Assembly (NCBI RefSeq): GCF_019966595.1
Contig: NZ_JAINFJ010000001.1
Location: 744,001 to 808,000 of the forward strand
Length of the DNA: 64,000 nucleotides
Direction: 5' to 3'
Source of the DNA: Oricola indica
GTDB taxonomy: Bacteria; Pseudomonadota; Alphaproteobacteria; Rhizobiales; Rhizobiaceae
In this document: one piece after another, positions 1-64,000 of the stretch
Layout: every line of letters begins with the position of its first letter
Position numbering within the stretch: position 1 is the first letter of the stretch
The notes under the pieces: model-generated
Told to the model about the DNA's origin: nothing
Seen by the model: the letters and a program-made list of their open reading frames with translations, nothing else
The model's database searches: none
Translations under genes and position numbers: made by a program

Positions 1-320
1 AGTATCCGATTGCCATCCTGCAAAGCGACCTGCCCGAAACCTTTCGCCGAAAGCCGGATCACGACACCCGGGATACCGCCGTCGCGCACGAGCAGGTTCG
101 AGCCAACACCGACGACGGTGAACGGCACGTCGGCGGGCAGCACCTTGAGGAATTCCGCCAGATCGTCCGCATCCGCAGGCTGGAACAGCAGCTCGGCGGG
201 CCCGCCGGTGCGAAACCATGTAATCTGGTCCATCGGCGCATTCGGCGTCAGCCGGCCGCGAATACCGTCGAGACGGTCCGAAAGGCGCTCGAGCAGGAGA
301 TTTCCGTCGATCGCCGTCAT
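1..320 (-). CDS. murB: UDP-N-acetylenolpyruvoylglucosamine reductase, N-terminal part (cut by window edge)
   Basis: Reading the minus strand from the ATG at 320 gives an open frame that runs off the window with no stop. It contains the MurB FAD-binding start: a [10 protein letters not shown] motif near residue 35 and [13 protein letters not shown] near residue 75, typical of the flavoprotein that reduces UDP-GlcNAc-enolpyruvate to UDP-MurNAc in the cytoplasm. About 106 of the usual 300 or so residues are present. The start codon overlaps the murC stop as ATGA, so the two are probably translationally coupled at the distal end of the dcw operon. The identification is sound; only the C-terminal part is unseen. 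Confidence 0.93.
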
Positions 321-1729
321 GAGACCGGTTCGCCTCCAAGCTCCTTCGGAAGCGCGTAGGCCCACTGTGTGATGTTGCCGGCGCCGAGGAAGATCACGAA
401 ATCACCGGCCTTCGCGACATCGCGAATGATCGGCGCGATGGCCTCCGGTCCGTCGATGGCACGCGCGTCGCGGTGTCCGCCCGCCTTCATGCGCGACACC
501 AGTTCGGCCGAGCCGATCCCGTCGATCGGCTGTTCGCCCGCCGCATAGACCGGTGCGACGAGCACCGTGTCGGCCTCGTTGAAACAGGACGCGAAATCGT
601 CGAACAGGTCGCGCAGGCGCGTGTAGCGGTGCGGCTGCATGACCGCGACTACCCGGCCCTCGCCGGCGGCGTCGCGCGCCGCATGCAGCACGGCCTTGAT
701 CTCGACCGGATGGTGACCGTAATCGTCGAAGATGCGCACGCCGTCCCACGTTCCCGTCGGCGTGAAGCGCCGCTTGACCCCGCCAAACGACAGCAGCCCG
801 CGCTTGATCGCCTCGGCGTCCATGCCGAGTTCGTGCGCCACGGCGATCGCCGCCGTCGCGTTGGAAACATTGTGCCGGCCCGGCATCGGCAGCCGCAACT
901 CGTCGATTTCCGTTACCGCGCCGGTCTTGCGGTCGCGGATCGTCACGTCGAACACGGAAACCGCGCCATCCATGCGATGGCCCGAAAAGCGCACATCCGC
1001 CTGCGGATTCTCGCCATAGGTCACGATACGCCGGTCGACGATGCGCGAGGTCAGCGCCTGCACCTCGGGATGATCGATGCACATCACGCCATAGCCGTAG
1101 AAAGGCACGTTCTCGACGAACTGCCTAAACGCGTCGCGCACCTTGTCGAACGAACCGTAATGGTCGAGATGCTCCGGATCGATATTGGTGACCACCGCGA
1201 CGTCGGCGGGAAGCTTCAGGAAGGTGCCGTCGCTCTCGTCGGCTTCGACCACCATCCACTCGCCTTCGCCCATGCGGGCATTGGTGCCATAGGCGTTGAT
1301 GATACCGCCATTGATCACGGTCGGATCGAGCCCGCCCGCCTCCAGCAGCGTCGCCACCATGGAGGTGGTCGTCGTCTTGCCATGCGTGCCGCCGATCGCG
1401 ACCGCGTTGCGGAACCGCATGATCTCGGCCAGCATCTCGGCGCGCCTCACGATGGGCAGCACCCGCTCGCGCGCCGCGACCAGTTCGGCATTGTCCGGCT
1501 TGATCGCCGTCGAGACCACGACCACTTCCGCCGCGCCGAGATTGTCGGCGGAATGCCCGATGAAGACCTCGATACCCTTCGCTTTGAGCCGCTGCACATT
1601 GGCGTTGTCGGACTGGTCGGAACCCTGCACCTCGTAACCGAGATTGTGCAGCACCTCCGCGATACCGCTCATGCCGATGCCGCCAATTCCGACGAAATGC
1701 ACAAGGCCGATATTCTGCGGCATCTTCAT
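317..1729 (-). CDS. murC: UDP-N-acetylmuramate-L-alanine ligase
   Basis: The 470-residue product adds L-alanine to UDP-MurNAc with ATP, the first amino acid of the peptidoglycan stem peptide. The N-terminal Rossmann segment reads [13 protein letters not shown] (about residue 13), the ATP loop GTHGKTTTT lies near residue 115, and the DESDGTF and [10 protein letters not shown] motifs of Mur ligases follow. Length is normal for MurC. Its stop overlaps the murB start by 4 nt and it follows murG by 24 nt. The start used is the ATG at 1729; MKMPQN lets the second ATG serve as an alternative only two codons on. Confidence 0.97.
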
Positions 1730-1753
1730 GGGAAACTGTCCTGCTTTGCTGTC

Positions 1754-2872
1754 TTAGCCGGCCTTGAATTCAGCCGCTGTCCGGCCCGAGGCAATAGCCT
1801 CTACAAGGTCCGCAAGCAAGGCGGTGGCCTCCGGCTTGCCGGCCTTGCGGGCGGCTTCCGCCATGGCGTCGAGCCGGTCCGGATCGTCCAGAAGCTCCTC
1901 CAGCAGCGCCGCGACGGAGGCGGCGTCCAGATCCTGTTCGCGGCGCACAAGCGCTCCGCCGGCAGCCTCCAGCGCCGCCGCGTTGGCGGCCTGATCGTGG
2001 TCGAGCGCATGCGGATAGGGAACGAAGACCGCCGGCCGGCCGATGGCCGCGATCTCGGAGACGGTGGATGCGCCGGACCGCGACATGACGAGATGCGCGC
2101 CGGCGATCCGCTCCGGCAGATCGGAGAAGAAGGAAGAAACCTCCGCCTTGACGCCGAGTTCCGCGTAGCGCGCCCTTGCGCGTTCCTCGTCTTCCGGCCG
2201 TGCCTGCTGGGTTACCTCGAGACGCGACCGGATGTCCTCGCCCATCAGGGCCACCGCTTCCGGCAGCGTATCGGAAAAGAACCGCGCGCCCTGGCTGCCG
2301 CCGAAGACAACGAGCCGAAGCTTACCCCCGCGCTGCGGCGTCTCGAACGGTGTCTGAGACGCGGCGATAACCGCCGGACGCACCGGATTGCCCGTCTCGA
2401 CGATCCTGTCCGCCAAAGGCCCTTCGGCTTTCAGGAAGCCGCCGGCAATCGCCGTCACCCGGCGCGACAGCATCTTGTTGGCCCGGCCCATCACCGCGTT
2501 CTGTTCGTGGATCACGGTGGGAAACGCCCCTGTCGCCGACCATAGCGGCGGCACGGTCGGATAACCTCCGAACCCGACCACGGCCTTCGGCTTGAGGAAT
2601 TTCAGCAACGCGCTCGACTGGCGCATGCCCTTGAACAGCGTCCACGCCGCGCCGATCAACCGGACCGGGTTCTTGCCCGACGGCGTCGCCGAATGGATGA
2701 CGTGCAGCTTGTCCTCGGGAAAGCGGTCCGCATAGCGCGTCGCGCGCGAATCCGTCGCCAGCGGCACGGACCAGCCGCGCGCCTTCAATTCATGCGCCAG
2801 CGCTTCCGCCGGAAACAGATGGCCGCCGGTCCCGCCGGCCGAGATCAGGATCGTGCCTCGTGATTTCGCCAT
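1754..2872 (-). CDS. murG: UDP-N-acetylglucosamine-N-acetylmuramyl-(pentapeptide) pyrophosphoryl-undecaprenol N-acetylglucosamine transferase
   Basis: The 372-residue peripheral membrane glycosyltransferase makes lipid II from lipid I on the inner face of the membrane. Visible motifs are the N-terminal glycine-rich GGTGGHLFP, the central [12 protein letters not shown] and the donor-domain [10 protein letters not shown], all in the order expected for MurG. The frame stays open far upstream in antisense of ftsW coding sense, but homology begins at the ATG at 2872 ([10 protein letters not shown]), 8 nt after the ftsW stop, so that start is chosen. It lies between ftsW and murC in the dcw operon. 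Confidence 0.97.
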
Positions 2873-2880
2873 TGCCCGAC

Positions 2881-4035
2881 CTACGCCGCCGGCTGGAAAT
2901 GCGATGAGGCGTGGAACTGCACGCGCCCTGCCCGGCTTTCCGGACGGCGACGTGTCAACGCCAGCAGCATGCCCGCCGTCAGCGCGACCGCGAGCATCGA
3001 CGAACCGCCATAGGAAACGAAGGGCAGCGTCATACCCTTGGCGGGCATCAGTTGCAGGTTCACCGCGATATTGATCGTCGACTGGAAGCCGATCAGCACG
3101 GCCAGCCCGCTCACGGCGAAACGCTGGAACGGGTCCTGGTCGCGCATCGCCCGCGACAGCGCGCGCAGCACGATGAAGGCAAAGACCCCGACCAGTACGG
3201 CGCACAAGAGGATGCCGAATTCCTCGGCCAGCACGGAGAAAACGAAGTCGGTGTGGCTGTCCGGCAGGATGCGCTTGACGGTGCCCTCGCCCGGCCCCTG
3301 GCCGAACCATCCACCGCGGATGATCGCCTCGCGGCCGGTATCGACCTGGTATGTGTCGCCCTCGCCGGTCAGGAACCGGTTGATGCGCGCGGCCACGTGC
3401 GGGAAGACGAAATAGGCGCCCACCATGCCCGATGCGGCAACGCCGCCAAGCACCACGATCCACAGCCACGACAGGCCGGCGATGAAGAACATCGCGCCCC
3501 AGGTTCCCGCCAGAAGGACCGTCTGGCCGAGGTCGGGTTGTGCGATCAGGAGAACCGACATCGCCGCGAACAGGATCATGGCGATCAGGCTTCCCGGAAT
3601 TTCCGGCCGGCGCTTGGATTCCGCGAACAGCCACGCGCACAGAATGACGAAGGCCGGTTTCATGAACTCCGAAGGCTGCAGCGACAACCCGGCGATACGC
3701 ACCCAGCGCCGCGATCCCTTGACCTCGACACCGAAGAACAGCGCCATCACCATCAGCGCCACCGAGATGATGAGCACGACGAGCGCCAGCCGCCGGATCT
3801 GGCGCGGATCGAGGAAGGAGACCCCGATCATCAGCGCGACCGCGGGCGCGAGGAACAGCGCGTGCCGCTCCACGAAGTGATAGGCGTCGAGCCCGATACG
3901 TTCGGCAACGGCCGGGCTGGCCGCAAAGGACAGGACGACACCGAAGCCGATCAACACGATGAACGCGGCGAGGAACCAGCGGTCGATCGTCCACCACCAT
4001 TCCGCCACGGCGCTGCGGTCGCTGCGATTATACAT
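2881..4035 (-). CDS. ftsW: Septal peptidoglycan polymerase of the SEDS family
   Basis: The 384-residue protein has about ten hydrophobic segments and the SEDS signatures PSEFMKPAF (about residue 120) and, near the C-terminus, [11 protein letters not shown]. FtsW polymerises lipid II glycan strands at the division septum together with the FtsI transpeptidase encoded in the same operon. The start codon overlaps the murD stop by one base (TAATG), which supports translational coupling. Length and position between murD and murG are those of rhizobial dcw clusters; FtsW rather than RodA is favoured by this context. Confidence 0.96.
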
Positions 4036-5387
4036 TATGCATCGTCCCCCGTTTGCCCTGTCGGTAAAGTACCCATCCCCTTCAATGCCATGACGGCATT
4101 AACAAAGGCTTCACCACGTTTTTCGAAGTTCCTGAACTGGTCGAAGCTGGCCGCCGCGGGCGCGAGCAACACCACCGGCTCGCCCTCCAGCGCATCGGCC
4201 GCGTCGGCGGAAGCATGGGCCACCGCGACATCCATCGTGCCCGATATCTCGTAGGGCACGGCCTCGCCCAGCGTTGCCGCGAATTGCGGCGCGGCGTCGC
4301 CGATCAGATAGGCCTTGGCGATCCGCCCGAACAATGGCCGAAGCGACTCGATCCCGCCTTCCTTGGGCAGGCCGCCGGCGATCCAGTGGATCCCGTTGAA
4401 GCTCGAAAGCGACTTTGCGGCGGCATCCGCATTGGTCGCCTTGGAATCGTTGACGAAGCTGACTTGGCCCCGCCGCGCCACGATCTGCATCCGGTGCGCC
4501 AGCCCCGGAAAACTGTCGAGCCCGGCCTTGATCTCGCTTTCGCCGAGCCCCAGCGCCCGGCATGCCGCAGCGGCGGCCAGCGCGTTCTGCAAATTGTGGT
4601 CGCCGCGCAGCGACGGCGCGTCGGACAGATCGAGCGATGCGCCGTTGGTCACCGAAATCGTCTCGATGCGCGCCTGGTCGTCCTCAAGCCCGATCGCGAT
4701 CCGCCGACACCAGTCATCGTCGATGCCGCAAACCGCATAATCGCTTGCCTGCAACAGCCGCGCCTTGATCGCGGCATAGCGCTCCATCGTGCCATGGCGG
4801 TCGAGATGATCCGGCGAGAGATTGAGCAGGATACCGATGCTCGGATCGAGCGAAGGCGCGAGATCGATCTGGTAAGACGAACACTCCACGACGTGGTGAC
4901 GATGCGCCGCCGGCGGCTCCAGTTCGAGGATCGGCGTGCCGATATTGCCGCCAAGCTGGACGTCGCGGCCCGCCTCGCGAAGGATATGCGCGATCAGCGC
5001 CGTCGTCGTCGACTTGCCGTTGGTGCCCGTGATCGCGACGAAAGGCGATTTCGGCGCCAGCGCGCGGCGTTCGCGACAGAACAGCTCGACATCGCCGATC
5101 ACTTCCGTATTCGACGCATGCGCCAGATCGACCGACCAGTGCGGCTTGGGATGGGTCAGCGGCACACCCGGCGCGAGAACGAGGCTGTCGACCGACGCCC
5201 AGTCCAGCGCATGCAGATCGCCGACCGGTATCCCGTCCGCCTCGGCCTTTTCCACCGTGCCCGGATTGTCGTCCCAGCAGGTCACCTCGCCTCCGCCGGC
5301 GATCAGTGCGCGGGCGGTCGAGAGCCCCGAGCCGCCGAGGCCGAACAGCGCGATACGCTTGCCTTTGGCTGTGGTGACCGGGATCAT
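4035..5387 (-). CDS. murD: UDP-N-acetylmuramoylalanine-D-glutamate ligase
   Basis: The 450-residue cytoplasmic ligase adds D-glutamate to UDP-MurNAc-L-alanine. It shows the N-terminal [14 protein letters not shown] fold, the ATP loop [14 protein letters not shown] near residue 115, LSPDHLDRH and the C-terminal [11 protein letters not shown] motif. The start at 5387 overlaps the mraY stop as ATGA; the frame remains open upstream but that part is out-of-frame mraY sequence with no MurD similarity. The gene sits in its standard place between mraY and ftsW. Confidence 0.97.
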
Positions 5388-6466
5388 CTGAGCTTCAACG
5401 TCGACAGGCCGATCAGCGCGAGAATAACCGCGATGATCCAGAAACGGATGACGATCTGGCTCTCCGTCCACCCCTTCTTCTCGTAGTGGTGGTGGATCGG
5501 CGCCATCAGGAAGACGCGCCGGCCCGTCGCCTTGAAATAGGCGACCTGGACGATCACCGACATCGCCTCGACCACGAACAGCCCGCCGATGATCGCCATG
5601 ACGATCTCGTGCTTGGTGGCGACGGCCACGGTGCCGATCAAGCCACCCAGCGCCAGCGAACCGGTGTCGCCCATGAAGATCGCCGCCGGCGGCGCATTGA
5701 ACCACAGGAAGCCCAGCCCGGCCCCGATAACCGCGCCGAGAATGACGGACAATTCGCCGGTGCCCGGCACGAAATGGATCTGGAGATATTCGGCGAAGAT
5801 GGCGTTACCCGACAGATAGGCGATCACGCCGAAGGAGGACGCCGCGATCATGATCGGCACGATGGCCAGTCCGTCGAGCCCGTCCGTCAGGTTGACCGCA
5901 TTGCCCGCGCCCACGACCACGAAGGCGCCGAACGGAATGAAGAACCAGCCGAGATTGATGATCCAGTCCTTGAAGAAGGGAAAGGTCAGGCTCGACGAGA
6001 ACGGCGAATCGCCGGTCTTCATGATCAGGAAGGTCGCCGCGCCCGCGATCACGAACTCGAGCGCGAGACGCGCCTTGCCGGAAAAGCCCTTGTCGCTCTG
6101 TTTGGTGACCTTGAGATAGTCGTCGTAAAGGCCGATCAGGCCGAATCCCAGCGTGACCAGCAACACGACCCAGACATAGAGGCTGGTCAGGTTGCCCCAC
6201 AGAAGCGTCGATCCGACGATGCCGCACAGCATCATCAGCCCGCCCATGGTCGGCGTACCCGCCTTCTTGAAATGGGTCTGCGGCCCGTCGGCGCGGATCG
6301 GCTGGCCCTTGCCCTGGCGGATACGCAGTGACGCTATGATCCGCGGCCCGAACAGGAAGACGATGAAGGCCGAGGTGATCAGCGAACCGCCGGTCCTGAA
6401 TGTCAGGTACCGGAACAGGTTGAATATCTGAAAGTGATCGGAGAATTCCGTCAGCCAGTAAAACAT
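5384..6466 (-). CDS. mraY: Phospho-N-acetylmuramoyl-pentapeptide transferase
   Basis: The 360-residue integral membrane enzyme joins phospho-MurNAc-pentapeptide to undecaprenyl phosphate, giving lipid I. About ten transmembrane segments are evident. The family's acidic motifs are present: GLYDDYLK (about residue 115), [13 protein letters not shown] (about 190) and the loop [10 protein letters not shown], followed by the HHHYEKKGW histidine triplet near residue 325. It follows murF by 38 nt and overlaps murD by 4 nt. Length matches MraY exactly. Confidence 0.97.
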
Positions 6467-6504
6467 GTCGCCAATCCCTCTCCCGGCCTGCCGGACGATA
6501 TCCC

Positions 6505-7950
6505 CTAACCCGCCGCTTGCGGGTATTTCTCCAGAAATGCCTTCACGATACGCGAAAACCCGATCCCGTTCGACGACTTGACCATGATCACGTCGCCGGG
6601 CTGCGGCGACGCGACGAGCGCGCCGGTCAGATCATCCGCGGACGCCTCGTATTCGCAATGCATGTCGTTCGGCAATGCGTCCGCCAGCACCCTGATCTCC
6701 GGCCCGGCCAGATAGAGCCGATCGATGGCAGCCGCCGAGACCGCGTCCGCGAGGCCGGCATGCAGGTCGCGCGAATGGTCGCCCAGTTCGAGCATGTCGC
6801 CGAGAACCGCGATACGCCGGCCGCCATCCTCGACCGGCGCGGAAGCCAGCACGTCCAGCGCCGCCTGCATCGAGGCCGGGTTGGCGTTGTAGCTCTCGTC
6901 GATCAGCGTAAAATATCCGGCGCCGACCTGCAGCCGGTGGCGCTGCCCGCGCCCCTTTTCCGACTGCAGCGTCCCGAGCGCCTCGCAGACCGTTCCCAGG
7001 TCCGCACCGGCCAGCTTCGCCGCGCCGAGCACGGCCAGAACGTTCTGGACCATGTGCCGGCCCGGAACGGGAAGCTGAAACGATACTTCGTCTTTGAAAA
7101 CCTTGGCCGTCACCGCCGTGCCACCATCGGAATATTTCGCGTTGATGAGCCGGACATTGGCGCGGTCATGCGCCCCGAATCCATGCACATTGGGCACGCC
7201 GGCCTGCTTTGCGAGCTTCTGCAGCAGCCCGAAATGCGCGTCGTCGCGATTGAGCAGCGCGTGGCCGTCCGAGGTCAAGCCGGCAAAGATCTCCGCCTTG
7301 GCATGCGCGATCTCCTTGAGGTCCTTGAAATGACCGAGATGCGCCGCCGCGATCAGTGTGATGATAGCGATATGCGGACGCACCATCTTCACCAAAGGCG
7401 TGATCTCGCCGGGATGGTTCATGCCGATCTCGAACACGCCGAAATCCGTCGCCGCCGGCATGCGCGCCAAAGTCAGGGGCACGCCCCAGTGATTGTTGAA
7501 CGAGGCCGCCGACGCATGCACCGTGCCCGAAGGCGCAAGCACGTGGCGAAGCGCTTCCTTTGTCGTCGTCTTTCCCGCCGAGCCGGTCACCGCGATGATC
7601 CGCGCCTTGGTGCGCGCCCGCGCGGCCATGCCGAGCCGCCCCAGCGCCTCCAGCACGTCGCCGACCACCATCATCGGCACGGTCAGCCGGCCGAGCGCCG
7701 GAAGCTTGTTCTCCGAGATCACCAGCACCGATGCGCCCGCCGCAGCCGCAGCCGTGGCGAAATTGTGCCCGTCGAAATTGTCGCCCTTGATGGCGAAGAA
7801 CGCATCGCCGGGCTTCAGCGTCCGGCTGTCGATGGAAATCCCCGTGACGGCCGCCGGCATCTCGTGCACCGGGCGCGCGCCCATGGCATCGACCATGTCC
7901 TGTCCCGTCCACAACGGTTCGTCCGCGATGAGGTCCGCCGCTTCGCTCAC
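6505..7950 (-). CDS. murF: UDP-N-acetylmuramoyl-tripeptide-D-alanyl-D-alanine ligase
   Basis: The 481-residue ligase completes the cytoplasmic precursor by adding D-Ala-D-Ala. It shows the ATP loop [14 protein letters not shown] near residue 120, [11 protein letters not shown], the [11 protein letters not shown] block and DESYNANP near residue 345, all diagnostic for MurF. Its start overlaps the murE stop by 4 nt, so the two ligases are likely translated in a coupled way. Length is slightly over the usual 450 residues but without an extra domain. Confidence 0.96.
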
Positions 7951-9404
7951 GCCGCAGCTCCATCGATAGCCGCCCGCGCTTCCTCATGATCGGAGAAGTG
8001 GGTCTTCACGCCGTTCACGTCCTGGCCGGTCTCGTGGCCCTTGCCGGCGATGATCAGCGTGTCGCCGCGTTTCAGAGACGCCACCGCCGTGCGGATCGCC
8101 TCGCGCCGGTCGCCGATCTCGATGGCGCCGGGCGCCGCCGCCATGATCTGCGCGCGGATCGTGGCCGGAACCTCGGAACGCGGATTGTCGTCCGTGACAT
8201 AGACCCGGTCCGCCAGCCGGCTGGCGATTTCGCCCATGATGGGACGCTTGCCCGCATCGCGGTCGCCGCCCGCGCCGAACACGACCACCACCTCGCCCGA
8301 GGTGAACGGGCGGACCGACAGCAGCACCTGTTCGAGCGCCTCCGGCTTATGCGCATAATCCACATAGATCAGCGCGCCGTTGCCGGTGTTGGCGACGAGT
8401 TCGAGCCGGCCCGGCGCGCCTTCGAGCTTTTCCAGCGCCTCGAAGGCGACGGCCGGCGCAACGCCGGTCGCAATCGCGAGACCGGCCGAAACCAGCGCGT
8501 TGGAAACCTGGAAATCGCCCGCCAGCGGCAGCTCGACCCGATAGGTCTCCCCGGCATGCGTGACCTCGATCACCTGCCGGTAGCGCTCGTGTTCGACCCG
8601 CTTGAGGGAAATGAACGCGCCCTTGCGCCCGACGGTGAGAACCTCGAGCCCGGCTCCGGCCGCCGCATCGCATGCCGCCTGCGAGAACGCATCGTCCGCG
8701 AAGATCACGGCCGGGCTGCCCTTGGCCAGGAGCGTATCGAACAGCCGCATCTTGGCGGCGAGATAATCCTCGACCGTGGGATGGTAGTCCATGTGATCGC
8801 GGCCGAGATTCGTGAACGCGCCGGCGGCGAGCGTCACGCCGTCCAGCCTGCGCTGCACCAGACCGTGGCTCGATGCTTCCATCGCCACATGGGTCGTTCC
8901 GGCTTCCGCGAGATCGTGCAGGATCGTGTGTAGTACCACCGGGTCCGGCGTCGTCAGCGACGCATCGATGGTCACTTTCGGGGAGGCGACGCCTGTCGTG
9001 CCAAGGCTCGCAGCACTGTGACCGGCATGGGCGTAGATCTGACGAGTGAAGGAGGCGACGGAGGTCTTGCCGGCGGTGCCGGTCACCGCAACGACTGTTT
9101 CCGGCTGCGGTGCATGGAGTTGCGCGGCGATCAGCGCCAGCGCGCGGCGCGGATCGTCCGCTCGGATGACGGGAATGCCGAGAACGCCGACATCGGCATC
9201 CGGTCCGCACAGCACCGCCACGGCCCCTGCGTCCGCCGCCGATTTCGCATAGGCCGCGCCGTCGGCCTTGACGCCGGTGACGGCGACGAACAGGTCACCC
9301 GGCGCAACCTTGCGCGAATCCGCGGTCACACCCGTAATCTCGACATCGATCGGCGACGCTGCCGGGTTCGCGAATGTTACCCCGTCCAGTTCCTGCAATC
9401 GCAT
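7947..9404 (-). CDS. murE: UDP-N-acetylmuramoyl-L-alanyl-D-glutamate-2,6-diaminopimelate ligase
   Basis: The 485-residue ligase adds the third residue of the stem peptide. The ATP loop [12 protein letters not shown] lies near residue 110. The TDDNPRSE motif near residue 410 is the signature of enzymes that use meso-diaminopimelate rather than lysine, so this organism has DAP-type Gram-negative peptidoglycan. The ATG at 9404 is chosen because MurE similarity begins there (MRLQELDGV) and an AGGG lies just upstream; an in-frame TTG at 9455 that would touch the ftsI stop is an alternative giving 17 extra residues. Confidence 0.95.
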
Positions 9405-9451
9405 GGGTCGCCCTGATCTTCCCCGATTCGTTTCCCTTGCCTGTTTAAACG

Positions 9452-11128
9452 TCAATACGACACGAGCAAGGCGTCTTTGCCATCGCCGAATTCCGGCGTG
9501 ATGCCGAGAAGCGGTGCGGAACGGCGAATAATCGCGCCGGCGGTCGGTGCCGCGTTAGACGCCGCCGTCGCCCCTTGCCCGGAACCTGGCACGGGTTTCG
9601 GCTCGTCCACCACCACCAGCACGACATATTTCGGATCGTTGATGGGGAAGGAGGCGAGATAGGCGTTGAACCGCTTGTTGCCGACATAGCGGCCGTTGAT
9701 GACCTTCTCCGCCGTACCGGTCTTGCCGCCAACTCCATAGCCTTCCACCAGCGCCTGCCGGCCCGAGCCGTGCGCGCCGTTGAGATCGTAAAGCTCGCGC
9801 ATGTACCGGCTCGTCTGCTCCGAGATCACGCGCTTGGCGATCGCGGCCGCCTGCTCCTCGCTGCGCGGCAGGAAAGTCGGCGGGATGAGCCAGCCGCCAT
9901 TCATCAGCGCGGCCGCAGCCACGGCCGTGTTGAGCGGCGTCGTGGCGACGCCGTGGCCGAAGGAGATCGTCATCGAGTTGATCTTCTTCCATTCATTCGG
10001 CTGGGTCGGCGTCGCGACTTCCGGCAGTTCGGTTTCGAGTCGGCTCAACAGGCCGAGCCGTGTCAGGAATTCCCTGTGCCCCTCGATGCCAACCATGTCG
10101 GCCTCGCGCGCCGAGCCGACATTCGACGAATATTTGAAGATTTCGGGCACGGTCAGCGAGCTGCCCTTGTTGTGGAATTCCTTGATCGTATAGCCGCTGA
10201 CCCGGAACGGCCTTGTGTCGACCCGCGAGTCGATATTCACCACGCCGGTGTCCAGCGCCATGGCGGTCGTGAAGCTCTTGAAGGTCGATCCCATCTCGAA
10301 CACGCCGCCCGACATGCGGTTCAGCCGGTCCTTGTCGAGCGCGTTGTAGGGATTGTTCGGGTCGTAATCCGGCAGCGACGCCATCGCCACCACCTCGCCG
10401 GTGCGTGCATTGAGCACCACCGCGCCGGCCGCGATCGCCTGATAGCGTTCGAGCGCCTGGTTCAGCTCGTCGCGCACCGCATATTGCACACGCGCATCCA
10501 GCGAGAGCTTGACCGGCGGCAGATCCGTCGTGATGTCGAGGCCGAGATCCTGCATTGTGCCGAGACCCTGGTCATCGACATATTTCTCGAGCCCCGCGAT
10601 CCCCGCATTGTCGATATTGACGAGACCGAGAATATGCGAGGCCAGCGGCCCGCCCGGATAAAAACGGCGTTTCTCGGTGCGGAAGCCGAGGCCGGGGATA
10701 CCGAGCGCCAGCACATCGGCCTGCTGGCGCGGCGTCAGTTCCCGGCGCAGCCATACGAAACCCGCGCCCGACGACAATTTGCGATGCCAATCGCGGTAAT
10801 CCACGTCGGGCAGCACCGACGACAGCGCTTCGACGGCCTCGTCCGCATCGACGATGCGGCGCGGCTCGCCAAACAGCGAGGCGACATGGATATCCGTCGC
10901 CAGAACGTCGCCATTGACGTCGACGATGTCCGGGCGCGAGGCGAGGCTGCGGTCCGTCACCGCGTAGTGACGCCCGCTCTCCACATCCGCCAGCCCGTAC
11001 TGCACCAGCCGCGCGCCGATCGCGCCGTAGACGGCGAGGAAACACGCGATCGCGATCCCGGTGCGCGAGCGCACCTGCGCGGCGCTGTCCCTGGGACGCG
11101 GCTTCAGGCCGGCAAGCGATAACGCCAT
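9452..11128 (-). CDS. ftsI: Peptidoglycan transpeptidase FtsI (class B penicillin-binding protein 3)
   Basis: The 558-residue protein has one N-terminal membrane anchor (about residues 25-45), a pedestal domain and a C-terminal transpeptidase domain. The three active-site motifs are seen in order: the SxxK serine in [11 protein letters not shown] in YSSNVGS and KTG in GGKTGTAEK. It cross-links septal peptidoglycan with FtsW. It starts 1 nt after the ftsL stop, so its ribosome-binding site must lie within ftsL. Its distal neighbours are the Mur ligases. Confidence 0.96.
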
Positions 11129-11129
11129 G

Positions 11130-11501
11130 TCAGTTGCCCCCCACGCTGCCGGTCGTCATCGTGTCGGGCATCTCGCCCGCGATGATGTCGGCGATTCCGT
11201 CGCCTGCCGGTATTTCCGGGGCCGCCGGAAGTTCCTGGGGATGCACGATCTGCCGCGGCTGGGTCTGCAGGAGCTGCAGTTCCTCGGCATAGAGGTCAGA
11301 AAGCTTTTTCAGCCGCGAGGGCTGGCTCAGATAGGCCCAGTCCGCCTCCAGCAGGTCGATCGTCTCCTGTTCCAGCGTGATCCGCCGCTCCAGTTCCTCG
11401 ATCTGCGCGACATTGCGTTCGGCGCTGTGCTTGACCGCATAGGTCCACGTCGCCGCGCCCAGCATCACCACCACGAGAACGATGTTGACGATCCGCATCA
11501 T
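11130..11501 (-). CDS. ftsL: Cell division protein FtsL
   Basis: The 123-residue protein has an N-terminal transmembrane segment (about residues 4-22) followed by a heptad-rich stretch (about 30-80), then a proline-rich tail. That layout and the place between rsmH and ftsI are those of FtsL, the bitopic divisome protein that partners FtsB and FtsQ in activating FtsWI. Sequence identity within this family is low, so the call rests on topology and synteny. The start overlaps the rsmH stop by 4 nt (ATGA). Confidence 0.85.
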
Positions 11502-12505
11502 GATGTCCGTCTCCGTGTCTCGCTTTCGCCCGAAGGCCAGGGAAGGTTGGGCAGGGCGAACAGCGCCATGTCTGCCATCGGAGCCGGCGCATCCGTGCGA
11601 ATGCCGGCGCGCAGTTTCGCCGAGCGGGCCCGCGGGTTGCGCTCCGCCTCGGTCTCCGACGCCTTGACCATCGCCCGGCCCGCGACGCGGAACGTTTCCG
11701 GTTTCGCCGAGACTTCGGGCATGTGGCGCGATCCGCCGGAGCCGCCCGTCCGCTCCTGGAAGAAGCGCTTTACGATGCGGTCTTCCAGCGAGTGGAAAGT
11801 GACGACCGCAAGCCGTCCGCCCGGCTTCAGAATGCCTTCCGCCGCAAACAGCGCACGCCCGAGTTCGCCGAGTTCGTCATTGACGAAGATGCGCAATCCC
11901 TGGAACGTCCGCGTCGCCGGATGGATCTTGTCCTTCGGTCCGCGACCGACCGCCTTTTCGACAATTCTTGCGAGATGCGCCGTCGTCTCGATCGGGCCGG
12001 CCTCCCGCTCCCGTTCGATGGCGCGCGCCACGCGGCTGGCATGGCGTTCCTCGCCAAGAATGCCGACAATCCGGATCAGGTCGGAAACCGCGAATGTGTT
12101 GACTACGTCGGCCGCGCTCACACCCGACTGCGCCATGCGCATGTCGAGCGGCCCGTCCTTCCGGAAGGAAAAGCCGCGCTCCGCCTGGTCGATCTGCATG
12201 GAGGAAACGCCGATATCGAGCACGACGCCATCGACGCTCGCCGCGGCGAAATGTTCGCCCATCTGCGAGAACGGCGCGTGGATCAGCTCCAGCCGCCCTT
12301 CGTACTCGCCAAGCATCGCGGCCGCGTCCCGGATGACGTCCGGGTCCCGGTCGAAACCGGTGACGCGCGCGCCACGGTCAAGCAGTGCGCGGGAATAGCC
12401 GCCCGCACCGAACGTGCCGTCGATAATATGTTCGCCGTCGGCCGGCGCCAGCGCGGCGACGACCTCGTCGAGCATGACAGGAATATGAGGCGCCTCGGCG
12501 GTCAA
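11498..12505 (-). CDS. rsmH: 16S rRNA (cytosine(1402)-N(4))-methyltransferase
   Basis: The product (335 residues from the proposed start) is the SAM-dependent methyltransferase once called MraW. It carries the [10 protein letters not shown] start, the SAM motif [11 protein letters not shown] near residue 35, a [12 protein letters not shown] block and [15 protein letters not shown] near 215. Similarity reaches upstream of the first in-frame ATG, which falls inside the conserved LDEVV block. The best start is therefore the TTG at 12505, which overlaps the mraZ stop as TTGA. Use of TTG here deserves a check but is consistent with coupling to mraZ. Confidence 0.94.
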
Positions 12506-12951
12506 GCCTGCGCCTCGCGCTGCGCGCGCAGCCGTGCCCGCACTTCCTCGCGATACGCGCGGAAGGTTTCCGGCTTCCACATCTGGAAGAAATGTCCGCG
12601 TCCCACGAAGGCGACCTCGTCCGTGATCCCGGTATGCTCGCGAATGAAGTCCGTCACGCTGATCCGGCCCTCCCCGTCGGGTTTCAGGAACGCGCCATCC
12701 CCGTGAAAGAAGATCGACATGTCGTCGGATGAGCGCAGAAACGGATCGTCCTGCGCCAGCCGCTCCTCGTAGCGTTCCAGCAGGTCTGTTCCGCCGGTGT
12801 CGATCGCCGGCATGTCGATGGCCTGCAGTGCGTAAAGCTCCCCCAAGCCACGCCGCTGCAGAACCGTGCGAAACAGGGCGGGCACGGAGACGCGCCCCTT
12901 GGAGTCCACCCTGTTCACTGCATTTGACAGAAACCGGTCCACGCGAAACAC
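12502..12951 (-). CDS. mraZ: Transcriptional regulator MraZ (first gene of the dcw operon)
   Basis: The product (149 residues) has the two AbrB-like SpoVT/MraZ repeats: [14 protein letters not shown] near residue 15 and [14 protein letters not shown] near residue 93. MraZ binds direct repeats upstream of its own operon and represses or tunes dcw transcription. The annotated start is a GTG at 12951; a second in-frame GTG at 12942 would give [10 protein letters not shown], close to the usual rhizobial N-terminus, and is equally possible. No ATG start is available upstream of the conserved region. Confidence 0.93.
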
Positions 12952-13166
12952 CCGCCGCTTCCGTCCCGCTGAAGGCCCGTCCCAAAGCCATCGACAAAGA
13001 CTTTCCGTTCACCGAGCCGCGCAAGGCGGTTTGACCTCGCGCCGACCGTCCAGAAGTGCCGTGTAAAGGGCAAATGGCGCTGCCGGAGACGACAGTCCCC
13101 GTTTCGCCCGCCCCTTGCGAGCGGCGTGCAATTCCTGGTGAGGAAGGCGTTCCTGCCCGGCTCGAA

Positions 13167-13195
13167 ATTTGTGCTTATGGGATAACATGGGTCAA
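13167..13195 (-). promoter_or_regulatory. Candidate sigma-70 promoter of the dcw operon
   Basis: On the minus strand TTGACC (13195-13190) is followed after 17 bases by ACAAAT (13172-13167). The -35 box is good and the -10 box is weak. The element sits inside the run of MraZ-type repeats, so a repressor bound there would block RNA polymerase. It would leave a leader of roughly 200 bases before mraZ. Confidence 0.35.
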
Positions 13196-13211
13196 CTTGG
13201 GAATCAATGGG
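13178..13211 (-). promoter_or_regulatory. MraZ-binding direct repeats
   Basis: On the plus strand TGGG occurs at 13178, 13188, 13198 and 13208, exactly 10 bases apart, with a degenerate AGGG near 13216. Read in the direction of mraZ these are CCCA boxes. Phased TGGGN repeats with 5-base spacers are the described target of MraZ in enterobacteria, so these are very likely the autoregulatory sites of the dcw operon. They lie about 230-260 bases upstream of the mraZ start, overlapping the candidate promoter. Confidence 0.8.
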
Positions 13212-13355
13212 ATCAAGGGACACATTCCGCATTCGCAGCCAATTGCGCGCGCAATGCGGGCATTGGTCATTATGCTGGGATTAACCTTAAGGAACGGTTG
13301 AAATGTCTGAAGCGCGTGAAGCCGGCCTCCCCGCTGTCTTCCGTATCGGAGAAGA

Positions 13356-14258
13356 TCAATCCGTCAGCGCCCGCCGTCCCCGCGCGGCGATTTCTGACTG
13401 GACGAAAGCCGCGAAAAGCTCGACGCGGGGATTTGCGGACGAAGGACCGTAATGGACGATCGACATCTCGACCGCTTCGGCGCGATAGGCAGGCAGAACG
13501 ATCTCAAGGCTGCCATCGGCCAGTCCGCCTTCGACGAGAAACCGAGGCAGCAGGGCAATTCCGCCGCCGCCAAGAACAATGGCATGTATTGTCTTTGGAT
13601 CATTGGCGACTATTCGGCACTCGACCTGGAGGGCAACGGCCCCGTCCGGCCCGTCAAACCTTCGGGTTTGATGCTTTGGGTATCCGACGAAGCAATGGGC
13701 GCCCAGAGTCTCGAGGCTGTCAGGGCTTCCCTTTGTTTCGAGATAACTGCGGGCAGCGACAAGCAATTGCGGCTCGACCCCCAGCGAGCGGCGAACGAGG
13801 CTGCTGTCCGTTAATTTTCCGATCCGGACGGCCATGTCGAAACCGCCGGCGATCAGGTCCTGCACATCGTTTGAGACGACGAATTCCAGTTCGATACCCG
13901 GGTGGCGGCGCGCGAAACGGCCAACGGCCGGGCCGATCAGTTCGGCGGCGAAAGCAAATGGCAGGCTGATCCGCAGTTTGCCTTGCGGGTGTTCCCGGTC
14001 GGTGTCTATCGCCGCCATCGCTTCTTCCACCACTGCGACCATCCGCGAAGCGTCGACAGCCAGACGTCGGCCGCTCTCGGTCAAACGGCTCTTGCGCGTG
14101 TTGCGCACGACAAGCTGGAGCCCGAGATTTTTTTCCAAAGCCGCGATGTGCTCGCTAACGGTGGAAGATGGCAGGTTCAGCCGCCTCGCCGCGCCCGCGA
14201 AACTGCCGGTTTCCGCCAAGGCGGCGAAGGTCACCAGATGATTGAGATTGCGGTACAT
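13356..14258 (-). CDS. LysR-family transcriptional regulator
   Basis: The 300-residue protein has an N-terminal winged helix-turn-helix (about residues 5-60, with GSFAGAARRLNLPSSTVSEHI) and a LysR effector-binding domain (about 90-290). It is transcribed divergently from a cysteine hydrolase and an FMN reductase, the usual layout for a LysR regulator and its target genes, with a 173-base shared control region (14259-14431). The effector is unknown. It sits between the dcw operon and rnpB. Confidence 0.92.
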   Translation of the reverse strand: MYRNLNHLVTFAALAETGSFAGAARRLNLPSSTVSEHIAALEKNLGLQLVVRNTRKSRLTESGRRLAVDASRMVAVVEEAMAAIDTDREHPQGKLRISLPFAFAAELIGPAVGRFARRHPGIELEFVVSNDVQDLIAGGFDMAVRIGKLTDSSLVRRSLGVEPQLLVAARSYLETKGSPDSLETLGAHCFVGYPKHQTRRFDGPDGAVALQVECRIVANDPKTIHAIVLGGGGIALLPRFLVEGGLADGSLEIVLPAYRAEAVEMSIVHYGPSSANPRVELFAAFVQSEIAARGRRALTD

Positions 14259-14431
14259 TGGCCGGATTTCCGGATTGTGACTTCAATATTAGCCTATGGA
14301 ATTCGGAATTCAGGATGGCATCTTCCACTCAACAGTCAATGAGCGGGCCACCTTCCTGCTGCGGAAGCACCTCAATTTCTCATTCCCGAACTATCCGGAT
14401 TTTTCGCCGAAACCGAAGTGGAGTTATTGTC

Positions 14432-15073
14432 ATGCACTCAATCAACACCCTTACGCCCCAAAACAGCGCCTTGTGTCTCATCGACCATCAACCCTGGGTG
14501 GCGTTTCCGATAAATTCGATCAGCCCAGAGCACCTCACCAACAATGTCCTCGCCTTGGCGAAGGCGGCCAAGGCCCTGGAAATACCGACAATCCTGACGA
14601 CGATAAACGGCGAAAACGGTCCGTTGAGGGACCCGCTGCTGCAGGGCATCGGCGCGCTTTGGCCGGACACGCTGCCAATCGACAGGACCAATACGAATGC
14701 GTGGTCAGACCCGGCATTTGTGTCCGCAGTGGAGAAAACCGGACGCAAGAAACTTGTTATGGCCGGTCTCTGGACCGAGGTCTGCCTGGCGCAGACTGCG
14801 ATCTCCGCACTTGCGGCCGGCTATGAGGTCTTTTTCGTGTCGGACGCCTCCGGCGGCTTGAGCCCGGAGGCGCATGAACGGGCCTGCCAGCGGATGATCC
14901 AGGCCGGCGCGGTACCGATGACCTGGTTCGCGACAGCCGCCGAATGGTGCCCTGACAACACCGCGCCGGAATATCAGCGAATGTATCCGATCACGCTGGC
15001 GCATGGTGGCGGCGTCGGTTGGGCCGTTGAGTACATCATGGCCAATCTCCCGCAAACGGGAGACCGAGCATGA
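14432..15073 (+). CDS. Isochorismatase-family cysteine hydrolase (YcaC-like)
   Basis: The 213-residue protein has the family layout: the catalytic Asp in LIDHQPW near residue 17 and the nucleophile Cys in GLWTEVCLAQTA near residue 115, followed by FVSDASGG. This resembles the YcaC branch of isochorismatase-like hydrolases, whose physiological substrates are largely unknown. A GGAG lies 9 bases before the ATG at 14432; the frame is open further upstream but without family similarity. The stop overlaps the next gene by 4 bases, so the two are co-translated, probably under the divergent LysR regulator. Confidence 0.88.
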   Translation: MHSINTLTPQNSALCLIDHQPWVAFPINSISPEHLTNNVLALAKAAKALEIPTILTTINGENGPLRDPLLQGIGALWPDTLPIDRTNTNAWSDPAFVSAVEKTGRKKLVMAGLWTEVCLAQTAISALAAGYEVFFVSDASGGLSPEAHERACQRMIQAGAVPMTWFATAAEWCPDNTAPEYQRMYPITLAHGGGVGWAVEYIMANLPQTGDRA

Positions 15074-15660
15074 CCGACAGGCCCAAGCTGGGCGTAATCG
15101 TGTCCTCCGCACGCGAGGGACGTTTCGCCGACAAGATGCTCGCATGGGTCAGAAAACGCCTTGATGCGGACGGTCGGTTCGAGATTGAGATCATCGATCC
15201 GCTCGAATACCGGGTCACGCTGTGGCATGGCGACATGCAAGCCGAGGACATGTCGCGGCTGAAGCTCACGCTCGAAGCCTGCGAGGCTTTTGTCGTTATC
15301 GCCGCCGAGTACAATCACAGCTTCCCCGCGGCAGTGAAATCGCTGATAGATGCCGGGAAGACCGAGTGGGAAGCAAAGCCTGTCGCGTTTGTTTCCTATG
15401 GCGGGGTTTCCGGTGGTCTTCGGTCGGTCGAAGCCCTCAGGCTGGTGTTCGCCGAATTGCATGCGGTGACATTGCGCGACACCGTCAGCATGGCAATGCC
15501 GTTCCAGCGCATGAGCGAGACCGGCGAACTCGCGGACGGAGAAATGGCGGATCAGGCGTTCGCTGTCATGCTTAACCGACTGGAGTGGTGGACATCGGCG
15601 CTATCGGCAGCGCGGTCTGCAACGCCATATTCCCTGTCCGCCGGGGACCGCTCCGCGTGA
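15070..15660 (+). CDS. NADPH-dependent FMN reductase family protein
   Basis: The 196-residue flavodoxin-like protein starts with the flavin loop GVIVSSAREGRFADK (about residues 8-22) and carries AAEYNHSFPAAVKSLID near residue 80, the motif of NAD(P)H-dependent FMN or quinone/azo reductases. It overlaps the upstream hydrolase by 4 bases, pointing to a common role, possibly in detoxifying an aromatic or quinone-like compound that the LysR regulator senses. The substrate is not evident from sequence. Confidence 0.87.
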   Translation: MTDRPKLGVIVSSAREGRFADKMLAWVRKRLDADGRFEIEIIDPLEYRVTLWHGDMQAEDMSRLKLTLEACEAFVVIAAEYNHSFPAAVKSLIDAGKTEWEAKPVAFVSYGGVSGGLRSVEALRLVFAELHAVTLRDTVSMAMPFQRMSETGELADGEMADQAFAVMLNRLEWWTSALSAARSATPYSLSAGDRSA

Positions 15661-15683
15661 GGATGCTCCGACGCCGAAGTAAA

Positions 15684-16096
15684 ATACCAGCCGGCCTGTA
15701 AGCCGGGTTCTGTACGGCGTGAGCCGTGACGGCCATTCCTCTGGGACGGACATTGCTGTCCGCCTCAAGCAACCTACCCGGACGGCGCTCCGGAAACAGA
15801 GCCGGGCCGAAGCCCTGTGCCATCCCTATTCGGTCTTGCTCCCGGTGGGGTTTGCCATGCCATGCCTGTCACCAGCCATGCGGTGGGCTCTTACCCCACC
15901 CTTTCACCCTTGCCCCGCCTGTTTTTGCGCCCGGTTACGGCGAAAAAGGCAGACGGGGCGGTTTGCTTTCTGTGGCACTTTCCCTAGGGTCGCCCCCGCC
16001 GGACGTTATCCGGCACCGTGTCTCCATGGAGCCCGGACTTTCCTCGCCCGCCGCCTTTCGGCATTGGTCGGGCGCGGCCGTCCGGCCGGCTGGTCC
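15684..16096 (-). ncRNA. rnpB: RNase P RNA component (type A)
   Basis: Reading the minus strand, the conserved GAGGAAAGTCCGGGCTCC block of bacterial RNase P RNA lies near 16044-16027 and the 3' ACAGAACCCGGCTTA block lies near 15714-15700. The ends pair perfectly as helix P1: 11 bases at 16094-16084 with 11 bases at 15696-15686. The length, about 410 nt, fits an alphaproteobacterial type A ribozyme, which matures tRNA 5' ends. The exact termini are inferred from the P1 pairing. No protein-coding gene lies in this stretch. Confidence 0.96.
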
Positions 16097-16140
16097 GCCC
16101 CGTCTATTGGCGAAAGCGGCGCTTGGCAAGGCGCGACCGT

Positions 16141-16746
16141 CTACGCAGCCTGTCTTGCCCGGCGCGCCGGCTTGATCCGCCGCACGGCGAGCAACGCGAC
16201 GACGATGGCCAGATAGATGATCGGTTCCGGCGGCCATGCCTTGACCAGCAGAAGGTAATGCAACGCGCCTGCGAGCACGGCCGGATAGACAAGCCGGTGC
16301 AGCTTGCGCCAGCCCATGGAACCGAGCTTGCGGATCGAGAAGCGGTTCGACGTCGCCGCGAGCGGCACCAACATCAGGAAGGCAGCCATGCCGATGGTGA
16401 TATAGGGCCGCTTGATGATGTCCTTGCCGATCTCGCTCCAGAAGAACTGCTTGTCGAGCGCCAGATAGACCGAGAGATGCAGCACCACATAGATGAAGGC
16501 GACGAGACCGAAGGCGCGGCGGTACTTGACCAGATTGATCCGTCCGAAGCGCAGCAATGGCGTCACCGCGAGGCCGAGGATCAGGAAGCGCAGCGCCCAC
16601 TCGCCGAGCCCGTTTTCGAGCACGCGCAGCGGGTCCGCGCCGAGCGCATTGGAAAATGCCCGCACGAAAAGATCGACGGCCGGCAGGAGGCCGAGCGGAT
16701 AGACGGCCCATTCGGGCGCCGCGGTCCAGAGTTTCGATTGCGCCAT
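16141..16746 (-). CDS. msrQ: Heme-binding membrane subunit of the methionine sulfoxide reductase system
   Basis: The 201-residue protein has five or six transmembrane helices and the ferric-reductase-like fold of MsrQ (formerly YedZ), with histidines in helices such as VVLHLSVYL and RKLHRLVYP that would bind heme. It passes quinol-derived electrons to MsrP in the periplasm to repair oxidised methionine in envelope proteins. It starts 4 bases after the msrP stop, so the pair is an operon. Confidence 0.93.
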   Translation of the reverse strand: MAQSKLWTAAPEWAVYPLGLLPAVDLFVRAFSNALGADPLRVLENGLGEWALRFLILGLAVTPLLRFGRINLVKYRRAFGLVAFIYVVLHLSVYLALDKQFFWSEIGKDIIKRPYITIGMAAFLMLVPLAATSNRFSIRKLGSMGWRKLHRLVYPAVLAGALHYLLLVKAWPPEPIIYLAIVVALLAVRRIKPARRARQAA

Positions 16747-16750
16747 CGGG

Positions 16751-17698
16751 TCAGAAGTATTTCTTCAAGTCCATGCCGTCATAGAGCGACGCAACCTGTT
16801 CGCCATAGCCGTTGAACATCTGCGTCTCGATGCGCGAGGAAAACAGGCCACCGCCGATGCGGCGTTCGCTTGCCTGGCTCCAGCGCGGATGGTCCACGGT
16901 CGGGTTCACATTGGAGTAGAAGCCGTATTCGCGCGGATTCTGGAGGTTCCAGGTCGCCGGCGGCTCCTCCTCGGTGAACTTGATCGAGACGATCGACTTG
17001 ATGCTCTTGAAGCCGTATTTCCACGGCACGACCAGCCGCACCGGCGCGCCGTTCTGGTTCGGCAGCACCTCGCCATGCAGGCCCACCGCAAGGATCGTCA
17101 GGGGATGCATCGCCTCGTCAAGGCGCAAACCCTCGACATAGGGCCATGGCAGGATCGGGAAGGTGGAGCTTTGCCCGCGCATTTCCTCCGGCCGCACCAG
17201 GGTCTCGAACGCGACATATTTCGCGCTTCCCTGCACGTCGAATTTCTCCAGCACGCTGGAAAGCGGAATGCCGACCCAGGGCACCACCATCGACCACGCC
17301 TCGACGCAGCGCAGCCGGTAGATGCGGTCTTCCAGCGTATATTGCGTCAGCAGGTCCTCGATATCGATCGCGCCGGGATTGTTGACCATCCCGCCGACCT
17401 CGATCGTCCACGGGCGCGTCGTCAGCTTGTCCGCATATTTCGCCGGGTCGCCCTTGCCGGTGCCGAATTCGTAGAAATTGCAGTAGCCCGAAATGTCGTC
17501 GAGCGAATTGGGCGTCTCGTCGGTCGAAAACGGACCGGCGACGGTCTTCAGCATCTCTCCCGCCTGTGCCCGGACAGGAGCGCCGGCTGCGGCAACGGCC
17601 AGACCGGCCGCGCCGGCCATGAAGGCGCGGCGGTTGAGAATGGCATGTTTTGGCGTGATCTCGGACGCCGGCGGAACGGGGAAACGATATGCGGGCAA
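16751..17698 (-). CDS. msrP: Periplasmic protein-methionine-sulfoxide reductase, molybdopterin subunit
   Basis: The 315-residue protein carries a Tat signal with twin arginine ([12 protein letters not shown], about residues 22-33) and a sulfite-oxidase-type molybdopterin fold; the Mo-ligand cysteine lies in LRCVEAW. MsrP reduces methionine sulfoxide in periplasmic proteins. The start is a TTG at 17698, preceded by a strong AGGAGG 4 bases upstream; the next ATG (residue 27) would remove the twin arginines. It is followed by its electron donor msrQ. Confidence 0.94.
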
Positions 17699-17821
17699 CT
17701 GTGCCTCCTCACGGCATGATTGGCATATGCTTGCTATATCACGCGGCTTCTGGGGCCGGTTTCACATGTTCCGGCGCGGGAATCACACCTTCTTGAGCAG
17801 CGCGTCAACTGCGCCCGCCTG

Positions 17822-18505
17822 TCAGCCCGCTTTCGGCATGCGCACGCCCTCGGGCGTGACGATCGCATCCATCGGAACGTCATGCGGTTGCGGAAAGATG
17901 GTTGCGATGCGCGCGCAGGCGTAGCCGACACCGATCGCCAGCGGCTTTCGCGCCATCGCGGCAAATGTGCGGTCGAAGAAGCCGCCTCCATAGCCGAGGC
18001 GAAACAGGTCGTCATCGAAACCGACGACCGGCGCGAGCACGATATCCGGCACGACCTCACGTCCCGCATTCGGAACCGGGATGTTCCAGACACCCTTTTC
18101 CAGTGCCTCGCCTGGCTTCCAGCTTCGGAAGACGAGCGGTTGTCCCTTGGCGATCACGACGGGAAGAGCGGCCTCGCCGCCTTGCGTCCGGACGCGATCC
18201 ATCAGCGGCCGCAGATCCGGTTCGCCGCGAAACGGCCAGTAGAAGCTGACGATACGGCCGGAAAAATCTCCGGCGAGTTCCGCCACGCGCTCGGCGATGG
18301 TCGCGGACCATTGCCGCCGCTCATCCGCCGAACACGCAAGCCGCGCCGCGATCAGCCGTTCCCGTTCCGACTTGCGCCAGCGCGCGACGTCCCGGCGCTG
18401 TTCCGCATCGACCGGAGTGAAGCCGCCGTCATACCCTTCCGCCAGTTCATGCGCCATGCAGGGCGGTGAGGCGAATGTGGCCGGATTGTCGTCATCGTGA
18501 TTCAT
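17822..18505 (-). CDS. 5-formyltetrahydrofolate cyclo-ligase
   Basis: The 227-residue protein belongs to the 5-FCL (MTHFS) family, which uses ATP to return 5-formyl-THF to the one-carbon pool as 5,10-methenyl-THF. The C-terminal GYGGGFFDRT motif (about residue 170) and the preceding LAPVVGFD block are characteristic. The ATG at 18505 is preferred because GGGAGG lies about 6 bases upstream; the frame is open 17 codons further up. The N-terminus is longer than usual, with about 35 residues before the first family motif. Confidence 0.92.
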   Translation of the reverse strand: MNHDDDNPATFASPPCMAHELAEGYDGGFTPVDAEQRRDVARWRKSERERLIAARLACSADERRQWSATIAERVAELAGDFSGRIVSFYWPFRGEPDLRPLMDRVRTQGGEAALPVVIAKGQPLVFRSWKPGEALEKGVWNIPVPNAGREVVPDIVLAPVVGFDDDLFRLGYGGGFFDRTFAAMARKPLAIGVGYACARIATIFPQPHDVPMDAIVTPEGVRMPKAG

Positions 18506-18590
18506 GGCGAACCTCCCGGGGCCAGTGTAGCCCTTCGGGATAGCCCTCCGCCACAATCCGCGCCGGAATCCGGCGCGATCGCGCCGCGCG

Positions 18591-18773
18591 TCATTCGTCG
18601 TCGAGATTGTCCTCGGCCTCGGTCACCGGGATCGCATAGGCGCCCGACAGCCAACGGTTGAGGTCGATATCCTTGCAGCGCTGCGAGCAGAAGGGATAGG
18701 TCTCGCGCTTCGATTCCTTGCCGCATTCCGGGCATTTGCGCTTTGGCCGGAGCGGTTCGATCTTGGCACTCAT
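18591..18773 (-). CDS. yacG: DNA gyrase inhibitor YacG (zinc-binding)
   Basis: The 60-residue protein has the four-cysteine zinc site of YacG, with a CPEC pair near residue 14 and a CSQRC pair near residue 29, followed by [13 protein letters not shown]. In E. coli YacG binds GyrB and inhibits gyrase. It starts 7 bases after the maf stop and ends the infA-maf-yacG string, a common rhizobial order. Confidence 0.93.
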
Positions 18774-18780
18774 CGCTCGG

Positions 18781-19407
18781 TCAGGCCCCGCTCTGCTGCC
18801 AGCGCAGATGCAGCTTGTAGCCTTCTCCGCCAAGCAGGGCGGAGGTCTCGTAGAGCGGCAGGCCGACAACATTGGTGTAGGAGCCGACGAGCCGCACAAC
18901 GAAAGTCCCGGCAAGGCCCTGAATGGCGTATCCGCCCGCCTTGTCGCGCCATTCGCCCGACGACTGGTAGGCCTCGCGCTCCTCAGAGGAGAGCCGCTTG
19001 AAGCGCACCCGCGTCTCGACGATCTTCTGGCGGATCTTGCCTTTCGGCGTGATCAGGCAGAGCCCGGTATAGACCTTGTGGTTTCGGCCGGAGAGCAGGC
19101 GAAGACACTGACGCGCGTCTTCGGCCAGTTCCGCTTTCGGCAGGATCAGCCGGCCGACCGCCACAACCGTGTCGGCGGCAAGCACGAAACAGTCGTGGTG
19201 GCTGTCATTTTCGCGCAGGTGCTCGAACGCCTTTTCGGCCTTCGTGCGGCTCAGGCGGCGCGCCAACGATCGCGGATGTTCCGACTTGAGCGGCGTTTCG
19301 TCGATATTGGTCGGCAGAAGCCGGTCGGGCTCGATGCCCGCCTGGTTCAGCAGTTCGACCCGCCGAGGCGATCCCGATGCCAGAACAAGTTTCTGTTGCA
19401 CGCTCAT
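18781..19407 (-). CDS. maf: Maf-family nucleoside triphosphate pyrophosphatase
   Basis: The 208-residue protein shows the Maf signature [12 protein letters not shown] at the N-terminus and the catalytic AADTVVAVG near residue 77. Maf proteins hydrolyse dTTP, UTP or modified pyrimidine nucleotides to the monophosphate and are linked to division arrest and house-cleaning. The subgroup (dTTP/UTP versus m7GTP type) is not certain from sequence alone. It lies 63 bases after infA on the same strand and just before yacG. Confidence 0.93.
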
Positions 19408-19470
19408 GGTCTCGGAATACCCTGTTCCGCAACGCCGCCGGTCTTGCCGCGCGCGGGCGCCGGACGGACG

Positions 19471-19689
19471 TTACTTGAAACGATAGGTGATACGGCCCTT
19501 GGTCAGGTCGTAGGGTGTCATTTCGACGAGGACCTTGTCGCCGGCGAGCACGCGGATGCGGTTCTTGCGCATCTTGCCAGCCGTGTGGGCAATGATTTCG
19601 TGTTCGTTTTCCAGTTTCACGCGGAACGTGGCATTCGGCAGCAATTCCGTCACCACGCCGGGAAATTCAAGAACTTCTTCTTTCGCCAT
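19471..19689 (-). CDS. infA: Translation initiation factor IF-1
   Basis: The 72-residue OB-fold protein begins [11 protein letters not shown] and ends KGRITYRFK, a near-canonical IF-1 that occupies the A site of the 30S subunit during initiation. The frame is open for 21 codons upstream, but similarity and length fix the ATG at 19689. It lies downstream of UPF0262 and upstream of maf on the same strand. Confidence 0.98.
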
Positions 19690-19816
19690 TCGGTCTCTTT
19701 TCTTCCAATGCAAAAAAGGCTGGCGTTCGGGCGCAGCCTGTTGTTCGGCCATCTCTTATCGTGTCGATCGGAAACCGACAACCGTTTAATGCCCGCAAAC
19801 CCCGGTGGTTCCGCGC

Positions 19817-20308
19817 CTATCCGCGCCAGTGCAGCACGCAGACGAGGGTGAAAAGCCGCCGCGCCGTATCGAAATCCATGTCCAGCTTGCCGGCCAGGCG
19901 GTCCATCAGCGTCTGCGATCCGTCGTTGTGAACGCCGCGCCGCGCCATGTCGATCGTCTCGATCTGCCCCGGCGTCGACATCTTGATCGCCTCGTAATAG
20001 CTGTCGCAGATCATGTAATAATCCTTGATGATCCGCCGGAACGGACCAAGCGCAAGAATATGCGTCGCGACTTTGTCGCCGTCCTCGCGCGTCACGTCGA
20101 AGACCAGGCGCCCTTCCATGATCGAGAGCGAAAGCTTGTAGGGACCGCCGGTCTCGTCACCGACCGGCTGGAACCTGTTTTCCTCCAGCAGGTCGAAGAT
20201 CGCGACGGCGCGCTCATGCTCGACATCCGGCGTCGACCGTCCGATCGATTCGTCGAGGACGACATCGACCAGTCGCGAATTTGACCCGAATGTTTCGTCG
20301 CTCGCCAT
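19817..20308 (-). CDS. UPF0262 family protein
   Basis: The 163-residue protein belongs to a family of unknown function restricted mainly to alphaproteobacteria and nearly always placed next to hisD. Recognisable pieces are the [13 protein letters not shown] stretch near residue 32, [22 protein letters not shown] (about 90-110) and the [11 protein letters not shown] segment near residue 120. It has no signal peptide or membrane segment. The ATG at 20308 lies 16 bases after the hisD stop. I assign no biochemical role. Confidence 0.88.
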
Positions 20309-20324
20309 CGCTGCAACACGATCC

Positions 20325-21623
20325 TCAGAGATTGAGCCGGATGGAGACCGAGCGGCCATGCGCGTCCAGCCCCTCGGCTTCGGCCAACGCGATCGCAGCC
20401 GGCGCCAGTTCGCGCAACTGGTCAGGACCCAGTTGCAGCAACGAGGTCCGCTTGACGAAATCCAGAACCGAAAGCCCGGACGAGAACCGCGCCGAGCGGG
20501 CCGTCGGCAGGACGTGGTTCGATCCGCCGACATAGTCTCCGATGACCTCCGGCGTGTAGCGTCCGATGAAGATCGCGCCTGCGTTGCGCACCTTGTCGAC
20601 CGCGGCTTCCGCTGTCTCGAAAGCCAGTTCGAGATGCTCCGGCGCGATCCGGTTGGCAATGGAGAAGGCCGTGTCGCCGTCGATCCGGTCGACTTCGATC
20701 ACCGCGCCGAAATCGCGCCAGCTCGCCGCCGCCGTCTCAGCACGCGGCAGGGTCTTCAACTGGTTGTCCACGGCCTCGGCCACCCGCGTGCCGAAATCCG
20801 CGTCGTCCGTGATCAGGATCGACTGCGCCGAGGTGTCGTGTTCGGCCTGCGCCAGAAGGTCGGCGGCGATCCAGTCCGGATCGTTCTCGCCATCGGCCAT
20901 GACAAGCACTTCCGACGGCCCGGCGATCATGTCGATGCCGACCGTGCCAAAAACCCGCCGTTTGGCGGCAGCGACAAAGGCGTTGCCCGGCCCGACGATC
21001 TTCGCCACCGGCGCGATCGTTTCCGTGCCATAGGCGAGCGCGGCCACGGCCTGCGCTCCGCCAATACGATAGATCTCGCTCACCCCGGCCAGATGCGCGG
21101 CGACCAGAACAAGCGGGTTGAGCGTGCCGTTCGGCGACGGCACCACCATCGCGATGCGCTCCACCCCCGCGACAACCGCCGGAATGGCGTTCATCAGTAC
21201 GGAACTCGGATAAGACGCCGTACCGCCCGGCACATAGAGGCCGACGGCCTCCACAGCAGTCCAGCGCGAGCCGAGCTTCACGCCGATCGGATCGACATAG
21301 ACATCGTCCTTCGGCATCTGGCGCTCGTGATGCGAACGGATGCGGTCGCGCGCCAGACGCAGCGCCTCGACCACCGAGGGATCGGCCAACTCAAGCGCCG
21401 CCGAAATCTCATCCTCGCCGACTCGCATCGACGTCTCAGTCAGATCGAGCCGGTCGAACTTGGCGGTGTATTCGATGACAGCCGCGTCGCCGCGCGCGCG
21501 AACGTCGTCCAGGATGGCGCGAACGGTCGCATCGACGTCTTCGGACACTTCCCGCTTGGTTGCGAGAAGCGCCTTGAAACGGGATTCGAAATCCGGGTCG
21601 CCTGATTTGAGAAAGAGCGGCAC
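20325..21623 (-). CDS. hisD: Histidinol dehydrogenase
   Basis: The 432-residue enzyme carries out the last two NAD-dependent oxidations of histidine synthesis, from histidinol to histidine. It shows [15 protein letters not shown] near residue 130, [21 protein letters not shown] (about 250) and the RIAPEHLEL histidine motif near 320. The GTG at 21623 is selected: similarity begins there (VPLFLKSGD) and a GGAG lies about 10 bases upstream, just after the DUF2948 stop. No other his genes are nearby, normal for rhizobia. Confidence 0.96.
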
Positions 21624-21640
21624 TTTGGTTCTCCGCCGGG

Positions 21641-22084
21641 TCAGTTCGCGGGATGGCGCGGTTTGAAACGCGTCTCCCATGCGGCGCCGAGGTCCTCGAG
21701 TTGCGCCTCGACGCATTCGACGTCGAGCTGGATCAGCGGGCCGTCCGCGAAGACGAGTTCGATGGTTCCGGCCGGCGCGTCGGTTTCGGCGAATTGGATG
21801 GCCAGCAGCGACAGCACCTGGTCGGGGTCATTCCGCTTTATGCCGGATGTGCGGACTTTCAGGACACGCGCAAACGACAGCACCGACTGGCGGCGTTCAT
21901 AGCTGTCCTTGCCGCCCGATTGCCGTCCTGCCGCATCCCACGCGAAACGGTTGACGACCAGCGTGAACCGCTTTTCGCGGGGCCGATAGTCCAGTGCTTC
22001 GAATTTCGTCACGGAATCCTGAACCTGCGCCGAAACGACGGCGAGGTCTTCCGCATCCAGGGCCATCAGTCTGAGCCGGTCCAT
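21641..22084 (-). CDS. DUF2948 family protein
   Basis: The 147-residue protein matches the DUF2948 family of alphaproteobacteria, usually encoded between murA and hisD as here. It starts MDRLRLMALDAEDLAVVSAQVQD and contains RFTLVVNRFAWD and LSFARVLKVRTSGI. It has no membrane segments or catalytic motif that I can identify. Its stop is 17 bases before the hisD start, so it is probably co-transcribed with hisD and UPF0262. Function unknown. Confidence 0.85.
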   Translation of the reverse strand: MDRLRLMALDAEDLAVVSAQVQDSVTKFEALDYRPREKRFTLVVNRFAWDAAGRQSGGKDSYERRQSVLSFARVLKVRTSGIKRNDPDQVLSLLAIQFAETDAPAGTIELVFADGPLIQLDVECVEAQLEDLGAAWETRFKPRHPAN

Positions 22085-22201
22085 CGTCCTTGCAACCAGG
22101 GTTTTTCAACAGGCGCGCGCCGCCATATCGCAGTGCTGATACGGCTTTCCATGGTGCAACGCAACCGGACCGGACAGGCGTTTCTCGCCTTGTGGCGTCC
22201 G

Positions 22202-23491
22202 TCAGCTCGAAATGCGGTCGATATCCGCGCCGCAGGCCTGCAGCTTGGCTTCCAGCCGCTCGAAACCCCTGTCGAGATGGTAGACGCGATTGACCGTCGT
22301 TTCGCCCTGCGCAGCAAGCCCGGCGATCACCAGCGACACCGAGGCCCGCAGGTCGGTCGCCATGACCGGAGCGCCCTTGAGCACCGGCACGCCGCGGATC
22401 GTCGCGGTCTGGCCGTCGAGCGAAATATCCGCGCCGAGACGGGCCAGTTCCTGCACATGCATGAAACGGTTCTCGAAAATCGTCTCGGTGATGTGGGAGG
22501 TGCCGTTGGCCATGGTCATCAGCCCCATGAGCTGCGCCTGAAGGTCCGTCGGGAAGCCCGGATAGGGATCGGTGCGCACATTGACCGGCATCAGCCCGTT
22601 GCCGTTGCGATAGACGCGGACGCCCTCTTCCGTGTCCGTGATCTCGATGCCTGCCTTGCGCAAGGCGTCCAGCGCGCTTTCCAGAAGGTCCGCCCGCGCG
22701 CCTTTCAGCACCACGTCGCCGCCGGTCATGCCGACCGCCATCGCATAGGTGCCGGTCTCGATACGGTCCGGGATCACGCGGTGGCGCGCGCCCGACAGCG
22801 AAGTGACGCCGGTGATGCGGATTTCATCGGTTCCCGCACCCTCGATCTTCGCGCCCATCGCGTTCAGGCAATCGGCCAGATTGACGACTTCCGGCTCGCG
22901 GGCCGGGTTTTCGATGATCGTGTCGCCCTTGGCGAGCGATGCCGCCATCAGCGCCACATGCGTTGCGCCGACCGAAACCTTCGGGAACCGGTAGCGCGCG
23001 CCGATCAGGCCGTTCTTCGCCTTGGCGTGGACATAGCCGTTCTCGATCTCGATATCGGCGCCAAGCGCCTCCAGCGAATCGATGAAGAGATCGACAGGGC
23101 GCGTGCCGATGGCGCAGCCGCCCGGCAGCGAAACCCGCGCCTCGCCCATGCGCGCCAGAAGCGGCCCGATCACCCAGAAGCTGGCCCGCATCTTGGAGAC
23201 GAGTTCGTAGGGCGCGGTGATATCGACGATGTTGCGCGCCGTGAAATGCACGGTCCGCGCGTAATCCGACGCCTCCGCCTGGCGGCGGCCGGTTACGGAA
23301 TAATCGACGCCATGGTTCGACAGGATGCGGATCAGCGATTCCACATCGGCCAGATGCGGCACGTTTTCCAGCGTCAGCGTGTCGTCGGTGAGCAGGCTCG
23401 CGATCATCAGCGGCAAGCTCGCATTCTTGGCTCCGGAAATCGGAATGACGCCGTTGAGCGCATTGCCGCCCCTGATCCTGATCTGGTCCAT
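22202..23491 (-). CDS. murA: UDP-N-acetylglucosamine 1-carboxyvinyltransferase
   Basis: The 429-residue enzyme performs the first committed step of peptidoglycan synthesis, transferring enolpyruvate to UDP-GlcNAc. It begins [24 protein letters not shown], and the catalytic loop [14 protein letters not shown] (about residue 115) retains the cysteine that fosfomycin alkylates. Similarity starts at the ATG at 23491, five codons inside the open frame. It is separate from the dcw operon but on the same strand, 117 bases upstream of DUF2948. Confidence 0.97.
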
Positions 23492-23520
23492 GTCTGCTGT
23501 TCCCAATCCCCTCGGGCGGC

Positions 23521-23543
23521 TGCCGTCCCCGGGCGGGACGGCA
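23521..23543 (-). repeat. Hairpin in the murA leader
   Basis: A 9-base perfect inverted repeat (TGCCGTCCC / GGGACGGCA with a 5-base loop) lies 30-50 bases upstream of the murA start and downstream of the ABC permease. No T-run follows, so it is not a classical terminator. It may be a weak terminator for the upstream operon, a leader structure or simple GC-rich chance. Confidence 0.4.
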
Positions 23544-23611
23544 CGTCGTGGCCGATTATGCGGTGGCGAGCGTTTAACGCATCGTCATGGCCGCTTCAAG
23601 GCGGCGGGCCG

Positions 23612-24375
23612 TCAGGTCGCCGGTCGCTCCGCCCAGCCGGCGAAGATGCGCTCCAGATAGACGACGGCGTAATAAAGAACGATGCCCAGGACGGCGAGCG
23701 CGATCAGCACCGCGAACATCAGCGGATAGTTCGAGTTGGTTTGCGCCGACAGGAACAGCGCGCCAAGGCCGCGCCCGTGCGGCGAGACGATCTCGACCAG
23801 GTTCGTGCCGATGAAGGCCAGCGTCACCGCCACCTTCAACGCGCCGAAGAACTCCGGCAGCGTCTTCGGCAAAGCGATCTTGGTGAAGATCGTGTAGCGC
23901 GACGCGCCGAGCGAACGCAGGATGTCGCGATATTCCGGCTCCAGTGTCGACAGGCCGATGCCCACCGAAACGGCGATCGGGAAGAACGAGATCATGAAAG
24001 CCATCATCACGGTGTTGAAATTGTGCTGCCCGATGAACAGCAGCGCCAGCACCGGCACAAGCGTCGCCTTAGGAATGGCGTTGAAGCCGACCAGCAGCGG
24101 ATAGAGCGCGTCGCGCGCGATCCGCGAAAAGCCCATGACCATGCCGAGCAGGGTGCCGGCGAGAACCGCGATGATGAGGCCGGCGACCGTGCGCCACAGC
24201 GTCTGCCAGCTGCCGATCAGGAACAGTTCCCAGAATCGCGAATACGCCTTGGGCAGATCCGACGGCGAGGCCATCACGTAGTCCGGCCAGCCATTGGCCC
24301 AGACCAGCAGTTCCCACAGCGCGAGGAAGATGACGATGGCGGCAATCGGCACGCCGATCTTGTGCAGGGCGGTTT

Positions 24376-24379
<4 letters not shown>
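23612..24379 (-). CDS. ABC transporter permease (nitrate/sulfonate/thiamine-precursor type)
   Basis: The 255-residue protein has six transmembrane segments and the BPD-type permease EAA loop (EYRDILRSLGASRYTIFTKIALP, about residues 140-165). It forms the membrane channel of an importer with the ATPase and binding protein upstream; its start overlaps the ATPase stop by 4 bases. The family covers nitrate, taurine, sulfonates and pyrimidine precursors of thiamine, and sequence does not settle which. Confidence 0.92.
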
Positions 24380-25167
<788 letters not shown>

Positions 25168-25181
25168 CCGCGCCCCCAGGG

Positions 25182-25212
25182 AAAAGTCCGCCCGCCGGGT
25201 CGGCGGGCGGAC
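25182..25212 (-). terminator. Intrinsic terminator or attenuator between binding protein and ATPase genes
   Basis: On the minus strand a 12-base perfect stem (25212-25201 with 25197-25186) with a 3-base loop is followed by TTTT at 25185-25182. It lies 6 bases after the binding-protein stop and ends 15 bases before the ATPase start. This has the form of a rho-independent terminator; partial read-through would give the excess of binding protein usual in ABC importers. Confidence 0.75.
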
Positions 25213-25218
25213 AAGGCA

Positions 25219-26223
25219 TTACTGCAGCATGAAGGGCTCTTCCGGCAGGTACGAACTGTCGAAATAGAGCGCTGCATCCGGTTCGTTGACGAACTCGTAG
25301 ACCGACTTGGTCTGTTCGATCGACTTGGCCATGCGGTCGGCGTCGATGCCGCCGAAGCCGTTTTCCTTGACCCAGTCGGTCAAGACATTGTCCCTGATCG
25401 AGAGCGACAGGCGCTCGGTCTCCAGCGCCTCGTCGGCGGCCGGGTTGCGCGACATCAGCGGCTTCACGGCGGCGGCCGGGTCGGCGATGGCGTCCTTCCA
25501 GCCCATGGCGACGGCCTTCACGAAGCCCTTCACGAGTTCCGGGTTCTCCGCCGCGTAATCGGTGTTGACCAGGATCGCGTTACCGTAAAGCGACACGCCG
25601 TAATCCGACATCAGCAGCACGGTCTGGTCTTCCATCGGCACGCCGAGGCGCATGACATTGAGCGTCGAGGTGAAGGAATAGCCGGTCACGGCCGCCACCT
25701 TGCCTTCGGCGAGCATCGGCTCGCGGGTCGGGAAGCCGACCGGCTCGACGGTGATCTTCGACATGTCGAGATCGTTCTCTGCGGCGAAGATCGGGAACTG
25801 CGCCCATGCGCCATCCGGCGGCGGCGCGCCCAGAACCTTGCCTTCCAGGTCCTTCGGCGTCTCGACGCCCATGTCCTTGCGGCCGACCACAGCGAAGGGC
25901 GGCTTGTCGTAGATCATCATGATCGCCGTGACCGGAGCGCCCGGGTTCTGGTCGAGGAAGCGCATCAGCGAATTGATATCGGCGAGGCCGAACGGGAACG
26001 CGCCGGTGGCGACTTTCGGAATGGCGTCGAGCGAGCCCTTGCCCTCGGAAATCTCCACCGCGAGGCCTTCGTCGCCGAAATAGCCCTTGTCGATGGCGAT
26101 CAGATAAGGCGCCGCCGGCCCCTCGAATTTCCAGTCGAGCGCGAACGGAGCCTTCTCCTGCGCGCCGGCCTGCGAAACGGCGGCTGCGAGCAGCGCCGCC
26201 GCGATGAACATCTTCTTGAACAC
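25219..26223 (-). CDS. ABC transporter substrate-binding protein, NMT1/THI5-like
   Basis: The 334-residue protein has a Sec signal peptide (KKMFIAAALLAAAVSQAGAQ) and an NMT1/THI5/SsuA-like fold, seen in LDWKFEGPAAPYLIAIDKGYF near residue 30. It would deliver a small nitrogen-, sulfur- or pyrimidine-containing ligand to the permease and ATPase downstream. The start is a GTG at 26223 with GGGAG about 7 bases upstream; an upstream in-frame start would place charged residues before the signal peptide. No riboswitch is evident in its leader, so a thiamine role is not supported. Confidence 0.9.
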   Translation of the reverse strand: MFKKMFIAAALLAAAVSQAGAQEKAPFALDWKFEGPAAPYLIAIDKGYFGDEGLAVEISEGKGSLDAIPKVATGAFPFGLADINSLMRFLDQNPGAPVTAIMMIYDKPPFAVVGRKDMGVETPKDLEGKVLGAPPPDGAWAQFPIFAAENDLDMSKITVEPVGFPTREPMLAEGKVAAVTGYSFTSTLNVMRLGVPMEDQTVLLMSDYGVSLYGNAILVNTDYAAENPELVKGFVKAVAMGWKDAIADPAAAVKPLMSRNPAADEALETERLSLSIRDNVLTDWVKENGFGGIDADRMAKSIEQTKSVYEFVNEPDAALYFDSSYLPEEPFMLQ

Positions 26224-26349
26224 GTCAATCTCCCTTGCATCGTGATTGATGCTGCGGCGCACATCGAAGCGCATGATCAATTTTTGATCAAGTGGGAAAA
26301 TTGTCCAATTATTGCGCGGACATGCCCTGACCGTGTCCGCGGGACACTT

Positions 26350-26559
26350 TCAGTCGCTTTTTCCACCGCCACCCGGCGCGCCATCTTCCGGCGACGCCTT
26401 TTCGACAGGCCCCTGTCCCGCCGCATCGATCCCCTCGGCGCGGTCATCCGCATCGCCCGCCCGCTTGGCGCGCGCCTGCGCCTTGCGCCGCGCCAGATTG
26501 GCGCGAAGCTGTTTTGCGAGACGGTCCTTCTTCGGATCATTCGGCGGATTTTGCGTCAT
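26350..26559 (-). CDS. Small lysine/arginine-rich protein of unknown function
   Basis: A 69-residue hydrophilic protein beginning MTQNPPNDPKKDRLAKQL, rich in Lys, Arg and Ala in the first 40 residues and Gly/Pro in the tail. Short proteins of this kind are common beside tRNA genes in rhizobia, and the N-terminal NPPNDPKKDRLA part looks conserved rather than random. No motif or membrane segment is seen. An ATG three codons upstream (26568) is an alternative start. I cannot assign a function. Confidence 0.55.
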   Translation of the reverse strand: MTQNPPNDPKKDRLAKQLRANLARRKAQARAKRAGDADDRAEGIDAAGQGPVEKASPEDGAPGGGGKSD

Positions 26560-26704
26560 CCATCCCATATGGCGCAAAACGCCGCCCCGGCAAAGCCCCC
26601 GCAAGGCCCGGACATGCGTAACCCGGACAACCAATATTGCCGGTGATTACGCCTTGCACTCGCAAAACGCTTGTGGCAGAAGCCGCTCACGATTTTCCGG
26701 ATAC

Positions 26705-26779
26705 GCTGCCGTAGCTCAGGGGTAGAGCACTCCCTTGGTAAGGGAGAGGCCGAGAGTTCGAATCTCTCCGGCAGCACCA
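26705..26779 (+). tRNA. tRNA-Thr (anticodon GGT)
   Basis: A full cloverleaf is visible. The acceptor stem pairs GCTGCCG (26705-26711) with CGGCAGC (26769-26775), followed by discriminator A and an encoded CCA (26777-26779). The anticodon stem CTCCC/GGGAG encloses TTGGTAA with anticodon GGT at 26737-26739. The T-loop reads TTCGAAT. It decodes ACC and ACU threonine codons. Confidence 0.97.
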
Positions 26780-26904
26780 TTCCGATCCCATTGAAATCTG
26801 TTGACTATCAAAGGCTTACGCTCCGCGTGGCGTCGTCGATCGCGGTCCGACCGATGGCGGGGAAAGCCCGTAGTGTCCTCATGCGCGGCGATCGTTATCA
26901 CTGA

Positions 26905-27273
26905 CGTCAGTCAGCGGCGCTCGAACGAAAGATGGTGCGCAGCCCGTTCGACGGCGTGGTCACGGAAAGGCTGATGGCCGAAGGCGAACTCTACAACGAA
27001 CAGGAGCCGATCCTGACGCTCGCCAGCATCGATCCGCTCGATATCGAGACTTTCCTGCCGTCCGAGCAACTGACCGAGGTGGAGCCGGGCGAAACCGTTT
27101 CGGTCCTGCTGGAAACCGGTGGCGAGGCCAGCGCCAGGGTCACCGTGATCGACCCGTTCCTCGACGGCGCCACCGGGACATTCGGTGTCCGGCTCACGCT
27201 CGACAATCCCGACGGCGCCATCCTCGCCGGCCAGCGCTGCACGGTCGAATTCGGGCCCTCCGCCGGAAATTGA
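26905..27273 (+). pseudogene. Truncated RND-efflux membrane fusion protein (C-terminal remnant)
   Basis: The frame from just after a TGA at 26902 to the stop at 27273 encodes the C-terminal third of an HlyD/AcrA-type periplasmic adaptor. The end of the hairpin (SAALERKMVRSPFDGVV) is followed by the beta-barrel segment (PLDIETFLPSEQLTEVEPGE) and a normal C-terminus. The signal peptide, lipoyl half and most of the coiled coil are missing. The ATG at 26932 falls inside the conserved RSPFDG region, so it is not a natural start. No RND pump or outer-membrane partner lies nearby. It marks a deletion or rearrangement next to the tRNA. Confidence 0.8.
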
Positions 27274-27514
27274 CCTCCGGTTCCTGTCGCTTGTCCATCA
27301 CCGGCTCTTCCGAATGACCGGTCGAAGCCCCCCGGAACATCCCGCCATCGACAACATCGCGTCGAGTGCGTAGTAAGCAGCCGCGTTGTCGATGCCCGAG
27401 GCGCGCGACAATCCTGACAAGGGTGCAAGTGCCGTCGGCATTGCCCGGGTCCCGAAGGGGTGAACCGGCGCACCCACCGGTTTAAATGCATATGCGCGGT
27501 TACGGCGAAGACGA

Positions 27515-29785
27515 ATGATCATCGACAGGAAAACCTCTCCATTTCTGATCTACAGCGAGGATCCGCTGATCCTCGCCCTGCAGAAGATATCGGAGAACAA
27601 GAGCGGCTTCGTCGTCGCCGTTTCGGAGAAGGGCCGCGCGATTGGCGTGCTGACCGACGGCGACGTGCGGCGCTGGCTGTCCAGCGCTGACAAGCTCGAC
27701 CTGAACGTCCCCGTCGGCCTCGTCGCCAACCGGGAATTCGTCACCCTGCCCGTCACGGCAAGCCCGGAGGAGATCGCGGCCAGGCTGGACAGTCGCGTCC
27801 GCGTCATTCCGCTGACCGACGAGGCCGGACACCTGATCGCGATCGCCCGGCAGGGACAGGACCAGTTCCGCATCGGCGCGCGGAAGATCGGCGATGCCGA
27901 ACCCGCCTATATCATCGCCGAGATCGGCAACAATCATAATGGCGACGTCGAACTGGCGAAGCGGCTGGTCGATATCGCGGTGAGCGCGGGCGCGGATTGC
28001 GCCAAGTTCCAGATGCGCGACATGGAGGCCCTCTACGGCTCGGGCCGCGGCACGGCGGGCGCCTCGCACGATCTGGGCGCGCAATACACGCTCGACCTGC
28101 TCGCGAAATACAATCTGAGCCGTGACGACATGTTCCGGCTCTTCGATCACTGCCGCGCGGTCGGCATCGAACCGCTCTGCACGCCCTGGGACGAGCCGAG
28201 CCTGGACGCGCTGGAGAGCTACGGGCTCGAAGGCTACAAGGTCGCCTCGGCCGACCTCACCAATCACGGCTTCCTGACTGTGCTGGCCGAAACCGGAAAG
28301 CCGCTGATCTGCTCGACCGGCATGGCGACCGAGATCGAGATCGTCGACACCGTCCGGCTGCTCCGTGCAAACAGCGCGTCCTATGCGCTGCTGCACTGCA
28401 ATTCGACCTACCCCACGCCCTACAAGGATGTGAATCTGCGATATATTCCCCGGCTGGCGAAGATCGGCGACTGCACGGTCGGCTATTCCGGGCACGAAAG
28501 GGGATGGATCGTTCCGCTCGCCGCGATCGCCTTCGGCGCGCGCATCATCGAGAAACACATCTCGGTCGACCGCTCCATGGAAGGCAACGATCACAAGGTG
28601 TCGCTCCTGCCCGACGAACTCGCCGAGATGGTTCGCTCCATACGGGCGATCGAGGAAGCAACCGGCCAGCCCGCCGAGCGCGAACTGACCCAGGGCGAAA
28701 TGATGAACCGCGAGGTCCTGGCGAAATCGCTCTATGCGAGCAGCGCCATCGAGGCCGGGACCGTCATCACCGACGACCTGATCGAGGTTCGAAGCCCCGG
28801 CCAGGGCCTACAGCCCAACTACCGCGCCGACCTGATCGGCCGCAGGGCGAACCGGGCGATTGCGCCGGGAACGCCGTTCTTCAGGACCGACCTCGAGGAC
28901 GTCGATGTTTCCGCCCGCGATTTCCATTTCGACAGGCCTTGGGGCATCCCCGTCCGCTGGCACGATTACCGGGAAATCCTTGAAGTCTCGAACCCCGACC
29001 TTCTCGAGTACCACCTGTCCTACAAGGACATGGAGGAATCGTTGGAAAACTGGTTCGACGACGTTCTCGACATCGACCTGACGGTCCACGCACCGGAACT
29101 GTTCTCCGGTGACCATATCCTCGACCTCGCCTCCGAGGACGAGGCGTATCGGTCCCGCTCGATCCGTGAACTTCAGCGTGTGTGCGACCTCACCCGCAAG
29201 CTGGCGGCCTGGCACGGGAAATCCGGCACTCCGCTCATCATCGCCAATCTTGGCGGCTTCACCACGAGCGGCTTTCGCCCCCTGTCCGAGCGCACCCGCC
29301 TTTACGCGCTCATCGAGGAAAGCCTCGCCCAGATCGACGCCACCGGCGTCGAGATCATCCCGCAGACCATGCCGCCCTTTCCCTGGCATTTCGGCGGACA
29401 GAGCCATCACAATCTGTTCGTCGATCCGGATGAGATCGCCGACTTCTGCGCGCGCACCGGCATGCGGGTCTGCTTCGACATCTCTCACTCGCAACTCGCC
29501 TGCAACCATTTCAAATGGTCGATGATCGACTTCACCCGTAAGGTCGGTCCGCATACGGCGCATCTCCACATCGCCGATGCGAAGGGGATCGACGGCGAAG
29601 GTCTGCAGGTGGGCGACGGCACGATGGATCTGAAGCCCATTTGCGACGTGCTCAATGAAACCTGCGCCGAGGCGAGTTTCGTCCCCGAGGTCTGGCAGGG
29701 CCACAAGAACAATGGCGCCGGCTTCTGGTACGCACTGAACAAGCTTGAGCCATGGCTCGGCCAATCGGCGGATTCCGGGTCGTGA
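27515..29785 (+). CDS. CBS / NeuB-type nonulosonate synthase / SAF / TIM-barrel fusion protein
   Basis: The 756-residue protein joins four parts. Residues about 10-115 form a CBS pair (GVLTDGDVRRWL). Residues 120-375 are an N-acetylneuraminate-synthase domain with IAEIGNNHNGD, CAKFQMRD, LICSTGMAT and IEKHISVDRS. Residues 385-455 are a SAF (antifreeze-like) domain typical of sialic-acid synthases. Residues 465-750 are a xylose-isomerase/AP-endonuclease-2-like TIM barrel with metal-ligand motifs such as CFDISHSQLACN and HLHIADAKG. The NeuB part would condense phosphoenolpyruvate with an amino-hexose to a nine-carbon sugar; the barrel could act as an epimerase or isomerase. A cytidylyltransferase follows 2 bases later. 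Confidence 0.88.
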   Translation: MIIDRKTSPFLIYSEDPLILALQKISENKSGFVVAVSEKGRAIGVLTDGDVRRWLSSADKLDLNVPVGLVANREFVTLPVTASPEEIAARLDSRVRVIPLTDEAGHLIAIARQGQDQFRIGARKIGDAEPAYIIAEIGNNHNGDVELAKRLVDIAVSAGADCAKFQMRDMEALYGSGRGTAGASHDLGAQYTLDLLAKYNLSRDDMFRLFDHCRAVGIEPLCTPWDEPSLDALESYGLEGYKVASADLTNHGFLTVLAETGKPLICSTGMATEIEIVDTVRLLRANSASYALLHCNSTYPTPYKDVNLRYIPRLAKIGDCTVGYSGHERGWIVPLAAIAFGARIIEKHISVDRSMEGNDHKVSLLPDELAEMVRSIRAIEEATGQPAERELTQGEMMNREVLAKSLYASSAIEAGTVITDDLIEVRSPGQGLQPNYRADLIGRRANRAIAPGTPFFRTDLEDVDVSARDFHFDRPWGIPVRWHDYREILEVSNPDLLEYHLSYKDMEESLENWFDDVLDIDLTVHAPELFSGDHILDLASEDEAYRSRSIRELQRVCDLTRKLAAWHGKSGTPLIIANLGGFTTSGFRPLSERTRLYALIEESLAQIDATGVEIIPQTMPPFPWHFGGQSHHNLFVDPDEIADFCARTGMRVCFDISHSQLACNHFKWSMIDFTRKVGPHTAHLHIADAKGIDGEGLQVGDGTMDLKPICDVLNETCAEASFVPEVWQGHKNNGAGFWYALNKLEPWLGQSADSGS

Positions 29786-29787
29786 CC

Positions 29788-30564
29788 ATGCGCATCGTCC
29801 CCGATCTTTGCTGGGGGCTCACTCTCGGCCGCGGAGGATCGAGGGGCCTGCCCCGCAAGAATGTCCGGGAACTGGGCGGCCATCCGCTGATCGCCTGGGC
29901 CGTTGCGGTCGGCAAGCTCGCCGGCGGCGTTGACCGCGTTCTCTGCTCCACCGACGATGCCGAAATCGCACGGGCCGCCGCCGACGCGGGAGCCGACGTG
30001 CCGTTTCGCCGCCCTTCCAGCGCGGCGGGCAGCGCCGCCACGGATATGGACGTTTTCTCTCACCTCATCGAATGGCATGCCGAACGCGGCGCCGATCTGC
30101 CCGAATTCTTCGTGCAATTGCGCCCGACGACACCGTTCCGCGAGCCGGAATGGATCGACCGCGCGATTGCCCGGATGAAGGCGGACAGAAGCATCACATG
30201 CATGCGCTCCGTCACGCCGACGCCGATAACGCCCTACAAGATGTGGCGCAGCGCCGATGGTGACCGGCTCATGCCCGCGATGGAACTCCCGGGCGTAAAC
30301 GAGGCCTATAATCTTCCGCGCCAGTCACTGCCGGAAATCCTCTGGCATACCGGCCAGATCGACGTCATTCGCACCGAGACGCTTCTCGGCGGATCGATGA
30401 CCGGCGCGAACATTCACGCGCTGCACCTGCCGTTGGAAACGGCGATCGATATCGACGGACCGGACGACTTCCACCTTGCCGAGATCAAGTTCCGCGAAAC
30501 GATGCCGGCAGCCCTCGGGGCGTATCTCGCAACGGCCGAGCCGGGACGAAACGATTTCGCATAA
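29788..30564 (+). CDS. CMP-nonulosonate-type cytidylyltransferase
   Basis: The 258-residue protein has the nucleotidyltransferase start LGRGGSRGLPRKNVRELGGHPLIAW and resembles NeuA-type acylneuraminate cytidylyltransferases, which activate sialic-acid-like sugars as CMP derivatives. Supporting blocks are VLCSTDDAEIA, QLRPTTPFR and AIDIDGPDDF near residue 225. It begins at the ATG at 29788, or at a GTG at 29782 that overlaps the stop of the NeuB fusion; either way the two are co-translated. The exact sugar cannot be read from sequence. Confidence 0.87.
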   Translation: MRIVPDLCWGLTLGRGGSRGLPRKNVRELGGHPLIAWAVAVGKLAGGVDRVLCSTDDAEIARAAADAGADVPFRRPSSAAGSAATDMDVFSHLIEWHAERGADLPEFFVQLRPTTPFREPEWIDRAIARMKADRSITCMRSVTPTPITPYKMWRSADGDRLMPAMELPGVNEAYNLPRQSLPEILWHTGQIDVIRTETLLGGSMTGANIHALHLPLETAIDIDGPDDFHLAEIKFRETMPAALGAYLATAEPGRNDFA

Positions 30565-30580
30565 TCGCCGGAGAATGCGC

Positions 30581-31996
30581 TCAGGCGGACGCACCGATAC
30601 CCTTCAGGAGTGTCTCGACCCGGAGCCGCGGCATACCGAAGGCGAAGATATCCTCCAGGCGCTCGAATTCGTCCGGAACATATGACAGTTCCTCGACCTT
30701 GACCGCGAAGTCCAAAACCCGATCCACCGGTTCGCTGTGTGCGAGGAAGTCTTCCACGCCCGAAGCCGCAAGCGCATCGAACGCCACCGAATTGGGCGCA
30801 TTGGCATAGGCGGCGGTCCCGAAATGGATCGCCTTGCGGCCGCGAAGAAGCGCCTCGAACCCTGCCGTGCCCGTGATGCACGCCGTGCAGTCGGTCATCT
30901 CCTGCAATTCGCGTGAGGGAACGTCCAGCCCGACCAGTTGCACTTTCGGGATGCTCGCCAGCCACTTGTAATAATCTTTCGGCCTGAAATTCGTGTTCGC
31001 CCGCGTCCCGGCCGAGAACATGCTCGTGTGTTCCTTGACATAGATCGCCGAGCCTTCGGGAAGCGTGTCGGAAAGCGCCTTGACCGCGTGAATCTGGTTC
31101 ACATAGCGGCCGCCAAGCGGCATCGTGGTCAGTTCGGGCTGATAGTGAAGCGGGAAAAAAACCGAAACCCCGTTGACCGGAGCGGGATCCAGCGGCGTGC
31201 AATAGCGTTTGTAGCGGCTCTTCAGCAGCCGCTTGAAAACGAAACCGCTCTGCGAAATATCCGCAATCTTCTTCAGCTTTTCCGGCCTGAACGGATGCCC
31301 CTCGGTTCTTAGTCTTCTCAGCTTTTTCCTGAAGTTGGGCCGGTATTTCAGATAGCCCGGTTTGTAGGTCCGGGTCCCGTGGATGACCTTGTCCACTTCG
31401 GCCTGCGACGCGGTGGACAACGTCCCTTCGCCGCCCGCCATGTGCAGCGGAATGATGGCCGGTGCGGGCAAGCCATCCTCGCCGATGATCGGACCGTCAT
31501 AGCGCGTTGCGGCGATCCGGGCATGGAAGAACGCGCCGTTCCGGGTCAGCATGATCGGGATGTTCTCGTGCAACGCGATCCGGTACAGCATGTACTCCAG
31601 ACCGGATTCGGGTTGGTTCACGAACATGACGATATCCGGCCGGTGCTTCGCGATGATCTGCTCCGCGCGCGAGAAATCGTGAAGCGCCCGCGTCATCGTC
31701 GCGATGCTTCCCCCTTCATACGGGCCGTACCGGTCGAAAACCGGCAGATAGGTCGCGGGATCCCCGGCGATCTCGGTGAACCGCTTCAGATCGAGTTTTT
31801 CGTCCCAGGTTATGTCGTATCTGTAGGATGCCCAGGCGTAGTGTTCGGCCTGTTCGAACGTCTTTCGGATAGTGCCCCGCTGAGAGAGATGCGACGCAAT
31901 GGCGGGCACTGCGATGTCATATCCATCCAGAGCGCCTCGAAGACGGACGAGCTCTTCGGAAGGCAACATGGCAAAGCTCAGAATTGCATTCTTCAT
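30581..31996 (-). CDS. Capsule polysaccharide biosynthesis-like protein
   Basis: The 471-residue protein lacks membrane segments. It resembles the Capsule_synth (KpsC/KpsS-like) family: the C-terminal ITGTAGFEALLRGRKAIHFG stretch and the YVKEHTSMF motif before it are typical of these GT-B-type Kdo transferases. It faces the NeuB/cytidylyltransferase pair, separated by only 16 bases from the latter's stop, and probably works on the same surface glycan. An in-frame ATG at 32032 would add 12 residues; the ATG at 31996 has GGAAG about 9 bases upstream and is preferred. Confidence 0.7.
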   Translation of the reverse strand: MKNAILSFAMLPSEELVRLRGALDGYDIAVPAIASHLSQRGTIRKTFEQAEHYAWASYRYDITWDEKLDLKRFTEIAGDPATYLPVFDRYGPYEGGSIATMTRALHDFSRAEQIIAKHRPDIVMFVNQPESGLEYMLYRIALHENIPIMLTRNGAFFHARIAATRYDGPIIGEDGLPAPAIIPLHMAGGEGTLSTASQAEVDKVIHGTRTYKPGYLKYRPNFRKKLRRLRTEGHPFRPEKLKKIADISQSGFVFKRLLKSRYKRYCTPLDPAPVNGVSVFFPLHYQPELTTMPLGGRYVNQIHAVKALSDTLPEGSAIYVKEHTSMFSAGTRANTNFRPKDYYKWLASIPKVQLVGLDVPSRELQEMTDCTACITGTAGFEALLRGRKAIHFGTAAYANAPNSVAFDALAASGVEDFLAHSEPVDRVLDFAVKVEELSYVPDEFERLEDIFAFGMPRLRVETLLKGIGASA

Positions 31997-32372
31997 TGAT
32001 TGTTGCTTCCAACTGGTAGCGAGCCGACTCATCGGCGAGCGGCCTCATTTCACGGGTCAGGAACGCTTGTTAGTGCATAGCCGGCATCGGGTCCATCGGG
32101 GCGATGGAAATCGGGAACCGGCAGGCGGCCTTCGCCAAATGCCCATGCGCCAAGCCGCCTCCGGCCAACCCGCCGGAACGTCATGAGTGAAGGAAACCTG
32201 CTTCGCCGGGCGAGCTCAGCCAGGCACTGATCGTCACGTTCACGGCCTTGTCGCACAACCCTCGAACACAAGATGATTGCAAAGCGTATGCTGCGCTCGA
32301 ATTCTGTGATCATCCGCGCCCCGGATCGCAACTTGAGAAACACAATCCCCTCCACCTGATTTCCACTCTTTA
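31997..32372. other. Gap between the glycan genes and the pentose regulon
   Basis: About 375 bases hold no gene I recognise. A minus-strand open frame from 32313 to 32050 (87 codons, starting MITEFERS) could code for a small arginine-rich protein, but it shows no motif and lacks a good ribosome-binding site. The stretch is somewhat richer in AT than the genes around it near 32280-32410 and probably holds the upstream end of a promoter region. Confidence 0.4.
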
Positions 32373-32420
32373 TATACAAAAGCCAATCACCTTGACATTT
32401 GTATAATCCCCCTCCTATGG
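32373..32420 (+). promoter_or_regulatory. Operator A and overlapping promoter of the transketolase-RLP operon
   Basis: An imperfect palindrome with arms at 32373-32386 (TATACAAAAGCCAA) and 32392-32405 (TTGACATTTGTATA) matches in 12 of 14 positions around a 5-base centre. The core TGACATTTGT recurs upstream of the aldolase gene and, in a near form, upstream of the ABC operon. TTGACA (32392-32397) with CTATGG 17 bases later is a candidate promoter that uses the right arm as its -35 box, so a bound regulator would compete with RNA polymerase. Confidence 0.65.
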
Positions 32421-32445
32421 TCGGTGATCGAAGGGAGTGAGGCAG

Positions 32446-33375
32446 GTGGACAATCGCAAATCGACACAGGACGTCGCGCTGGGCATACGCCGTCGCGTTT
32501 TCGAGCATTCGATGCGCAACAATGGTGGCTATCTGAGCCAGGCCTGCTCGGCCGCCGAACAGCTCGCCTTTCTCTATAACGAGGCGCTCAATCTCGGCGA
32601 CCCGACACTGCCGGCGATCCCGAAACCCTTCGCGGGCGTTCCGCGCGCGGGCAATGACGAATATGTCACCGGCGCCGGCTACAACGGTCCTTTCGAGCCG
32701 CAATACGACCGCCTGTTCATCGCGCCCGCCCATTATGCGCTCGTCGCCTACGCCACCCTGATCGAGACCGGGCGCATGGCGCCGGAGGGCCTCGAGATGT
32801 TCAACCGGGACGGCTCCTCCGTCGAGATGATCGGCGCGGAACATTCGCCGGGCATGGAAGTCCACAACGGCACGCTCGGCATCGGCCTGTCGACCGGAGC
32901 CGGCCTCGCCTGGGGCCGCAAGCGCCGCGGCGAAACCGGAAAGGTCTGCGTGTTCATGTCGGACGGCGAAGTCCAGGAAGGCCAGACTTGGGAAGCCGTG
33001 CAGGCCGCCGCCCACCACGGCATCGACAATCTCTGGGCCCTGATGGACGTCAACGACCAGCAATGCGACGGCGCGATGGACAGCGTGATGGATGTGCGCG
33101 ACATCGCCGCCAAGTTCCGGACCTTCGGCGCGGTCTGTGTCGAGGTGGATGCCCACGATCTCGACGCACTGCGCCAGGCCAAGGCCGAGCCGCATGAGGG
33201 CCAGCCCCTGATCATATTGGCGCGGTCTTCGCCCACACACGGCATGTCCTTCCTGCAGCGACGCTTCCCCCGTCTTCATTACGTCCGCTTCAAGACGACC
33301 GAGGAACGCGACGAAATGAATGCGGCGATCGCCGAAGAACTCGGCATCCAGCCGGTCGAACTGGAGGCGCACTGA
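32446..33375 (+). CDS. Transketolase-like protein, N-terminal (thiamine-pyrophosphate) subunit
   Basis: The 309-residue protein corresponds to the pyrophosphate-binding half of transketolase. It shows APAHYALVAYATL with the active-site-type His (about residue 85), EHSPGMEVHNGTLGIGL and the TPP motif MSDGEVQEGQTWEA ending in DVNDQQ. The catalytic half is a separate gene one base downstream, as in split archaeal-type and apulose-phosphate transketolases. The GTG at 32446 is preferred, with AGGGAG about 7 bases upstream; a GTG at 32437 is closer to that site than is usual. Its neighbours suggest it acts on a sugar phosphate made by the RuBisCO-like protein. Confidence 0.9.
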   Translation: MDNRKSTQDVALGIRRRVFEHSMRNNGGYLSQACSAAEQLAFLYNEALNLGDPTLPAIPKPFAGVPRAGNDEYVTGAGYNGPFEPQYDRLFIAPAHYALVAYATLIETGRMAPEGLEMFNRDGSSVEMIGAEHSPGMEVHNGTLGIGLSTGAGLAWGRKRRGETGKVCVFMSDGEVQEGQTWEAVQAAAHHGIDNLWALMDVNDQQCDGAMDSVMDVRDIAAKFRTFGAVCVEVDAHDLDALRQAKAEPHEGQPLIILARSSPTHGMSFLQRRFPRLHYVRFKTTEERDEMNAAIAEELGIQPVELEAH

Positions 33376-33376
33376 C

Positions 33377-34381
33377 ATGGTCGAGATGGTCAACCGCCCC
33401 TATGCCGGTGCCTTCGAGAAATTCGCCGTCGCCAATCCGGATGTGCTCTGCCTGTCGGCCGACCTGACATCCTCCTGCGAGATCGACGGGTTCCGCGACC
33501 GCCATCCGGAGCAGTTCCTGTCGCTCGGCATGGCGGAACAGAACATGATGAGCTTTGCCGGCGGCCTCGGCCTCGCCGGCTTCCGGCCTTTCCTTCACTC
33601 CTTCGGCGTCTTCCTCTACCGGCGCCCTTATGACCAGCTCATGGCGTCGGTCGCCTATCCGCGCCGCAAGGTCCGCCTCATGGGCTTCCTGCCCGGCATC
33701 ACCACGCCCGGCGGCATGACCCATCAGGCGATCGAGGATGTCGCGGTCATGCGTTCGATTCCGAACATGACGATCCTGGAAACCGGTGACGCGACAGAGG
33801 TCGAGAGCATTTGCGAGGCCGCCGATTCCATCGACGGACCGGTCTATTGCCGCGTCCTGCGGGGCTCCGTGCCGCGCCTTTTCGACACGCCGATCGAGGT
33901 CGGCCGGATGCGCGAACTGGCCATGGGCGAAGACGTCCTCGTCGTGACCTCCGGCATCGCGACCGAAGAGGCGCTGCGTGCACGCGACGCCCTGTCCGGC
34001 GCGGGCGTCTCGATCCGCCATCTGCACATCAACACTATAAAGCCGTTCGATCCGCAGCCGCTGCTCGATCACATCGCCTCGGTGAAGAAGGGTGTCGTGG
34101 TCCTTGAGAACCACGTCATCGACGGCGGCGTCGGTTCGCTCGTCGCCGAGATCATGGCGGAAAACGCCGTCGGAAAGCCGCTCGTGCGCCTCGGCCTGCG
34201 CGACACCTACGCCCATGGCGGTTCGCGAGCCTACCTGATGAAGCATTACGGGCTCGACGCCGCCGCGCTCGTTGCCGGTATCGAGAAGATCATCGGCGCC
34301 AAGACCGGCATTACCGAAGACGCGCTGGCCGTCGCCCGCGTCGATGCGGTCCACTCCGCCGTCAAGGCCGAGGCGCTCTGA
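33377..34381 (+). CDS. Transketolase-like protein, C-terminal (pyrimidine-binding) subunit
   Basis: The 334-residue protein is the second half of the split transketolase. LGMAEQNMMSFAGGLGLAG near residue 45 holds the glutamate that activates thiamine pyrophosphate, PGITTPGGMTHQAIEDVAVMR follows near 108, and a transketolase C-terminal domain begins about residue 195. It starts one base after the N-terminal subunit's stop, with GGAGG about 9 bases upstream, and ends 4 bases before the RuBisCO-like gene. The three are clearly one operon. Confidence 0.92.
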   Translation: MVEMVNRPYAGAFEKFAVANPDVLCLSADLTSSCEIDGFRDRHPEQFLSLGMAEQNMMSFAGGLGLAGFRPFLHSFGVFLYRRPYDQLMASVAYPRRKVRLMGFLPGITTPGGMTHQAIEDVAVMRSIPNMTILETGDATEVESICEAADSIDGPVYCRVLRGSVPRLFDTPIEVGRMRELAMGEDVLVVTSGIATEEALRARDALSGAGVSIRHLHINTIKPFDPQPLLDHIASVKKGVVVLENHVIDGGVGSLVAEIMAENAVGKPLVRLGLRDTYAHGGSRAYLMKHYGLDAAALVAGIEKIIGAKTGITEDALAVARVDAVHSAVKAEAL

Positions 34382-34385
34382 CGCC

Positions 34386-35501
34386 ATGGAGCGCTTCACC
34401 GTCAGCTACCGGATCTTCGCCGGGTCCGAGAAGGAGGCCCGCGAACGCGCCGAAGGCATCGCCCTCGAACAGACCGTCGAAATCCCGGGCGACATCGTGC
34501 CCGAGGGTTATATCCGCGAGGAGATCGTCGGCCGGATCGAGCGCATCGAGGACGCCGGGCCCGGCATATACGACACGGCGATATCCTATAGCCCGGACAG
34601 CGCGGGGAATGATATCGTCCAATTGCTCAACGTGATCTTCGGCAATTCGTCGATCCAGAAGGGCATCAAGGTCACCGGTTTTGCCCCCGGCGCGACGATC
34701 GCCGAACGGTTTTCCGGACCGCGCTTCGGCATCGAGGGCGTCCGCCGCCTCGCCAACCGGCCGAAGGGCGGCCTGATCTCGCCGGTCATCAAGCCGATGG
34801 GCTCGACCGCCGACGAACTCGCCGAAATCGCCTATCGATGCGCGTTCGGCGGCGCCGATATCGTCAAGGACGACCACGGCCTCGCCAACCAGGCGATGGC
34901 GCCGTTTCGCGAGCGCGTCGAGAAGGTCTCCGCCGCCGTCGCGAAAGCCAACAACGAGACCGGAGGCTCGTCACTCTATTTCCCGAACCTCGCGGGTCCC
35001 GGCAGCGACATTGTCGCCAATGCGCGCTTCGCGAAACAATGCGGCGCCGGTGGCGTGCTGCTGATGCCGGGCCTTCACGGCTTCGGCGCGGTTCATGAAC
35101 TGGCAGGCGACGCGGATTTCGGCCTGCCCGTCATGACCCATCCGAGCTTCCTCGGCCCCTATGTGTTGTCGGAAGACACTGGCTTCACCCACGCCATGAT
35201 GTTCGGCGTCCTGCAGCGCCTCGCCGGCTCCGATATCTCGGTCTTCCCCAATGTCGGCGGCCGTTTCGGCTTTTCCGCCGACGAATGCCGCTCGATCGCG
35301 GAAGCCTGCCGCGCGCCGGACGGCATCGGCAAGCCGATGTTCCCGAGCCCGGGCGGCGGCATGAGCGTCGAACGGGCCGGCGACATGGTGTCCATGTATG
35401 GCGAAGACGTCGTCTACCTGCTTGGCGGGAGTCTTCTCCGCTACGGCGACCGTATCGCCGAGGGCGTACGCGCCATGCGCGAAGCCGTGGACGCGGCCTA
35501 G
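34386..35501 (+). CDS. RuBisCO-like protein (form IV)
   Basis: The 371-residue protein has the RuBisCO large-chain fold. Positions matching catalytic residues of true RuBisCO are partly kept: Lys in GLISPVIKP (K175), the carbamate-type Lys and following Asp in GGADIVKDDHG (K201, D203). The residue matching E204 is His, and the loop-6 GKLEG lysine is not seen, so it should not fix CO2. Form IV proteins catalyse enolisation or isomerisation in methionine salvage (2,3-diketo-5-methylthiopentyl-1-P enolase, 5-methylthioribulose-1-P isomerase) or act on apionate intermediates. Here its operon partners are split transketolase subunits. Its stop codon overlaps that of the convergent mutarotase gene as CTAG. 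Confidence 0.93.
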   Translation: MERFTVSYRIFAGSEKEARERAEGIALEQTVEIPGDIVPEGYIREEIVGRIERIEDAGPGIYDTAISYSPDSAGNDIVQLLNVIFGNSSIQKGIKVTGFAPGATIAERFSGPRFGIEGVRRLANRPKGGLISPVIKPMGSTADELAEIAYRCAFGGADIVKDDHGLANQAMAPFRERVEKVSAAVAKANNETGGSSLYFPNLAGPGSDIVANARFAKQCGAGGVLLMPGLHGFGAVHELAGDADFGLPVMTHPSFLGPYVLSEDTGFTHAMMFGVLQRLAGSDISVFPNVGGRFGFSADECRSIAEACRAPDGIGKPMFPSPGGGMSVERAGDMVSMYGEDVVYLLGGSLLRYGDRIAEGVRAMREAVDAA

Positions 35502-35941
35502 AAAATCACGCCCTTGCGCAGCACGAAACAGCCAAACGGGCGCGCCTCGGTCGTGGCGACGACGGCATAGGCCGTGCGCGCATGCTGGTAGAAATCCTGC
35601 CGCTCGATTCCCTTGACCGCCGAGCCCTCCGGCTTCTCGCTGTCGATGACCGCCAGCGCCTCGCGATGCACGTCGCCAAGCTCGTCGGGTGAATTGTCGA
35701 TCTCCATGCGCAGCGCGCAATAATCGGTAAAGCCGTCCAGCGGCATCAGCCCGGTGATCAGCCGTATCGCCTCCGGCGCATCGATGGCGGGCAACCGCAC
35801 CACCGCGCCATGGACGGTATGCACCGCCGTGGACTCGGCCGGGTAGTTCGCATCGACGATGACGATTTCGTCGCCATGTCCCATCCGCATCAGGCAATCC
35901 ATGAGATCGGGCGTGATGCGCGGATCGATGGTTTTCAGCAT
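35498..35941 (-). CDS. RbsD/FucU-family sugar mutarotase
   Basis: The 147-residue protein matches the RbsD/FucU family: MRMGHGDEIVIVDANYPAE near residue 18 holds the conserved His and Asp, and the C-terminal AYAVVATTEARPFGCFVLRKGV is the FucU-type end. These enzymes interconvert anomers of imported reducing sugars such as fucose and ribose. It follows the binding-protein gene of the sugar ABC operon on the same strand, so it probably prepares the imported sugar for the anomer-specific kinase encoded at 39824. GAAGGAGG lies 7 bases before the ATG. Confidence 0.92.
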   Translation of the reverse strand: MLKTIDPRITPDLMDCLMRMGHGDEIVIVDANYPAESTAVHTVHGAVVRLPAIDAPEAIRLITGLMPLDGFTDYCALRMEIDNSPDELGDVHREALAVIDSEKPEGSAVKGIERQDFYQHARTAYAVVATTEARPFGCFVLRKGVIF

Positions 35942-35961
35942 GTGTCTCGCCTCCTTCGTGC

Positions 35962-35990
35962 AAAGGGCCGCACGATGGCGGCCCCTTTTC
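35962..35990 (+). terminator. GC-rich hairpin between mutarotase and binding-protein genes
   Basis: An inverted repeat (GGGCCGC at 35965-35971 with GCGGCCC at 35978-35984, extended by flanking A and T bases) has a T-rich tail on the plus strand (TTTTCTTTTC). Read on the plus strand it looks like an intrinsic terminator for read-through from the transketolase-RLP operon. Read on the minus strand it lacks a T-run and could instead protect the 3' end of the binding-protein message before the mutarotase gene. Confidence 0.55.
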
Positions 35991-36016
35991 TTTTCGTCCT
36001 CGGTGCCTTTGCCGGC

Positions 36017-37063
36017 TCAGCGCGCCGGCAGCGGCATCCAGTCGGTCATGGCGACATCCGCATGGGCGAACTGCGGCATCTTGGCCGAAAGATCCTGCAT
36101 GTTCTTGATGTCGTTCTCGTTGAGGAAATCCTGCGTGATCAGCGTCGGCGGAACCACGACCTGTGCGCCCGGATCGCCGCCCGTCAGCATGATGGCGAGC
36201 GCGCGCACGGAAACCTCGCCCACGACGGCGGGGTTCGTCGCCACGGTCGCGGCCCAGGCGCTGTCCGGCTCGCGCATCGCGGAGATGTCGGCGGTCGAGA
36301 CGTCTGCCGAATAGATTTTCACGTCCTGCGAGAGACCCGCCTCGTCGACGGCGATCTTCACGCCCTTGGCGAACTCGTCATAAGGCGCGAAAAACACCGA
36401 GATGCCCGGATTGGCCTGCAGCACGGAGCGAGCCTGGTTGGCGTTGGAGTTGGCGATCGGGTTGTCCAGGGTCCCCATCTGGGCGACTTCGACGATACCC
36501 GGATTGGCTTCCTTCACTTCTTCCCAGGCGACGTGGCGACGGTCGAGCGGCGCGATACCCGGAACATAGACATAGCCGGCTTCCCACTCGGTGCCGTTGT
36601 CCTTGATGGCCTGCTCCAGCGCCAGCTTGCCGAGCAGGTAGTCCGACTGCTCGATCTGCGGGATCGCCTCGTTCTCGACATTCACGTCGAAGGCGACGAC
36701 CTTGATGCCCGCATCGACGGCGCGCTGAGCCGCTTCCTTCATGGATTCGGTCAGGCCGTGCTGGATGACGATGCCGTCAACGCCGAGCGCGATTGCCTGG
36801 TCGACCATGTCGGCCTGGAGTGCTGCGTCCTGGCGGCTGTCGAAGACGCGCAGATCGACACCCAGCGCCTCGGCCTGGGACTCGACGCCCGACAGATAAG
36901 CCTGGAAGAAGTCGCCGGTCGAAAGATAACGCACCAGCGCGATCTTCACCTCGCCCGGATTGTCGAGCGGCGCGGGCATGTCCGCCGCGCGGACCGAAAG
37001 CCCGGTCGCGGCGACAGTCAGCCCGGCCATCATGGCCATGGCGGTTCTGCGGATGATTTTCAT
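36017..37063 (-). CDS. Sugar ABC transporter substrate-binding protein (RbsB-like)
   Basis: The 348-residue protein has a Sec signal peptide (KIIRRTAMAMMAGLTVAATGLSVRA, cleavage near residue 27) and a type 1 periplasmic-binding fold of the ribose/galactose group, with VDGIVIQHGLTESM and VVAFDVNVEN in the expected places. It captures a sugar in the periplasm for the permease and ATPase upstream in the operon. The ATG at 37063 has GGGAGG 7 bases before it; the frame is open further up without similarity. The ligand is unknown but the gene neighbourhood points to a pentose or 5-substituted pentose. Confidence 0.93.
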   Translation of the reverse strand: MKIIRRTAMAMMAGLTVAATGLSVRAADMPAPLDNPGEVKIALVRYLSTGDFFQAYLSGVESQAEALGVDLRVFDSRQDAALQADMVDQAIALGVDGIVIQHGLTESMKEAAQRAVDAGIKVVAFDVNVENEAIPQIEQSDYLLGKLALEQAIKDNGTEWEAGYVYVPGIAPLDRRHVAWEEVKEANPGIVEVAQMGTLDNPIANSNANQARSVLQANPGISVFFAPYDEFAKGVKIAVDEAGLSQDVKIYSADVSTADISAMREPDSAWAATVATNPAVVGEVSVRALAIMLTGGDPGAQVVVPPTLITQDFLNENDIKNMQDLSAKMPQFAHADVAMTDWMPLPAR

Positions 37064-37095
37064 GTCATTTCCTCCCGTTGATATTTGACTGCGTG

Positions 37096-38175
37096 TTAGT
37101 GCCCTCCGGCTTTCCGGCCGGACAGCGAAAAGGTGAAGACCAGGGCGACCACGAGCACCGCGCCCTTGACGAAATCCTGCGTGTAATAAGGCGCATTCAT
37201 CATGGTCAGGCCCTGCAGCAGGATCCCGACGAACAGCGCGCCCATCGCGGTTCCGAAGGCGTTCGGCTTGGCCGCGCCCAGCACCGCGAAACCGATCAGC
37301 GCCGCCGCCACCGCGTCCAGCAGCAGGTTCGTGCCCGACGCGATGTCGCCGCGGCCGAGCCGCGCGGCAAGCAGCATGCCGCCCACCGAGGCGAGCACGC
37401 CGGAAAACATGTAGGCGACGATCTTGTAGGCGTTGACATTGGTGCCCGTCAGGCTCGCCGCGCGTTCGTTCGAGCCGATCGCATACATCAGTCGCCCATG
37501 CCGGGTCAGTTCGAGGAAGCCCCACACGAGGACCCCGATGACCAGCAGGAACACGACCGAGATCGGCAGGAGATTTTCCAGCACGAGATCGAAGCGGTGC
37601 CGGCCCATCTGCAGGAAGAAGGGCGAGAAGGTGCCGTTGGCCGTCGAGCCGTCCGGCAGCGTCATGCCGGTCGCGATGGAGCGGCCTTCGGTCGGAATGC
37701 GCTGCAACCCGACCAGCAGGAACATCATGCCGAGCGTCGCCAGCAGGTCCGGCACCTTCGTCTTGACGATCAGCACGCCGTTGATGAAGCCGATGACCGC
37801 GCCCATGACGAGACAGGCGACGATGGCGACAAAGGCCGACTGTTCGAGCACCACCATCACATAGGCCGACAGCATCATCGACGAGGTGGCGACCGAACCG
37901 ATGGACAGGTCGAACCCGCCGACGACCAGCGTAAACGTCACGCCAAGCGCGAGGATGCCGGTGATCGCCACCGACTGGAAGATGAAGACCGCGCTGCGCG
38001 GGCTCGAGAAGCCGTCGGCGGCAAGGCTGAAGAAGATCACCAGCCCGACCAGCAGACCGATGAAGCCGAAACGGATGGCGAAATCGATGGCGTTCCTCGA
38101 CTGTGCGCCGTCCTTGCGGGCCGGCTTGCCCTCCTGCGCCACGGTTGCGTCCTTCTCGTTCAATGTCATGGTCAT
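37096..38175 (-). CDS. Sugar ABC transporter permease (RbsC-like)
   Basis: The 359-residue protein has eight to ten transmembrane segments and the carbohydrate-uptake-2 permease signature GVTFTLVVGGFDLSIGSVA near residue 80. It has a hydrophilic N-terminal stretch of about 35 residues. The start at 38175 overlaps the ATPase stop as ATGA. It forms the channel of the importer with the ATPase and RbsB-like protein; a single permease would act as a homodimer. Confidence 0.93.
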   Translation of the reverse strand: MTMTLNEKDATVAQEGKPARKDGAQSRNAIDFAIRFGFIGLLVGLVIFFSLAADGFSSPRSAVFIFQSVAITGILALGVTFTLVVGGFDLSIGSVATSSMMLSAYVMVVLEQSAFVAIVACLVMGAVIGFINGVLIVKTKVPDLLATLGMMFLLVGLQRIPTEGRSIATGMTLPDGSTANGTFSPFFLQMGRHRFDLVLENLLPISVVFLLVIGVLVWGFLELTRHGRLMYAIGSNERAASLTGTNVNAYKIVAYMFSGVLASVGGMLLAARLGRGDIASGTNLLLDAVAAALIGFAVLGAAKPNAFGTAMGALFVGILLQGLTMMNAPYYTQDFVKGAVLVVALVFTFSLSGRKAGGH

Positions 38176-39692
38176 GCGGCCTGCACAGTCTGGTTTGCGG
38201 CCGCGAAACCGGCGACCGCGGTCAGGATGTCGTTCGGGTTGACGTTCTCGTTGCGGAACTCCGCCACGACGGCGTGTTCGGAGAACACGATGATGCGGTC
38301 GGCGATTTCCAGAGCCTCGTCCAACTCGGCCACCATCACCAGCGTCGCGCGATTGCCCGCCGTCTCTCGGATCTTGTGGCCGATGTCGCGCCGGGCGCGA
38401 ATGTCGACGCCCTGAAACGGTTCGTCGAGCACCAGCAGCCGGCATTGCTGCGCGAGCCAGCGCGCCAGCATCACCTTCTGCTGGTTGCCGCCGGAAAGCG
38501 TCGAGATGTCGTCGCGCTCGCTCTGGCAGACGATCGACAGCGCGTCGATCATATCCCGCGCCTTCGCCCGCTCCGCGCCGCGATTGACGAAGGACAGCCC
38601 GGCATAGCGGCGCAGGAAAGGCACCGTCATGTTGCGGGTGATGTCGAAGTCGCGGATGACCGCGTTGTTGGCGCGATCCTTCGGCGACATGAATACGCCC
38701 CGCGCGACCGCCTCGCCCGGCGATTTCGGCCGATACGCCTGCCCGTCGAGGCGAATTGACCCGGCATGGACCGGATGCAGGCCGAAAAGCGCCTGCGCCA
38801 GCGCCGTCTTGCCGCTGCCGAGCAGCCCGGTGACCACGACGATCTCGTTTTCGCGCAGCGTCAGCGAGAAACTCTTCGCCGTCGGGATAAGCCGGATATC
38901 GCTCAGTTCGGCAACGGCCTTTCCTTGCTCGGGGACGACGATGCCGACATCGGTCATGCGATGCCCCAGCATCGCGTTCACCGCGCCTTCATAGTCCAGG
39001 TTCTCGCCCTCGAACACGCCGGAGATCTCGCCGTCGCGCATCGAGACGATCCGGTCCGCGATGCGGCGGATGTCGGACATGCGGTGCGAGATGTAGAGCA
39101 CGGCCACGCCCTCGGCGCGCATCCGCTCGATATAGCTGAACAGCCTTTCCGCCTCCGAGGCGGAGAGCGACGAGGTCGGCTCGTCGAGGATCAGAAGCTT
39201 GGGATCATGCGACAGCGCGCGCGCGATGGCGATCAACTGCCGGTCCGCGATGCTGTAGTCGGAAACCGGTCGGCGCACATTGACCGGCAGGTCCATGCGC
39301 CGCGCAATGTCCTCCGCCGCCTTGAACAGTTTCGACCGTTTCAGCAGGAAACCGTAGGAATTCTCGGCCAGCCGGTCGATCATGAGATTGGAGGCGACAT
39401 CGAGGTCGGGGATCACGCCGTCATTGATGTTCTGATGCACTGTGACGATGCCGGCGCGGATCGCATCGGCAGGTGTCTCCGGGCGGAATTCCGAACCGCT
39501 CAGCCGGATCGTCCCGCTGTCCTTGGAATGCACGCCGCTGAGAATCTTGACGAGGGTCGACTTGCCGGCGCCGTTCGCGCCCATGAGCACGGTCACGGTT
39601 CCTGCCGGCAGATCGAGCGTGATATCTTTCAGGACGCGGTTGTCCCCAAAGGCTTTCTCGACCCTGTCGATACGGCATGCGGCTTCTTGCAT
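38172..39692 (-). CDS. Sugar ABC transporter ATP-binding protein (RbsA-like, double cassette)
   Basis: The 506-residue protein has two ATPase cassettes, typical of the ribose/xylose/galactose importers. The first has GANGAGKST, a degenerate signature (SDYSIADRQLIAIARAL) and LLILDEPTSSL; the second has the variant Walker A GLLGSGKTA, LSGGNQQKVMLA and LLVLDEPFQGVD. The ATG at 39692 has GGGAGG 6 bases upstream, so it is preferred over an earlier in-frame start. It is the first gene of the importer operon and is transcribed divergently from the MtnK-type kinase. Confidence 0.95.
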   Translation of the reverse strand: MQEAACRIDRVEKAFGDNRVLKDITLDLPAGTVTVLMGANGAGKSTLVKILSGVHSKDSGTIRLSGSEFRPETPADAIRAGIVTVHQNINDGVIPDLDVASNLMIDRLAENSYGFLLKRSKLFKAAEDIARRMDLPVNVRRPVSDYSIADRQLIAIARALSHDPKLLILDEPTSSLSASEAERLFSYIERMRAEGVAVLYISHRMSDIRRIADRIVSMRDGEISGVFEGENLDYEGAVNAMLGHRMTDVGIVVPEQGKAVAELSDIRLIPTAKSFSLTLRENEIVVVTGLLGSGKTALAQALFGLHPVHAGSIRLDGQAYRPKSPGEAVARGVFMSPKDRANNAVIRDFDITRNMTVPFLRRYAGLSFVNRGAERAKARDMIDALSIVCQSERDDISTLSGGNQQKVMLARWLAQQCRLLVLDEPFQGVDIRARRDIGHKIRETAGNRATLVMVAELDEALEIADRIIVFSEHAVVAEFRNENVNPNDILTAVAGFAAANQTVQAA

Positions 39693-39723
39693 TGTCTCCT
39701 CCCGAGACGATGAAAACAGGCTA

Positions 39724-39768
39724 CATGACAAAAGTCAATGGATATTGACAACTGCATGAATTGACTTC
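39724..39768. promoter_or_regulatory. Operator region B between the ABC operon and the kinase-isomerase operon
   Basis: The 131-base divergent region holds TGACAAAAGTCAA (39726-39738), itself a palindrome, then TTGACAACTG (39745-39754) and TTGACT (39761-39766). On the minus strand the first reads TTGACTTTTGTCA, one base from the TGACATTTGTCA core at operator C. Its place between two divergent operons of the pathway suggests a site for the SorC-type regulator encoded at 42200. Confidence 0.6.
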
Positions 39769-39823
39769 ACGCTGTGGTCAAAAGGCGCGCTTCGGCCGCC
39801 GGGAAATGGGAGGAATGCACGCG

Positions 39824-41089
39824 ATGGGCTCGCAATACGAACCCCTCACACCCGAGACGCTTGGCGGCAGGCTGGCGCAGATCGGAGCGATTACGGACCG
39901 GCTCGGAACCGACCCGTCATCATGGACCGTCCGCGAGGTTGGCGACGGCAATCTCAACCTCGTCTTCATCGTCGAGGGCGGCGGCGACAGCGTCATCGTC
40001 AAGCAGGCCCTGCCCTATGTGCGCCTCGTCGGCGACAGCTGGCCGCTGCCGTTGAAGCGCGCCTTCTTCGAATATCACGCGCTGACCCGCCAGGCCGCGC
40101 GCGACCCGGGCAGCGTGCCGGAAATCTTCCACTTCGACGAGGAGCAGGCGCTCATCGTCATGGAGCGCCTTCACCCGCACATCATCCTGCGCCAGCAGAT
40201 GATGGCCGGCGAGAAGGTGAAGGATCTCGGCAAGGTGCTCGGCGCTTTCGCCGCGCGCACCGCCTTTCGCGGCTCCGACCTTTCCATGTCGGCGCCCGAC
40301 CGCAAGGCTGATGTCGCGCTCTTCGCCGGCAATGTCGAACTCTGCGACATCACCGAGAACCTCGTTTTCACCGATCCCTATTTCGACGCGGAACTGAACC
40401 GCCATACCCCGGAACTCGACGGAATCGTCGCGGAACTGCGCGCCGACATCGACCTGAAAATCGCCGCCCAGCATCTCAAGCGCGCCTTTGCCGCGCGCTC
40501 GGAAACGCTTTGCCACGGCGACCTGCATACCGGCTCGGCAATGGTGACCGCCGACGAGGTGCGGGTGATCGACCCGGAATTCGCCTTCTACGGACCGCTG
40601 GGCTTCGATGTCGGGATGCTGATCGGCAACTACCTGATGGCCTATTACGCCATGCCCGGCCATATCGCCGACGAGGCGGCGCGGTCCGACTACAAGGACT
40701 GGCTTCTCGACGTCGTCGCGGAGACCTGGGAGACGTTCCGCGAGGAGTTCTCGACCCTGTGGCGCACCGAACGCAACGGCATGCTCTATCCCGCGGCGCT
40801 CTACGAGGATCAGGGCCAGGGCTTCGCCGCCGAACAGGCGCTGCAGGAACTCCTGCACGAGATTTTCTGCGACCTGCTTGGCTTCGCCGGTGTTGAAATG
40901 CACCGCCGCATCCTCGGGCTCGCGCATATCGCCGAGCTTGACGAGATCGAGGACACGGCGCTGCGCGCCGCATGCGAAACGAAGGCGCTGAGGCTCGGAC
41001 GGCACCTGGCCGTGAACCGGGCCGGCTTCGCCGGCATGGACGCGGTGATCGCCATGGCGCGCGCAATCGACGAGGGAGACGGACGATGA
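39824..41089 (+). CDS. mtnK: 5-methylthioribose kinase-like sugar kinase
   Basis: The 421-residue protein is a close match to MtnK, which phosphorylates 5-methylthioribose at C1. It shows [15 protein letters not shown] near residue 37, [14 protein letters not shown] near 58, the catalytic HGDLHTGS near 229 and the [13 protein letters not shown] metal-binding segment near 248. The ATG at 39824 has GGGAGGA 9 bases upstream; two nearer in-frame ATGs upstream lie within or against that site. It overlaps the isomerase gene by 4 bases. Substrates could be methylthioribose or a related 5-deoxy-pentose. Confidence 0.92.
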
Positions 41090-42192
41090 AGGTTGACGGC
41101 ACGCATTACCGCGCGATCTGGCGCGACGCCGACACGGGCGAGGTGATGATCCTCGATCAGCGCTGGCTGCCGCACAACTTCCACGTCGTGCCGCTGAAAT
41201 CGCTGGACGAATTCGCGGTCGCCATCCGCGACATGTGGGTGCGCGGCGCGCCGCTGATCGGCGCGACGGCCGCCTATGGCGTGGCGGTCGAGATGGCGCG
41301 CGACGCTTCCGACGCCTCGCTCGACAATGCGTGGGACGTGCTGCACGAGACCCGCCCGACCGCCATCAACCTGCGCTGGGCGCTCGACGACATGCGCGAA
41401 AGGCTGCGCGGCACGCCCGAAGCCGATCGGCCCGCGCTCGCCATGAAGCGCGCGGGCGAAATCGCCGACGAGGATGTCGAGACGAACCGCATGATCGGCG
41501 TGCACGGTCTCGAGATCATCCGCGAGATCGCGAAGACCAAGAAACCGGGCGAGCCCGTCAACATCCTCACCCACTGCAACGCCGGCTGGGTTGCGACCGT
41601 CGACTGGGGCACCGCGACCTCGCCGATCTACCATGCCGTCGAGGCGGGTATTCCGGTTCATGTCTGGGTGGACGAGACGCGCCCGCGCAACCAGGGTGCC
41701 CAATTGACCGCGTGGGAACTCAACAGCCACGGCATCCCGCACCATCTCGTGGTCGACAATGCCGGCGGCCACCTGATGCAGCACGGCCAGGTCGATCTCG
41801 TCATCGTGGGCACCGACCGGACCACCGCGCGCGGCGACGTCTGCAACAAGATCGGCACCTATCTGAAGGCGCTTGCCGCCCGGGACAACGGCATCCCCTT
41901 CTACGTCGCCCTGCCCTCGACCACGATCGACTGGACCGTGGATGACGGCGTCAAGGAAATCCCGATCGAGAACCGCCACGAAAGCGAGGTCACCCGGGTC
42001 TTCGGCAAGCTGGAGGACGGCTCGGTCACCTCGGTGCAGATTTCGCCCGACGGCACGCCGGGCGAGAACCCGGCCTTCGACGTCACGCCCGCGCGCCTCG
42101 TAACCGGGCTGATCACAGAGCGCGGCGTTGCGGCGGCAAGCCGCGAAGGTCTCCTCGGCCTGTTCCCGGAACGTCAGACGACGGCCGCCTGA
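41086..42192 (+). CDS. mtnA: Methylthioribose-1-phosphate isomerase-like protein
   Basis: The 368-residue protein belongs to the MtnA (eIF2B-alpha-like) family, which opens an aldose 1-phosphate to a ketose 1-phosphate. It keeps [16 protein letters not shown] near residue 48, the catalytic cysteine in [13 protein letters not shown] near 160 and the catalytic aspartate in [19 protein letters not shown] near 242. It is translationally coupled to the kinase (ATGA). Together they convert an imported 5-substituted ribose to the ribulose 1-phosphate, the substrate for an aldolase or for a RuBisCO-like isomerase. Its stop is 7 bases from the convergent regulator gene. Confidence 0.93.
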
Positions 42193-42199
42193 TCGCGCG

Positions 42200-43186
42200 T
42201 CAGGCGGCTTCGGCCGCCGCCATGTCGAGCAGGCGGCGCGCCGCGCTCTGCCCAGTCACCAGATGCGTGACATAGCCGCCACGGATCGCGGAGATCATCG
42301 GCACAACCTTTTCCTCGCCGAGCGACACGAGCATACCCATTTCCTTGCCGCGCAGGTCTTCGAGGTCGACGCCCATCATACGCTCGTCGAGAGGGCCGGG
42401 CAGCGGATTGCCCGCCGCATCGATGAACCGGCCGCACAAAACCCCGGCCGCGCCGTGATCGACATACCAGTCCAGTTCCTCCGGCGTGGAGACCCCGCTG
42501 GAGACGATATGGCTGTCATGGTCGCAGGACCCGACCGCGAACAGCGACTTGTTGCAGGTCCGCGTCGCCTCGAGCTGCGCCGCGATGATCGGCTCCTTGC
42601 GCAGCACCGTCGCCACCTCCGCCGCGCTCAACACGGCCGGCACATGCAGGTTGAGGCATTTCGCGCCAAGCTTGCGCGCGACATTGGAGGAACACACCTC
42701 GGCGGAAAAGCCGTAGGGCGTCGACATCGATCCGACCAGCTGCAGCACCGTCAGGCCGGGAATGACCACTTCCTCGATATTCTCGGCGATGTCGTAGATG
42801 GTCTTGCCCCAGGCGACACCGAGCCGATCCCCCGGCGCGACGAGGGAGGGCAGCCAGTCGGCGGCGCCGCGCGTCACCCGCGCGAACTGCTCGTCAGGCC
42901 CGCCGGTTCCGTCCGGCAGGACATAGGCCGCGCGCAGCCCGAAGACGCTGCACAATTCGCAGGCCAGGCGATGATTGGTGAAGGCTTCCGGCGCAAGCGA
43001 GATGTGGATGAAGCCGCGCTCGCGCGCTTCCTGCAGGTAGTTGACCACCGTCGCGCGCGACACTTTGAGGCGGTTGGCGATCTCGTTCTGGTTCAGGCCG
43101 TCATGGTAGTAGAGCCATGCGGCCTCGACCACGATATCCTCGCCGCTGATCTGCCCCGAAGCCCTTCTTGTCGATATCGACGGCAT
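42200..43186 (-). CDS. SorC/DeoR-type transcriptional regulator
   Basis: The 328-residue protein has an N-terminal helix-turn-helix (about residues 20-60, YYHDGLNQNEIANRLKVSRATVVNYL) and a SorC-type sugar-phosphate-binding domain (about 65-320, with GDRLGVAWGKTIYDIA). Such regulators respond to phosphorylated sugars. The ATG at 43186 has GAGG 9 bases upstream. It lies between the kinase-isomerase operon (convergent) and the aldolase gene (divergent), and a shared operator motif suggests that it controls all operons of this block and itself. Confidence 0.92.
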   Translation of the reverse strand: MPSISTRRASGQISGEDIVVEAAWLYYHDGLNQNEIANRLKVSRATVVNYLQEARERGFIHISLAPEAFTNHRLACELCSVFGLRAAYVLPDGTGGPDEQFARVTRGAADWLPSLVAPGDRLGVAWGKTIYDIAENIEEVVIPGLTVLQLVGSMSTPYGFSAEVCSSNVARKLGAKCLNLHVPAVLSAAEVATVLRKEPIIAAQLEATRTCNKSLFAVGSCDHDSHIVSSGVSTPEELDWYVDHGAAGVLCGRFIDAAGNPLPGPLDERMMGVDLEDLRGKEMGMLVSLGEEKVVPMISAIRGGYVTHLVTGQSAARRLLDMAAAEAA

Positions 43187-43210
43187 CGTCAAAACCTCGC
43201 TTTTTCAATA

Positions 43211-43238
43211 TTTGACATATGGCGCTGACATTTGTCAA
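43211..43238. promoter_or_regulatory. Operator C between the SorC regulator and the aldolase gene
   Basis: TGACATTTGTCA at 43226-43237 is a near-perfect palindrome, and TTTGACATAT lies just before it at 43211-43220. The 10-base core TGACATTTGT is identical to that in operator A. The 84-base region between the two divergent starts would serve both promoters, with the TTGACA boxes of each strand embedded in the motif. This fits autoregulation by the SorC-type protein. Confidence 0.65.
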
Positions 43239-43270
43239 AAAGGATCGCTGACCGAGGAGGACGAAACATC

Positions 43271-45328
43271 ATGCGGCACAATCTGTGGAATGACGAAAAG
43301 GCATCGCAATTCACGGCGGTCGCGAGCGATACGCCCGCCGACCAGGCGCTTGCCCTCAGGGTCTATTCCTCCCGCCTCATCGGCTCCGACCCCGATCTCG
43401 TCATGCATGGCGGCGGCAACACCTCGGTCAAGGTGACCCGCCGCAACATCCACGGCGATGAAATCCGGGTCCTCCACGTCAAGGGAAGCGGCTGGGATCT
43501 CGACACAATCGAGGCCCCCGGCCTGCCGGGCGTCGCGATGGACCCGCTGATGCGGCTGCGCACCCTCGACAGCCTCTCCGACGAGGACATGGTCAATATC
43601 CAGCGCTCGAACCTGCTCGATTCCTCCGCGCCCAATCCGTCCGTCGAAACGCTTCTGCATGCCTATCTGCCGCATACCTTCGTCGATCACACCCACGCCA
43701 CCGCCTTTCTCGCCCTCGCCAACCTTCCCGAAGCCGAGGACGCCATCCGCGAGATCTTCGGCGAAAAGGCTGCCATCGTTCCCTACATCATGCCGGGCTT
43801 CGCACTGGCGAAGAAGGCCGCCGAAATCTTCGAGGCCGATCCGTCCGTCGAATGCATGGTGCTGCTCAACCACGGCCATTTCACCTTTGGCGAGACGGCG
43901 AAGGAAAGCTACGACCGGGTCATCGACCACACCAACCGGGTCGAGGAATGGCTCGCCGGGCGGACCGGCGGACGCACCTTTTCCTGCACGGTCGGACGCA
44001 ATCGTCCGGCGACGGCGGACGTCCTGCCCACGCTGCGCGGCGCGATCGGCGCGGCGCGGCGCGACCATGCCGGCGCGGGCACCGCCCTGCCGGTGGTCGA
44101 TTTGCGCACGAGCGCCACGATCGCCGAGTTCCTGGAACGCGGCGATCTGGCCGAACTGTCCGGGCGCGGCGTCGCGTCGCCCGACCATGTCATCCGCACC
44201 AAGGGCCGCCCGCTGGTTCTCAGGCAGGACCGGCTCGACGCCAACGCCATCGCCATCGCGGCGGCGGTGGCCGAATACACGGACGCCTACAAGGCCTATT
44301 TCTCCAGCCAGTCGAAGCGCATCGGCGGCGGCAAGACCATGCTCGACCCCTCGCCCAACGTCGCCTGGATCGAAGGCGCCGGCATCGCGGGCATCGGAAA
44401 GGATGCGGCCGCGGCCGCCGCGGCCGCCGACATCGCCGAGCAGACCGTCGAGGTCATGACGCTTGGCGAGGCGGCAGGAGGTTTCCACCCGATCGAGACG
44501 GACGACCTCTTCGACATGGAATACTGGTCGCTGGAACAGGCCAAGCTGGCGAAATCGAAACCGAAAGCCTTCGGCGGACGGGTCGTGATGGTTACGGGCG
44601 GCGGCGGCGCTATCGGCCTCGCCACGGCGAAGGCCTTTGCCGATCTCGGTGCCGACATCGCCCTCGTGGACTACAGCGCCGAGGCGCTGGACAAGGCCGT
44701 CGCCACGCTCGGCGGCTCCGCCTTCCCCGTCCAGGTTGACCTGACATCGACGAACGGGCCTGCCGATGCGGTTGCCCGCACGGCCGGGCGGTTCGGCGGG
44801 CTCGATATCGTCGTGTCCAATGCCGGCGCGGCGCTTCAGGGCATGATCTGCGATCTCGACGAGGCGGAGTTCCGGCGCAGCTTCGAACTCAATTTCTTCT
44901 CGCACTTCGCGCTCGCGCGCGCCGCCGTCGATGTGTTTCGCACGCAGGGCGCGGGCGGGCAGTTGCTGTTCAACGTCTCCAAGCAGGCGGTCAATCCGGG
45001 AAAGGGCTTCGGCGCCTACGGTCTGCCGAAGGCCGCGACCTTCTTTCTGGTGCGGCAACTCGCTTTGGAACTGGGATCGGAAGGCGTCCGGGTCAACGGC
45101 GTCAATGCTGACAGGATCCGCTCCGGTCTCCTGACCGACGATTTCATCGTCAAGCGCGCCGAGGCGCGCGGCGTGAGCGTGGACGACTATATGGCCGGGA
45201 ACCTGCTTCACGCCGAGGTCGAGGCGCGCCACGTGGCAGACGCCTTCGTCGCACTGGCCCGCGCAGAGCGGACCACCGCGCATGTCATGACGGTCGATGG
45301 CGGCAATATCGAAGCGGCCCTGCGCTAA
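43271..45328 (+). CDS. Class II aldolase fused to short-chain dehydrogenase (RhaD-like)
   Basis: The 685-residue protein has an N-terminal class II aldolase/adducin domain (about residues 30-400) with zinc-binding histidines in FVDHTHATAF and LLNHGHFTFG. The C-terminal short-chain dehydrogenase (about 435-685) has VTGGGGAIGLATAKAF, SNAG, a Ser in NVSKQ and the catalytic YGLPK. The family includes rhamnulose-1-phosphate aldolase/lactaldehyde dehydrogenase fusions. In this context the aldolase would cleave a 5-substituted ribulose 1-phosphate to dihydroxyacetone phosphate plus an aldehyde that the second domain oxidises. The ATG at 43271 has GAGGAGG 9 bases upstream. Confidence 0.92.
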   Translation: MRHNLWNDEKASQFTAVASDTPADQALALRVYSSRLIGSDPDLVMHGGGNTSVKVTRRNIHGDEIRVLHVKGSGWDLDTIEAPGLPGVAMDPLMRLRTLDSLSDEDMVNIQRSNLLDSSAPNPSVETLLHAYLPHTFVDHTHATAFLALANLPEAEDAIREIFGEKAAIVPYIMPGFALAKKAAEIFEADPSVECMVLLNHGHFTFGETAKESYDRVIDHTNRVEEWLAGRTGGRTFSCTVGRNRPATADVLPTLRGAIGAARRDHAGAGTALPVVDLRTSATIAEFLERGDLAELSGRGVASPDHVIRTKGRPLVLRQDRLDANAIAIAAAVAEYTDAYKAYFSSQSKRIGGGKTMLDPSPNVAWIEGAGIAGIGKDAAAAAAAADIAEQTVEVMTLGEAAGGFHPIETDDLFDMEYWSLEQAKLAKSKPKAFGGRVVMVTGGGGAIGLATAKAFADLGADIALVDYSAEALDKAVATLGGSAFPVQVDLTSTNGPADAVARTAGRFGGLDIVVSNAGAALQGMICDLDEAEFRRSFELNFFSHFALARAAVDVFRTQGAGGQLLFNVSKQAVNPGKGFGAYGLPKAATFFLVRQLALELGSEGVRVNGVNADRIRSGLLTDDFIVKRAEARGVSVDDYMAGNLLHAEVEARHVADAFVALARAERTTAHVMTVDGGNIEAALR

Positions 45329-45335
45329 AGGAGGA

Positions 45336-45358
45336 GCGGCCCGGCTAAACCGGGCCGC
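45336..45358. terminator. Terminator-like hairpin between convergent genes
   Basis: A 9-base perfect stem (GCGGCCCGG with CCGGGCCGC) around a CTAAA loop begins 7 bases after the aldolase stop and ends 12 bases before the stop of the convergent DUF1508 gene. A T-rich tail is weak on either strand (TCCTCCTTTAG on the minus strand), but position and stability suggest a bidirectional transcription end. Confidence 0.6.
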
Positions 45359-45370
45359 AAACGGTTCCGC

Positions 45371-45739
45371 TCAGCTCTCGTCTTCGACAGCCGCATCCGG
45401 GCTGTTCTTCGAGACGCTTTCCGCGCAGCCAATCGCGTTGCGCTTGTCGGTATAGGTTTCCGACCGCACCATCGTTTCGCCATTCGAGGCAACGAAGCGG
45501 TTGTAGAACTGCCCGTCCTTCGAGCCGGCGATTTCCCAACGATAGCCGGAGCCTTCCTCCTCTTTCGTCAGGTCGACGATCGGTGCGCCCGGCGTGTTCT
45601 TCTTCATCGAGTCGATGCAGTTCTGGGCGCTCGACTTCGACTTGTAGCTCTCAGACCAGACCATGATCTCGGAGTTGTACAGGAACTGGACGCCGAACTG
45701 GCCCCCTTTGCGTTCCACGATCTTGAACTTGTGGGGCAT
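45371..45739 (-). CDS. YegP-like protein with two DUF1508 repeats
   Basis: The 122-residue protein contains two similar units. The first (residues about 3-50) reads FKIVERKGGQFGVQFLYNSEIMVWSESY and the second (about 67-115) reads WEIAGSKDGQFYNRFVASNGETMVRSETY, each followed by a region with a conserved Cys. This is the DUF1508 layout of small bacterial YegP-like proteins, whose role is unknown. It has no signal peptide. It stands alone between the pentose regulon and a small membrane protein gene. Confidence 0.88.
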   Translation of the reverse strand: MPHKFKIVERKGGQFGVQFLYNSEIMVWSESYKSKSSAQNCIDSMKKNTPGAPIVDLTKEEEGSGYRWEIAGSKDGQFYNRFVASNGETMVRSETYTDKRNAIGCAESVSKNSPDAAVEDES

Positions 45740-45957
45740 GCATTTCTCCTCAATGAATTTCGGACGGCCAGATTAGGTGAGTCGCCCGGTTCGGCAAGTC
45801 ATTACGGCCATGTTCCTTGCCCAAGTCCACGAAATTCTTCGAAAAAGCGGCCGATCTCGATACTGCCAAGCTTTGGGCAGCGATTTGCCGCCACGGAACC
45901 AAACGCCGGTTTCAAGGATCGCCGAAGACCATTATGGTTGCGCGACGTACCGCGATG

Positions 45958-46209
45958 AGTCATTCGCCGTCCGCAAGGAGAAAAAGCATTCTGAAGTTTT
46001 TCGATTTCAACGACCCGTTTTTCAAGCCGCTCTGGATCAGGATCGCGGTGGTCGTCGCGCCGGCGCTCTGGGCCGGGGTCGAACTGATGACCGGCCAGAC
46101 CTTCTGGGGCGTTCTGTTTCTCGCCATCTCGGCCCTGGCGTTCCACGGACTGTTCATCGCCTTCAACCCGCGCGAGCCGGAGACGGCCCCGGACAAGGAA
46201 GCGGACTGA
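45958..46209 (+). CDS. Small two-helix membrane protein of unknown function
   Basis: From the ATG at 45958 the product is 83 residues. The similarity-like core starts KFFDFNDPFFKPLWIRIAVVV, with two membrane helices (about residues 25-45 and 50-68) and a short acidic tail; such proteins are common in rhizobia. An AAGGAG lies at 45975-45980, inside this frame, 10 bases before CTG (45991) and 7 before ATT (45988), which suggests that translation may start there at a non-standard codon. Sequence upstream of 45958 in this frame does not look like protein. Confidence 0.65.
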   Translation, partial: SHSPSARRKSILKFFDFNDPFFKPLWIRIAVVVAPALWAGVELMTGQTFWGVLFLAISALAFHGLFIAFNPREPETAPDKEAD

Positions 46210-46252
46210 CCGGACGCGCAACCTTTGATCGCCCTGGCGCAGACGGCAGGCT

Positions 46253-47227
46253 CTAGGCCGCGTTGCCCCGCATCCAGCGGTGGACGAAGGCCAGTTTCTC
46301 GCGGATGACCGGTGTGAGCACGAAGGGATAGATATCCTGGAGCCCTATCGAGCGATTGACGTGATTGAGCGCGATGCCGAGCCCCGCGCCAATCGTGATC
46401 AGCCGCTCGGAATCGGACTCATCATAGGCGTCGTAATCCGGGCCCGTGACGTCCCGGTTCGAGAGGCCCGCAGCCGCGAAACTGTCGGTGATGTCGGTCA
46501 GATGCAGCAGATGCGCAAAGGTCTCGGCCCAGTCCTCGTGGGGATGGCTCGACGCATAGGGGCTGACATGGTTCTGGTTCCAGTCCGACGGCGGCCCATC
46601 GCGATAATGCCGCTCGAGCGCCTCCGAATAGTCCATCGTTTCGTCGCCGAACAGCATTCGGAACCGCTCGGTGAAGCCATATTGCGGGGCGAGCCGCTTG
46701 AAGAAGAAGAAATGACCGAGTTCGTGGCGGTAATGGCCGATCATCGTGCGCAGCCTTTCGCCGAGATCGGAGCGCCTTTGCGAGCGCTCGACTTCGTCGG
46801 CCTCCGCGACATTGATCGTCACCACCCCGTCCGCATGTCCCATCGTGACGGGAACGCTGCCATGCGTGGTGCTTTCCGAAAGAAGATGAAACTCCGGTCT
46901 CGGGCCGTCATCCGACGAGGTGAACCAGCCCCAGCGCGCGAGATTGGCAAGCACCCAGCGCTTCGCATGTTCGCTTTCGGCCCACAATGCGCTGTTCTCG
47001 CCTTGGAACGTGTCCGGGATCACCGTCGTCATCTCGCAGGACCGGCAAAGCGCGCCGTCGGAGGGAACCGCCCAATTGCAAGAGATCTTGTCCCTGTTGG
47101 CGCAACCCGCCGACAGCGGCACGAAGAGGTCGGCGTCGGGATCGAAGGCGACCGCCGCTCCACAGCCGCAAAAAAGGCTCTCGAAGGCGATCAATTCCCC
47201 GCAGACAGGGCAATTATGGATTTTCAA
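46253..47227 (-). CDS. Zinc-ribbon protein with putative zinc metallopeptidase domain
   Basis: The 324-residue protein starts with a zinc-ribbon (CPVCGELIAFESLFCGCG) and a second cysteine cluster ending CRSCEM, then has the gluzincin-type motif HELGH in IGHYRHELGHFFFF near residue 165, followed by a conserved HPHEDWAETFAHLLH stretch with a possible third zinc ligand. This matches the putative zinc-binding metallopeptidase family COG4307. The best start is the TTG at 47227, 8 bases after AGGAG; no ATG lies before the first CxxC. The substrate is unknown. Confidence 0.83.
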   Translation of the reverse strand: MKIHNCPVCGELIAFESLFCGCGAAVAFDPDADLFVPLSAGCANRDKISCNWAVPSDGALCRSCEMTTVIPDTFQGENSALWAESEHAKRWVLANLARWGWFTSSDDGPRPEFHLLSESTTHGSVPVTMGHADGVVTINVAEADEVERSQRRSDLGERLRTMIGHYRHELGHFFFFKRLAPQYGFTERFRMLFGDETMDYSEALERHYRDGPPSDWNQNHVSPYASSHPHEDWAETFAHLLHLTDITDSFAAAGLSNRDVTGPDYDAYDESDSERLITIGAGLGIALNHVNRSIGLQDIYPFVLTPVIREKLAFVHRWMRGNAA

Positions 47228-47391
47228 GATCGTTCTCCTGTCGCCGGACCCGGATGGTCCGGCCTTGCGTCGGTCACCGCCATGCGGTCCACACGCCACG
47301 CATAACACGGCGAGAGGCCTGACGGTTCCCTTTCGTCTGCGTTTCGCGAATAAGCGCTTTCCCGTCATTCGGCGGCACGGTAACAAGAAGC

Positions 47392-48231
47392 ATGACCGGT
47401 CCACGGCGCATGCCTGCCCACTCCGCACCGCAGCTTATCGTTTTTTCCGATCTCGACGGCACGCTGCTCGACCACGAGACCTATTCCTTCGATCCCGCCC
47501 GCCCCGCGCTCAGCGAACTCGCAAATCTCGGCATCCCGCTTGTCCTCGCCAGTTCGAAGACCGCTGCCGAAATCGCCGATCTGCGCGCAGAGATGGGCTT
47601 CGCGCATTGCCCCGCGATCGTCGAAAACGGCGCCGGCATCCTCGAACCCGAAGGACAGGATGGAGGAGAGGACGACGACACTGTCCATCGCCGGCTGCGC
47701 ACCGCGCTCGACGCCCTGCCCGCCGATCTGCGCGACGCCTATACCGGCTTTTCCGACTGGTCCGTCGAAGACGTGGCCGCGCGGACGGGGCTCGCGCCCG
47801 ACGCCGCGAAAAAGGCCGCCGCACGGCGCTTCTCCGAACCGGGCCTGTGGACGGGCACCGAGGCCGGGCGCGCCCGGTTCGAGGCCGAACTTGAAAAAAG
47901 CGGCATCACGGCGCGTCAGGGCGGCCGCTACCTCACCCTCTCCTTCGGCGCCACCAAGGCCGCGCGCATGCGCGAGATCGCGAGCCGCTACGCATCGGAC
48001 GGCGACCTCCCGCGCATGATCGCGCTGGGCGATGCGCCGAACGACATCGAAATGCTCGAAACGGCGGATATCGGCGTGATCGTAACAAATCCGCACGGCG
48101 CGGCGCTTCCCGCGCTGTCGGGCGAGGCCGAAGGACGAATTCGCCGCACCGCAAAATCCGGTCCGACCGGTTGGAACGAATCCGTTCTGCGGATAATTGA
48201 TGAGATGCGGACATCCAGCGGAGCGCGATAA
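47392..48231 (+). CDS. Mannosyl/glucosyl-3-phosphoglycerate phosphatase-like HAD protein
   Basis: The 279-residue protein is a HAD phosphatase of the MPGP group: FSDLDGTLLDHETY near residue 18, ASSKTAAEI near 54, and GDAPNDIEMLETADIG near 217. These remove phosphate from glycosyl-3-phosphoglycerate to yield glycosylglycerate, a compatible solute. The gene directly precedes a glycosyl-3-phosphoglycerate synthase-like gene by 4 bases, which fixes the likely substrate. It is not clear whether the sugar is glucose or mannose; the phosphorylase downstream favours glucose. An ATG at 47410 is an alternative start. Confidence 0.85.
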   Translation: MTGPRRMPAHSAPQLIVFSDLDGTLLDHETYSFDPARPALSELANLGIPLVLASSKTAAEIADLRAEMGFAHCPAIVENGAGILEPEGQDGGEDDDTVHRRLRTALDALPADLRDAYTGFSDWSVEDVAARTGLAPDAAKKAAARRFSEPGLWTGTEAGRARFEAELEKSGITARQGGRYLTLSFGATKAARMREIASRYASDGDLPRMIALGDAPNDIEMLETADIGVIVTNPHGAALPALSGEAEGRIRRTAKSGPTGWNESVLRIIDEMRTSSGAR

Positions 48232-48235
48232 CGAC

Positions 48236-49456
48236 ATGGCGGACTTTCACCAGAACGGCCACGTGGCCACGCTTCACAATCTTCGCGCCGACAATACCGG
48301 CACGCTGGAACGCGAACTGGAGGTTCTGTCGGCACACCGCAAGATCACCCTGATCCTGCCGTCCCTGTTTTCTGAACTGGAAGGCCCGGCGCTTGCCAAT
48401 ATTGTCGAGGAACTCTCCGGCGCGCGCTTCATCTCCAACATCGTCATCGGCCTCGACCGCGCCAACGAGGCGGAATACCGCCACGCCCGCGAGTTCTTCT
48501 CGGTCCTGCCGCAGCCGCATTCAATCCTTTGGAACGACGGCCCGCGCCTCAAGGCGATCGACACAAGGCTCAAGGAAGCCGGCCTTTCGCCGGAGGAGCC
48601 CGGCAAGGGACGCAATGTCTGGTACTGCATCGGCTACACGCTCGCGCGGCGCGATTCCGACGTTGTCGCGCTGCATGACTGCGACATCGTCACCTATTCG
48701 CGCGAAATGCTGGCGCGGCTGATCTATCCCGTCGCCAACCCGGCCTTTTCCTACCTCTTCTGCAAGGGTTTCTACGCGCGCTATGCCGGCGGCAAGATGA
48801 ACGGCCGGGTCAACCGGCTGCTGGTCACACCGCTGCTGCTGTCGCTGGCCAAGACCGTCGGCCATCGCGACTACCTGACCTATCTCGCCGCCTTCCGTTA
48901 CCCGCTCGCCGGCGAGTTCGCCATGCGCACGGCGATCCTGCCGGATATCCGCATTCCATCCGACTGGGGGCTGGAGATCGGCGTCCTGTCGGAAGTCTGG
49001 CGCAATCTGTCGACCCGCCTCGTCTGCCAGGTGGAGATCGCCGACGCCTACGATCACAAGCACCAGCCGCTGTCGCAGGAAGACCCGCAAAAGGGCCTGT
49101 CGCGCATGTCGATCGACATCTGCAAGGCGCTGTACCGCAAGCTCGCCACCGACGGCACGATCTTCAGCCAGGAGACCTTCCGCACCATCAAGGCGACCTA
49201 CTACCGCGAGGCGCTGGACATGATCGAGGCCTATTACAACGACGCCCGCATGAACGGTCTCCACATCGACCGCCATACGGAGGAACGCGCCGTCGAGCTC
49301 TTTGCCTCCAACATCGTCGAGGCCGGCCAGACCTTCCTCGACAATCCGATGGAAACGCCCTTCATTCCCAACTGGAGCCGCGTCCAGGCCGCCGACCCCG
49401 ACCTGATGCGCGACCTCGTCGAGGCTGTGAAGGCGGACGACGCGGAATTCGGCTGA
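48236..49456 (+). CDS. Glucosyl-3-phosphoglycerate synthase-like glycosyltransferase
   Basis: The 406-residue GT-A enzyme has the nucleotide-sugar DxD motif in ALHDCDIVTY near residue 145. The family transfers glucose from an NDP-glucose to 3-phosphoglycerate. YCIGYTLARRDSD before the DxD and GLEIGVLSEVWRNL near 243 are typical of GpgS of the Persephonella type. With the preceding phosphatase it would make glucosylglycerate, which accumulates under salt or nitrogen stress. The ATG at 48236 sits 4 bases after the phosphatase stop. Confidence 0.85.
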   Translation: MADFHQNGHVATLHNLRADNTGTLERELEVLSAHRKITLILPSLFSELEGPALANIVEELSGARFISNIVIGLDRANEAEYRHAREFFSVLPQPHSILWNDGPRLKAIDTRLKEAGLSPEEPGKGRNVWYCIGYTLARRDSDVVALHDCDIVTYSREMLARLIYPVANPAFSYLFCKGFYARYAGGKMNGRVNRLLVTPLLLSLAKTVGHRDYLTYLAAFRYPLAGEFAMRTAILPDIRIPSDWGLEIGVLSEVWRNLSTRLVCQVEIADAYDHKHQPLSQEDPQKGLSRMSIDICKALYRKLATDGTIFSQETFRTIKATYYREALDMIEAYYNDARMNGLHIDRHTEERAVELFASNIVEAGQTFLDNPMETPFIPNWSRVQAADPDLMRDLVEAVKADDAEFG

Positions 49457-49515
49457 GGCCGCCGACACAGTTCCAGACCGACGCGTTTCGTCCCCGGCAT
49501 CGCCAAAGGACCCTC

Positions 49516-51165
49516 ATGACACGCAAACCCTACCGCGACGATCCGGATTGGTGGAAGTCATCCGCCATCTATCAGATCTATCCGCGCAGCTTCTGCGACT
49601 CGAACGCAGACGGGATCGGCGACATCCCGGGCATCATCTCGAAACTCGATTATCTCGCGGATCTCGGCATCGGCGCGATCTGGCTGTCCCCGGTCTACAC
49701 ATCGCCGATGGAGGACAATGGCTATGACATCGCCGATTATCGCGACATAGCGCCGGAATTCGGCACGCTGGCCGACATGGACAGGCTGATCGCCGCGGCC
49801 GCTCAGCGCCGTATCGGCATCGTCATGGATCTCGTGGTCAATCACACCTCCAGCGACCACGAATGGTTTGCCGAGGCGCGGTCCTCCCGCGAAAGCCCGA
49901 AACGCGACTACTATATCTGGCGCGACCCCGCCCCCGATGGCGGCCCGCCCAACACGCTACGCTCCTATTTCGGAGGGTCCGCCTGGGCGTTGGACGAAGC
50001 GACCGGCCAGTACTATCTGCATCTGTTCGCGCCGGGCCAGCCGGATCTCAACTGGGAAAATCCGGACCTGCGCGCCGAGATATACGCCATGATGAACTGG
50101 TGGCTCGACCGCGGCATCGCCGGCTTTCGGATGGACGTGATCGACCTGATCGGCAAGGAGCCCGACCGTCAGATCCTCAACAACGGCCCGCGCCTGCACG
50201 ACTATCTGAAGGAAATGCACCGGGAAACGCTGGCGGGTCGCAACGTGCTCGCCGTCGGAGAGACCTGGGAAGCGACACCTGAAATGGGCGTCCTCTTTTC
50301 GGGCCGCTCCAGCAACGAATTGTCCATGGTCTTCCAGTTCCAGCATGTCACCTGCTTCTGGGGCGAAGCGGGCAAATGGGATCCGAAACCCTTCGATCTC
50401 GTGGTCTTCAAGAAGGCCCTGAACGATTGGCAGCGCGCACTCGCATCCGATGGCTGGAACTCGCTGTTCATCTCGAACCACGACCTGCCCCGTGCCGTAT
50501 CGCGCTACGGCGATGCCACGGACCACTGGCGCGAGTCGGCCACGGCGCTCGCCACGGTCAACCACCTGATGCGCGGCACACCCTATGTCTATCAGGGCGA
50601 GGAAATCGGCATGACGAATGCCGGTTTCACCGCGATCGACCAGTATCGCGATGTCGAAACGTTGAATCACTACGAGGAAACGGTTGCGGCAGGCGGAGAC
50701 CCGAAGGCCTTTCTGGCCGGCGCCGCCGCCAATGGCCGCGACAACGCCCGCACGCCGATGCAATGGACCGCGGCAAAGAACGCCGGCTTCACGGCCGGTG
50801 TTCCGTGGATCGAGGTGAACGCGAACCACGCGACGATCAATGTCGAGGCGCAGATCGGCGACGAGAAATCCGTTCTGGCGCACTACCGCACGCTGATCGC
50901 TCTTCGGCAGAGCCACAAGGTCATATCTCTGGGCGACTACATCCCCTTCCTCGAAGACGATCCTCGATTGTTCGTCTTCGAGCGGCGTCTTGATGACACG
51001 CGCCTTGTCGTCGTCTGCAATTTCTCCGGCGAACCGACGGAGTTTGCGGTTCCGCCGGACCTGGAGACTTCGGGAGAATGTGTCGTTTTCAACCACACGC
51101 CACGCGACCGGGTCGCGGGCACGATGCATCTCGCGCCGTGGGAAGCCTTCGCGGTTCTCGCCTGA
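49516..51165 (+). CDS. GH13 alpha-glucosidase
   Basis: The 549-residue protein is an alpha-amylase-family hydrolase of the oligo-1,6-/alpha-glucosidase type. WWKSSAIYQIYPRSFCD starts the barrel. The nucleophile Asp is in FRMDVIDLIG near residue 213, the acid/base Glu in AVGETWEA near 252, and the third Asp in FISNHDLPR near 325. It has no signal peptide, so it acts in the cytoplasm. It follows the glucosylglycerate synthesis genes on the same strand and converges with a phosphorylase gene 3 bases away; it may hydrolyse glucosylglycerate or another alpha-glucoside. Confidence 0.92.
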   Translation: MTRKPYRDDPDWWKSSAIYQIYPRSFCDSNADGIGDIPGIISKLDYLADLGIGAIWLSPVYTSPMEDNGYDIADYRDIAPEFGTLADMDRLIAAAAQRRIGIVMDLVVNHTSSDHEWFAEARSSRESPKRDYYIWRDPAPDGGPPNTLRSYFGGSAWALDEATGQYYLHLFAPGQPDLNWENPDLRAEIYAMMNWWLDRGIAGFRMDVIDLIGKEPDRQILNNGPRLHDYLKEMHRETLAGRNVLAVGETWEATPEMGVLFSGRSSNELSMVFQFQHVTCFWGEAGKWDPKPFDLVVFKKALNDWQRALASDGWNSLFISNHDLPRAVSRYGDATDHWRESATALATVNHLMRGTPYVYQGEEIGMTNAGFTAIDQYRDVETLNHYEETVAAGGDPKAFLAGAAANGRDNARTPMQWTAAKNAGFTAGVPWIEVNANHATINVEAQIGDEKSVLAHYRTLIALRQSHKVISLGDYIPFLEDDPRLFVFERRLDDTRLVVVCNFSGEPTEFAVPPDLETSGECVVFNHTPRDRVAGTMHLAPWEAFAVLA

Positions 51166-51168
51166 GGC

Positions 51169-52914
51169 CTATCCCCGGTTCGAGATCCACCGGCACTGAT
51201 AGGGCGCGAAGATGATGTCACCGCGCGCGGGGTCGATCGCCTCGCCCGACAGCAGGTCCTTCCATGCCATGCCGGTGATCAGGTTGATCGACACCGCCGG
51301 GATGGAGATTTCCTCGTTGGTGACATTGTGGATCGCGAAGATCGACTGGTCGCGGTCGAGGCTCTGGCGCCAGAAGCCGAACAGCTTGTCACCGAATTGC
51401 AGCGTGAACTGCGTCGCATTCGGATGGAACGCCGACTGGCCCGCGCGCAGGATAATCCGGCGCTTCAGTTCCGCCAGCACGCGCGCATGCGTCGTGTCCG
51501 GATCGTCCAGCAGGCCGCGCAATTCCTCGTAATCCCAGCGCTTCCGGTTGATCGCCCTATTGTGCCCGGTCTTTTCCACGCCCTCGTGGTCGTTGCCGGT
51601 GCCCAGCAGCGAATGCACGTAGAATGCCGGAATGCCTTCCAATCCCATCATGATGGTCTGGCTGGCGATGAACCGTTCGAACTGCCATTCGTCGGGCCCG
51701 TCGACCGTTCCCTTCATCGCCTCGTAATAGGCGATGTTGAGTTCGTAGGCCCGGCGCGTCCCGTCAGGCATGGCGCGCATCGAGACCAGACCGCCGAAAC
51801 GCTGCACCGTGGCGATCACGCTGTCGATCTCGTCCTCGGACAACAGGCCCTCCGCCGGCCGCATGCCGATCCCGTCATGCGAGGCGCTGAAATTCAGATA
51901 GGCACAGCCAAGCTGCGCCGGCGGCATCGCCATCTGCCAGGTGTTGAGATAGCGCGAGGTGCCGTTCAGCAGCGCATGCAGCATCAAAGGCGGCAGCGAG
52001 AAATTGTAGATCGCATGCGCCTCGTTGCGGTTGCCGAAATAGGAGAGGTTCTCGGCATTCGGCACATTCGTCTCCGTCAGGAGCACGATGCGTTCCTCGG
52101 CATAGTCGCACAACAGCCGCATCAGCCGCACGATGGCATGGGTCTGCGGCAGATGGATGCAACTCGTGCCGATTTCCTTCCAGACGAAGGCGACAGCATC
52201 GAGCCGAACGATGCGCACGCCATTGGCCACATGCAGGCGCATGATCCGGATCATGTCGACCAGCACGTCCGGGTTGGCGTAATTCAGGTCGATCTGGTCA
52301 TAGGAGAAGGTGCACCAGACATGGCGCTTGCCGTTCGGCGTTTCGACCTCGCGCAGCAGGTCATGGGCGCGCGGACGCACCACGCTGCGGAGATCGTCCT
52401 CGGGCGACGCCTCGAAGAAATAGCGGTCATAGGGCTCGTGGCCCTGCAGATATTCGTTGAACCACTTCGACTGCGCCGACATGTGGTTGAGCACGAGATC
52501 CGACATCAGCCGGAAATGCTCGCCGATGCGGTTCACGTCGGCCCAGTCGCCGAGCGCAGAATTCACCTGCTCGTAATCGGTGACCGCGAAGCCGTCATCC
52601 GAGGTGAAGGGAAAGAACGGCAGGATGTGAACGCCGGTGATCGCGTCGGCGAGATAGCGGCGAAGGAAATCGTGCAGCAGGTCGAGCGGCTTGTGCTGGC
52701 CGTCGATCACCGTGTTGCCATAGGTGATGACCACGGAGTCCTTCTGCGACCACAACGTGTTGCCCGGCGGACGGACGCGTTGACGCGGCCCGCGACCGTC
52801 GGGCCAGAAGGCCTCGATGATCCTCCGCGCCAGATGCGCGGCATCCTCGTCCGGATAGATTTCCTTGACGAGCGACACCAATCGCGCCCGCAACTGCGAA
52901 TTGACAGCGATCAT
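51169..52914 (-). CDS. GH13 sucrose phosphorylase-family enzyme (probable glucosylglycerate phosphorylase)
   Basis: The 581-residue protein is a GH13 subfamily 18-type phosphorylase: ITYGNTVIDGQHKPLDLLHDFLRRY near residue 60, nucleophile Asp in VRIVRLDAVAFVWKE near 230, acid/base Glu in LLTETNVPN, and NFSASHDGIGMRP near 335. Members cleave sucrose, glucosylglycerol or glucosylglycerate with phosphate. Its length exceeds that of plain sucrose phosphorylases (about 490 residues) and fits the glucosylglycerate branch, as does its neighbourhood. The ATG at 52914 (MIAVNSQLRARL) is chosen; sequence upstream lacks similarity. Confidence 0.85.
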   Translation of the reverse strand: MIAVNSQLRARLVSLVKEIYPDEDAAHLARRIIEAFWPDGRGPRQRVRPPGNTLWSQKDSVVITYGNTVIDGQHKPLDLLHDFLRRYLADAITGVHILPFFPFTSDDGFAVTDYEQVNSALGDWADVNRIGEHFRLMSDLVLNHMSAQSKWFNEYLQGHEPYDRYFFEASPEDDLRSVVRPRAHDLLREVETPNGKRHVWCTFSYDQIDLNYANPDVLVDMIRIMRLHVANGVRIVRLDAVAFVWKEIGTSCIHLPQTHAIVRLMRLLCDYAEERIVLLTETNVPNAENLSYFGNRNEAHAIYNFSLPPLMLHALLNGTSRYLNTWQMAMPPAQLGCAYLNFSASHDGIGMRPAEGLLSEDEIDSVIATVQRFGGLVSMRAMPDGTRRAYELNIAYYEAMKGTVDGPDEWQFERFIASQTIMMGLEGIPAFYVHSLLGTGNDHEGVEKTGHNRAINRKRWDYEELRGLLDDPDTTHARVLAELKRRIILRAGQSAFHPNATQFTLQFGDKLFGFWRQSLDRDQSIFAIHNVTNEEISIPAVSINLITGMAWKDLLSGEAIDPARGDIIFAPYQCRWISNRG

Positions 52915-52990
52915 CCGTCCCGCAAACCCTGGTGTCGCACTGCACAAAAATCCATCGTGCCCTGATTTTGACCTCGAACGCAAGAGCGGT

Positions 52991-53019
52991 TTGAAAAAGG
53001 CAAAACAAATCGATTTAAA
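52991..53019 (+). promoter_or_regulatory. Candidate promoter of the phosphofructokinase gene
   Basis: TTGAAA (52991-52996) and TTTAAA (53014-53019) are separated by 17 bases in an unusually AT-rich stretch of the 154-base region between the phosphorylase gene and the divergent phosphofructokinase gene. It lies about 50 bases before the start codon. This is a consensus-like match only, with no operator visible. Confidence 0.4.
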
Positions 53020-53068
53020 GACAACCTGACTTGCTCTAACATTGCGGTCACGAAACGAGGAGGTCGAC

Positions 53069-54223
53069 ATGCATCTGGGTATCCTGACCGGCGGCGGAGA
53101 CGTTCCGGGCTTGAACTCCGCCATCAAGGCCGTGGTGAACGAGGCGTTCGCCCGCGGCTGGACAGTCACCGGCTTCCGCTGCGGCTGGGCCGGTCCCGTC
53201 GAGACCGATCCGCTCGATCTCGAAGCCACCGCCGCCCACCGGCAGGAACTGACGCCGGAATTCGTGCGGTCGATCAACCGCTCGGGCGGCACGATCCTGC
53301 ATTCGTCGCGCACCCGTCCGTCGCGCATGAAGGCCGCCGATCTGCCCGGCCACGTGAAGAAGACGGCCCCGCACGCCGATGAGGGCTATGTCGACGCGAC
53401 CGATCATGTCCTGTCGGTGATCGATGCGCTGAAGATCGATGTCCTGATCGCGATCGGCGGCGACGACACGCTCTCCTACGCCGCCGAACTGCACGAGCGC
53501 GGCGCGCCGACCATGTGCATCCCGAAGACCATGGACAATGACGTCTTCGGCACCGACTACTGCATCGGCTTTTCCACCTGCGTCACCCGCTCCGTCGAGA
53601 TGATCGCCAATCTGCGCACCACGGCGGGAAGCCATGAGCGTTTCCTGATCGTCGAGATGTTCGGCCGCAATTGCGGCATGTCGGCGCTCGGCGCCGGTTA
53701 CCTCTCCGACGCGGACCGCACGCTCATCGCCGAGGTTCCGTTCGAGATGGAGCGGCTGGCCGAATTGCTGTCGCGCGACCGCGCGGCCAACCCCTCCAAT
53801 TACACGGTCTGCATCGTCTCCGAAGGCGCGATGGAGAGCGGCGGCCGTATCATCGAGAAGGGCGAGGCCGACGCCTATGGCCACAAGAAACTCGGCGGCA
53901 TCGGTGAACATATCGGCGTCAGCCTCAAGGATCTGACCGGCACCGACATGATGATCCAGAATCTCGGTTATCTGCTGCGCTCCGGCCCGCCGGACGCCGT
54001 TGACCTGACCGTCGCCAAGAATTTCGGCACCATGGCCGTCCACCTGATCGAGGAAGGCCGCACCGGCCTGATGATGTCCATCCGCGACGGCCACTACACA
54101 ACCCAGCCCGCCAACATCTCCACGCAGGGCGAACACCGGGTCAATGTCGCATCGATGTATGATCCGGAAAATTACCGGCCGAAGATTTCGAAGGTCGAGG
54201 GCTCGACGCTCTATCTGCGATAG
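53069..54223 (+). CDS. pfp: 6-phosphofructokinase, PPi-dependent type
   Basis: The 384-residue protein has the PFK start GILTGGGDVPGLNSAIKAVV and the active-site PKTMDNDVFG near residue 155. The two residues that separate ATP from PPi enzymes read Asp in IGGDDTLSY and Lys in IPKTMDND, where E. coli ATP-PFK has Gly at both. That pair marks a pyrophosphate-dependent, reversible enzyme converting fructose 6-phosphate and fructose 1,6-bisphosphate. The ATG at 53069 has GAGGAGG 5 bases upstream. It is divergent from the glucosylglycerate phosphorylase and may share its control region. Confidence 0.9.
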   Translation: MHLGILTGGGDVPGLNSAIKAVVNEAFARGWTVTGFRCGWAGPVETDPLDLEATAAHRQELTPEFVRSINRSGGTILHSSRTRPSRMKAADLPGHVKKTAPHADEGYVDATDHVLSVIDALKIDVLIAIGGDDTLSYAAELHERGAPTMCIPKTMDNDVFGTDYCIGFSTCVTRSVEMIANLRTTAGSHERFLIVEMFGRNCGMSALGAGYLSDADRTLIAEVPFEMERLAELLSRDRAANPSNYTVCIVSEGAMESGGRIIEKGEADAYGHKKLGGIGEHIGVSLKDLTGTDMMIQNLGYLLRSGPPDAVDLTVAKNFGTMAVHLIEEGRTGLMMSIRDGHYTTQPANISTQGEHRVNVASMYDPENYRPKISKVEGSTLYLR

Positions 54224-54230
54224 AGCGCGG

Positions 54231-54722
54231 TCACGCCTCGCCGATCACGTGATGGCATTCGAAGACCAATGGCTCGATCGGTGATCCGTCATTGGTCGCC
54301 GCGTGTTCGCCGAATGTGTTGAAGCCGGCCGGTATGACGGTGCCGACCTGCGCCACGTCGAGGAATATGTGCTTGGCATTTTCGGGTGAGCGCTCGAACC
54401 AGTTCGGATTGTCGAATGTGCCGCCAAACACGCCGGCGACAGCGGGAAACCGCTCGAAGGTCATGAACAGCTTCGTCCCGCAATTCTCGCAGAAATGGAT
54501 ATGGACTATCTTGCCGCTGCCCTCGGAACGATGATCATAGGTCCTCGGCTTTCCGGAGGTCACGGCAAATGCGTCCTTGTCGAAGATCGGTTCGACGAGA
54601 TAGGCGCCTCCCGTGCCCCGCTGACAGAACCTGCAATGACAAAAGGTCACCCGCATCGGTTCGGTTGAGACGGCATAAGAAACCATTCCGCACAGGCAAC
54701 GGCCGTTTTCTGTGGTCATCAT
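54231..54722 (-). CDS. GFA-family zinc-binding protein
   Basis: The 163-residue protein has the glutathione-dependent formaldehyde-activating (GFA/CENP-V) fold: CLCGMVSY near residue 9, CHCRFCQRGTGG near 28 and CENCGTKLF near 78 supply the structural and catalytic zinc ligands. Most members are of unknown function despite the family name. It is encoded 7 bases from the convergent phosphofructokinase stop. Two adjacent ATG codons begin the gene, with AAGGAG just upstream; the second is at better spacing. Confidence 0.9.
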   Translation of the reverse strand: MMTTENGRCLCGMVSYAVSTEPMRVTFCHCRFCQRGTGGAYLVEPIFDKDAFAVTSGKPRTYDHRSEGSGKIVHIHFCENCGTKLFMTFERFPAVAGVFGGTFDNPNWFERSPENAKHIFLDVAQVGTVIPAGFNTFGEHAATNDGSPIEPLVFECHHVIGEA

Positions 54723-54846
54723 GGAACTCCTTGGTTGGCTGATGAGCGTAGCGGAAATTCGGCGACCGACCTAGCGTCCATTCAACGAAACAAAGCGCCC
54801 ATTCGAAACCGAAGAGGCGCCTTTTTCATCGTCGATGAGGCAGGGA

Positions 54847-55347
54847 TCATGCGGCATTGCCTGCAAGCAGCATCGCTCCAACGAGGTAGCAAATCGCGGC
54901 GCCTGCGGACCCTGCGGTGCGAAAATGGTTCAGAGCCGTCCAGCGCTGCCCGTAATGGGCCCAGTATCCAAACCCCGCACTCTCCGTCAGTTCCAGCGCG
55001 TCGAGACGCTTGTTCATCGGCACATTGCCGGCCGCGGTCACTGCGAAAACGCCGAGAATGTAAAGCGCCGCGCCGGCGACCAGCCAGGCACCCGCCGCGC
55101 CGGTGGCCGAAACCGCGCCATAAGCCGCGATGGCGAGCGAGACCGGCACCATGCCGAGCAGCAGCACCATGAAAACCGAGCGGTAGACCTTGCGGTTGAT
55201 CTCCTGCATCGCCTCCATGCCGGCCACTGGTGCCGAAGCGACAAGCGAACGCATCACGAAGTCCGAAAACGTCAGGAAGACGCCCGCGACGAGCCCCGTG
55301 GCGACCGACGCCGCCGCGAGCACCCAGGGAATGATCTGTTCGAACAT
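54847..55347 (-). CDS. DUF1772 (anthrone oxygenase-like) membrane protein
   Basis: The 166-residue protein has four transmembrane helices. ATGLVAGVFLTFSDFVMRSL near residue 18 and FGYWAHYGQRWTALNHFRT near 125 are typical of DUF1772, whose fungal relatives act as anthrone oxygenases; the bacterial role is unknown. It starts 26 bases after the stop of a NAD(P)-binding protein gene on the same strand, so both are likely under the TetR regulator at 56083. Confidence 0.85.
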   Translation of the reverse strand: MFEQIIPWVLAAASVATGLVAGVFLTFSDFVMRSLVASAPVAGMEAMQEINRKVYRSVFMVLLLGMVPVSLAIAAYGAVSATGAAGAWLVAGAALYILGVFAVTAAGNVPMNKRLDALELTESAGFGYWAHYGQRWTALNHFRTAGSAGAAICYLVGAMLLAGNAA

Positions 55348-55373
55348 TGTTCTGTCCTTTCCTGTGGTTGACG

Positions 55374-56003
55374 TCAGTTGGAGATGCCGACGGCGCGGCG
55401 CATATAGGTCGCGTCGCAAAGCTGCCGGGTGAGGAATGCAGCGATATCGGCGCGCGGGATCGTCAGTTTCAGCGAGCGCAGCTCCGGGCCGAAATTCTCC
55501 CGGAAACCGCCTCGCGCCGGACCGTCCGCGAAAGCGCTCGGGCGCACGATGGTCCAGTCGAGCCCGCTGGCGCGCACCAGCTTTTCCTGCAGTTCGTGAT
55601 CGAGGAAGACCGGCCGCAGCAGCAGGCCGAACATGATCCGTTTCCAGAAGAAGTTCAGGTTGCTCCAGCTCTCATGCGCGCCCAGCGTCGACTGGCAGAT
55701 CAGCCGGCGCACGCCATGCGCATGCATCGCCTGAATGACGTTCATCGTGCCCTGCGAACGGATCACGCTTCTGCGCGACATTCCCGCGCCCAGCGTGATC
55801 ACCACCGCATCATGACCGCGCACCGCATCCGATACCGAGGCCGGATCCAGCGCGTTGCCCGCGAACAACCCCAGTTTCGGATCGTCGATCCCAAGCGATC
55901 CCGGCCGACGGGCAAAGGCCGTGACCTCGTGCCCCTCCTTCAACATGGTTTCGACGGCGAGCCTTCCGATCGTGCCGGTGGCTCCGAAGACGATGACTTT
56001 CAT
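55374..56003 (-). CDS. NAD(P)-binding atypical short-chain dehydrogenase (NmrA/YwnB-like)
   Basis: The 209-residue protein has an N-terminal dinucleotide-binding loop VIVFGATGTIGRLAVETML, ITLGAG, and a SGLDWTIVRPSAFADG segment near residue 150. It is an atypical SDR of the NAD(P)H-binding group; the catalytic YxxxK is not evident, so it may be a sensor or a redox partner rather than a dehydrogenase. The ATG at 56003 begins the conserved fold. It is divergent from the TetR gene, with three operators between them. Confidence 0.88.
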   Translation of the reverse strand: MKVIVFGATGTIGRLAVETMLKEGHEVTAFARRPGSLGIDDPKLGLFAGNALDPASVSDAVRGHDAVVITLGAGMSRRSVIRSQGTMNVIQAMHAHGVRRLICQSTLGAHESWSNLNFFWKRIMFGLLLRPVFLDHELQEKLVRASGLDWTIVRPSAFADGPARGGFRENFGPELRSLKLTIPRADIAAFLTRQLCDATYMRRAVGISN

Positions 56004-56032
56004 GATCCTGTCCTTTCCGGATTTTTCCAAGC

Positions 56033-56089
56033 TTGACACCGTGTCAAGTTGACATGGCGTCAATTAGAGTTACCTTGACACCATGTCAA
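56033..56089. promoter_or_regulatory. Three palindromic operators for the TetR regulator
   Basis: Palindromes of 15 bases occur at 56033-56047 (TTGACACCGTGTCAA, perfect), 56049-56063 (TTGACATGGCGTCAA) and 56075-56089 (TTGACACCATGTCAA). The third contains the TetR start codon (56083). On the minus strand TTGACA of the third site (56089-56084) is followed after 17 bases by TAATTG (56066-56061), a candidate promoter for the NAD(P)-binding protein gene. Binding would therefore block both divergent genes. Confidence 0.8.
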
Positions 56090-56673
56090 GTGAAAAACCC
56101 GATACGAGAACCCGCATCCTCGATTCCGCCTGGAAACTTCTGGAATCCGGCACTGGCGGCGAGGTCCGTATGTCGGATATCGCCCGCGCCGCCGGCATCA
56201 GCCGCCAGGCGCTGTATCTCCATTTTCCAAAAAGGGCCGAACTGCTGGTCGCGACGACCCTGCATGTCGATGCGGTCAAGAACGTCGATGCCCGGCTCGC
56301 CGCGAGCCGCGCCGCAACCGGCGGCGTCGAACGCCTCGACGCGTTCATCGAGGCCTGGGGTAACTACATCCCCGAGATCTACGGTGTCGGAAGGGCGCTG
56401 ATGGCCATGCAGGAGACCGACGCGGAAGCCCGCCACGCCTGGGAAAGCCGCATGCAGGCCGTGCGCGAAGGATGCGAGGCCGCCGTCAGGGCGCTCGAAC
56501 GCGATGGCGTTCTGTCACCGGACCATCCGGGCGAACGCGCGACGGACCTGCTGTGGACGCTTCTGTCGGTGCGCAACTGGGAACAGCTCGTTCGCCAGTG
56601 CGGCTGGACGCAGAAAGACTATGTCGAAGCAATGAAACGGACCGCCCGCCAGACCCTTGTGCGGCAGGCATGA
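56083..56673 (+). CDS. TetR-family transcriptional regulator
   Basis: The 196-residue protein has an N-terminal TetR helix-turn-helix (residues about 10-55, MSDIARAAGISRQALYLHFPKRAEL) and a helical ligand-binding domain with a TetR_C-like end. Its start codon lies inside the third palindromic operator and no clear ribosome-binding site precedes it, so it may be translated from a leaderless or poorly led message. It probably represses itself and the divergent pair at 54847-56003. Its stop converges with the adenylate cyclase gene 4 bases away. Confidence 0.93.
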   Translation: MSSEKPDTRTRILDSAWKLLESGTGGEVRMSDIARAAGISRQALYLHFPKRAELLVATTLHVDAVKNVDARLAASRAATGGVERLDAFIEAWGNYIPEIYGVGRALMAMQETDAEARHAWESRMQAVREGCEAAVRALERDGVLSPDHPGERATDLLWTLLSVRNWEQLVRQCGWTQKDYVEAMKRTARQTLVRQA

Positions 56674-56677
56674 CCAG

Positions 56678-58582
56678 TCAGGCGGCGGTCGGGCCATAGA
56701 CGGTTACCGGACCTTCCACGCCGCGCAGCTCCACCTCGCCCAGCGCCGTGAGCCCGCGTTTCGAAAGCCCCGCCGCCGTCGGGCCGATCAGCATTTTCTG
56801 GCCCATTTTCTTTGTCTCGCCCTCCAGCCGGGAGGTCGTGTTGATGGTCGGGCCGATCGCGGTGTAGTCGACACGCTGTTCGGTCCCCATATTGCCGACG
56901 GAGCAGACGCCGGACTCGATCGCCGCAACGCATTCGATCGCCGGCAGGCCCTGCGCCTCGAGTTGCGGGTTGGAGGCCGCGACGGACGCGATGATCGCCT
57001 GCGCGCAATCGATCGCCCGGTCGGCATGGTCGGACACCTCCAGCGGTGCGTTCCAGAAGGCCAGCACCGCATCGCCCATGAACTTGTCCACGGTGCCTTC
57101 CCGCGCGAAGATCTCGCGGCTGGCGATTGCGAGGAAGTGGTTTACCACGGTGACGGCCTTTTCCGCGCCGAGCTGGCCGGACATCGCCGTGAAGCCGCGC
57201 ATGTCGACGAGCATGGCCGTGATCTCGCGGTCCTCGACCTTCAGGGCCGCGGCCGTATCGGTCTCGGCAAGGCGCTTGACCACTTCCGGCGACAGGAACT
57301 GCGAGAACTGTTTCTGCAGCACGCCGCGCCGCCGCTCGGCCTCGCGGTAGAGCATATATCCGCCCGCCGCGCCCATGATCAGCAATCCGGCCGCCGGCTG
57401 GACACCGTCGAGCAGCAGGTTGCGCGAAGCGTAAGCGACCGCCCCGACGGCCACCGGCGCAAGAATGACAGGGCCGGAAAACAAAACGGCGAGGAACGGC
57501 CGCCGCGAAAAGGCGGTCAGGATGATCAGCAGCGCCAGCGCCCCGCCCACAAACAGGCCACGCTCGATCCAGCGGGCATGCGGCGCCTCGAACAGGTAGC
57601 GGCCGTTCAGCATTTGCGCCAGCAGCAGGGCATGGATGTCGGCGCCAAGCCGGTGCCCGCCGCGTGCGGTCAGGTGATATTGGTCGACGCCGGCGACATC
57701 GACCGCAAGCACTACGACCCGTCCGGCAAGCGCGTCCGACGGGCCGTTTTCGAGCAGGTCCTTCGCCGAGACATGCGGCACGCGCACAGTCGTATCGACG
57801 ATGCGAATGCGTCCGTCCTCGCCGAGCGGCACGGTGGCACCGCCCGCGCGCACCGCGTCGGTCGCCACGCCCTCCAGCCGCAGCGTGTAGCTCGCCTCGC
57901 CCTGCGCGACCCGCAGCAGATCCAGGGCAAGCGTCGGCCACAGCCTCACGTCGGTTCCGTCACGTGTCTCCGCCCAGACCAGCGGCACGTGGCGGATCAC
58001 GCCGTCACGCCCGGGAAGCGTGCGCACGATGCCGAGACCGGCCGATGCGTCGGCAAATGCCGGCAGCGGCGCGATGCCGCCCTGCACCGCGGCCGCCGCA
58101 TTCGGATCGAGCCCGACCACCGTCCACCCCGCCTTGCTCTCGATGTCGAGCGGCCCGGCATTCGGGTCGAGCGACATGGCGAGCACCGACGGTGCGCGCA
58201 GCAGCGCCTCGGCAAGCGCCGCGTCGCTGGCGTCACCATCCGGCCCGCCCTGCGGTTCCGAGAAGAAGAGGTCGAGACCGACCGCCGCGACACCGCTCTG
58301 CGTGATCGCATCGACCACTTCTGCCACCTGCCGGCGCGGCCACGGCCATCGCCCGTAAGCGCGCAGGCTCGCCTCGTCGATTGTCACCACAGCGACCTGA
58401 GAGAAATCGAGAGGGATTGGCGCGGACGCCTGATAAAGATCGTAGGTTTTTTCGCGAAGCGTGGAAAACGTGTCGTTGAGCGCGACATGCCCCGCAACCA
58501 TGATCGCTGACAAGGCTGCAAAGGACGCAAGAAGCCGGCTCAGCGTGGCATTTCGGGGCCGTGTGGATTTTCTTTCAGCCAT
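56678..58582 (-). CDS. CHASE2-domain class III adenylate cyclase
   Basis: The 634-residue membrane protein has an N-terminal anchor (about residues 20-40), a large extracytoplasmic CHASE2 domain (about 40-330, with RRQVAEVVDAITQSGVAAVGLDLFFSEP), three membrane helices (about 340-425) and a cyclase domain (about 445-620). The metal-binding aspartates lie in MLVDMRGFTAMSG and KFMGDAVLAFW; DYTAIG and the Asn/Arg of INTTSRLEG complete the adenylate-type active site. It would make cAMP in response to a periplasmic signal. FecR and beta-barrel genes lie directly upstream. The ATG at 58582 is preferred. Confidence 0.92.
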   Translation of the reverse strand: MAERKSTRPRNATLSRLLASFAALSAIMVAGHVALNDTFSTLREKTYDLYQASAPIPLDFSQVAVVTIDEASLRAYGRWPWPRRQVAEVVDAITQSGVAAVGLDLFFSEPQGGPDGDASDAALAEALLRAPSVLAMSLDPNAGPLDIESKAGWTVVGLDPNAAAAVQGGIAPLPAFADASAGLGIVRTLPGRDGVIRHVPLVWAETRDGTDVRLWPTLALDLLRVAQGEASYTLRLEGVATDAVRAGGATVPLGEDGRIRIVDTTVRVPHVSAKDLLENGPSDALAGRVVVLAVDVAGVDQYHLTARGGHRLGADIHALLLAQMLNGRYLFEAPHARWIERGLFVGGALALLIILTAFSRRPFLAVLFSGPVILAPVAVGAVAYASRNLLLDGVQPAAGLLIMGAAGGYMLYREAERRRGVLQKQFSQFLSPEVVKRLAETDTAAALKVEDREITAMLVDMRGFTAMSGQLGAEKAVTVVNHFLAIASREIFAREGTVDKFMGDAVLAFWNAPLEVSDHADRAIDCAQAIIASVAASNPQLEAQGLPAIECVAAIESGVCSVGNMGTEQRVDYTAIGPTINTTSRLEGETKKMGQKMLIGPTAAGLSKRGLTALGEVELRGVEGPVTVYGPTAA

Positions 58583-58642
58583 GCCACGCGTTCGGAGTCG
58601 ACGGGCCAACCTGAAACAGGACCGACCAGCCGTGTTTCTCGA

Positions 58643-59458
58643 TCAGTAAGTAATGATATAACACTCGTCATATTCGGGGTCGCAATCGTCCCTGCCGCCG
58701 CCCGACGCGCCTCCCCCCAGCGGATCTCTGCCCTGGGTGTTTGTGCCCGGTCGCGGAAGCCCCCCATTATCCGATTTGCATGAGGCGCTTGCATTCGCGC
58801 TGGCACAATTCGCCTGGTCGTAGTTGCCGCCCGAAGAGGTCCCGCCGCCCTGTCCGGCCGGCGGCACCAATTGCCCGCCCGACTGTGTGTTGCGCGTGAT
58901 GGTCAGTGTCTCTCCGTCGCTGACGCAGGACATGCCGGGATTGGTCACCGTACGCGTCTCGTCGCCGACCGTGCATTTCATGATACCACCACGCAGCGTA
59001 GTGATCGTCTCGCCATTGTTGCCATTGCCGTCGCCCTCGTCGACATAGGTGTCGACGATACCGCCGCGCACGACGAGAACGATATGCGGAGTGCGGACCT
59101 CGGAGCGTCCGCGCTTGGAGATCTGCCCGCCATAGATGCGCGCGAGACCGTTCGTCTGCCGCAACCGGATCGTACCGTTGCGGCGCGACGGATCGTAGAC
59201 GAACTCATCGATGGTCAGAACCGCGTTCGGGCCCATCCGGGCCGTCGATTCGTCCTTGAAAACGATAACGCCGGAACCGGTGGCGTTTGCCGCCAGCTGG
59301 TCGCCGAGCGCAATGCCCGTACCATCGGTGACCCGCGCGCCGCCGCGCATGACCGTGGACTGTTCCATCGTCATGGTTCCGACGTCCTGGGCCTGCGCGC
59401 TCGCGACCGAGACCATGCAGACCGCGCCGGCCAGAAGATATTTGGTTGTTCCGAGCAT
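58643..59458 (-). CDS. FecR-domain secreted protein
   Basis: The 271-residue protein has a Sec signal peptide (LLAGAVCMVSVASAQA, cleavage near residue 23) and a FecR-type beta domain (about 40-140, FKDESTARMGPNAVLTIDEFVYDP). A glycine- and asparagine-rich tail with four or more cysteines follows and ends DPEYDECYIITY. It is not next to an ECF sigma gene, so it is not the classical anti-sigma FecR; it is more likely a periplasmic or surface element of the CHASE2-cyclase pathway. GAGGGCG precedes the ATG. Confidence 0.88.
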   Translation of the reverse strand: MLGTTKYLLAGAVCMVSVASAQAQDVGTMTMEQSTVMRGGARVTDGTGIALGDQLAANATGSGVIVFKDESTARMGPNAVLTIDEFVYDPSRRNGTIRLRQTNGLARIYGGQISKRGRSEVRTPHIVLVVRGGIVDTYVDEGDGNGNNGETITTLRGGIMKCTVGDETRTVTNPGMSCVSDGETLTITRNTQSGGQLVPPAGQGGGTSSGGNYDQANCASANASASCKSDNGGLPRPGTNTQGRDPLGGGASGGGRDDCDPEYDECYIITY

Positions 59459-59468
59459 CTGTTCGCCC

Positions 59469-60836
59469 TCAATTGATCTGGAAGGTCAGACCGCCCTTGA
59501 CGCCCCAATACGCGCTACTGCGATCGAAGCTAACCGTCGAGTTCGTGTAGTCCGCCTCGCCGTAATAGACGCCGAAATCGAGGATCGTGTCTGTGCGAAC
59601 CTGCACGGTGTGATTCCAGAACACCTCCCAGGCCTCCCGGTCGACGAGGCTCGCATTGGCGAAGAAGTCGACAAGCGAAGCGTAGTCGAGAACCTCGCCG
59701 TTGGTGTAGCGCACACCGCCCTCATGCACCCAGCTACGCCCGTCCTCGAACACCCACAAAAGATGCGACACGGAAGCGCCGACTTCATAGCCGCTGGTTT
59801 CGAAGTCGAAATCGCTTATGAAATCGAAGGCTTCCGGCGATGTCCCCCATTCGTAATAACCGTTCGCATAGAGGCCGAGCGCGATGCCGGCGGCGATGCG
59901 ATATTCGCCCTGCACACCATAGGTCAGGCGATGATCGGTGTAATAATTCTGCGAACTGCCGAGCCAGCCGTAATCGACGAACGCCCACAACTGGCTTTCC
60001 ACGCTGGGCCGCACCGATATCTGAGCCTTGGCCCCGTAGGTGTTGATCTGGCGGATACTGTTCTGCCGGTCGAATTCGGCATAGGCCGTCAGGTCCACCC
60101 TCAACGTATCGACGATATCCGGCAGGCCCTTCGAATAGGTCGTGTAGGCGCGTCCCTTGAACTGATCGAACTGGTCGTAATTGTTGTCGAAATCGGGATC
60201 GCCGACATTGCGGATGTACCGGATCATGCCGCCGAACCGGATCTCGTCGCTCGATGCGGTGTACAGATCCCGGATCACGACGCCGCTGATCGAACCATAG
60301 GGGACGGTTCCAGACCCATCGTTCTTGTCCGGACCGAGAAACGTGTCGACCGTTTCGGTGACATTCTTGTAATCGACACCGCCCGAAATCGTGAAAATAT
60401 ACTCCCAGCCCGACTGCGCGCGGTCGATCTTGGCCTTGAGCGCCTCGATCTCCTTCTCGAAAGCTTCCCAGCCGGCCGTCAGCAATGCCTGCTCGATATG
60501 GGCCGCGGCGAGATCGTAAGAGGAAATCTGGTAGTAGATCCGGGCCAGCGCGATACGCGCGCCGATATCGGCGGGATTGCGCAGAATCACTTCTTCCAGC
60601 GTCGATAGCGCCTGGTCGTACTGCCCCTGATTGACCGCTTCGACCACGAACCGGTCGAGCGCCGTCCGGCTGCCGATGTCGGTGACCCGCAGGTCGAATG
60701 CATTGTTATAGGACGCTTCGTCGGCCGCGGCAGGTGCGCCTGCAAGGACGGCCGGCGTCAAAAGCAGGACCAATCGTCCCGCCGCCACACTGTTTCGTAC
60801 CCGCCTCATACGTCGCATCCGCCCTCTCGCATGCAT
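59469..60836 (-). CDS. TPR-containing outer-membrane beta-barrel protein
   Basis: The 455-residue protein has a signal peptide (GRLVLLLTPAVLAGAPAAA) and two or three TPR-like helical repeats (residues about 50-125, QGQYDQALSTLEEVILRNPADIGARIALARIYYQ). A C-terminal half of alternating aromatic strands ends in GVKGGLTFQIN, typical of outer-membrane barrels. It is the first gene of the operon with FecR (10 bases downstream) and the cyclase. It may act as a channel or surface anchor. ATGs at residues 1, 7 and 10 are possible starts. Confidence 0.85.
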   Translation of the reverse strand: MHARGRMRRMRRVRNSVAAGRLVLLLTPAVLAGAPAAADEASYNNAFDLRVTDIGSRTALDRFVVEAVNQGQYDQALSTLEEVILRNPADIGARIALARIYYQISSYDLAAAHIEQALLTAGWEAFEKEIEALKAKIDRAQSGWEYIFTISGGVDYKNVTETVDTFLGPDKNDGSGTVPYGSISGVVIRDLYTASSDEIRFGGMIRYIRNVGDPDFDNNYDQFDQFKGRAYTTYSKGLPDIVDTLRVDLTAYAEFDRQNSIRQINTYGAKAQISVRPSVESQLWAFVDYGWLGSSQNYYTDHRLTYGVQGEYRIAAGIALGLYANGYYEWGTSPEAFDFISDFDFETSGYEVGASVSHLLWVFEDGRSWVHEGGVRYTNGEVLDYASLVDFFANASLVDREAWEVFWNHTVQVRTDTILDFGVYYGEADYTNSTVSFDRSSAYWGVKGGLTFQIN

Positions 60837-60922
60837 GACCTGCGAGTTTATAAACGGTTAAATCGCAAAGACTCCAGTGCAAATCGGCAACAATCGTTCC
60901 TCAACGGCAAGAAAAAGGCACG

Positions 60923-60953
60923 AAAAATACGCCGGCGCGCAGTTACGCCGGCG
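60923..60953 (-). terminator. Intrinsic terminator of the aspartate aminotransferase gene
   Basis: On the minus strand CGCCGGCG (60953-60946) and CGCCGGCG (60937-60930) form an 8-base stem with an 8-base loop, followed by a run of T bases (60928-60923). It starts 12 bases after the aminotransferase stop, a textbook rho-independent terminator that isolates this gene from the barrel-FecR-cyclase operon downstream. Confidence 0.85.
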
Positions 60954-60964
60954 AATTGCACAAA

Positions 60965-62215
<1,251 letters not shown>

Positions 62216-62344
62216 CTATCTGCGCTATTGATCGAAAATTCGCAAGCGTTGCGGCGGCTTCGCAAACGCGCTAACCCTTCGTTAACCATAAATTCATCGC
62301 TTCGGGGGCAATTTCGGGCGTGGTGGACGAAGGAGACGGAAGCC

Positions 62345-63187
62345 TTGCCGGAAACGCCGGAGTTTCGCATCGAGAAAAGTCCGGACGGAACATGGGTCGG
62401 CGATTATGCCGGTCATGTCCTGCGCACCGCGTTTCAGCCGATCTTCCGATTCGAGAAGGGCCGCCTCGCACCCATCGCCTGCGAAGCGCTGCTGCGCGTG
62501 TCGCGCGATGGCAACCCGGTGCTCACCGACACCTTCTTCACGTCGCTCGACAAGCCGGCCTTCGAGGCGCTGGAACCGCAACTGCGCAGCCTGCACATCC
62601 GCAACGCCTGTCATATCCCGTCCTCCGAGCGGCGACTGTTCCTGAATTTCGACCCGCGTATTCCAGAGCATCCCGCCCGCTTCGAGGCGGCCCTGCGCAC
62701 CCTCGGCGCGGAATTGCGCGCCGCCGGGATTTCGCCGGCCGACGTCGTTTGCGAAATCACCGAAGCGGAGACGCAGAACAACGCCGCGCTCACCCATTTC
62801 GCCTATGAACTGCGCGCCCGCGGCTACATGCTGGCCGTCGATGATTTTGGAACCCGCGCCTCGCGCCAGCAGCGCATCGCGGCCATCGCGCCCGACATCG
62901 TCAAGTTCGACGGACGCATGGTCAAAAGACTTCTGTCCAATCCGGCGGGCGCCGCGACGCTGCGCATGATGGTTTCCGAGTTCCACAAGCAAGGCATCCA
63001 TTCCGTCCTCGAAGGCCTTGAGGCCCTGTGGGAAATCGGCCCGGCCGAAAGCACGGGCGCGCCCATGGTCCAGGGCTACGCCCTCGCCGCGCCACGCATC
63101 GTGAGTACGGATTTCTCCAACTGGATCGCCCAGTTCCGGCCGCAGCCCGAAGCCCCCGCTGTCCGGATGGTCAAGACCTTCCGCTGA
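62345..63187 (+). CDS. EAL-domain cyclic-di-GMP phosphodiesterase
   Basis: The 280-residue protein consists of a stand-alone EAL domain (about residues 25-265). All key residues are present: the EAL glutamate in CEALLRV, Asn in LFLNFDP, CEITEAE, the DD pair in AVDDFGT, Lys in DIVKFDG, Glu in LEGLEA and Gln in VQGYALA. The usual DFGTGYS loop reads DFGTRAS, which may affect activity or dimer control. No GGDEF, PAS or membrane part is present. The start is probably the TTG at 62345, 9 bases after AAGGAG; no ATG fits before the domain. Confidence 0.88.
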   Translation: MPETPEFRIEKSPDGTWVGDYAGHVLRTAFQPIFRFEKGRLAPIACEALLRVSRDGNPVLTDTFFTSLDKPAFEALEPQLRSLHIRNACHIPSSERRLFLNFDPRIPEHPARFEAALRTLGAELRAAGISPADVVCEITEAETQNNAALTHFAYELRARGYMLAVDDFGTRASRQQRIAAIAPDIVKFDGRMVKRLLSNPAGAATLRMMVSEFHKQGIHSVLEGLEALWEIGPAESTGAPMVQGYALAAPRIVSTDFSNWIAQFRPQPEAPAVRMVKTFR

Positions 63188-63198
63188 AAGACATAGAG

Positions 63199-63819
63199 AT
63201 GCTGACGCTTTATTCGATGCCGAGCTCCGGCAACTCTTACAAGGTGCGCCTTCTGCTCGCCTTCCTCGGAACGCCCTACGACCATATCGGCGGCGAATAC
63301 GGCAGCGGCCTGACCGACAGCGATGCGTTCCGCGCACTCAACCCGGCCGGCAAGCTGCCGCTGCTGAAGCTGGAAGACGGCCGCCTGATCGCCGAATCCA
63401 ACGCCATTCTCCTCTATCTCGCACGCGGCACGCGCTTCCTGCCGGACGACGCCTACGAGCAGGCCCTCTGCCACCAGTGGATGTTCTTCGAGCAGAACAG
63501 CCACGAGACCAGCATCGCCGTTCGGGCCGCCATCCTCACCTATCCGCAACGCGCCCATCTGCGCACGCCGGACAGGCTCGACCCGCTGCTTGAAAGCGGA
63601 AACCGCGCCCTGTCGATCATGGAAGCCCAACTCGAGAAAACGCCGTTCCTGACCGGCGACGCGCCGACCGTCGCCGACATCTCGCTCTACGGCTACACGC
63701 ACAGTGCCGAAAAGGGCGGCTTCGATATGCAGCGCTTTCCCGCCGTCAATGCGTGGCTGGACCGGATCGCGGCCGAGCCCGGCCATGTGCCGCTCGCCTT
63801 CGTCCCGGGCGCGGCATAA
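63199..63819 (+). CDS. Glutathione S-transferase family protein
   Basis: The 206-residue protein has an N-terminal thioredoxin-like domain (LYSMPSSGNSYKVRLLLAFLGTPYD with a candidate catalytic Ser; NPAGKLPLLKLEDG and ESNAILLYLA bind glutathione) and a C-terminal helical domain from about residue 88 with FLTGDAPTVADISLYGYTH. It may conjugate or reduce small electrophiles. It begins 11 bases after the EAL gene stop and is likely co-transcribed with it. Confidence 0.92.
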   Translation: MLTLYSMPSSGNSYKVRLLLAFLGTPYDHIGGEYGSGLTDSDAFRALNPAGKLPLLKLEDGRLIAESNAILLYLARGTRFLPDDAYEQALCHQWMFFEQNSHETSIAVRAAILTYPQRAHLRTPDRLDPLLESGNRALSIMEAQLEKTPFLTGDAPTVADISLYGYTHSAEKGGFDMQRFPAVNAWLDRIAAEPGHVPLAFVPGAA

Positions 63820-63962
63820 AGGTTTCGTTAATCGATTTCTTCAAATTGCCACAAAATCTCCCGGTGGCCGCCCATTTGTCTCCGTGAACCGGCCCGAATC
63901 CCAGCCGAATTTGCGATGGCGCACGCAATCGCGTTCGCAAGCGGGACCGGAGAGGACACGAC

Positions 63963-64000
63963 ATGTTTACGGCACTTCGCAAATCGAGCCTCCAGAGCAG
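63963..64000 (+). CDS. Start of an unidentified gene cut by the window edge
   Basis: An ATG at 63963 opens a frame that runs to the window end (MFTALRKSSLQS). A GGAGAGG element lies about 8 bases upstream, which supports a real start. The first residues are too few to name the product. The 143 bases between the glutathione S-transferase stop and this start hold no gene I can support on the plus strand; a minus-strand frame there (63982-63746) mostly overlaps the transferase. Confidence 0.5.
   Translation, partial: MFTALRKSSLQS

Follow-up and report, generated by a model that had tools for sequence, protein, structure and literature searches.

A close known counterpart of the locus analyzed here is the capsule region of Serratia marcescens. 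The NeuB of the KL1 and KL2 capsule types has an extra COG1082 sugar isomerase/epimerase domain, neuA lies next to it where the variable region begins, and both polysaccharides contain KDN, identified against a KDN standard, at a Neu5Ac:KDN ratio of about 1:20 (Anderson et al. 2022, PMC9000132). Deletion of neuB in the KL1 strain UMH9 lowered the sialic acid signal fourfold and abolished the capsule, and the mutant was complemented; the neuB mutants were measured by the thiobarbituric method, which does not single out KDN, and loss of KDN was demonstrated in a mutant lacking the entire variable region (PMC9000132). This kind of fused NeuB was thus known before, from Serratia capsules, and is barely characterized; in a literature search for NeuB with CBS, barrel, or isomerase, no other paper concerned such a fusion by its title. 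Purified proteins of Bacteroides thetaiotaomicron also make KDN, as named in PMC9000132. Because the same machinery can make both KDN and Neu5Ac, taking mannose or ManNAc as the acceptor (PMC8053191), KDN does not require a fused architecture.

The meningococcal NeuB/SiaC (1xuu, 4ipi, 4ipj) has neither a CBS pair nor a barrel and takes ManNAc via Arg314. This arginine is described as positioning the N-acetyl group of ManNAc, a contact that an Ala mutant cannot make (PMC6795526); the PDB titles give 4ipi as R314A and 4ipj as R314K.

A fused synthase gene and its neighbors

We analyzed a 64,000-nucleotide stretch of the Oricola indica genome, hereafter the window, in which the following features were assigned.

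27515..29785, + strand: fused CBS-NeuB-SAF-barrel synthase, open reading frame of 756 residues
27536..27682, + strand: first CBS repeat, residues 8-56, motif TDGD.RRW (Pfam CBS, 39.5 bits)
27965..28669, + strand: NeuB domain (Pfam span, residues 151-385; 263.5 bits)
28727..28897, + strand: SAF (antifreeze-like) domain, residues 405-461 (41.9 bits)
28793..28795, + strand: codon of Ser427, aligned with Arg314 of meningococcal NeuB
29015..29704, + strand: xylose-isomerase-like TIM barrel, AP_endonuc_2, residues 501-730 (78.7 bits)
29363..29365, + strand: codon of Gln617, invariant and aligned with a Glu in both MJ1311 and endonuclease IV
29752..30564, + strand: CMP-sugar cytidylyltransferase, CTP_transf_3 (Pfam, 53.5 bits)
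30581..32032, - strand: KpsC/KpsS-like protein, Capsule_synth (Pfam, 31 bits; cut-off 20)

All four Pfam domains of the synthase (CBS, NeuB, SAF, and AP_endonuc_2) score above cut-off, and the NeuB (PF03102) and SAF (PF08666) matches place it in the NeuB sialic acid synthase superfamily; a genome-wide search found no second NeuB in this organism. The initial annotation had proposed a four-domain gene in a CMP-nonulosonate module, and both parts are supported: the domains lie on one reading frame, followed by the cytidylyltransferase and then the convergent KpsC/S-like gene. The gene has the Serratia-type architecture of NeuB, C-terminal isomerase/epimerase-like barrel, and adjacent cytidylyltransferase; COG1082 and Pfam AP_endonuc_2 presumably cover the same barrels. 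The extra barrel is common to this protein and the Serratia KL1/KL2 NeuB, whereas a CBS domain, present here, goes unmentioned in PMC9000132 (0 occurrences).

The cytidylyltransferase frame appears to overlap the synthase stop by 34 bases, or to start at the ATG at 29788 just after it. Such a gene lies within 300 bp of the synthase homolog in 56 of 81 homologous loci, and another 12 have one within 4 kb; the remaining 13 have none within 8 kb in the sequence analyzed. The KpsC/S-like protein is the sole Capsule_synth match in the genome, covering positions 184-267 of the 310 in the profile, and a comparison with KpsC structures gave no significant match (E 0.63). It is a candidate glycosyltransferase for the CMP-sugar, and the gene is matched in one of the 81 loci (L049, 36%). 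The boundary at 31996 given earlier is a later ATG in the frame that starts at 32032.

Recurrence of the fused architecture

The domain order, for which the initial annotation had called for a search, recurs over nearly the whole protein in 80 loci outside this genome, the top-ranking 80 having been kept from 209 related stretches, at 51-68% identity to the window protein. The fused gene is not peculiar to this genome, its recurrence is far above chance, and the CBS region is kept in all 82 aligned fused rows. The tree rows of fused homologs bear 12 phylum labels, with carriers scattered over many bacterial groups. Three genomes with the same order have a shorter frame of 646-652 residues, of which the one examined, L105, lacks the CBS pair. 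A plasmid route of spread was set aside, the barrel occurring in only 1 of 72,556 plasmid records at E 1e-10.

PMC9000132 gives the UMH9 neuB frame as 2241 bp, in a sentence whose figure may also count 9 bp upstream, and the S. proteamaculans copy (L030, 10001-12241) is likewise 2241 bp. Upstream of the latter lie GalU-like frames, then a Wzc-type gene and a cytidylyltransferase, in the order that the paper describes. UMH9 NeuB is tied to the fused family by its length, the domains described for it, the order of neighboring genes, and its genus; the Serratia-side sequences compared are those of L030 and four other genomes of its genus, in which 5 of 30 genomes, L030's own included, carry the fused gene at 94-100% identity. 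A near-match search of E. coli with the Serratia DNA gave none. The window protein falls in a different deep clade from the L030 copy (54% identity), so its acceptor could differ from that of the Serratia enzyme.

The NeuB core and its acceptor site

The window protein shares the NeuB-SAF fold and most catalytic residues with meningococcal NeuB. Invariant in all 82 fused rows are E136, K164, Q166, K242, S245, S267, S325, H327, E346, H348, and D359. In meningococcal numbering, the equivalents of the catalytic and ligand-site residues E25, Q55, T110, K129, Y186, S213, H215, E234, and H236 are invariant. E136 sits just N-terminal to the Pfam NeuB span.

Three positions differ from the meningococcal enzyme: Arg314 is replaced by Ser427, Phe112 by Trp225, and Asn184 by Ser297, so that the window protein lacks the arginine of a ManNAc-using Neu5Ac synthase. 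At the Arg314 position the fused rows have Ser in 80 of 82 cases, Cys in one, Ala in one, and Arg in none; among 20 unfused NeuBs taken from these loci or from related genomes (3 of 23 having been dropped), 18 have Arg, one Lys, and one Ser. Trp occupies the Phe112 position in 80 of 82 fused rows, L054 and L058 having Phe, and Phe is found there in 17 of the 20 unfused proteins; Ser297 is kept in 81 of 82 fused rows. Because the unfused NeuB of L088, from the same genus, also has Ser at the Arg314 position, this residue alone is not diagnostic.

Precursor genes in carrier genomes

We examined co-occurrence in 46 genomes, comprising that of the window organism and 45 of the 80 carriers. A strong unfused NeuB is present in 20 of them, and NeuC or PseG exceeds its cut-off in 19 of these 20; among the 26 genomes without a strong unfused NeuB, the count is zero. 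The fused synthase is independent of NeuC and PseG. Since these enzymes track the unfused NeuB and Arg314 is replaced, the acceptor of the fused synthase is probably not a UDP-HexNAc-derived sugar. A complete conventional nonulosonate pathway elsewhere in the genome, which would have spoken against the initial annotation, did not emerge among the families searched: a profile search of the window organism's genome found one NeuB and no NeuC/LegG or PseG over cut-off. The suggestion that the sugar is unusual proves apt in a specific sense, the evidence pointing to KDN, which according to the literature does not branch from UDP-GlcNAc.

The C-terminal barrel

The conserved barrel region spans about residues 466-748, and 36 of its 283 positions are invariant in 82 rows, so the idea of an inactive appendage is not borne out; by its sequence the barrel is conserved like an enzyme. 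Its structural model (pLDDT 95.5) is closest in fold to MJ1311 (3wqo), a ketose-3-epimerase-like protein, with Z 24.5, rmsd 2.6 over 241 aligned residues, and 20% identity. Ketose 3-epimerases are defined by two catalytic, metal-binding Glu residues. Although the modeled fold is common to both, the window barrel is joined to a PEP-condensing synthase and has Gln617 where MJ1311 has Glu, as do all 82 fused rows, which argues against an ordinary two-Glu epimerase. Across 690 genomes, with the first 6 or 8 candidates per genome scored, all 27 barrel matches, of which 5 or more were already rows of the alignment, lie in frames of at least 617 residues; a standalone barrel with informative neighbors was not among them. 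Nine of the organism's own 11 AP_endonuc_2 paralogs were tried against the barrel profile, with no useful similarity.

The CBS pair

Only the first CBS repeat passes the Pfam cut-off; the second is assigned from an alignment to the 4o9k CBS pair (residues 21-110, E 3.2e-5) and from the fold model, in which the pair extends to about residue 112. That pair, which comes from an arabinose 5-phosphate isomerase, is also the best PDB sequence match of the N-terminal domain; there it is carried on an SIS isomerase and here on NeuB. We take 4o9k to be a complex with CMP-Kdo, its CBS pair joined to the SIS domain, and the enzyme to belong to the Kdo pathway, a parallel of the nonulosonate route. With the best match in that pathway, the CMP-sugar end product is as good a candidate ligand as ATP or AMP, which the initial annotation had in view. 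Control through the CBS pair is not essential, given the shorter L105 frame.

Discussion

The window protein is most probably a KDN-type nonulosonate synthase whose neighbor makes CMP-KDN. Its NeuB-SAF core would condense PEP with a hexose lacking a 2-acetamido group, most likely D-mannose, to give KDN; the cytidylyltransferase would convert KDN to CMP-KDN, and a surface-glycan glycosyltransferase, possibly the KpsC/S-like protein, would consume it. The barrel probably supplies or releases the acceptor, by isomerizing a ketose to mannose or freeing mannose from a phosphorylated form, and may thereby take over the job that NeuC or PseG does elsewhere. At the N terminus, the CBS pair probably senses either feedback or energy state. 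On the best reading, the dehydratase, aminotransferase, and acetyltransferase whose absence from the window the initial annotation had noted are not needed if the sugar is KDN.

More tentatively, and with rather low probability, one polypeptide may form a self-supplying, feedback-controlled KDN factory in a portable two-gene cassette. Its barrel would convert a common ketose or a phosphorylated sugar to mannose, at a metal site that contains Gln and differs from those of the compared epimerases, and pass the mannose to NeuB; the CBS pair would sense CMP-KDN. If so, synthase plus cytidylyltransferase would constitute a KDN cassette across many phyla and account for KDN in environmental biofilms whose producers annotation had not revealed. 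In a granular sludge study, KDN ranked second in abundance among the nonulosonic acids of three of four samples and was low in the dairy sample, and the authors described Neu5Ac and KDN synthases as indistinguishable owing to gene annotation (PMC10483923). The fused barrel, Ser427, and Trp225 provide a sequence signature for the candidate KDN type, applicable in cyanobacteria, Nitrosomonas, Zoogloea, and other carriers, and the fused synthase offers a concrete system for asking how a synthase might supply its own acceptor and be switched by its end product.

It is unlikely, though worth weighing, that the synthase acts on a phosphorylated sugar, Man-6-P to KDN-9-P, with the barrel as the phosphatase before CMP activation. 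The B. thetaiotaomicron route reportedly runs through KDN-9-phosphate, with a separate phosphatase and, unlike the protein described here, unfused enzymes. No phosphatase family appears among the 23 neighbor clusters found in at least 5 of 81 loci (Pfam was run on a single member per cluster, and 2 of the 23 gave no match). A local profile alignment pairs the barrel with endonuclease IV, which has a metal phosphoesterase fold, and puts Asp655, His658, His685, and His525 at metal-ligand positions. However, Asn578 and Gln617 replace His109 and Glu145, which leaves the three-metal site incomplete; Glu261 aligns to Gln728, Glu725 being equally likely from its place after the last strand. The ketose-3-epimerase-like fold is also closer by a narrow margin (Z 24.5, compared with 23.1 for endonuclease IV).

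We consider it improbable that the protein is a decorated Neu5Ac, legionaminic, or pseudaminic acid synthase with precursor genes elsewhere in the genome. It does score 306 bits against NCBIfam NeuB_NnaB (TIGR03569) and 235.9 bits against PseI (TIGR03586), but both fall below the curated cut-offs (399.65 and 340.25); the nearest NCBIfam model of the cytidylyltransferase is PseF, at 103.9 bits with a cut-off of 205.7. The nearness to PseF and the little Neu5Ac in the Serratia capsule (PMC9000132) favor this assignment, whereas the replacement of Arg314 in the fused rows and the lack of NeuC or PseG over cut-off here and in 26 of the 45 other carriers checked speak against it. Least probable is that the barrel acts on the product, epimerizing or otherwise altering KDN to an isomer, for although it is strongly conserved, joined to the synthase in every match found, and modeled as a ketose epimerase fold, the Serratia capsules yielded KDN itself against the standard (PMC9000132).

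The downstream transketolase pair, RuBisCO-like protein, FucU, and sugar-binding protein were rejected as precursor makers, having no match above 80 bits in the 81 homologous loci. A ManC cluster, considered as a hint of GDP-mannose, lies beside the module in 8 of 81 loci, too few to pursue. Among the other window genes used as queries, two ABC ATPases (24376-25167 and 38172-39731) share 26-35% identity with ATPases of five loci (L008, L011, L022, L047, and L050), matches that we take as generic.

Domain architecture and genomic context of the fused synthase

The four domains that the initial annotation placed in one gene (a CBS pair, NeuB, SAF and a xylose-isomerase-like TIM barrel) are borne out by the domain searches, the CBS pair through its first repeat.

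27515-29785, + strand: fused synthase gene, 756 aa; CBS, NeuB, SAF and AP_endonuc_2 in that order, all four above the Pfam cut-off
26932-27273: RND/HlyD adaptor fragment
32437-39731: transketolase split into an N part and, after it, a pyrimidine-binding plus C part; RuBisCO-like protein, FucU/RbsD protein, periplasmic sugar-binding protein and ABC ATPase

Downstream of the synthase, a cytidylyltransferase gene is followed by an adjoining Capsule_synth gene in convergent orientation, in keeping with the cytidylyltransferase and opposite-strand KpsC/S-like neighbor first described. The 5.09 Mb genome holds a single NeuB, and Capsule_synth likewise has one match genome-wide. The adaptor fragment, which covers model positions 137 to 244 of 322 and has an in-frame stop about 10 codons upstream, looks like a remnant, and the genes at 32437-39731 appear to form a sugar catabolic cluster of their own.

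The acceptor site and pathway companions of fused NeuBs

Residues of the PEP and metal sites are invariant in the fused synthases, except that meningococcal Asn184 is replaced by Ser297. Alignment to the solved meningococcal enzyme places Ser427 at the position of Arg314 and Trp225 at that of Phe112, both of which are listed there among the ligand-contacting residues (PMC6795526). Across the 82 aligned fused synthases, the Arg314 column holds Ser in 80, Cys in one (L072) and Ala in one (L077). As controls, we aligned 23 unfused NeuBs, nine from the same loci and 14 from relatives; three were left out before counting, namely L033 and L097, whose alignments leave this column uncovered, plus the divergent L096, which has Met there. 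The remaining 20 have Arg (18), Lys (one) or Ser (one). At the thresholds set for this comparison, nine positions split fused from unfused NeuBs. Losing the N-acetyl contact fits an acceptor that lacks a 2-acetamido group. One unfused NeuB from the window's genus (L088, 1087-2568), with Ser at the Arg314 position and a downstream gene that is SDR-like by eye, is another subtype.

We surveyed companions in 46 genomes: the window's own and 45 of the 80 carriers, picked for long contigs and variety. The sugar-releasing enzymes NeuC and PseG exceed the cut-off in eight and 13 of them, respectively, and either does in 19. Unfused NeuB, counted above 200 bits so that weaker NeuB-like matches of up to 143 bits are left out, occurs in 20 genomes, 19 of which have NeuC or PseG (the exception is G073); neither enzyme was found in the 26 genomes without a strong unfused NeuB. 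On these counts, conventional NeuB is accompanied by a sugar-releasing enzyme, and fused NeuB is independent of one.

A precedent in Serratia

Anderson et al. (2022) describe neuA and neuB at the opening of the variable region of the Serratia marcescens KL1 and KL2 capsule loci, with an extra COG1082 domain in NeuB and a neuB ORF of 2241 bp, a wording that could include 9 bp upstream (PMC9000132). These capsules contain KDN, with Neu5Ac at ≈1:20. Deletion of neuB in the KL1 strain UMH9 lowered the thiobarbituric signal fourfold ("loss" in the abstract) and abolished the capsule, with complementation, whereas KDN itself was tracked solely in the whole-region deletion; the paper makes no mention of CBS. 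A follow-up study again gives KDN as the main sialic acid and describes a KL2 neuB mutant as capsule-null (PMC12077157).

The Serratia proteamaculans fused gene (L030) is likewise 2241 bp and lies downstream of GalU-like frames, a Wzc-type gene (named from its cluster representative) and a cytidylyltransferase. Gene order and stated ORF length are those of KL1/KL2; the probable link to the UMH9 protein is drawn from length, domain description, gene order and genus. Five of 30 genomes of its genus carry this fused synthase.

Nonulosonate routes branch from UDP-GlcNAc, KDN excepted (PMC8053191). This exception accounts for the lack of a dehydratase, an aminotransferase and an acetyltransferase. 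Since one machinery can serve both KDN and Neu5Ac (PMC8053191), the fused type is not required for KDN. The window protein is probably a KDN-type synthase of a kind previously glimpsed in Serratia. The kind is widely distributed, has a sequence signature and carries two attached domains whose roles are putative.

The attached barrel and CBS domains

The barrel model (pLDDT 95.5) is closest in fold to MJ1311, titled D-tagatose 3-epimerase-like (Z 24.5), followed by ketose 3-epimerases and endonuclease IV (Z 21-24); 36 of its 283 positions are invariant. Compared with five endonuclease IV proteins (five of nine matches over the cut-off), its profile aligns at a probability of 71.6% and an E value of 3.5e-5 for that single comparison. 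Asp655, His658, His685 and His525 stand at endonuclease IV ligand positions, but His109 and Glu145 are replaced by Asn578 and Gln617; MJ1311 also has Glu where the barrel has Gln617. The barrel thus appears to be an active metal barrel that forms its own subtype. Supply of the acceptor is the favored role, and its supply by isomerization is a tentative but real possibility. A phosphatase is unlikely, and modification of the product is more doubtful still.

The first CBS repeat carries a TDGD.RRW motif, and the best PDB match of the region is the CBS pair of arabinose 5-phosphate isomerase (4o9k), a structure that presumably contains CMP-Kdo. The analogy makes CMP-KDN a candidate effector. The full-length model has a pLDDT of 90.1, but its pTM of 0.68 leaves the relative domain placement provisional.

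Distribution and neighboring genes

The domain order, for which a database check had been proposed, recurs: the 80 best of 209 related stretches, with identities of 51-68%, each span almost all of the protein. Together with an Ensifer canadensis plasmid copy (53%) and the window they form the 82 rows, all of which keep the CBS region. The tree rows bear 12 NCBI phylum labels (five are unlabeled), and the window falls in a starred set of seven whose other six members are alphaproteobacteria. A single Actinomycetota bin (L033) is represented; over the tree columns its protein is identical to that of Sphingomonas corticis (L034), and the contig is probably misbinned. No full-length copy was found in 40 related genomes. 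The barrel occurs in five of 398 genomes drawn evenly from the window's phylum (its own counted) and in 22 of 292 from the phylum of one cyanobacterial carrier (that carrier and three others of the 82-row set counted). This patchy spread suggests transfer.

All 27 barrel matches sit in frames of at least 617 aa, and the cyanobacterial draw includes a very divergent relative (G750:C4:144590-145330, 94 bits, 617-aa frame). Three of the matches, from genomes of the same order as the window (L105, L106 and L107), have shorter frames of 646-652 aa. Of these, L105 (1495-3417, - strand, 641 aa) encodes NeuB-SAF-barrel without the CBS pair, beside frames resembling, by eye, a cytidylyltransferase and an SDR; L106 and L107 are classed as shorter fused by frame length only.

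In 56 of 81 loci the synthase has a cytidylyltransferase no more than 300 bp away, and 12 more have one within 4 kb; the other 13 show none within 8 kb, several of these loci being truncated by the contig end. Twenty-six gene clusters recur in at least five loci, three being the synthase itself. One scanned representative of each other cluster identified export, chain-length, glycosyl- and sugar-transferase, epimerase and dehydrogenase families, along with methyl-, amino- and hexapeptide transferases, a second NeuB, MptE-like and flagellin; two clusters had no Pfam match. Judging from these families, the module probably works for capsule, O-antigen or flagellin systems, depending on the host. 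In the Nitrosomonas-type loci (L045, L050, L053, L059, L065 and L066), the synthase is followed by a gene that has no Pfam match and encodes at most 471 aa, and it is faced by a divergent trio of SDR, GFO/IDH oxidoreductase and cytidylyltransferase genes.
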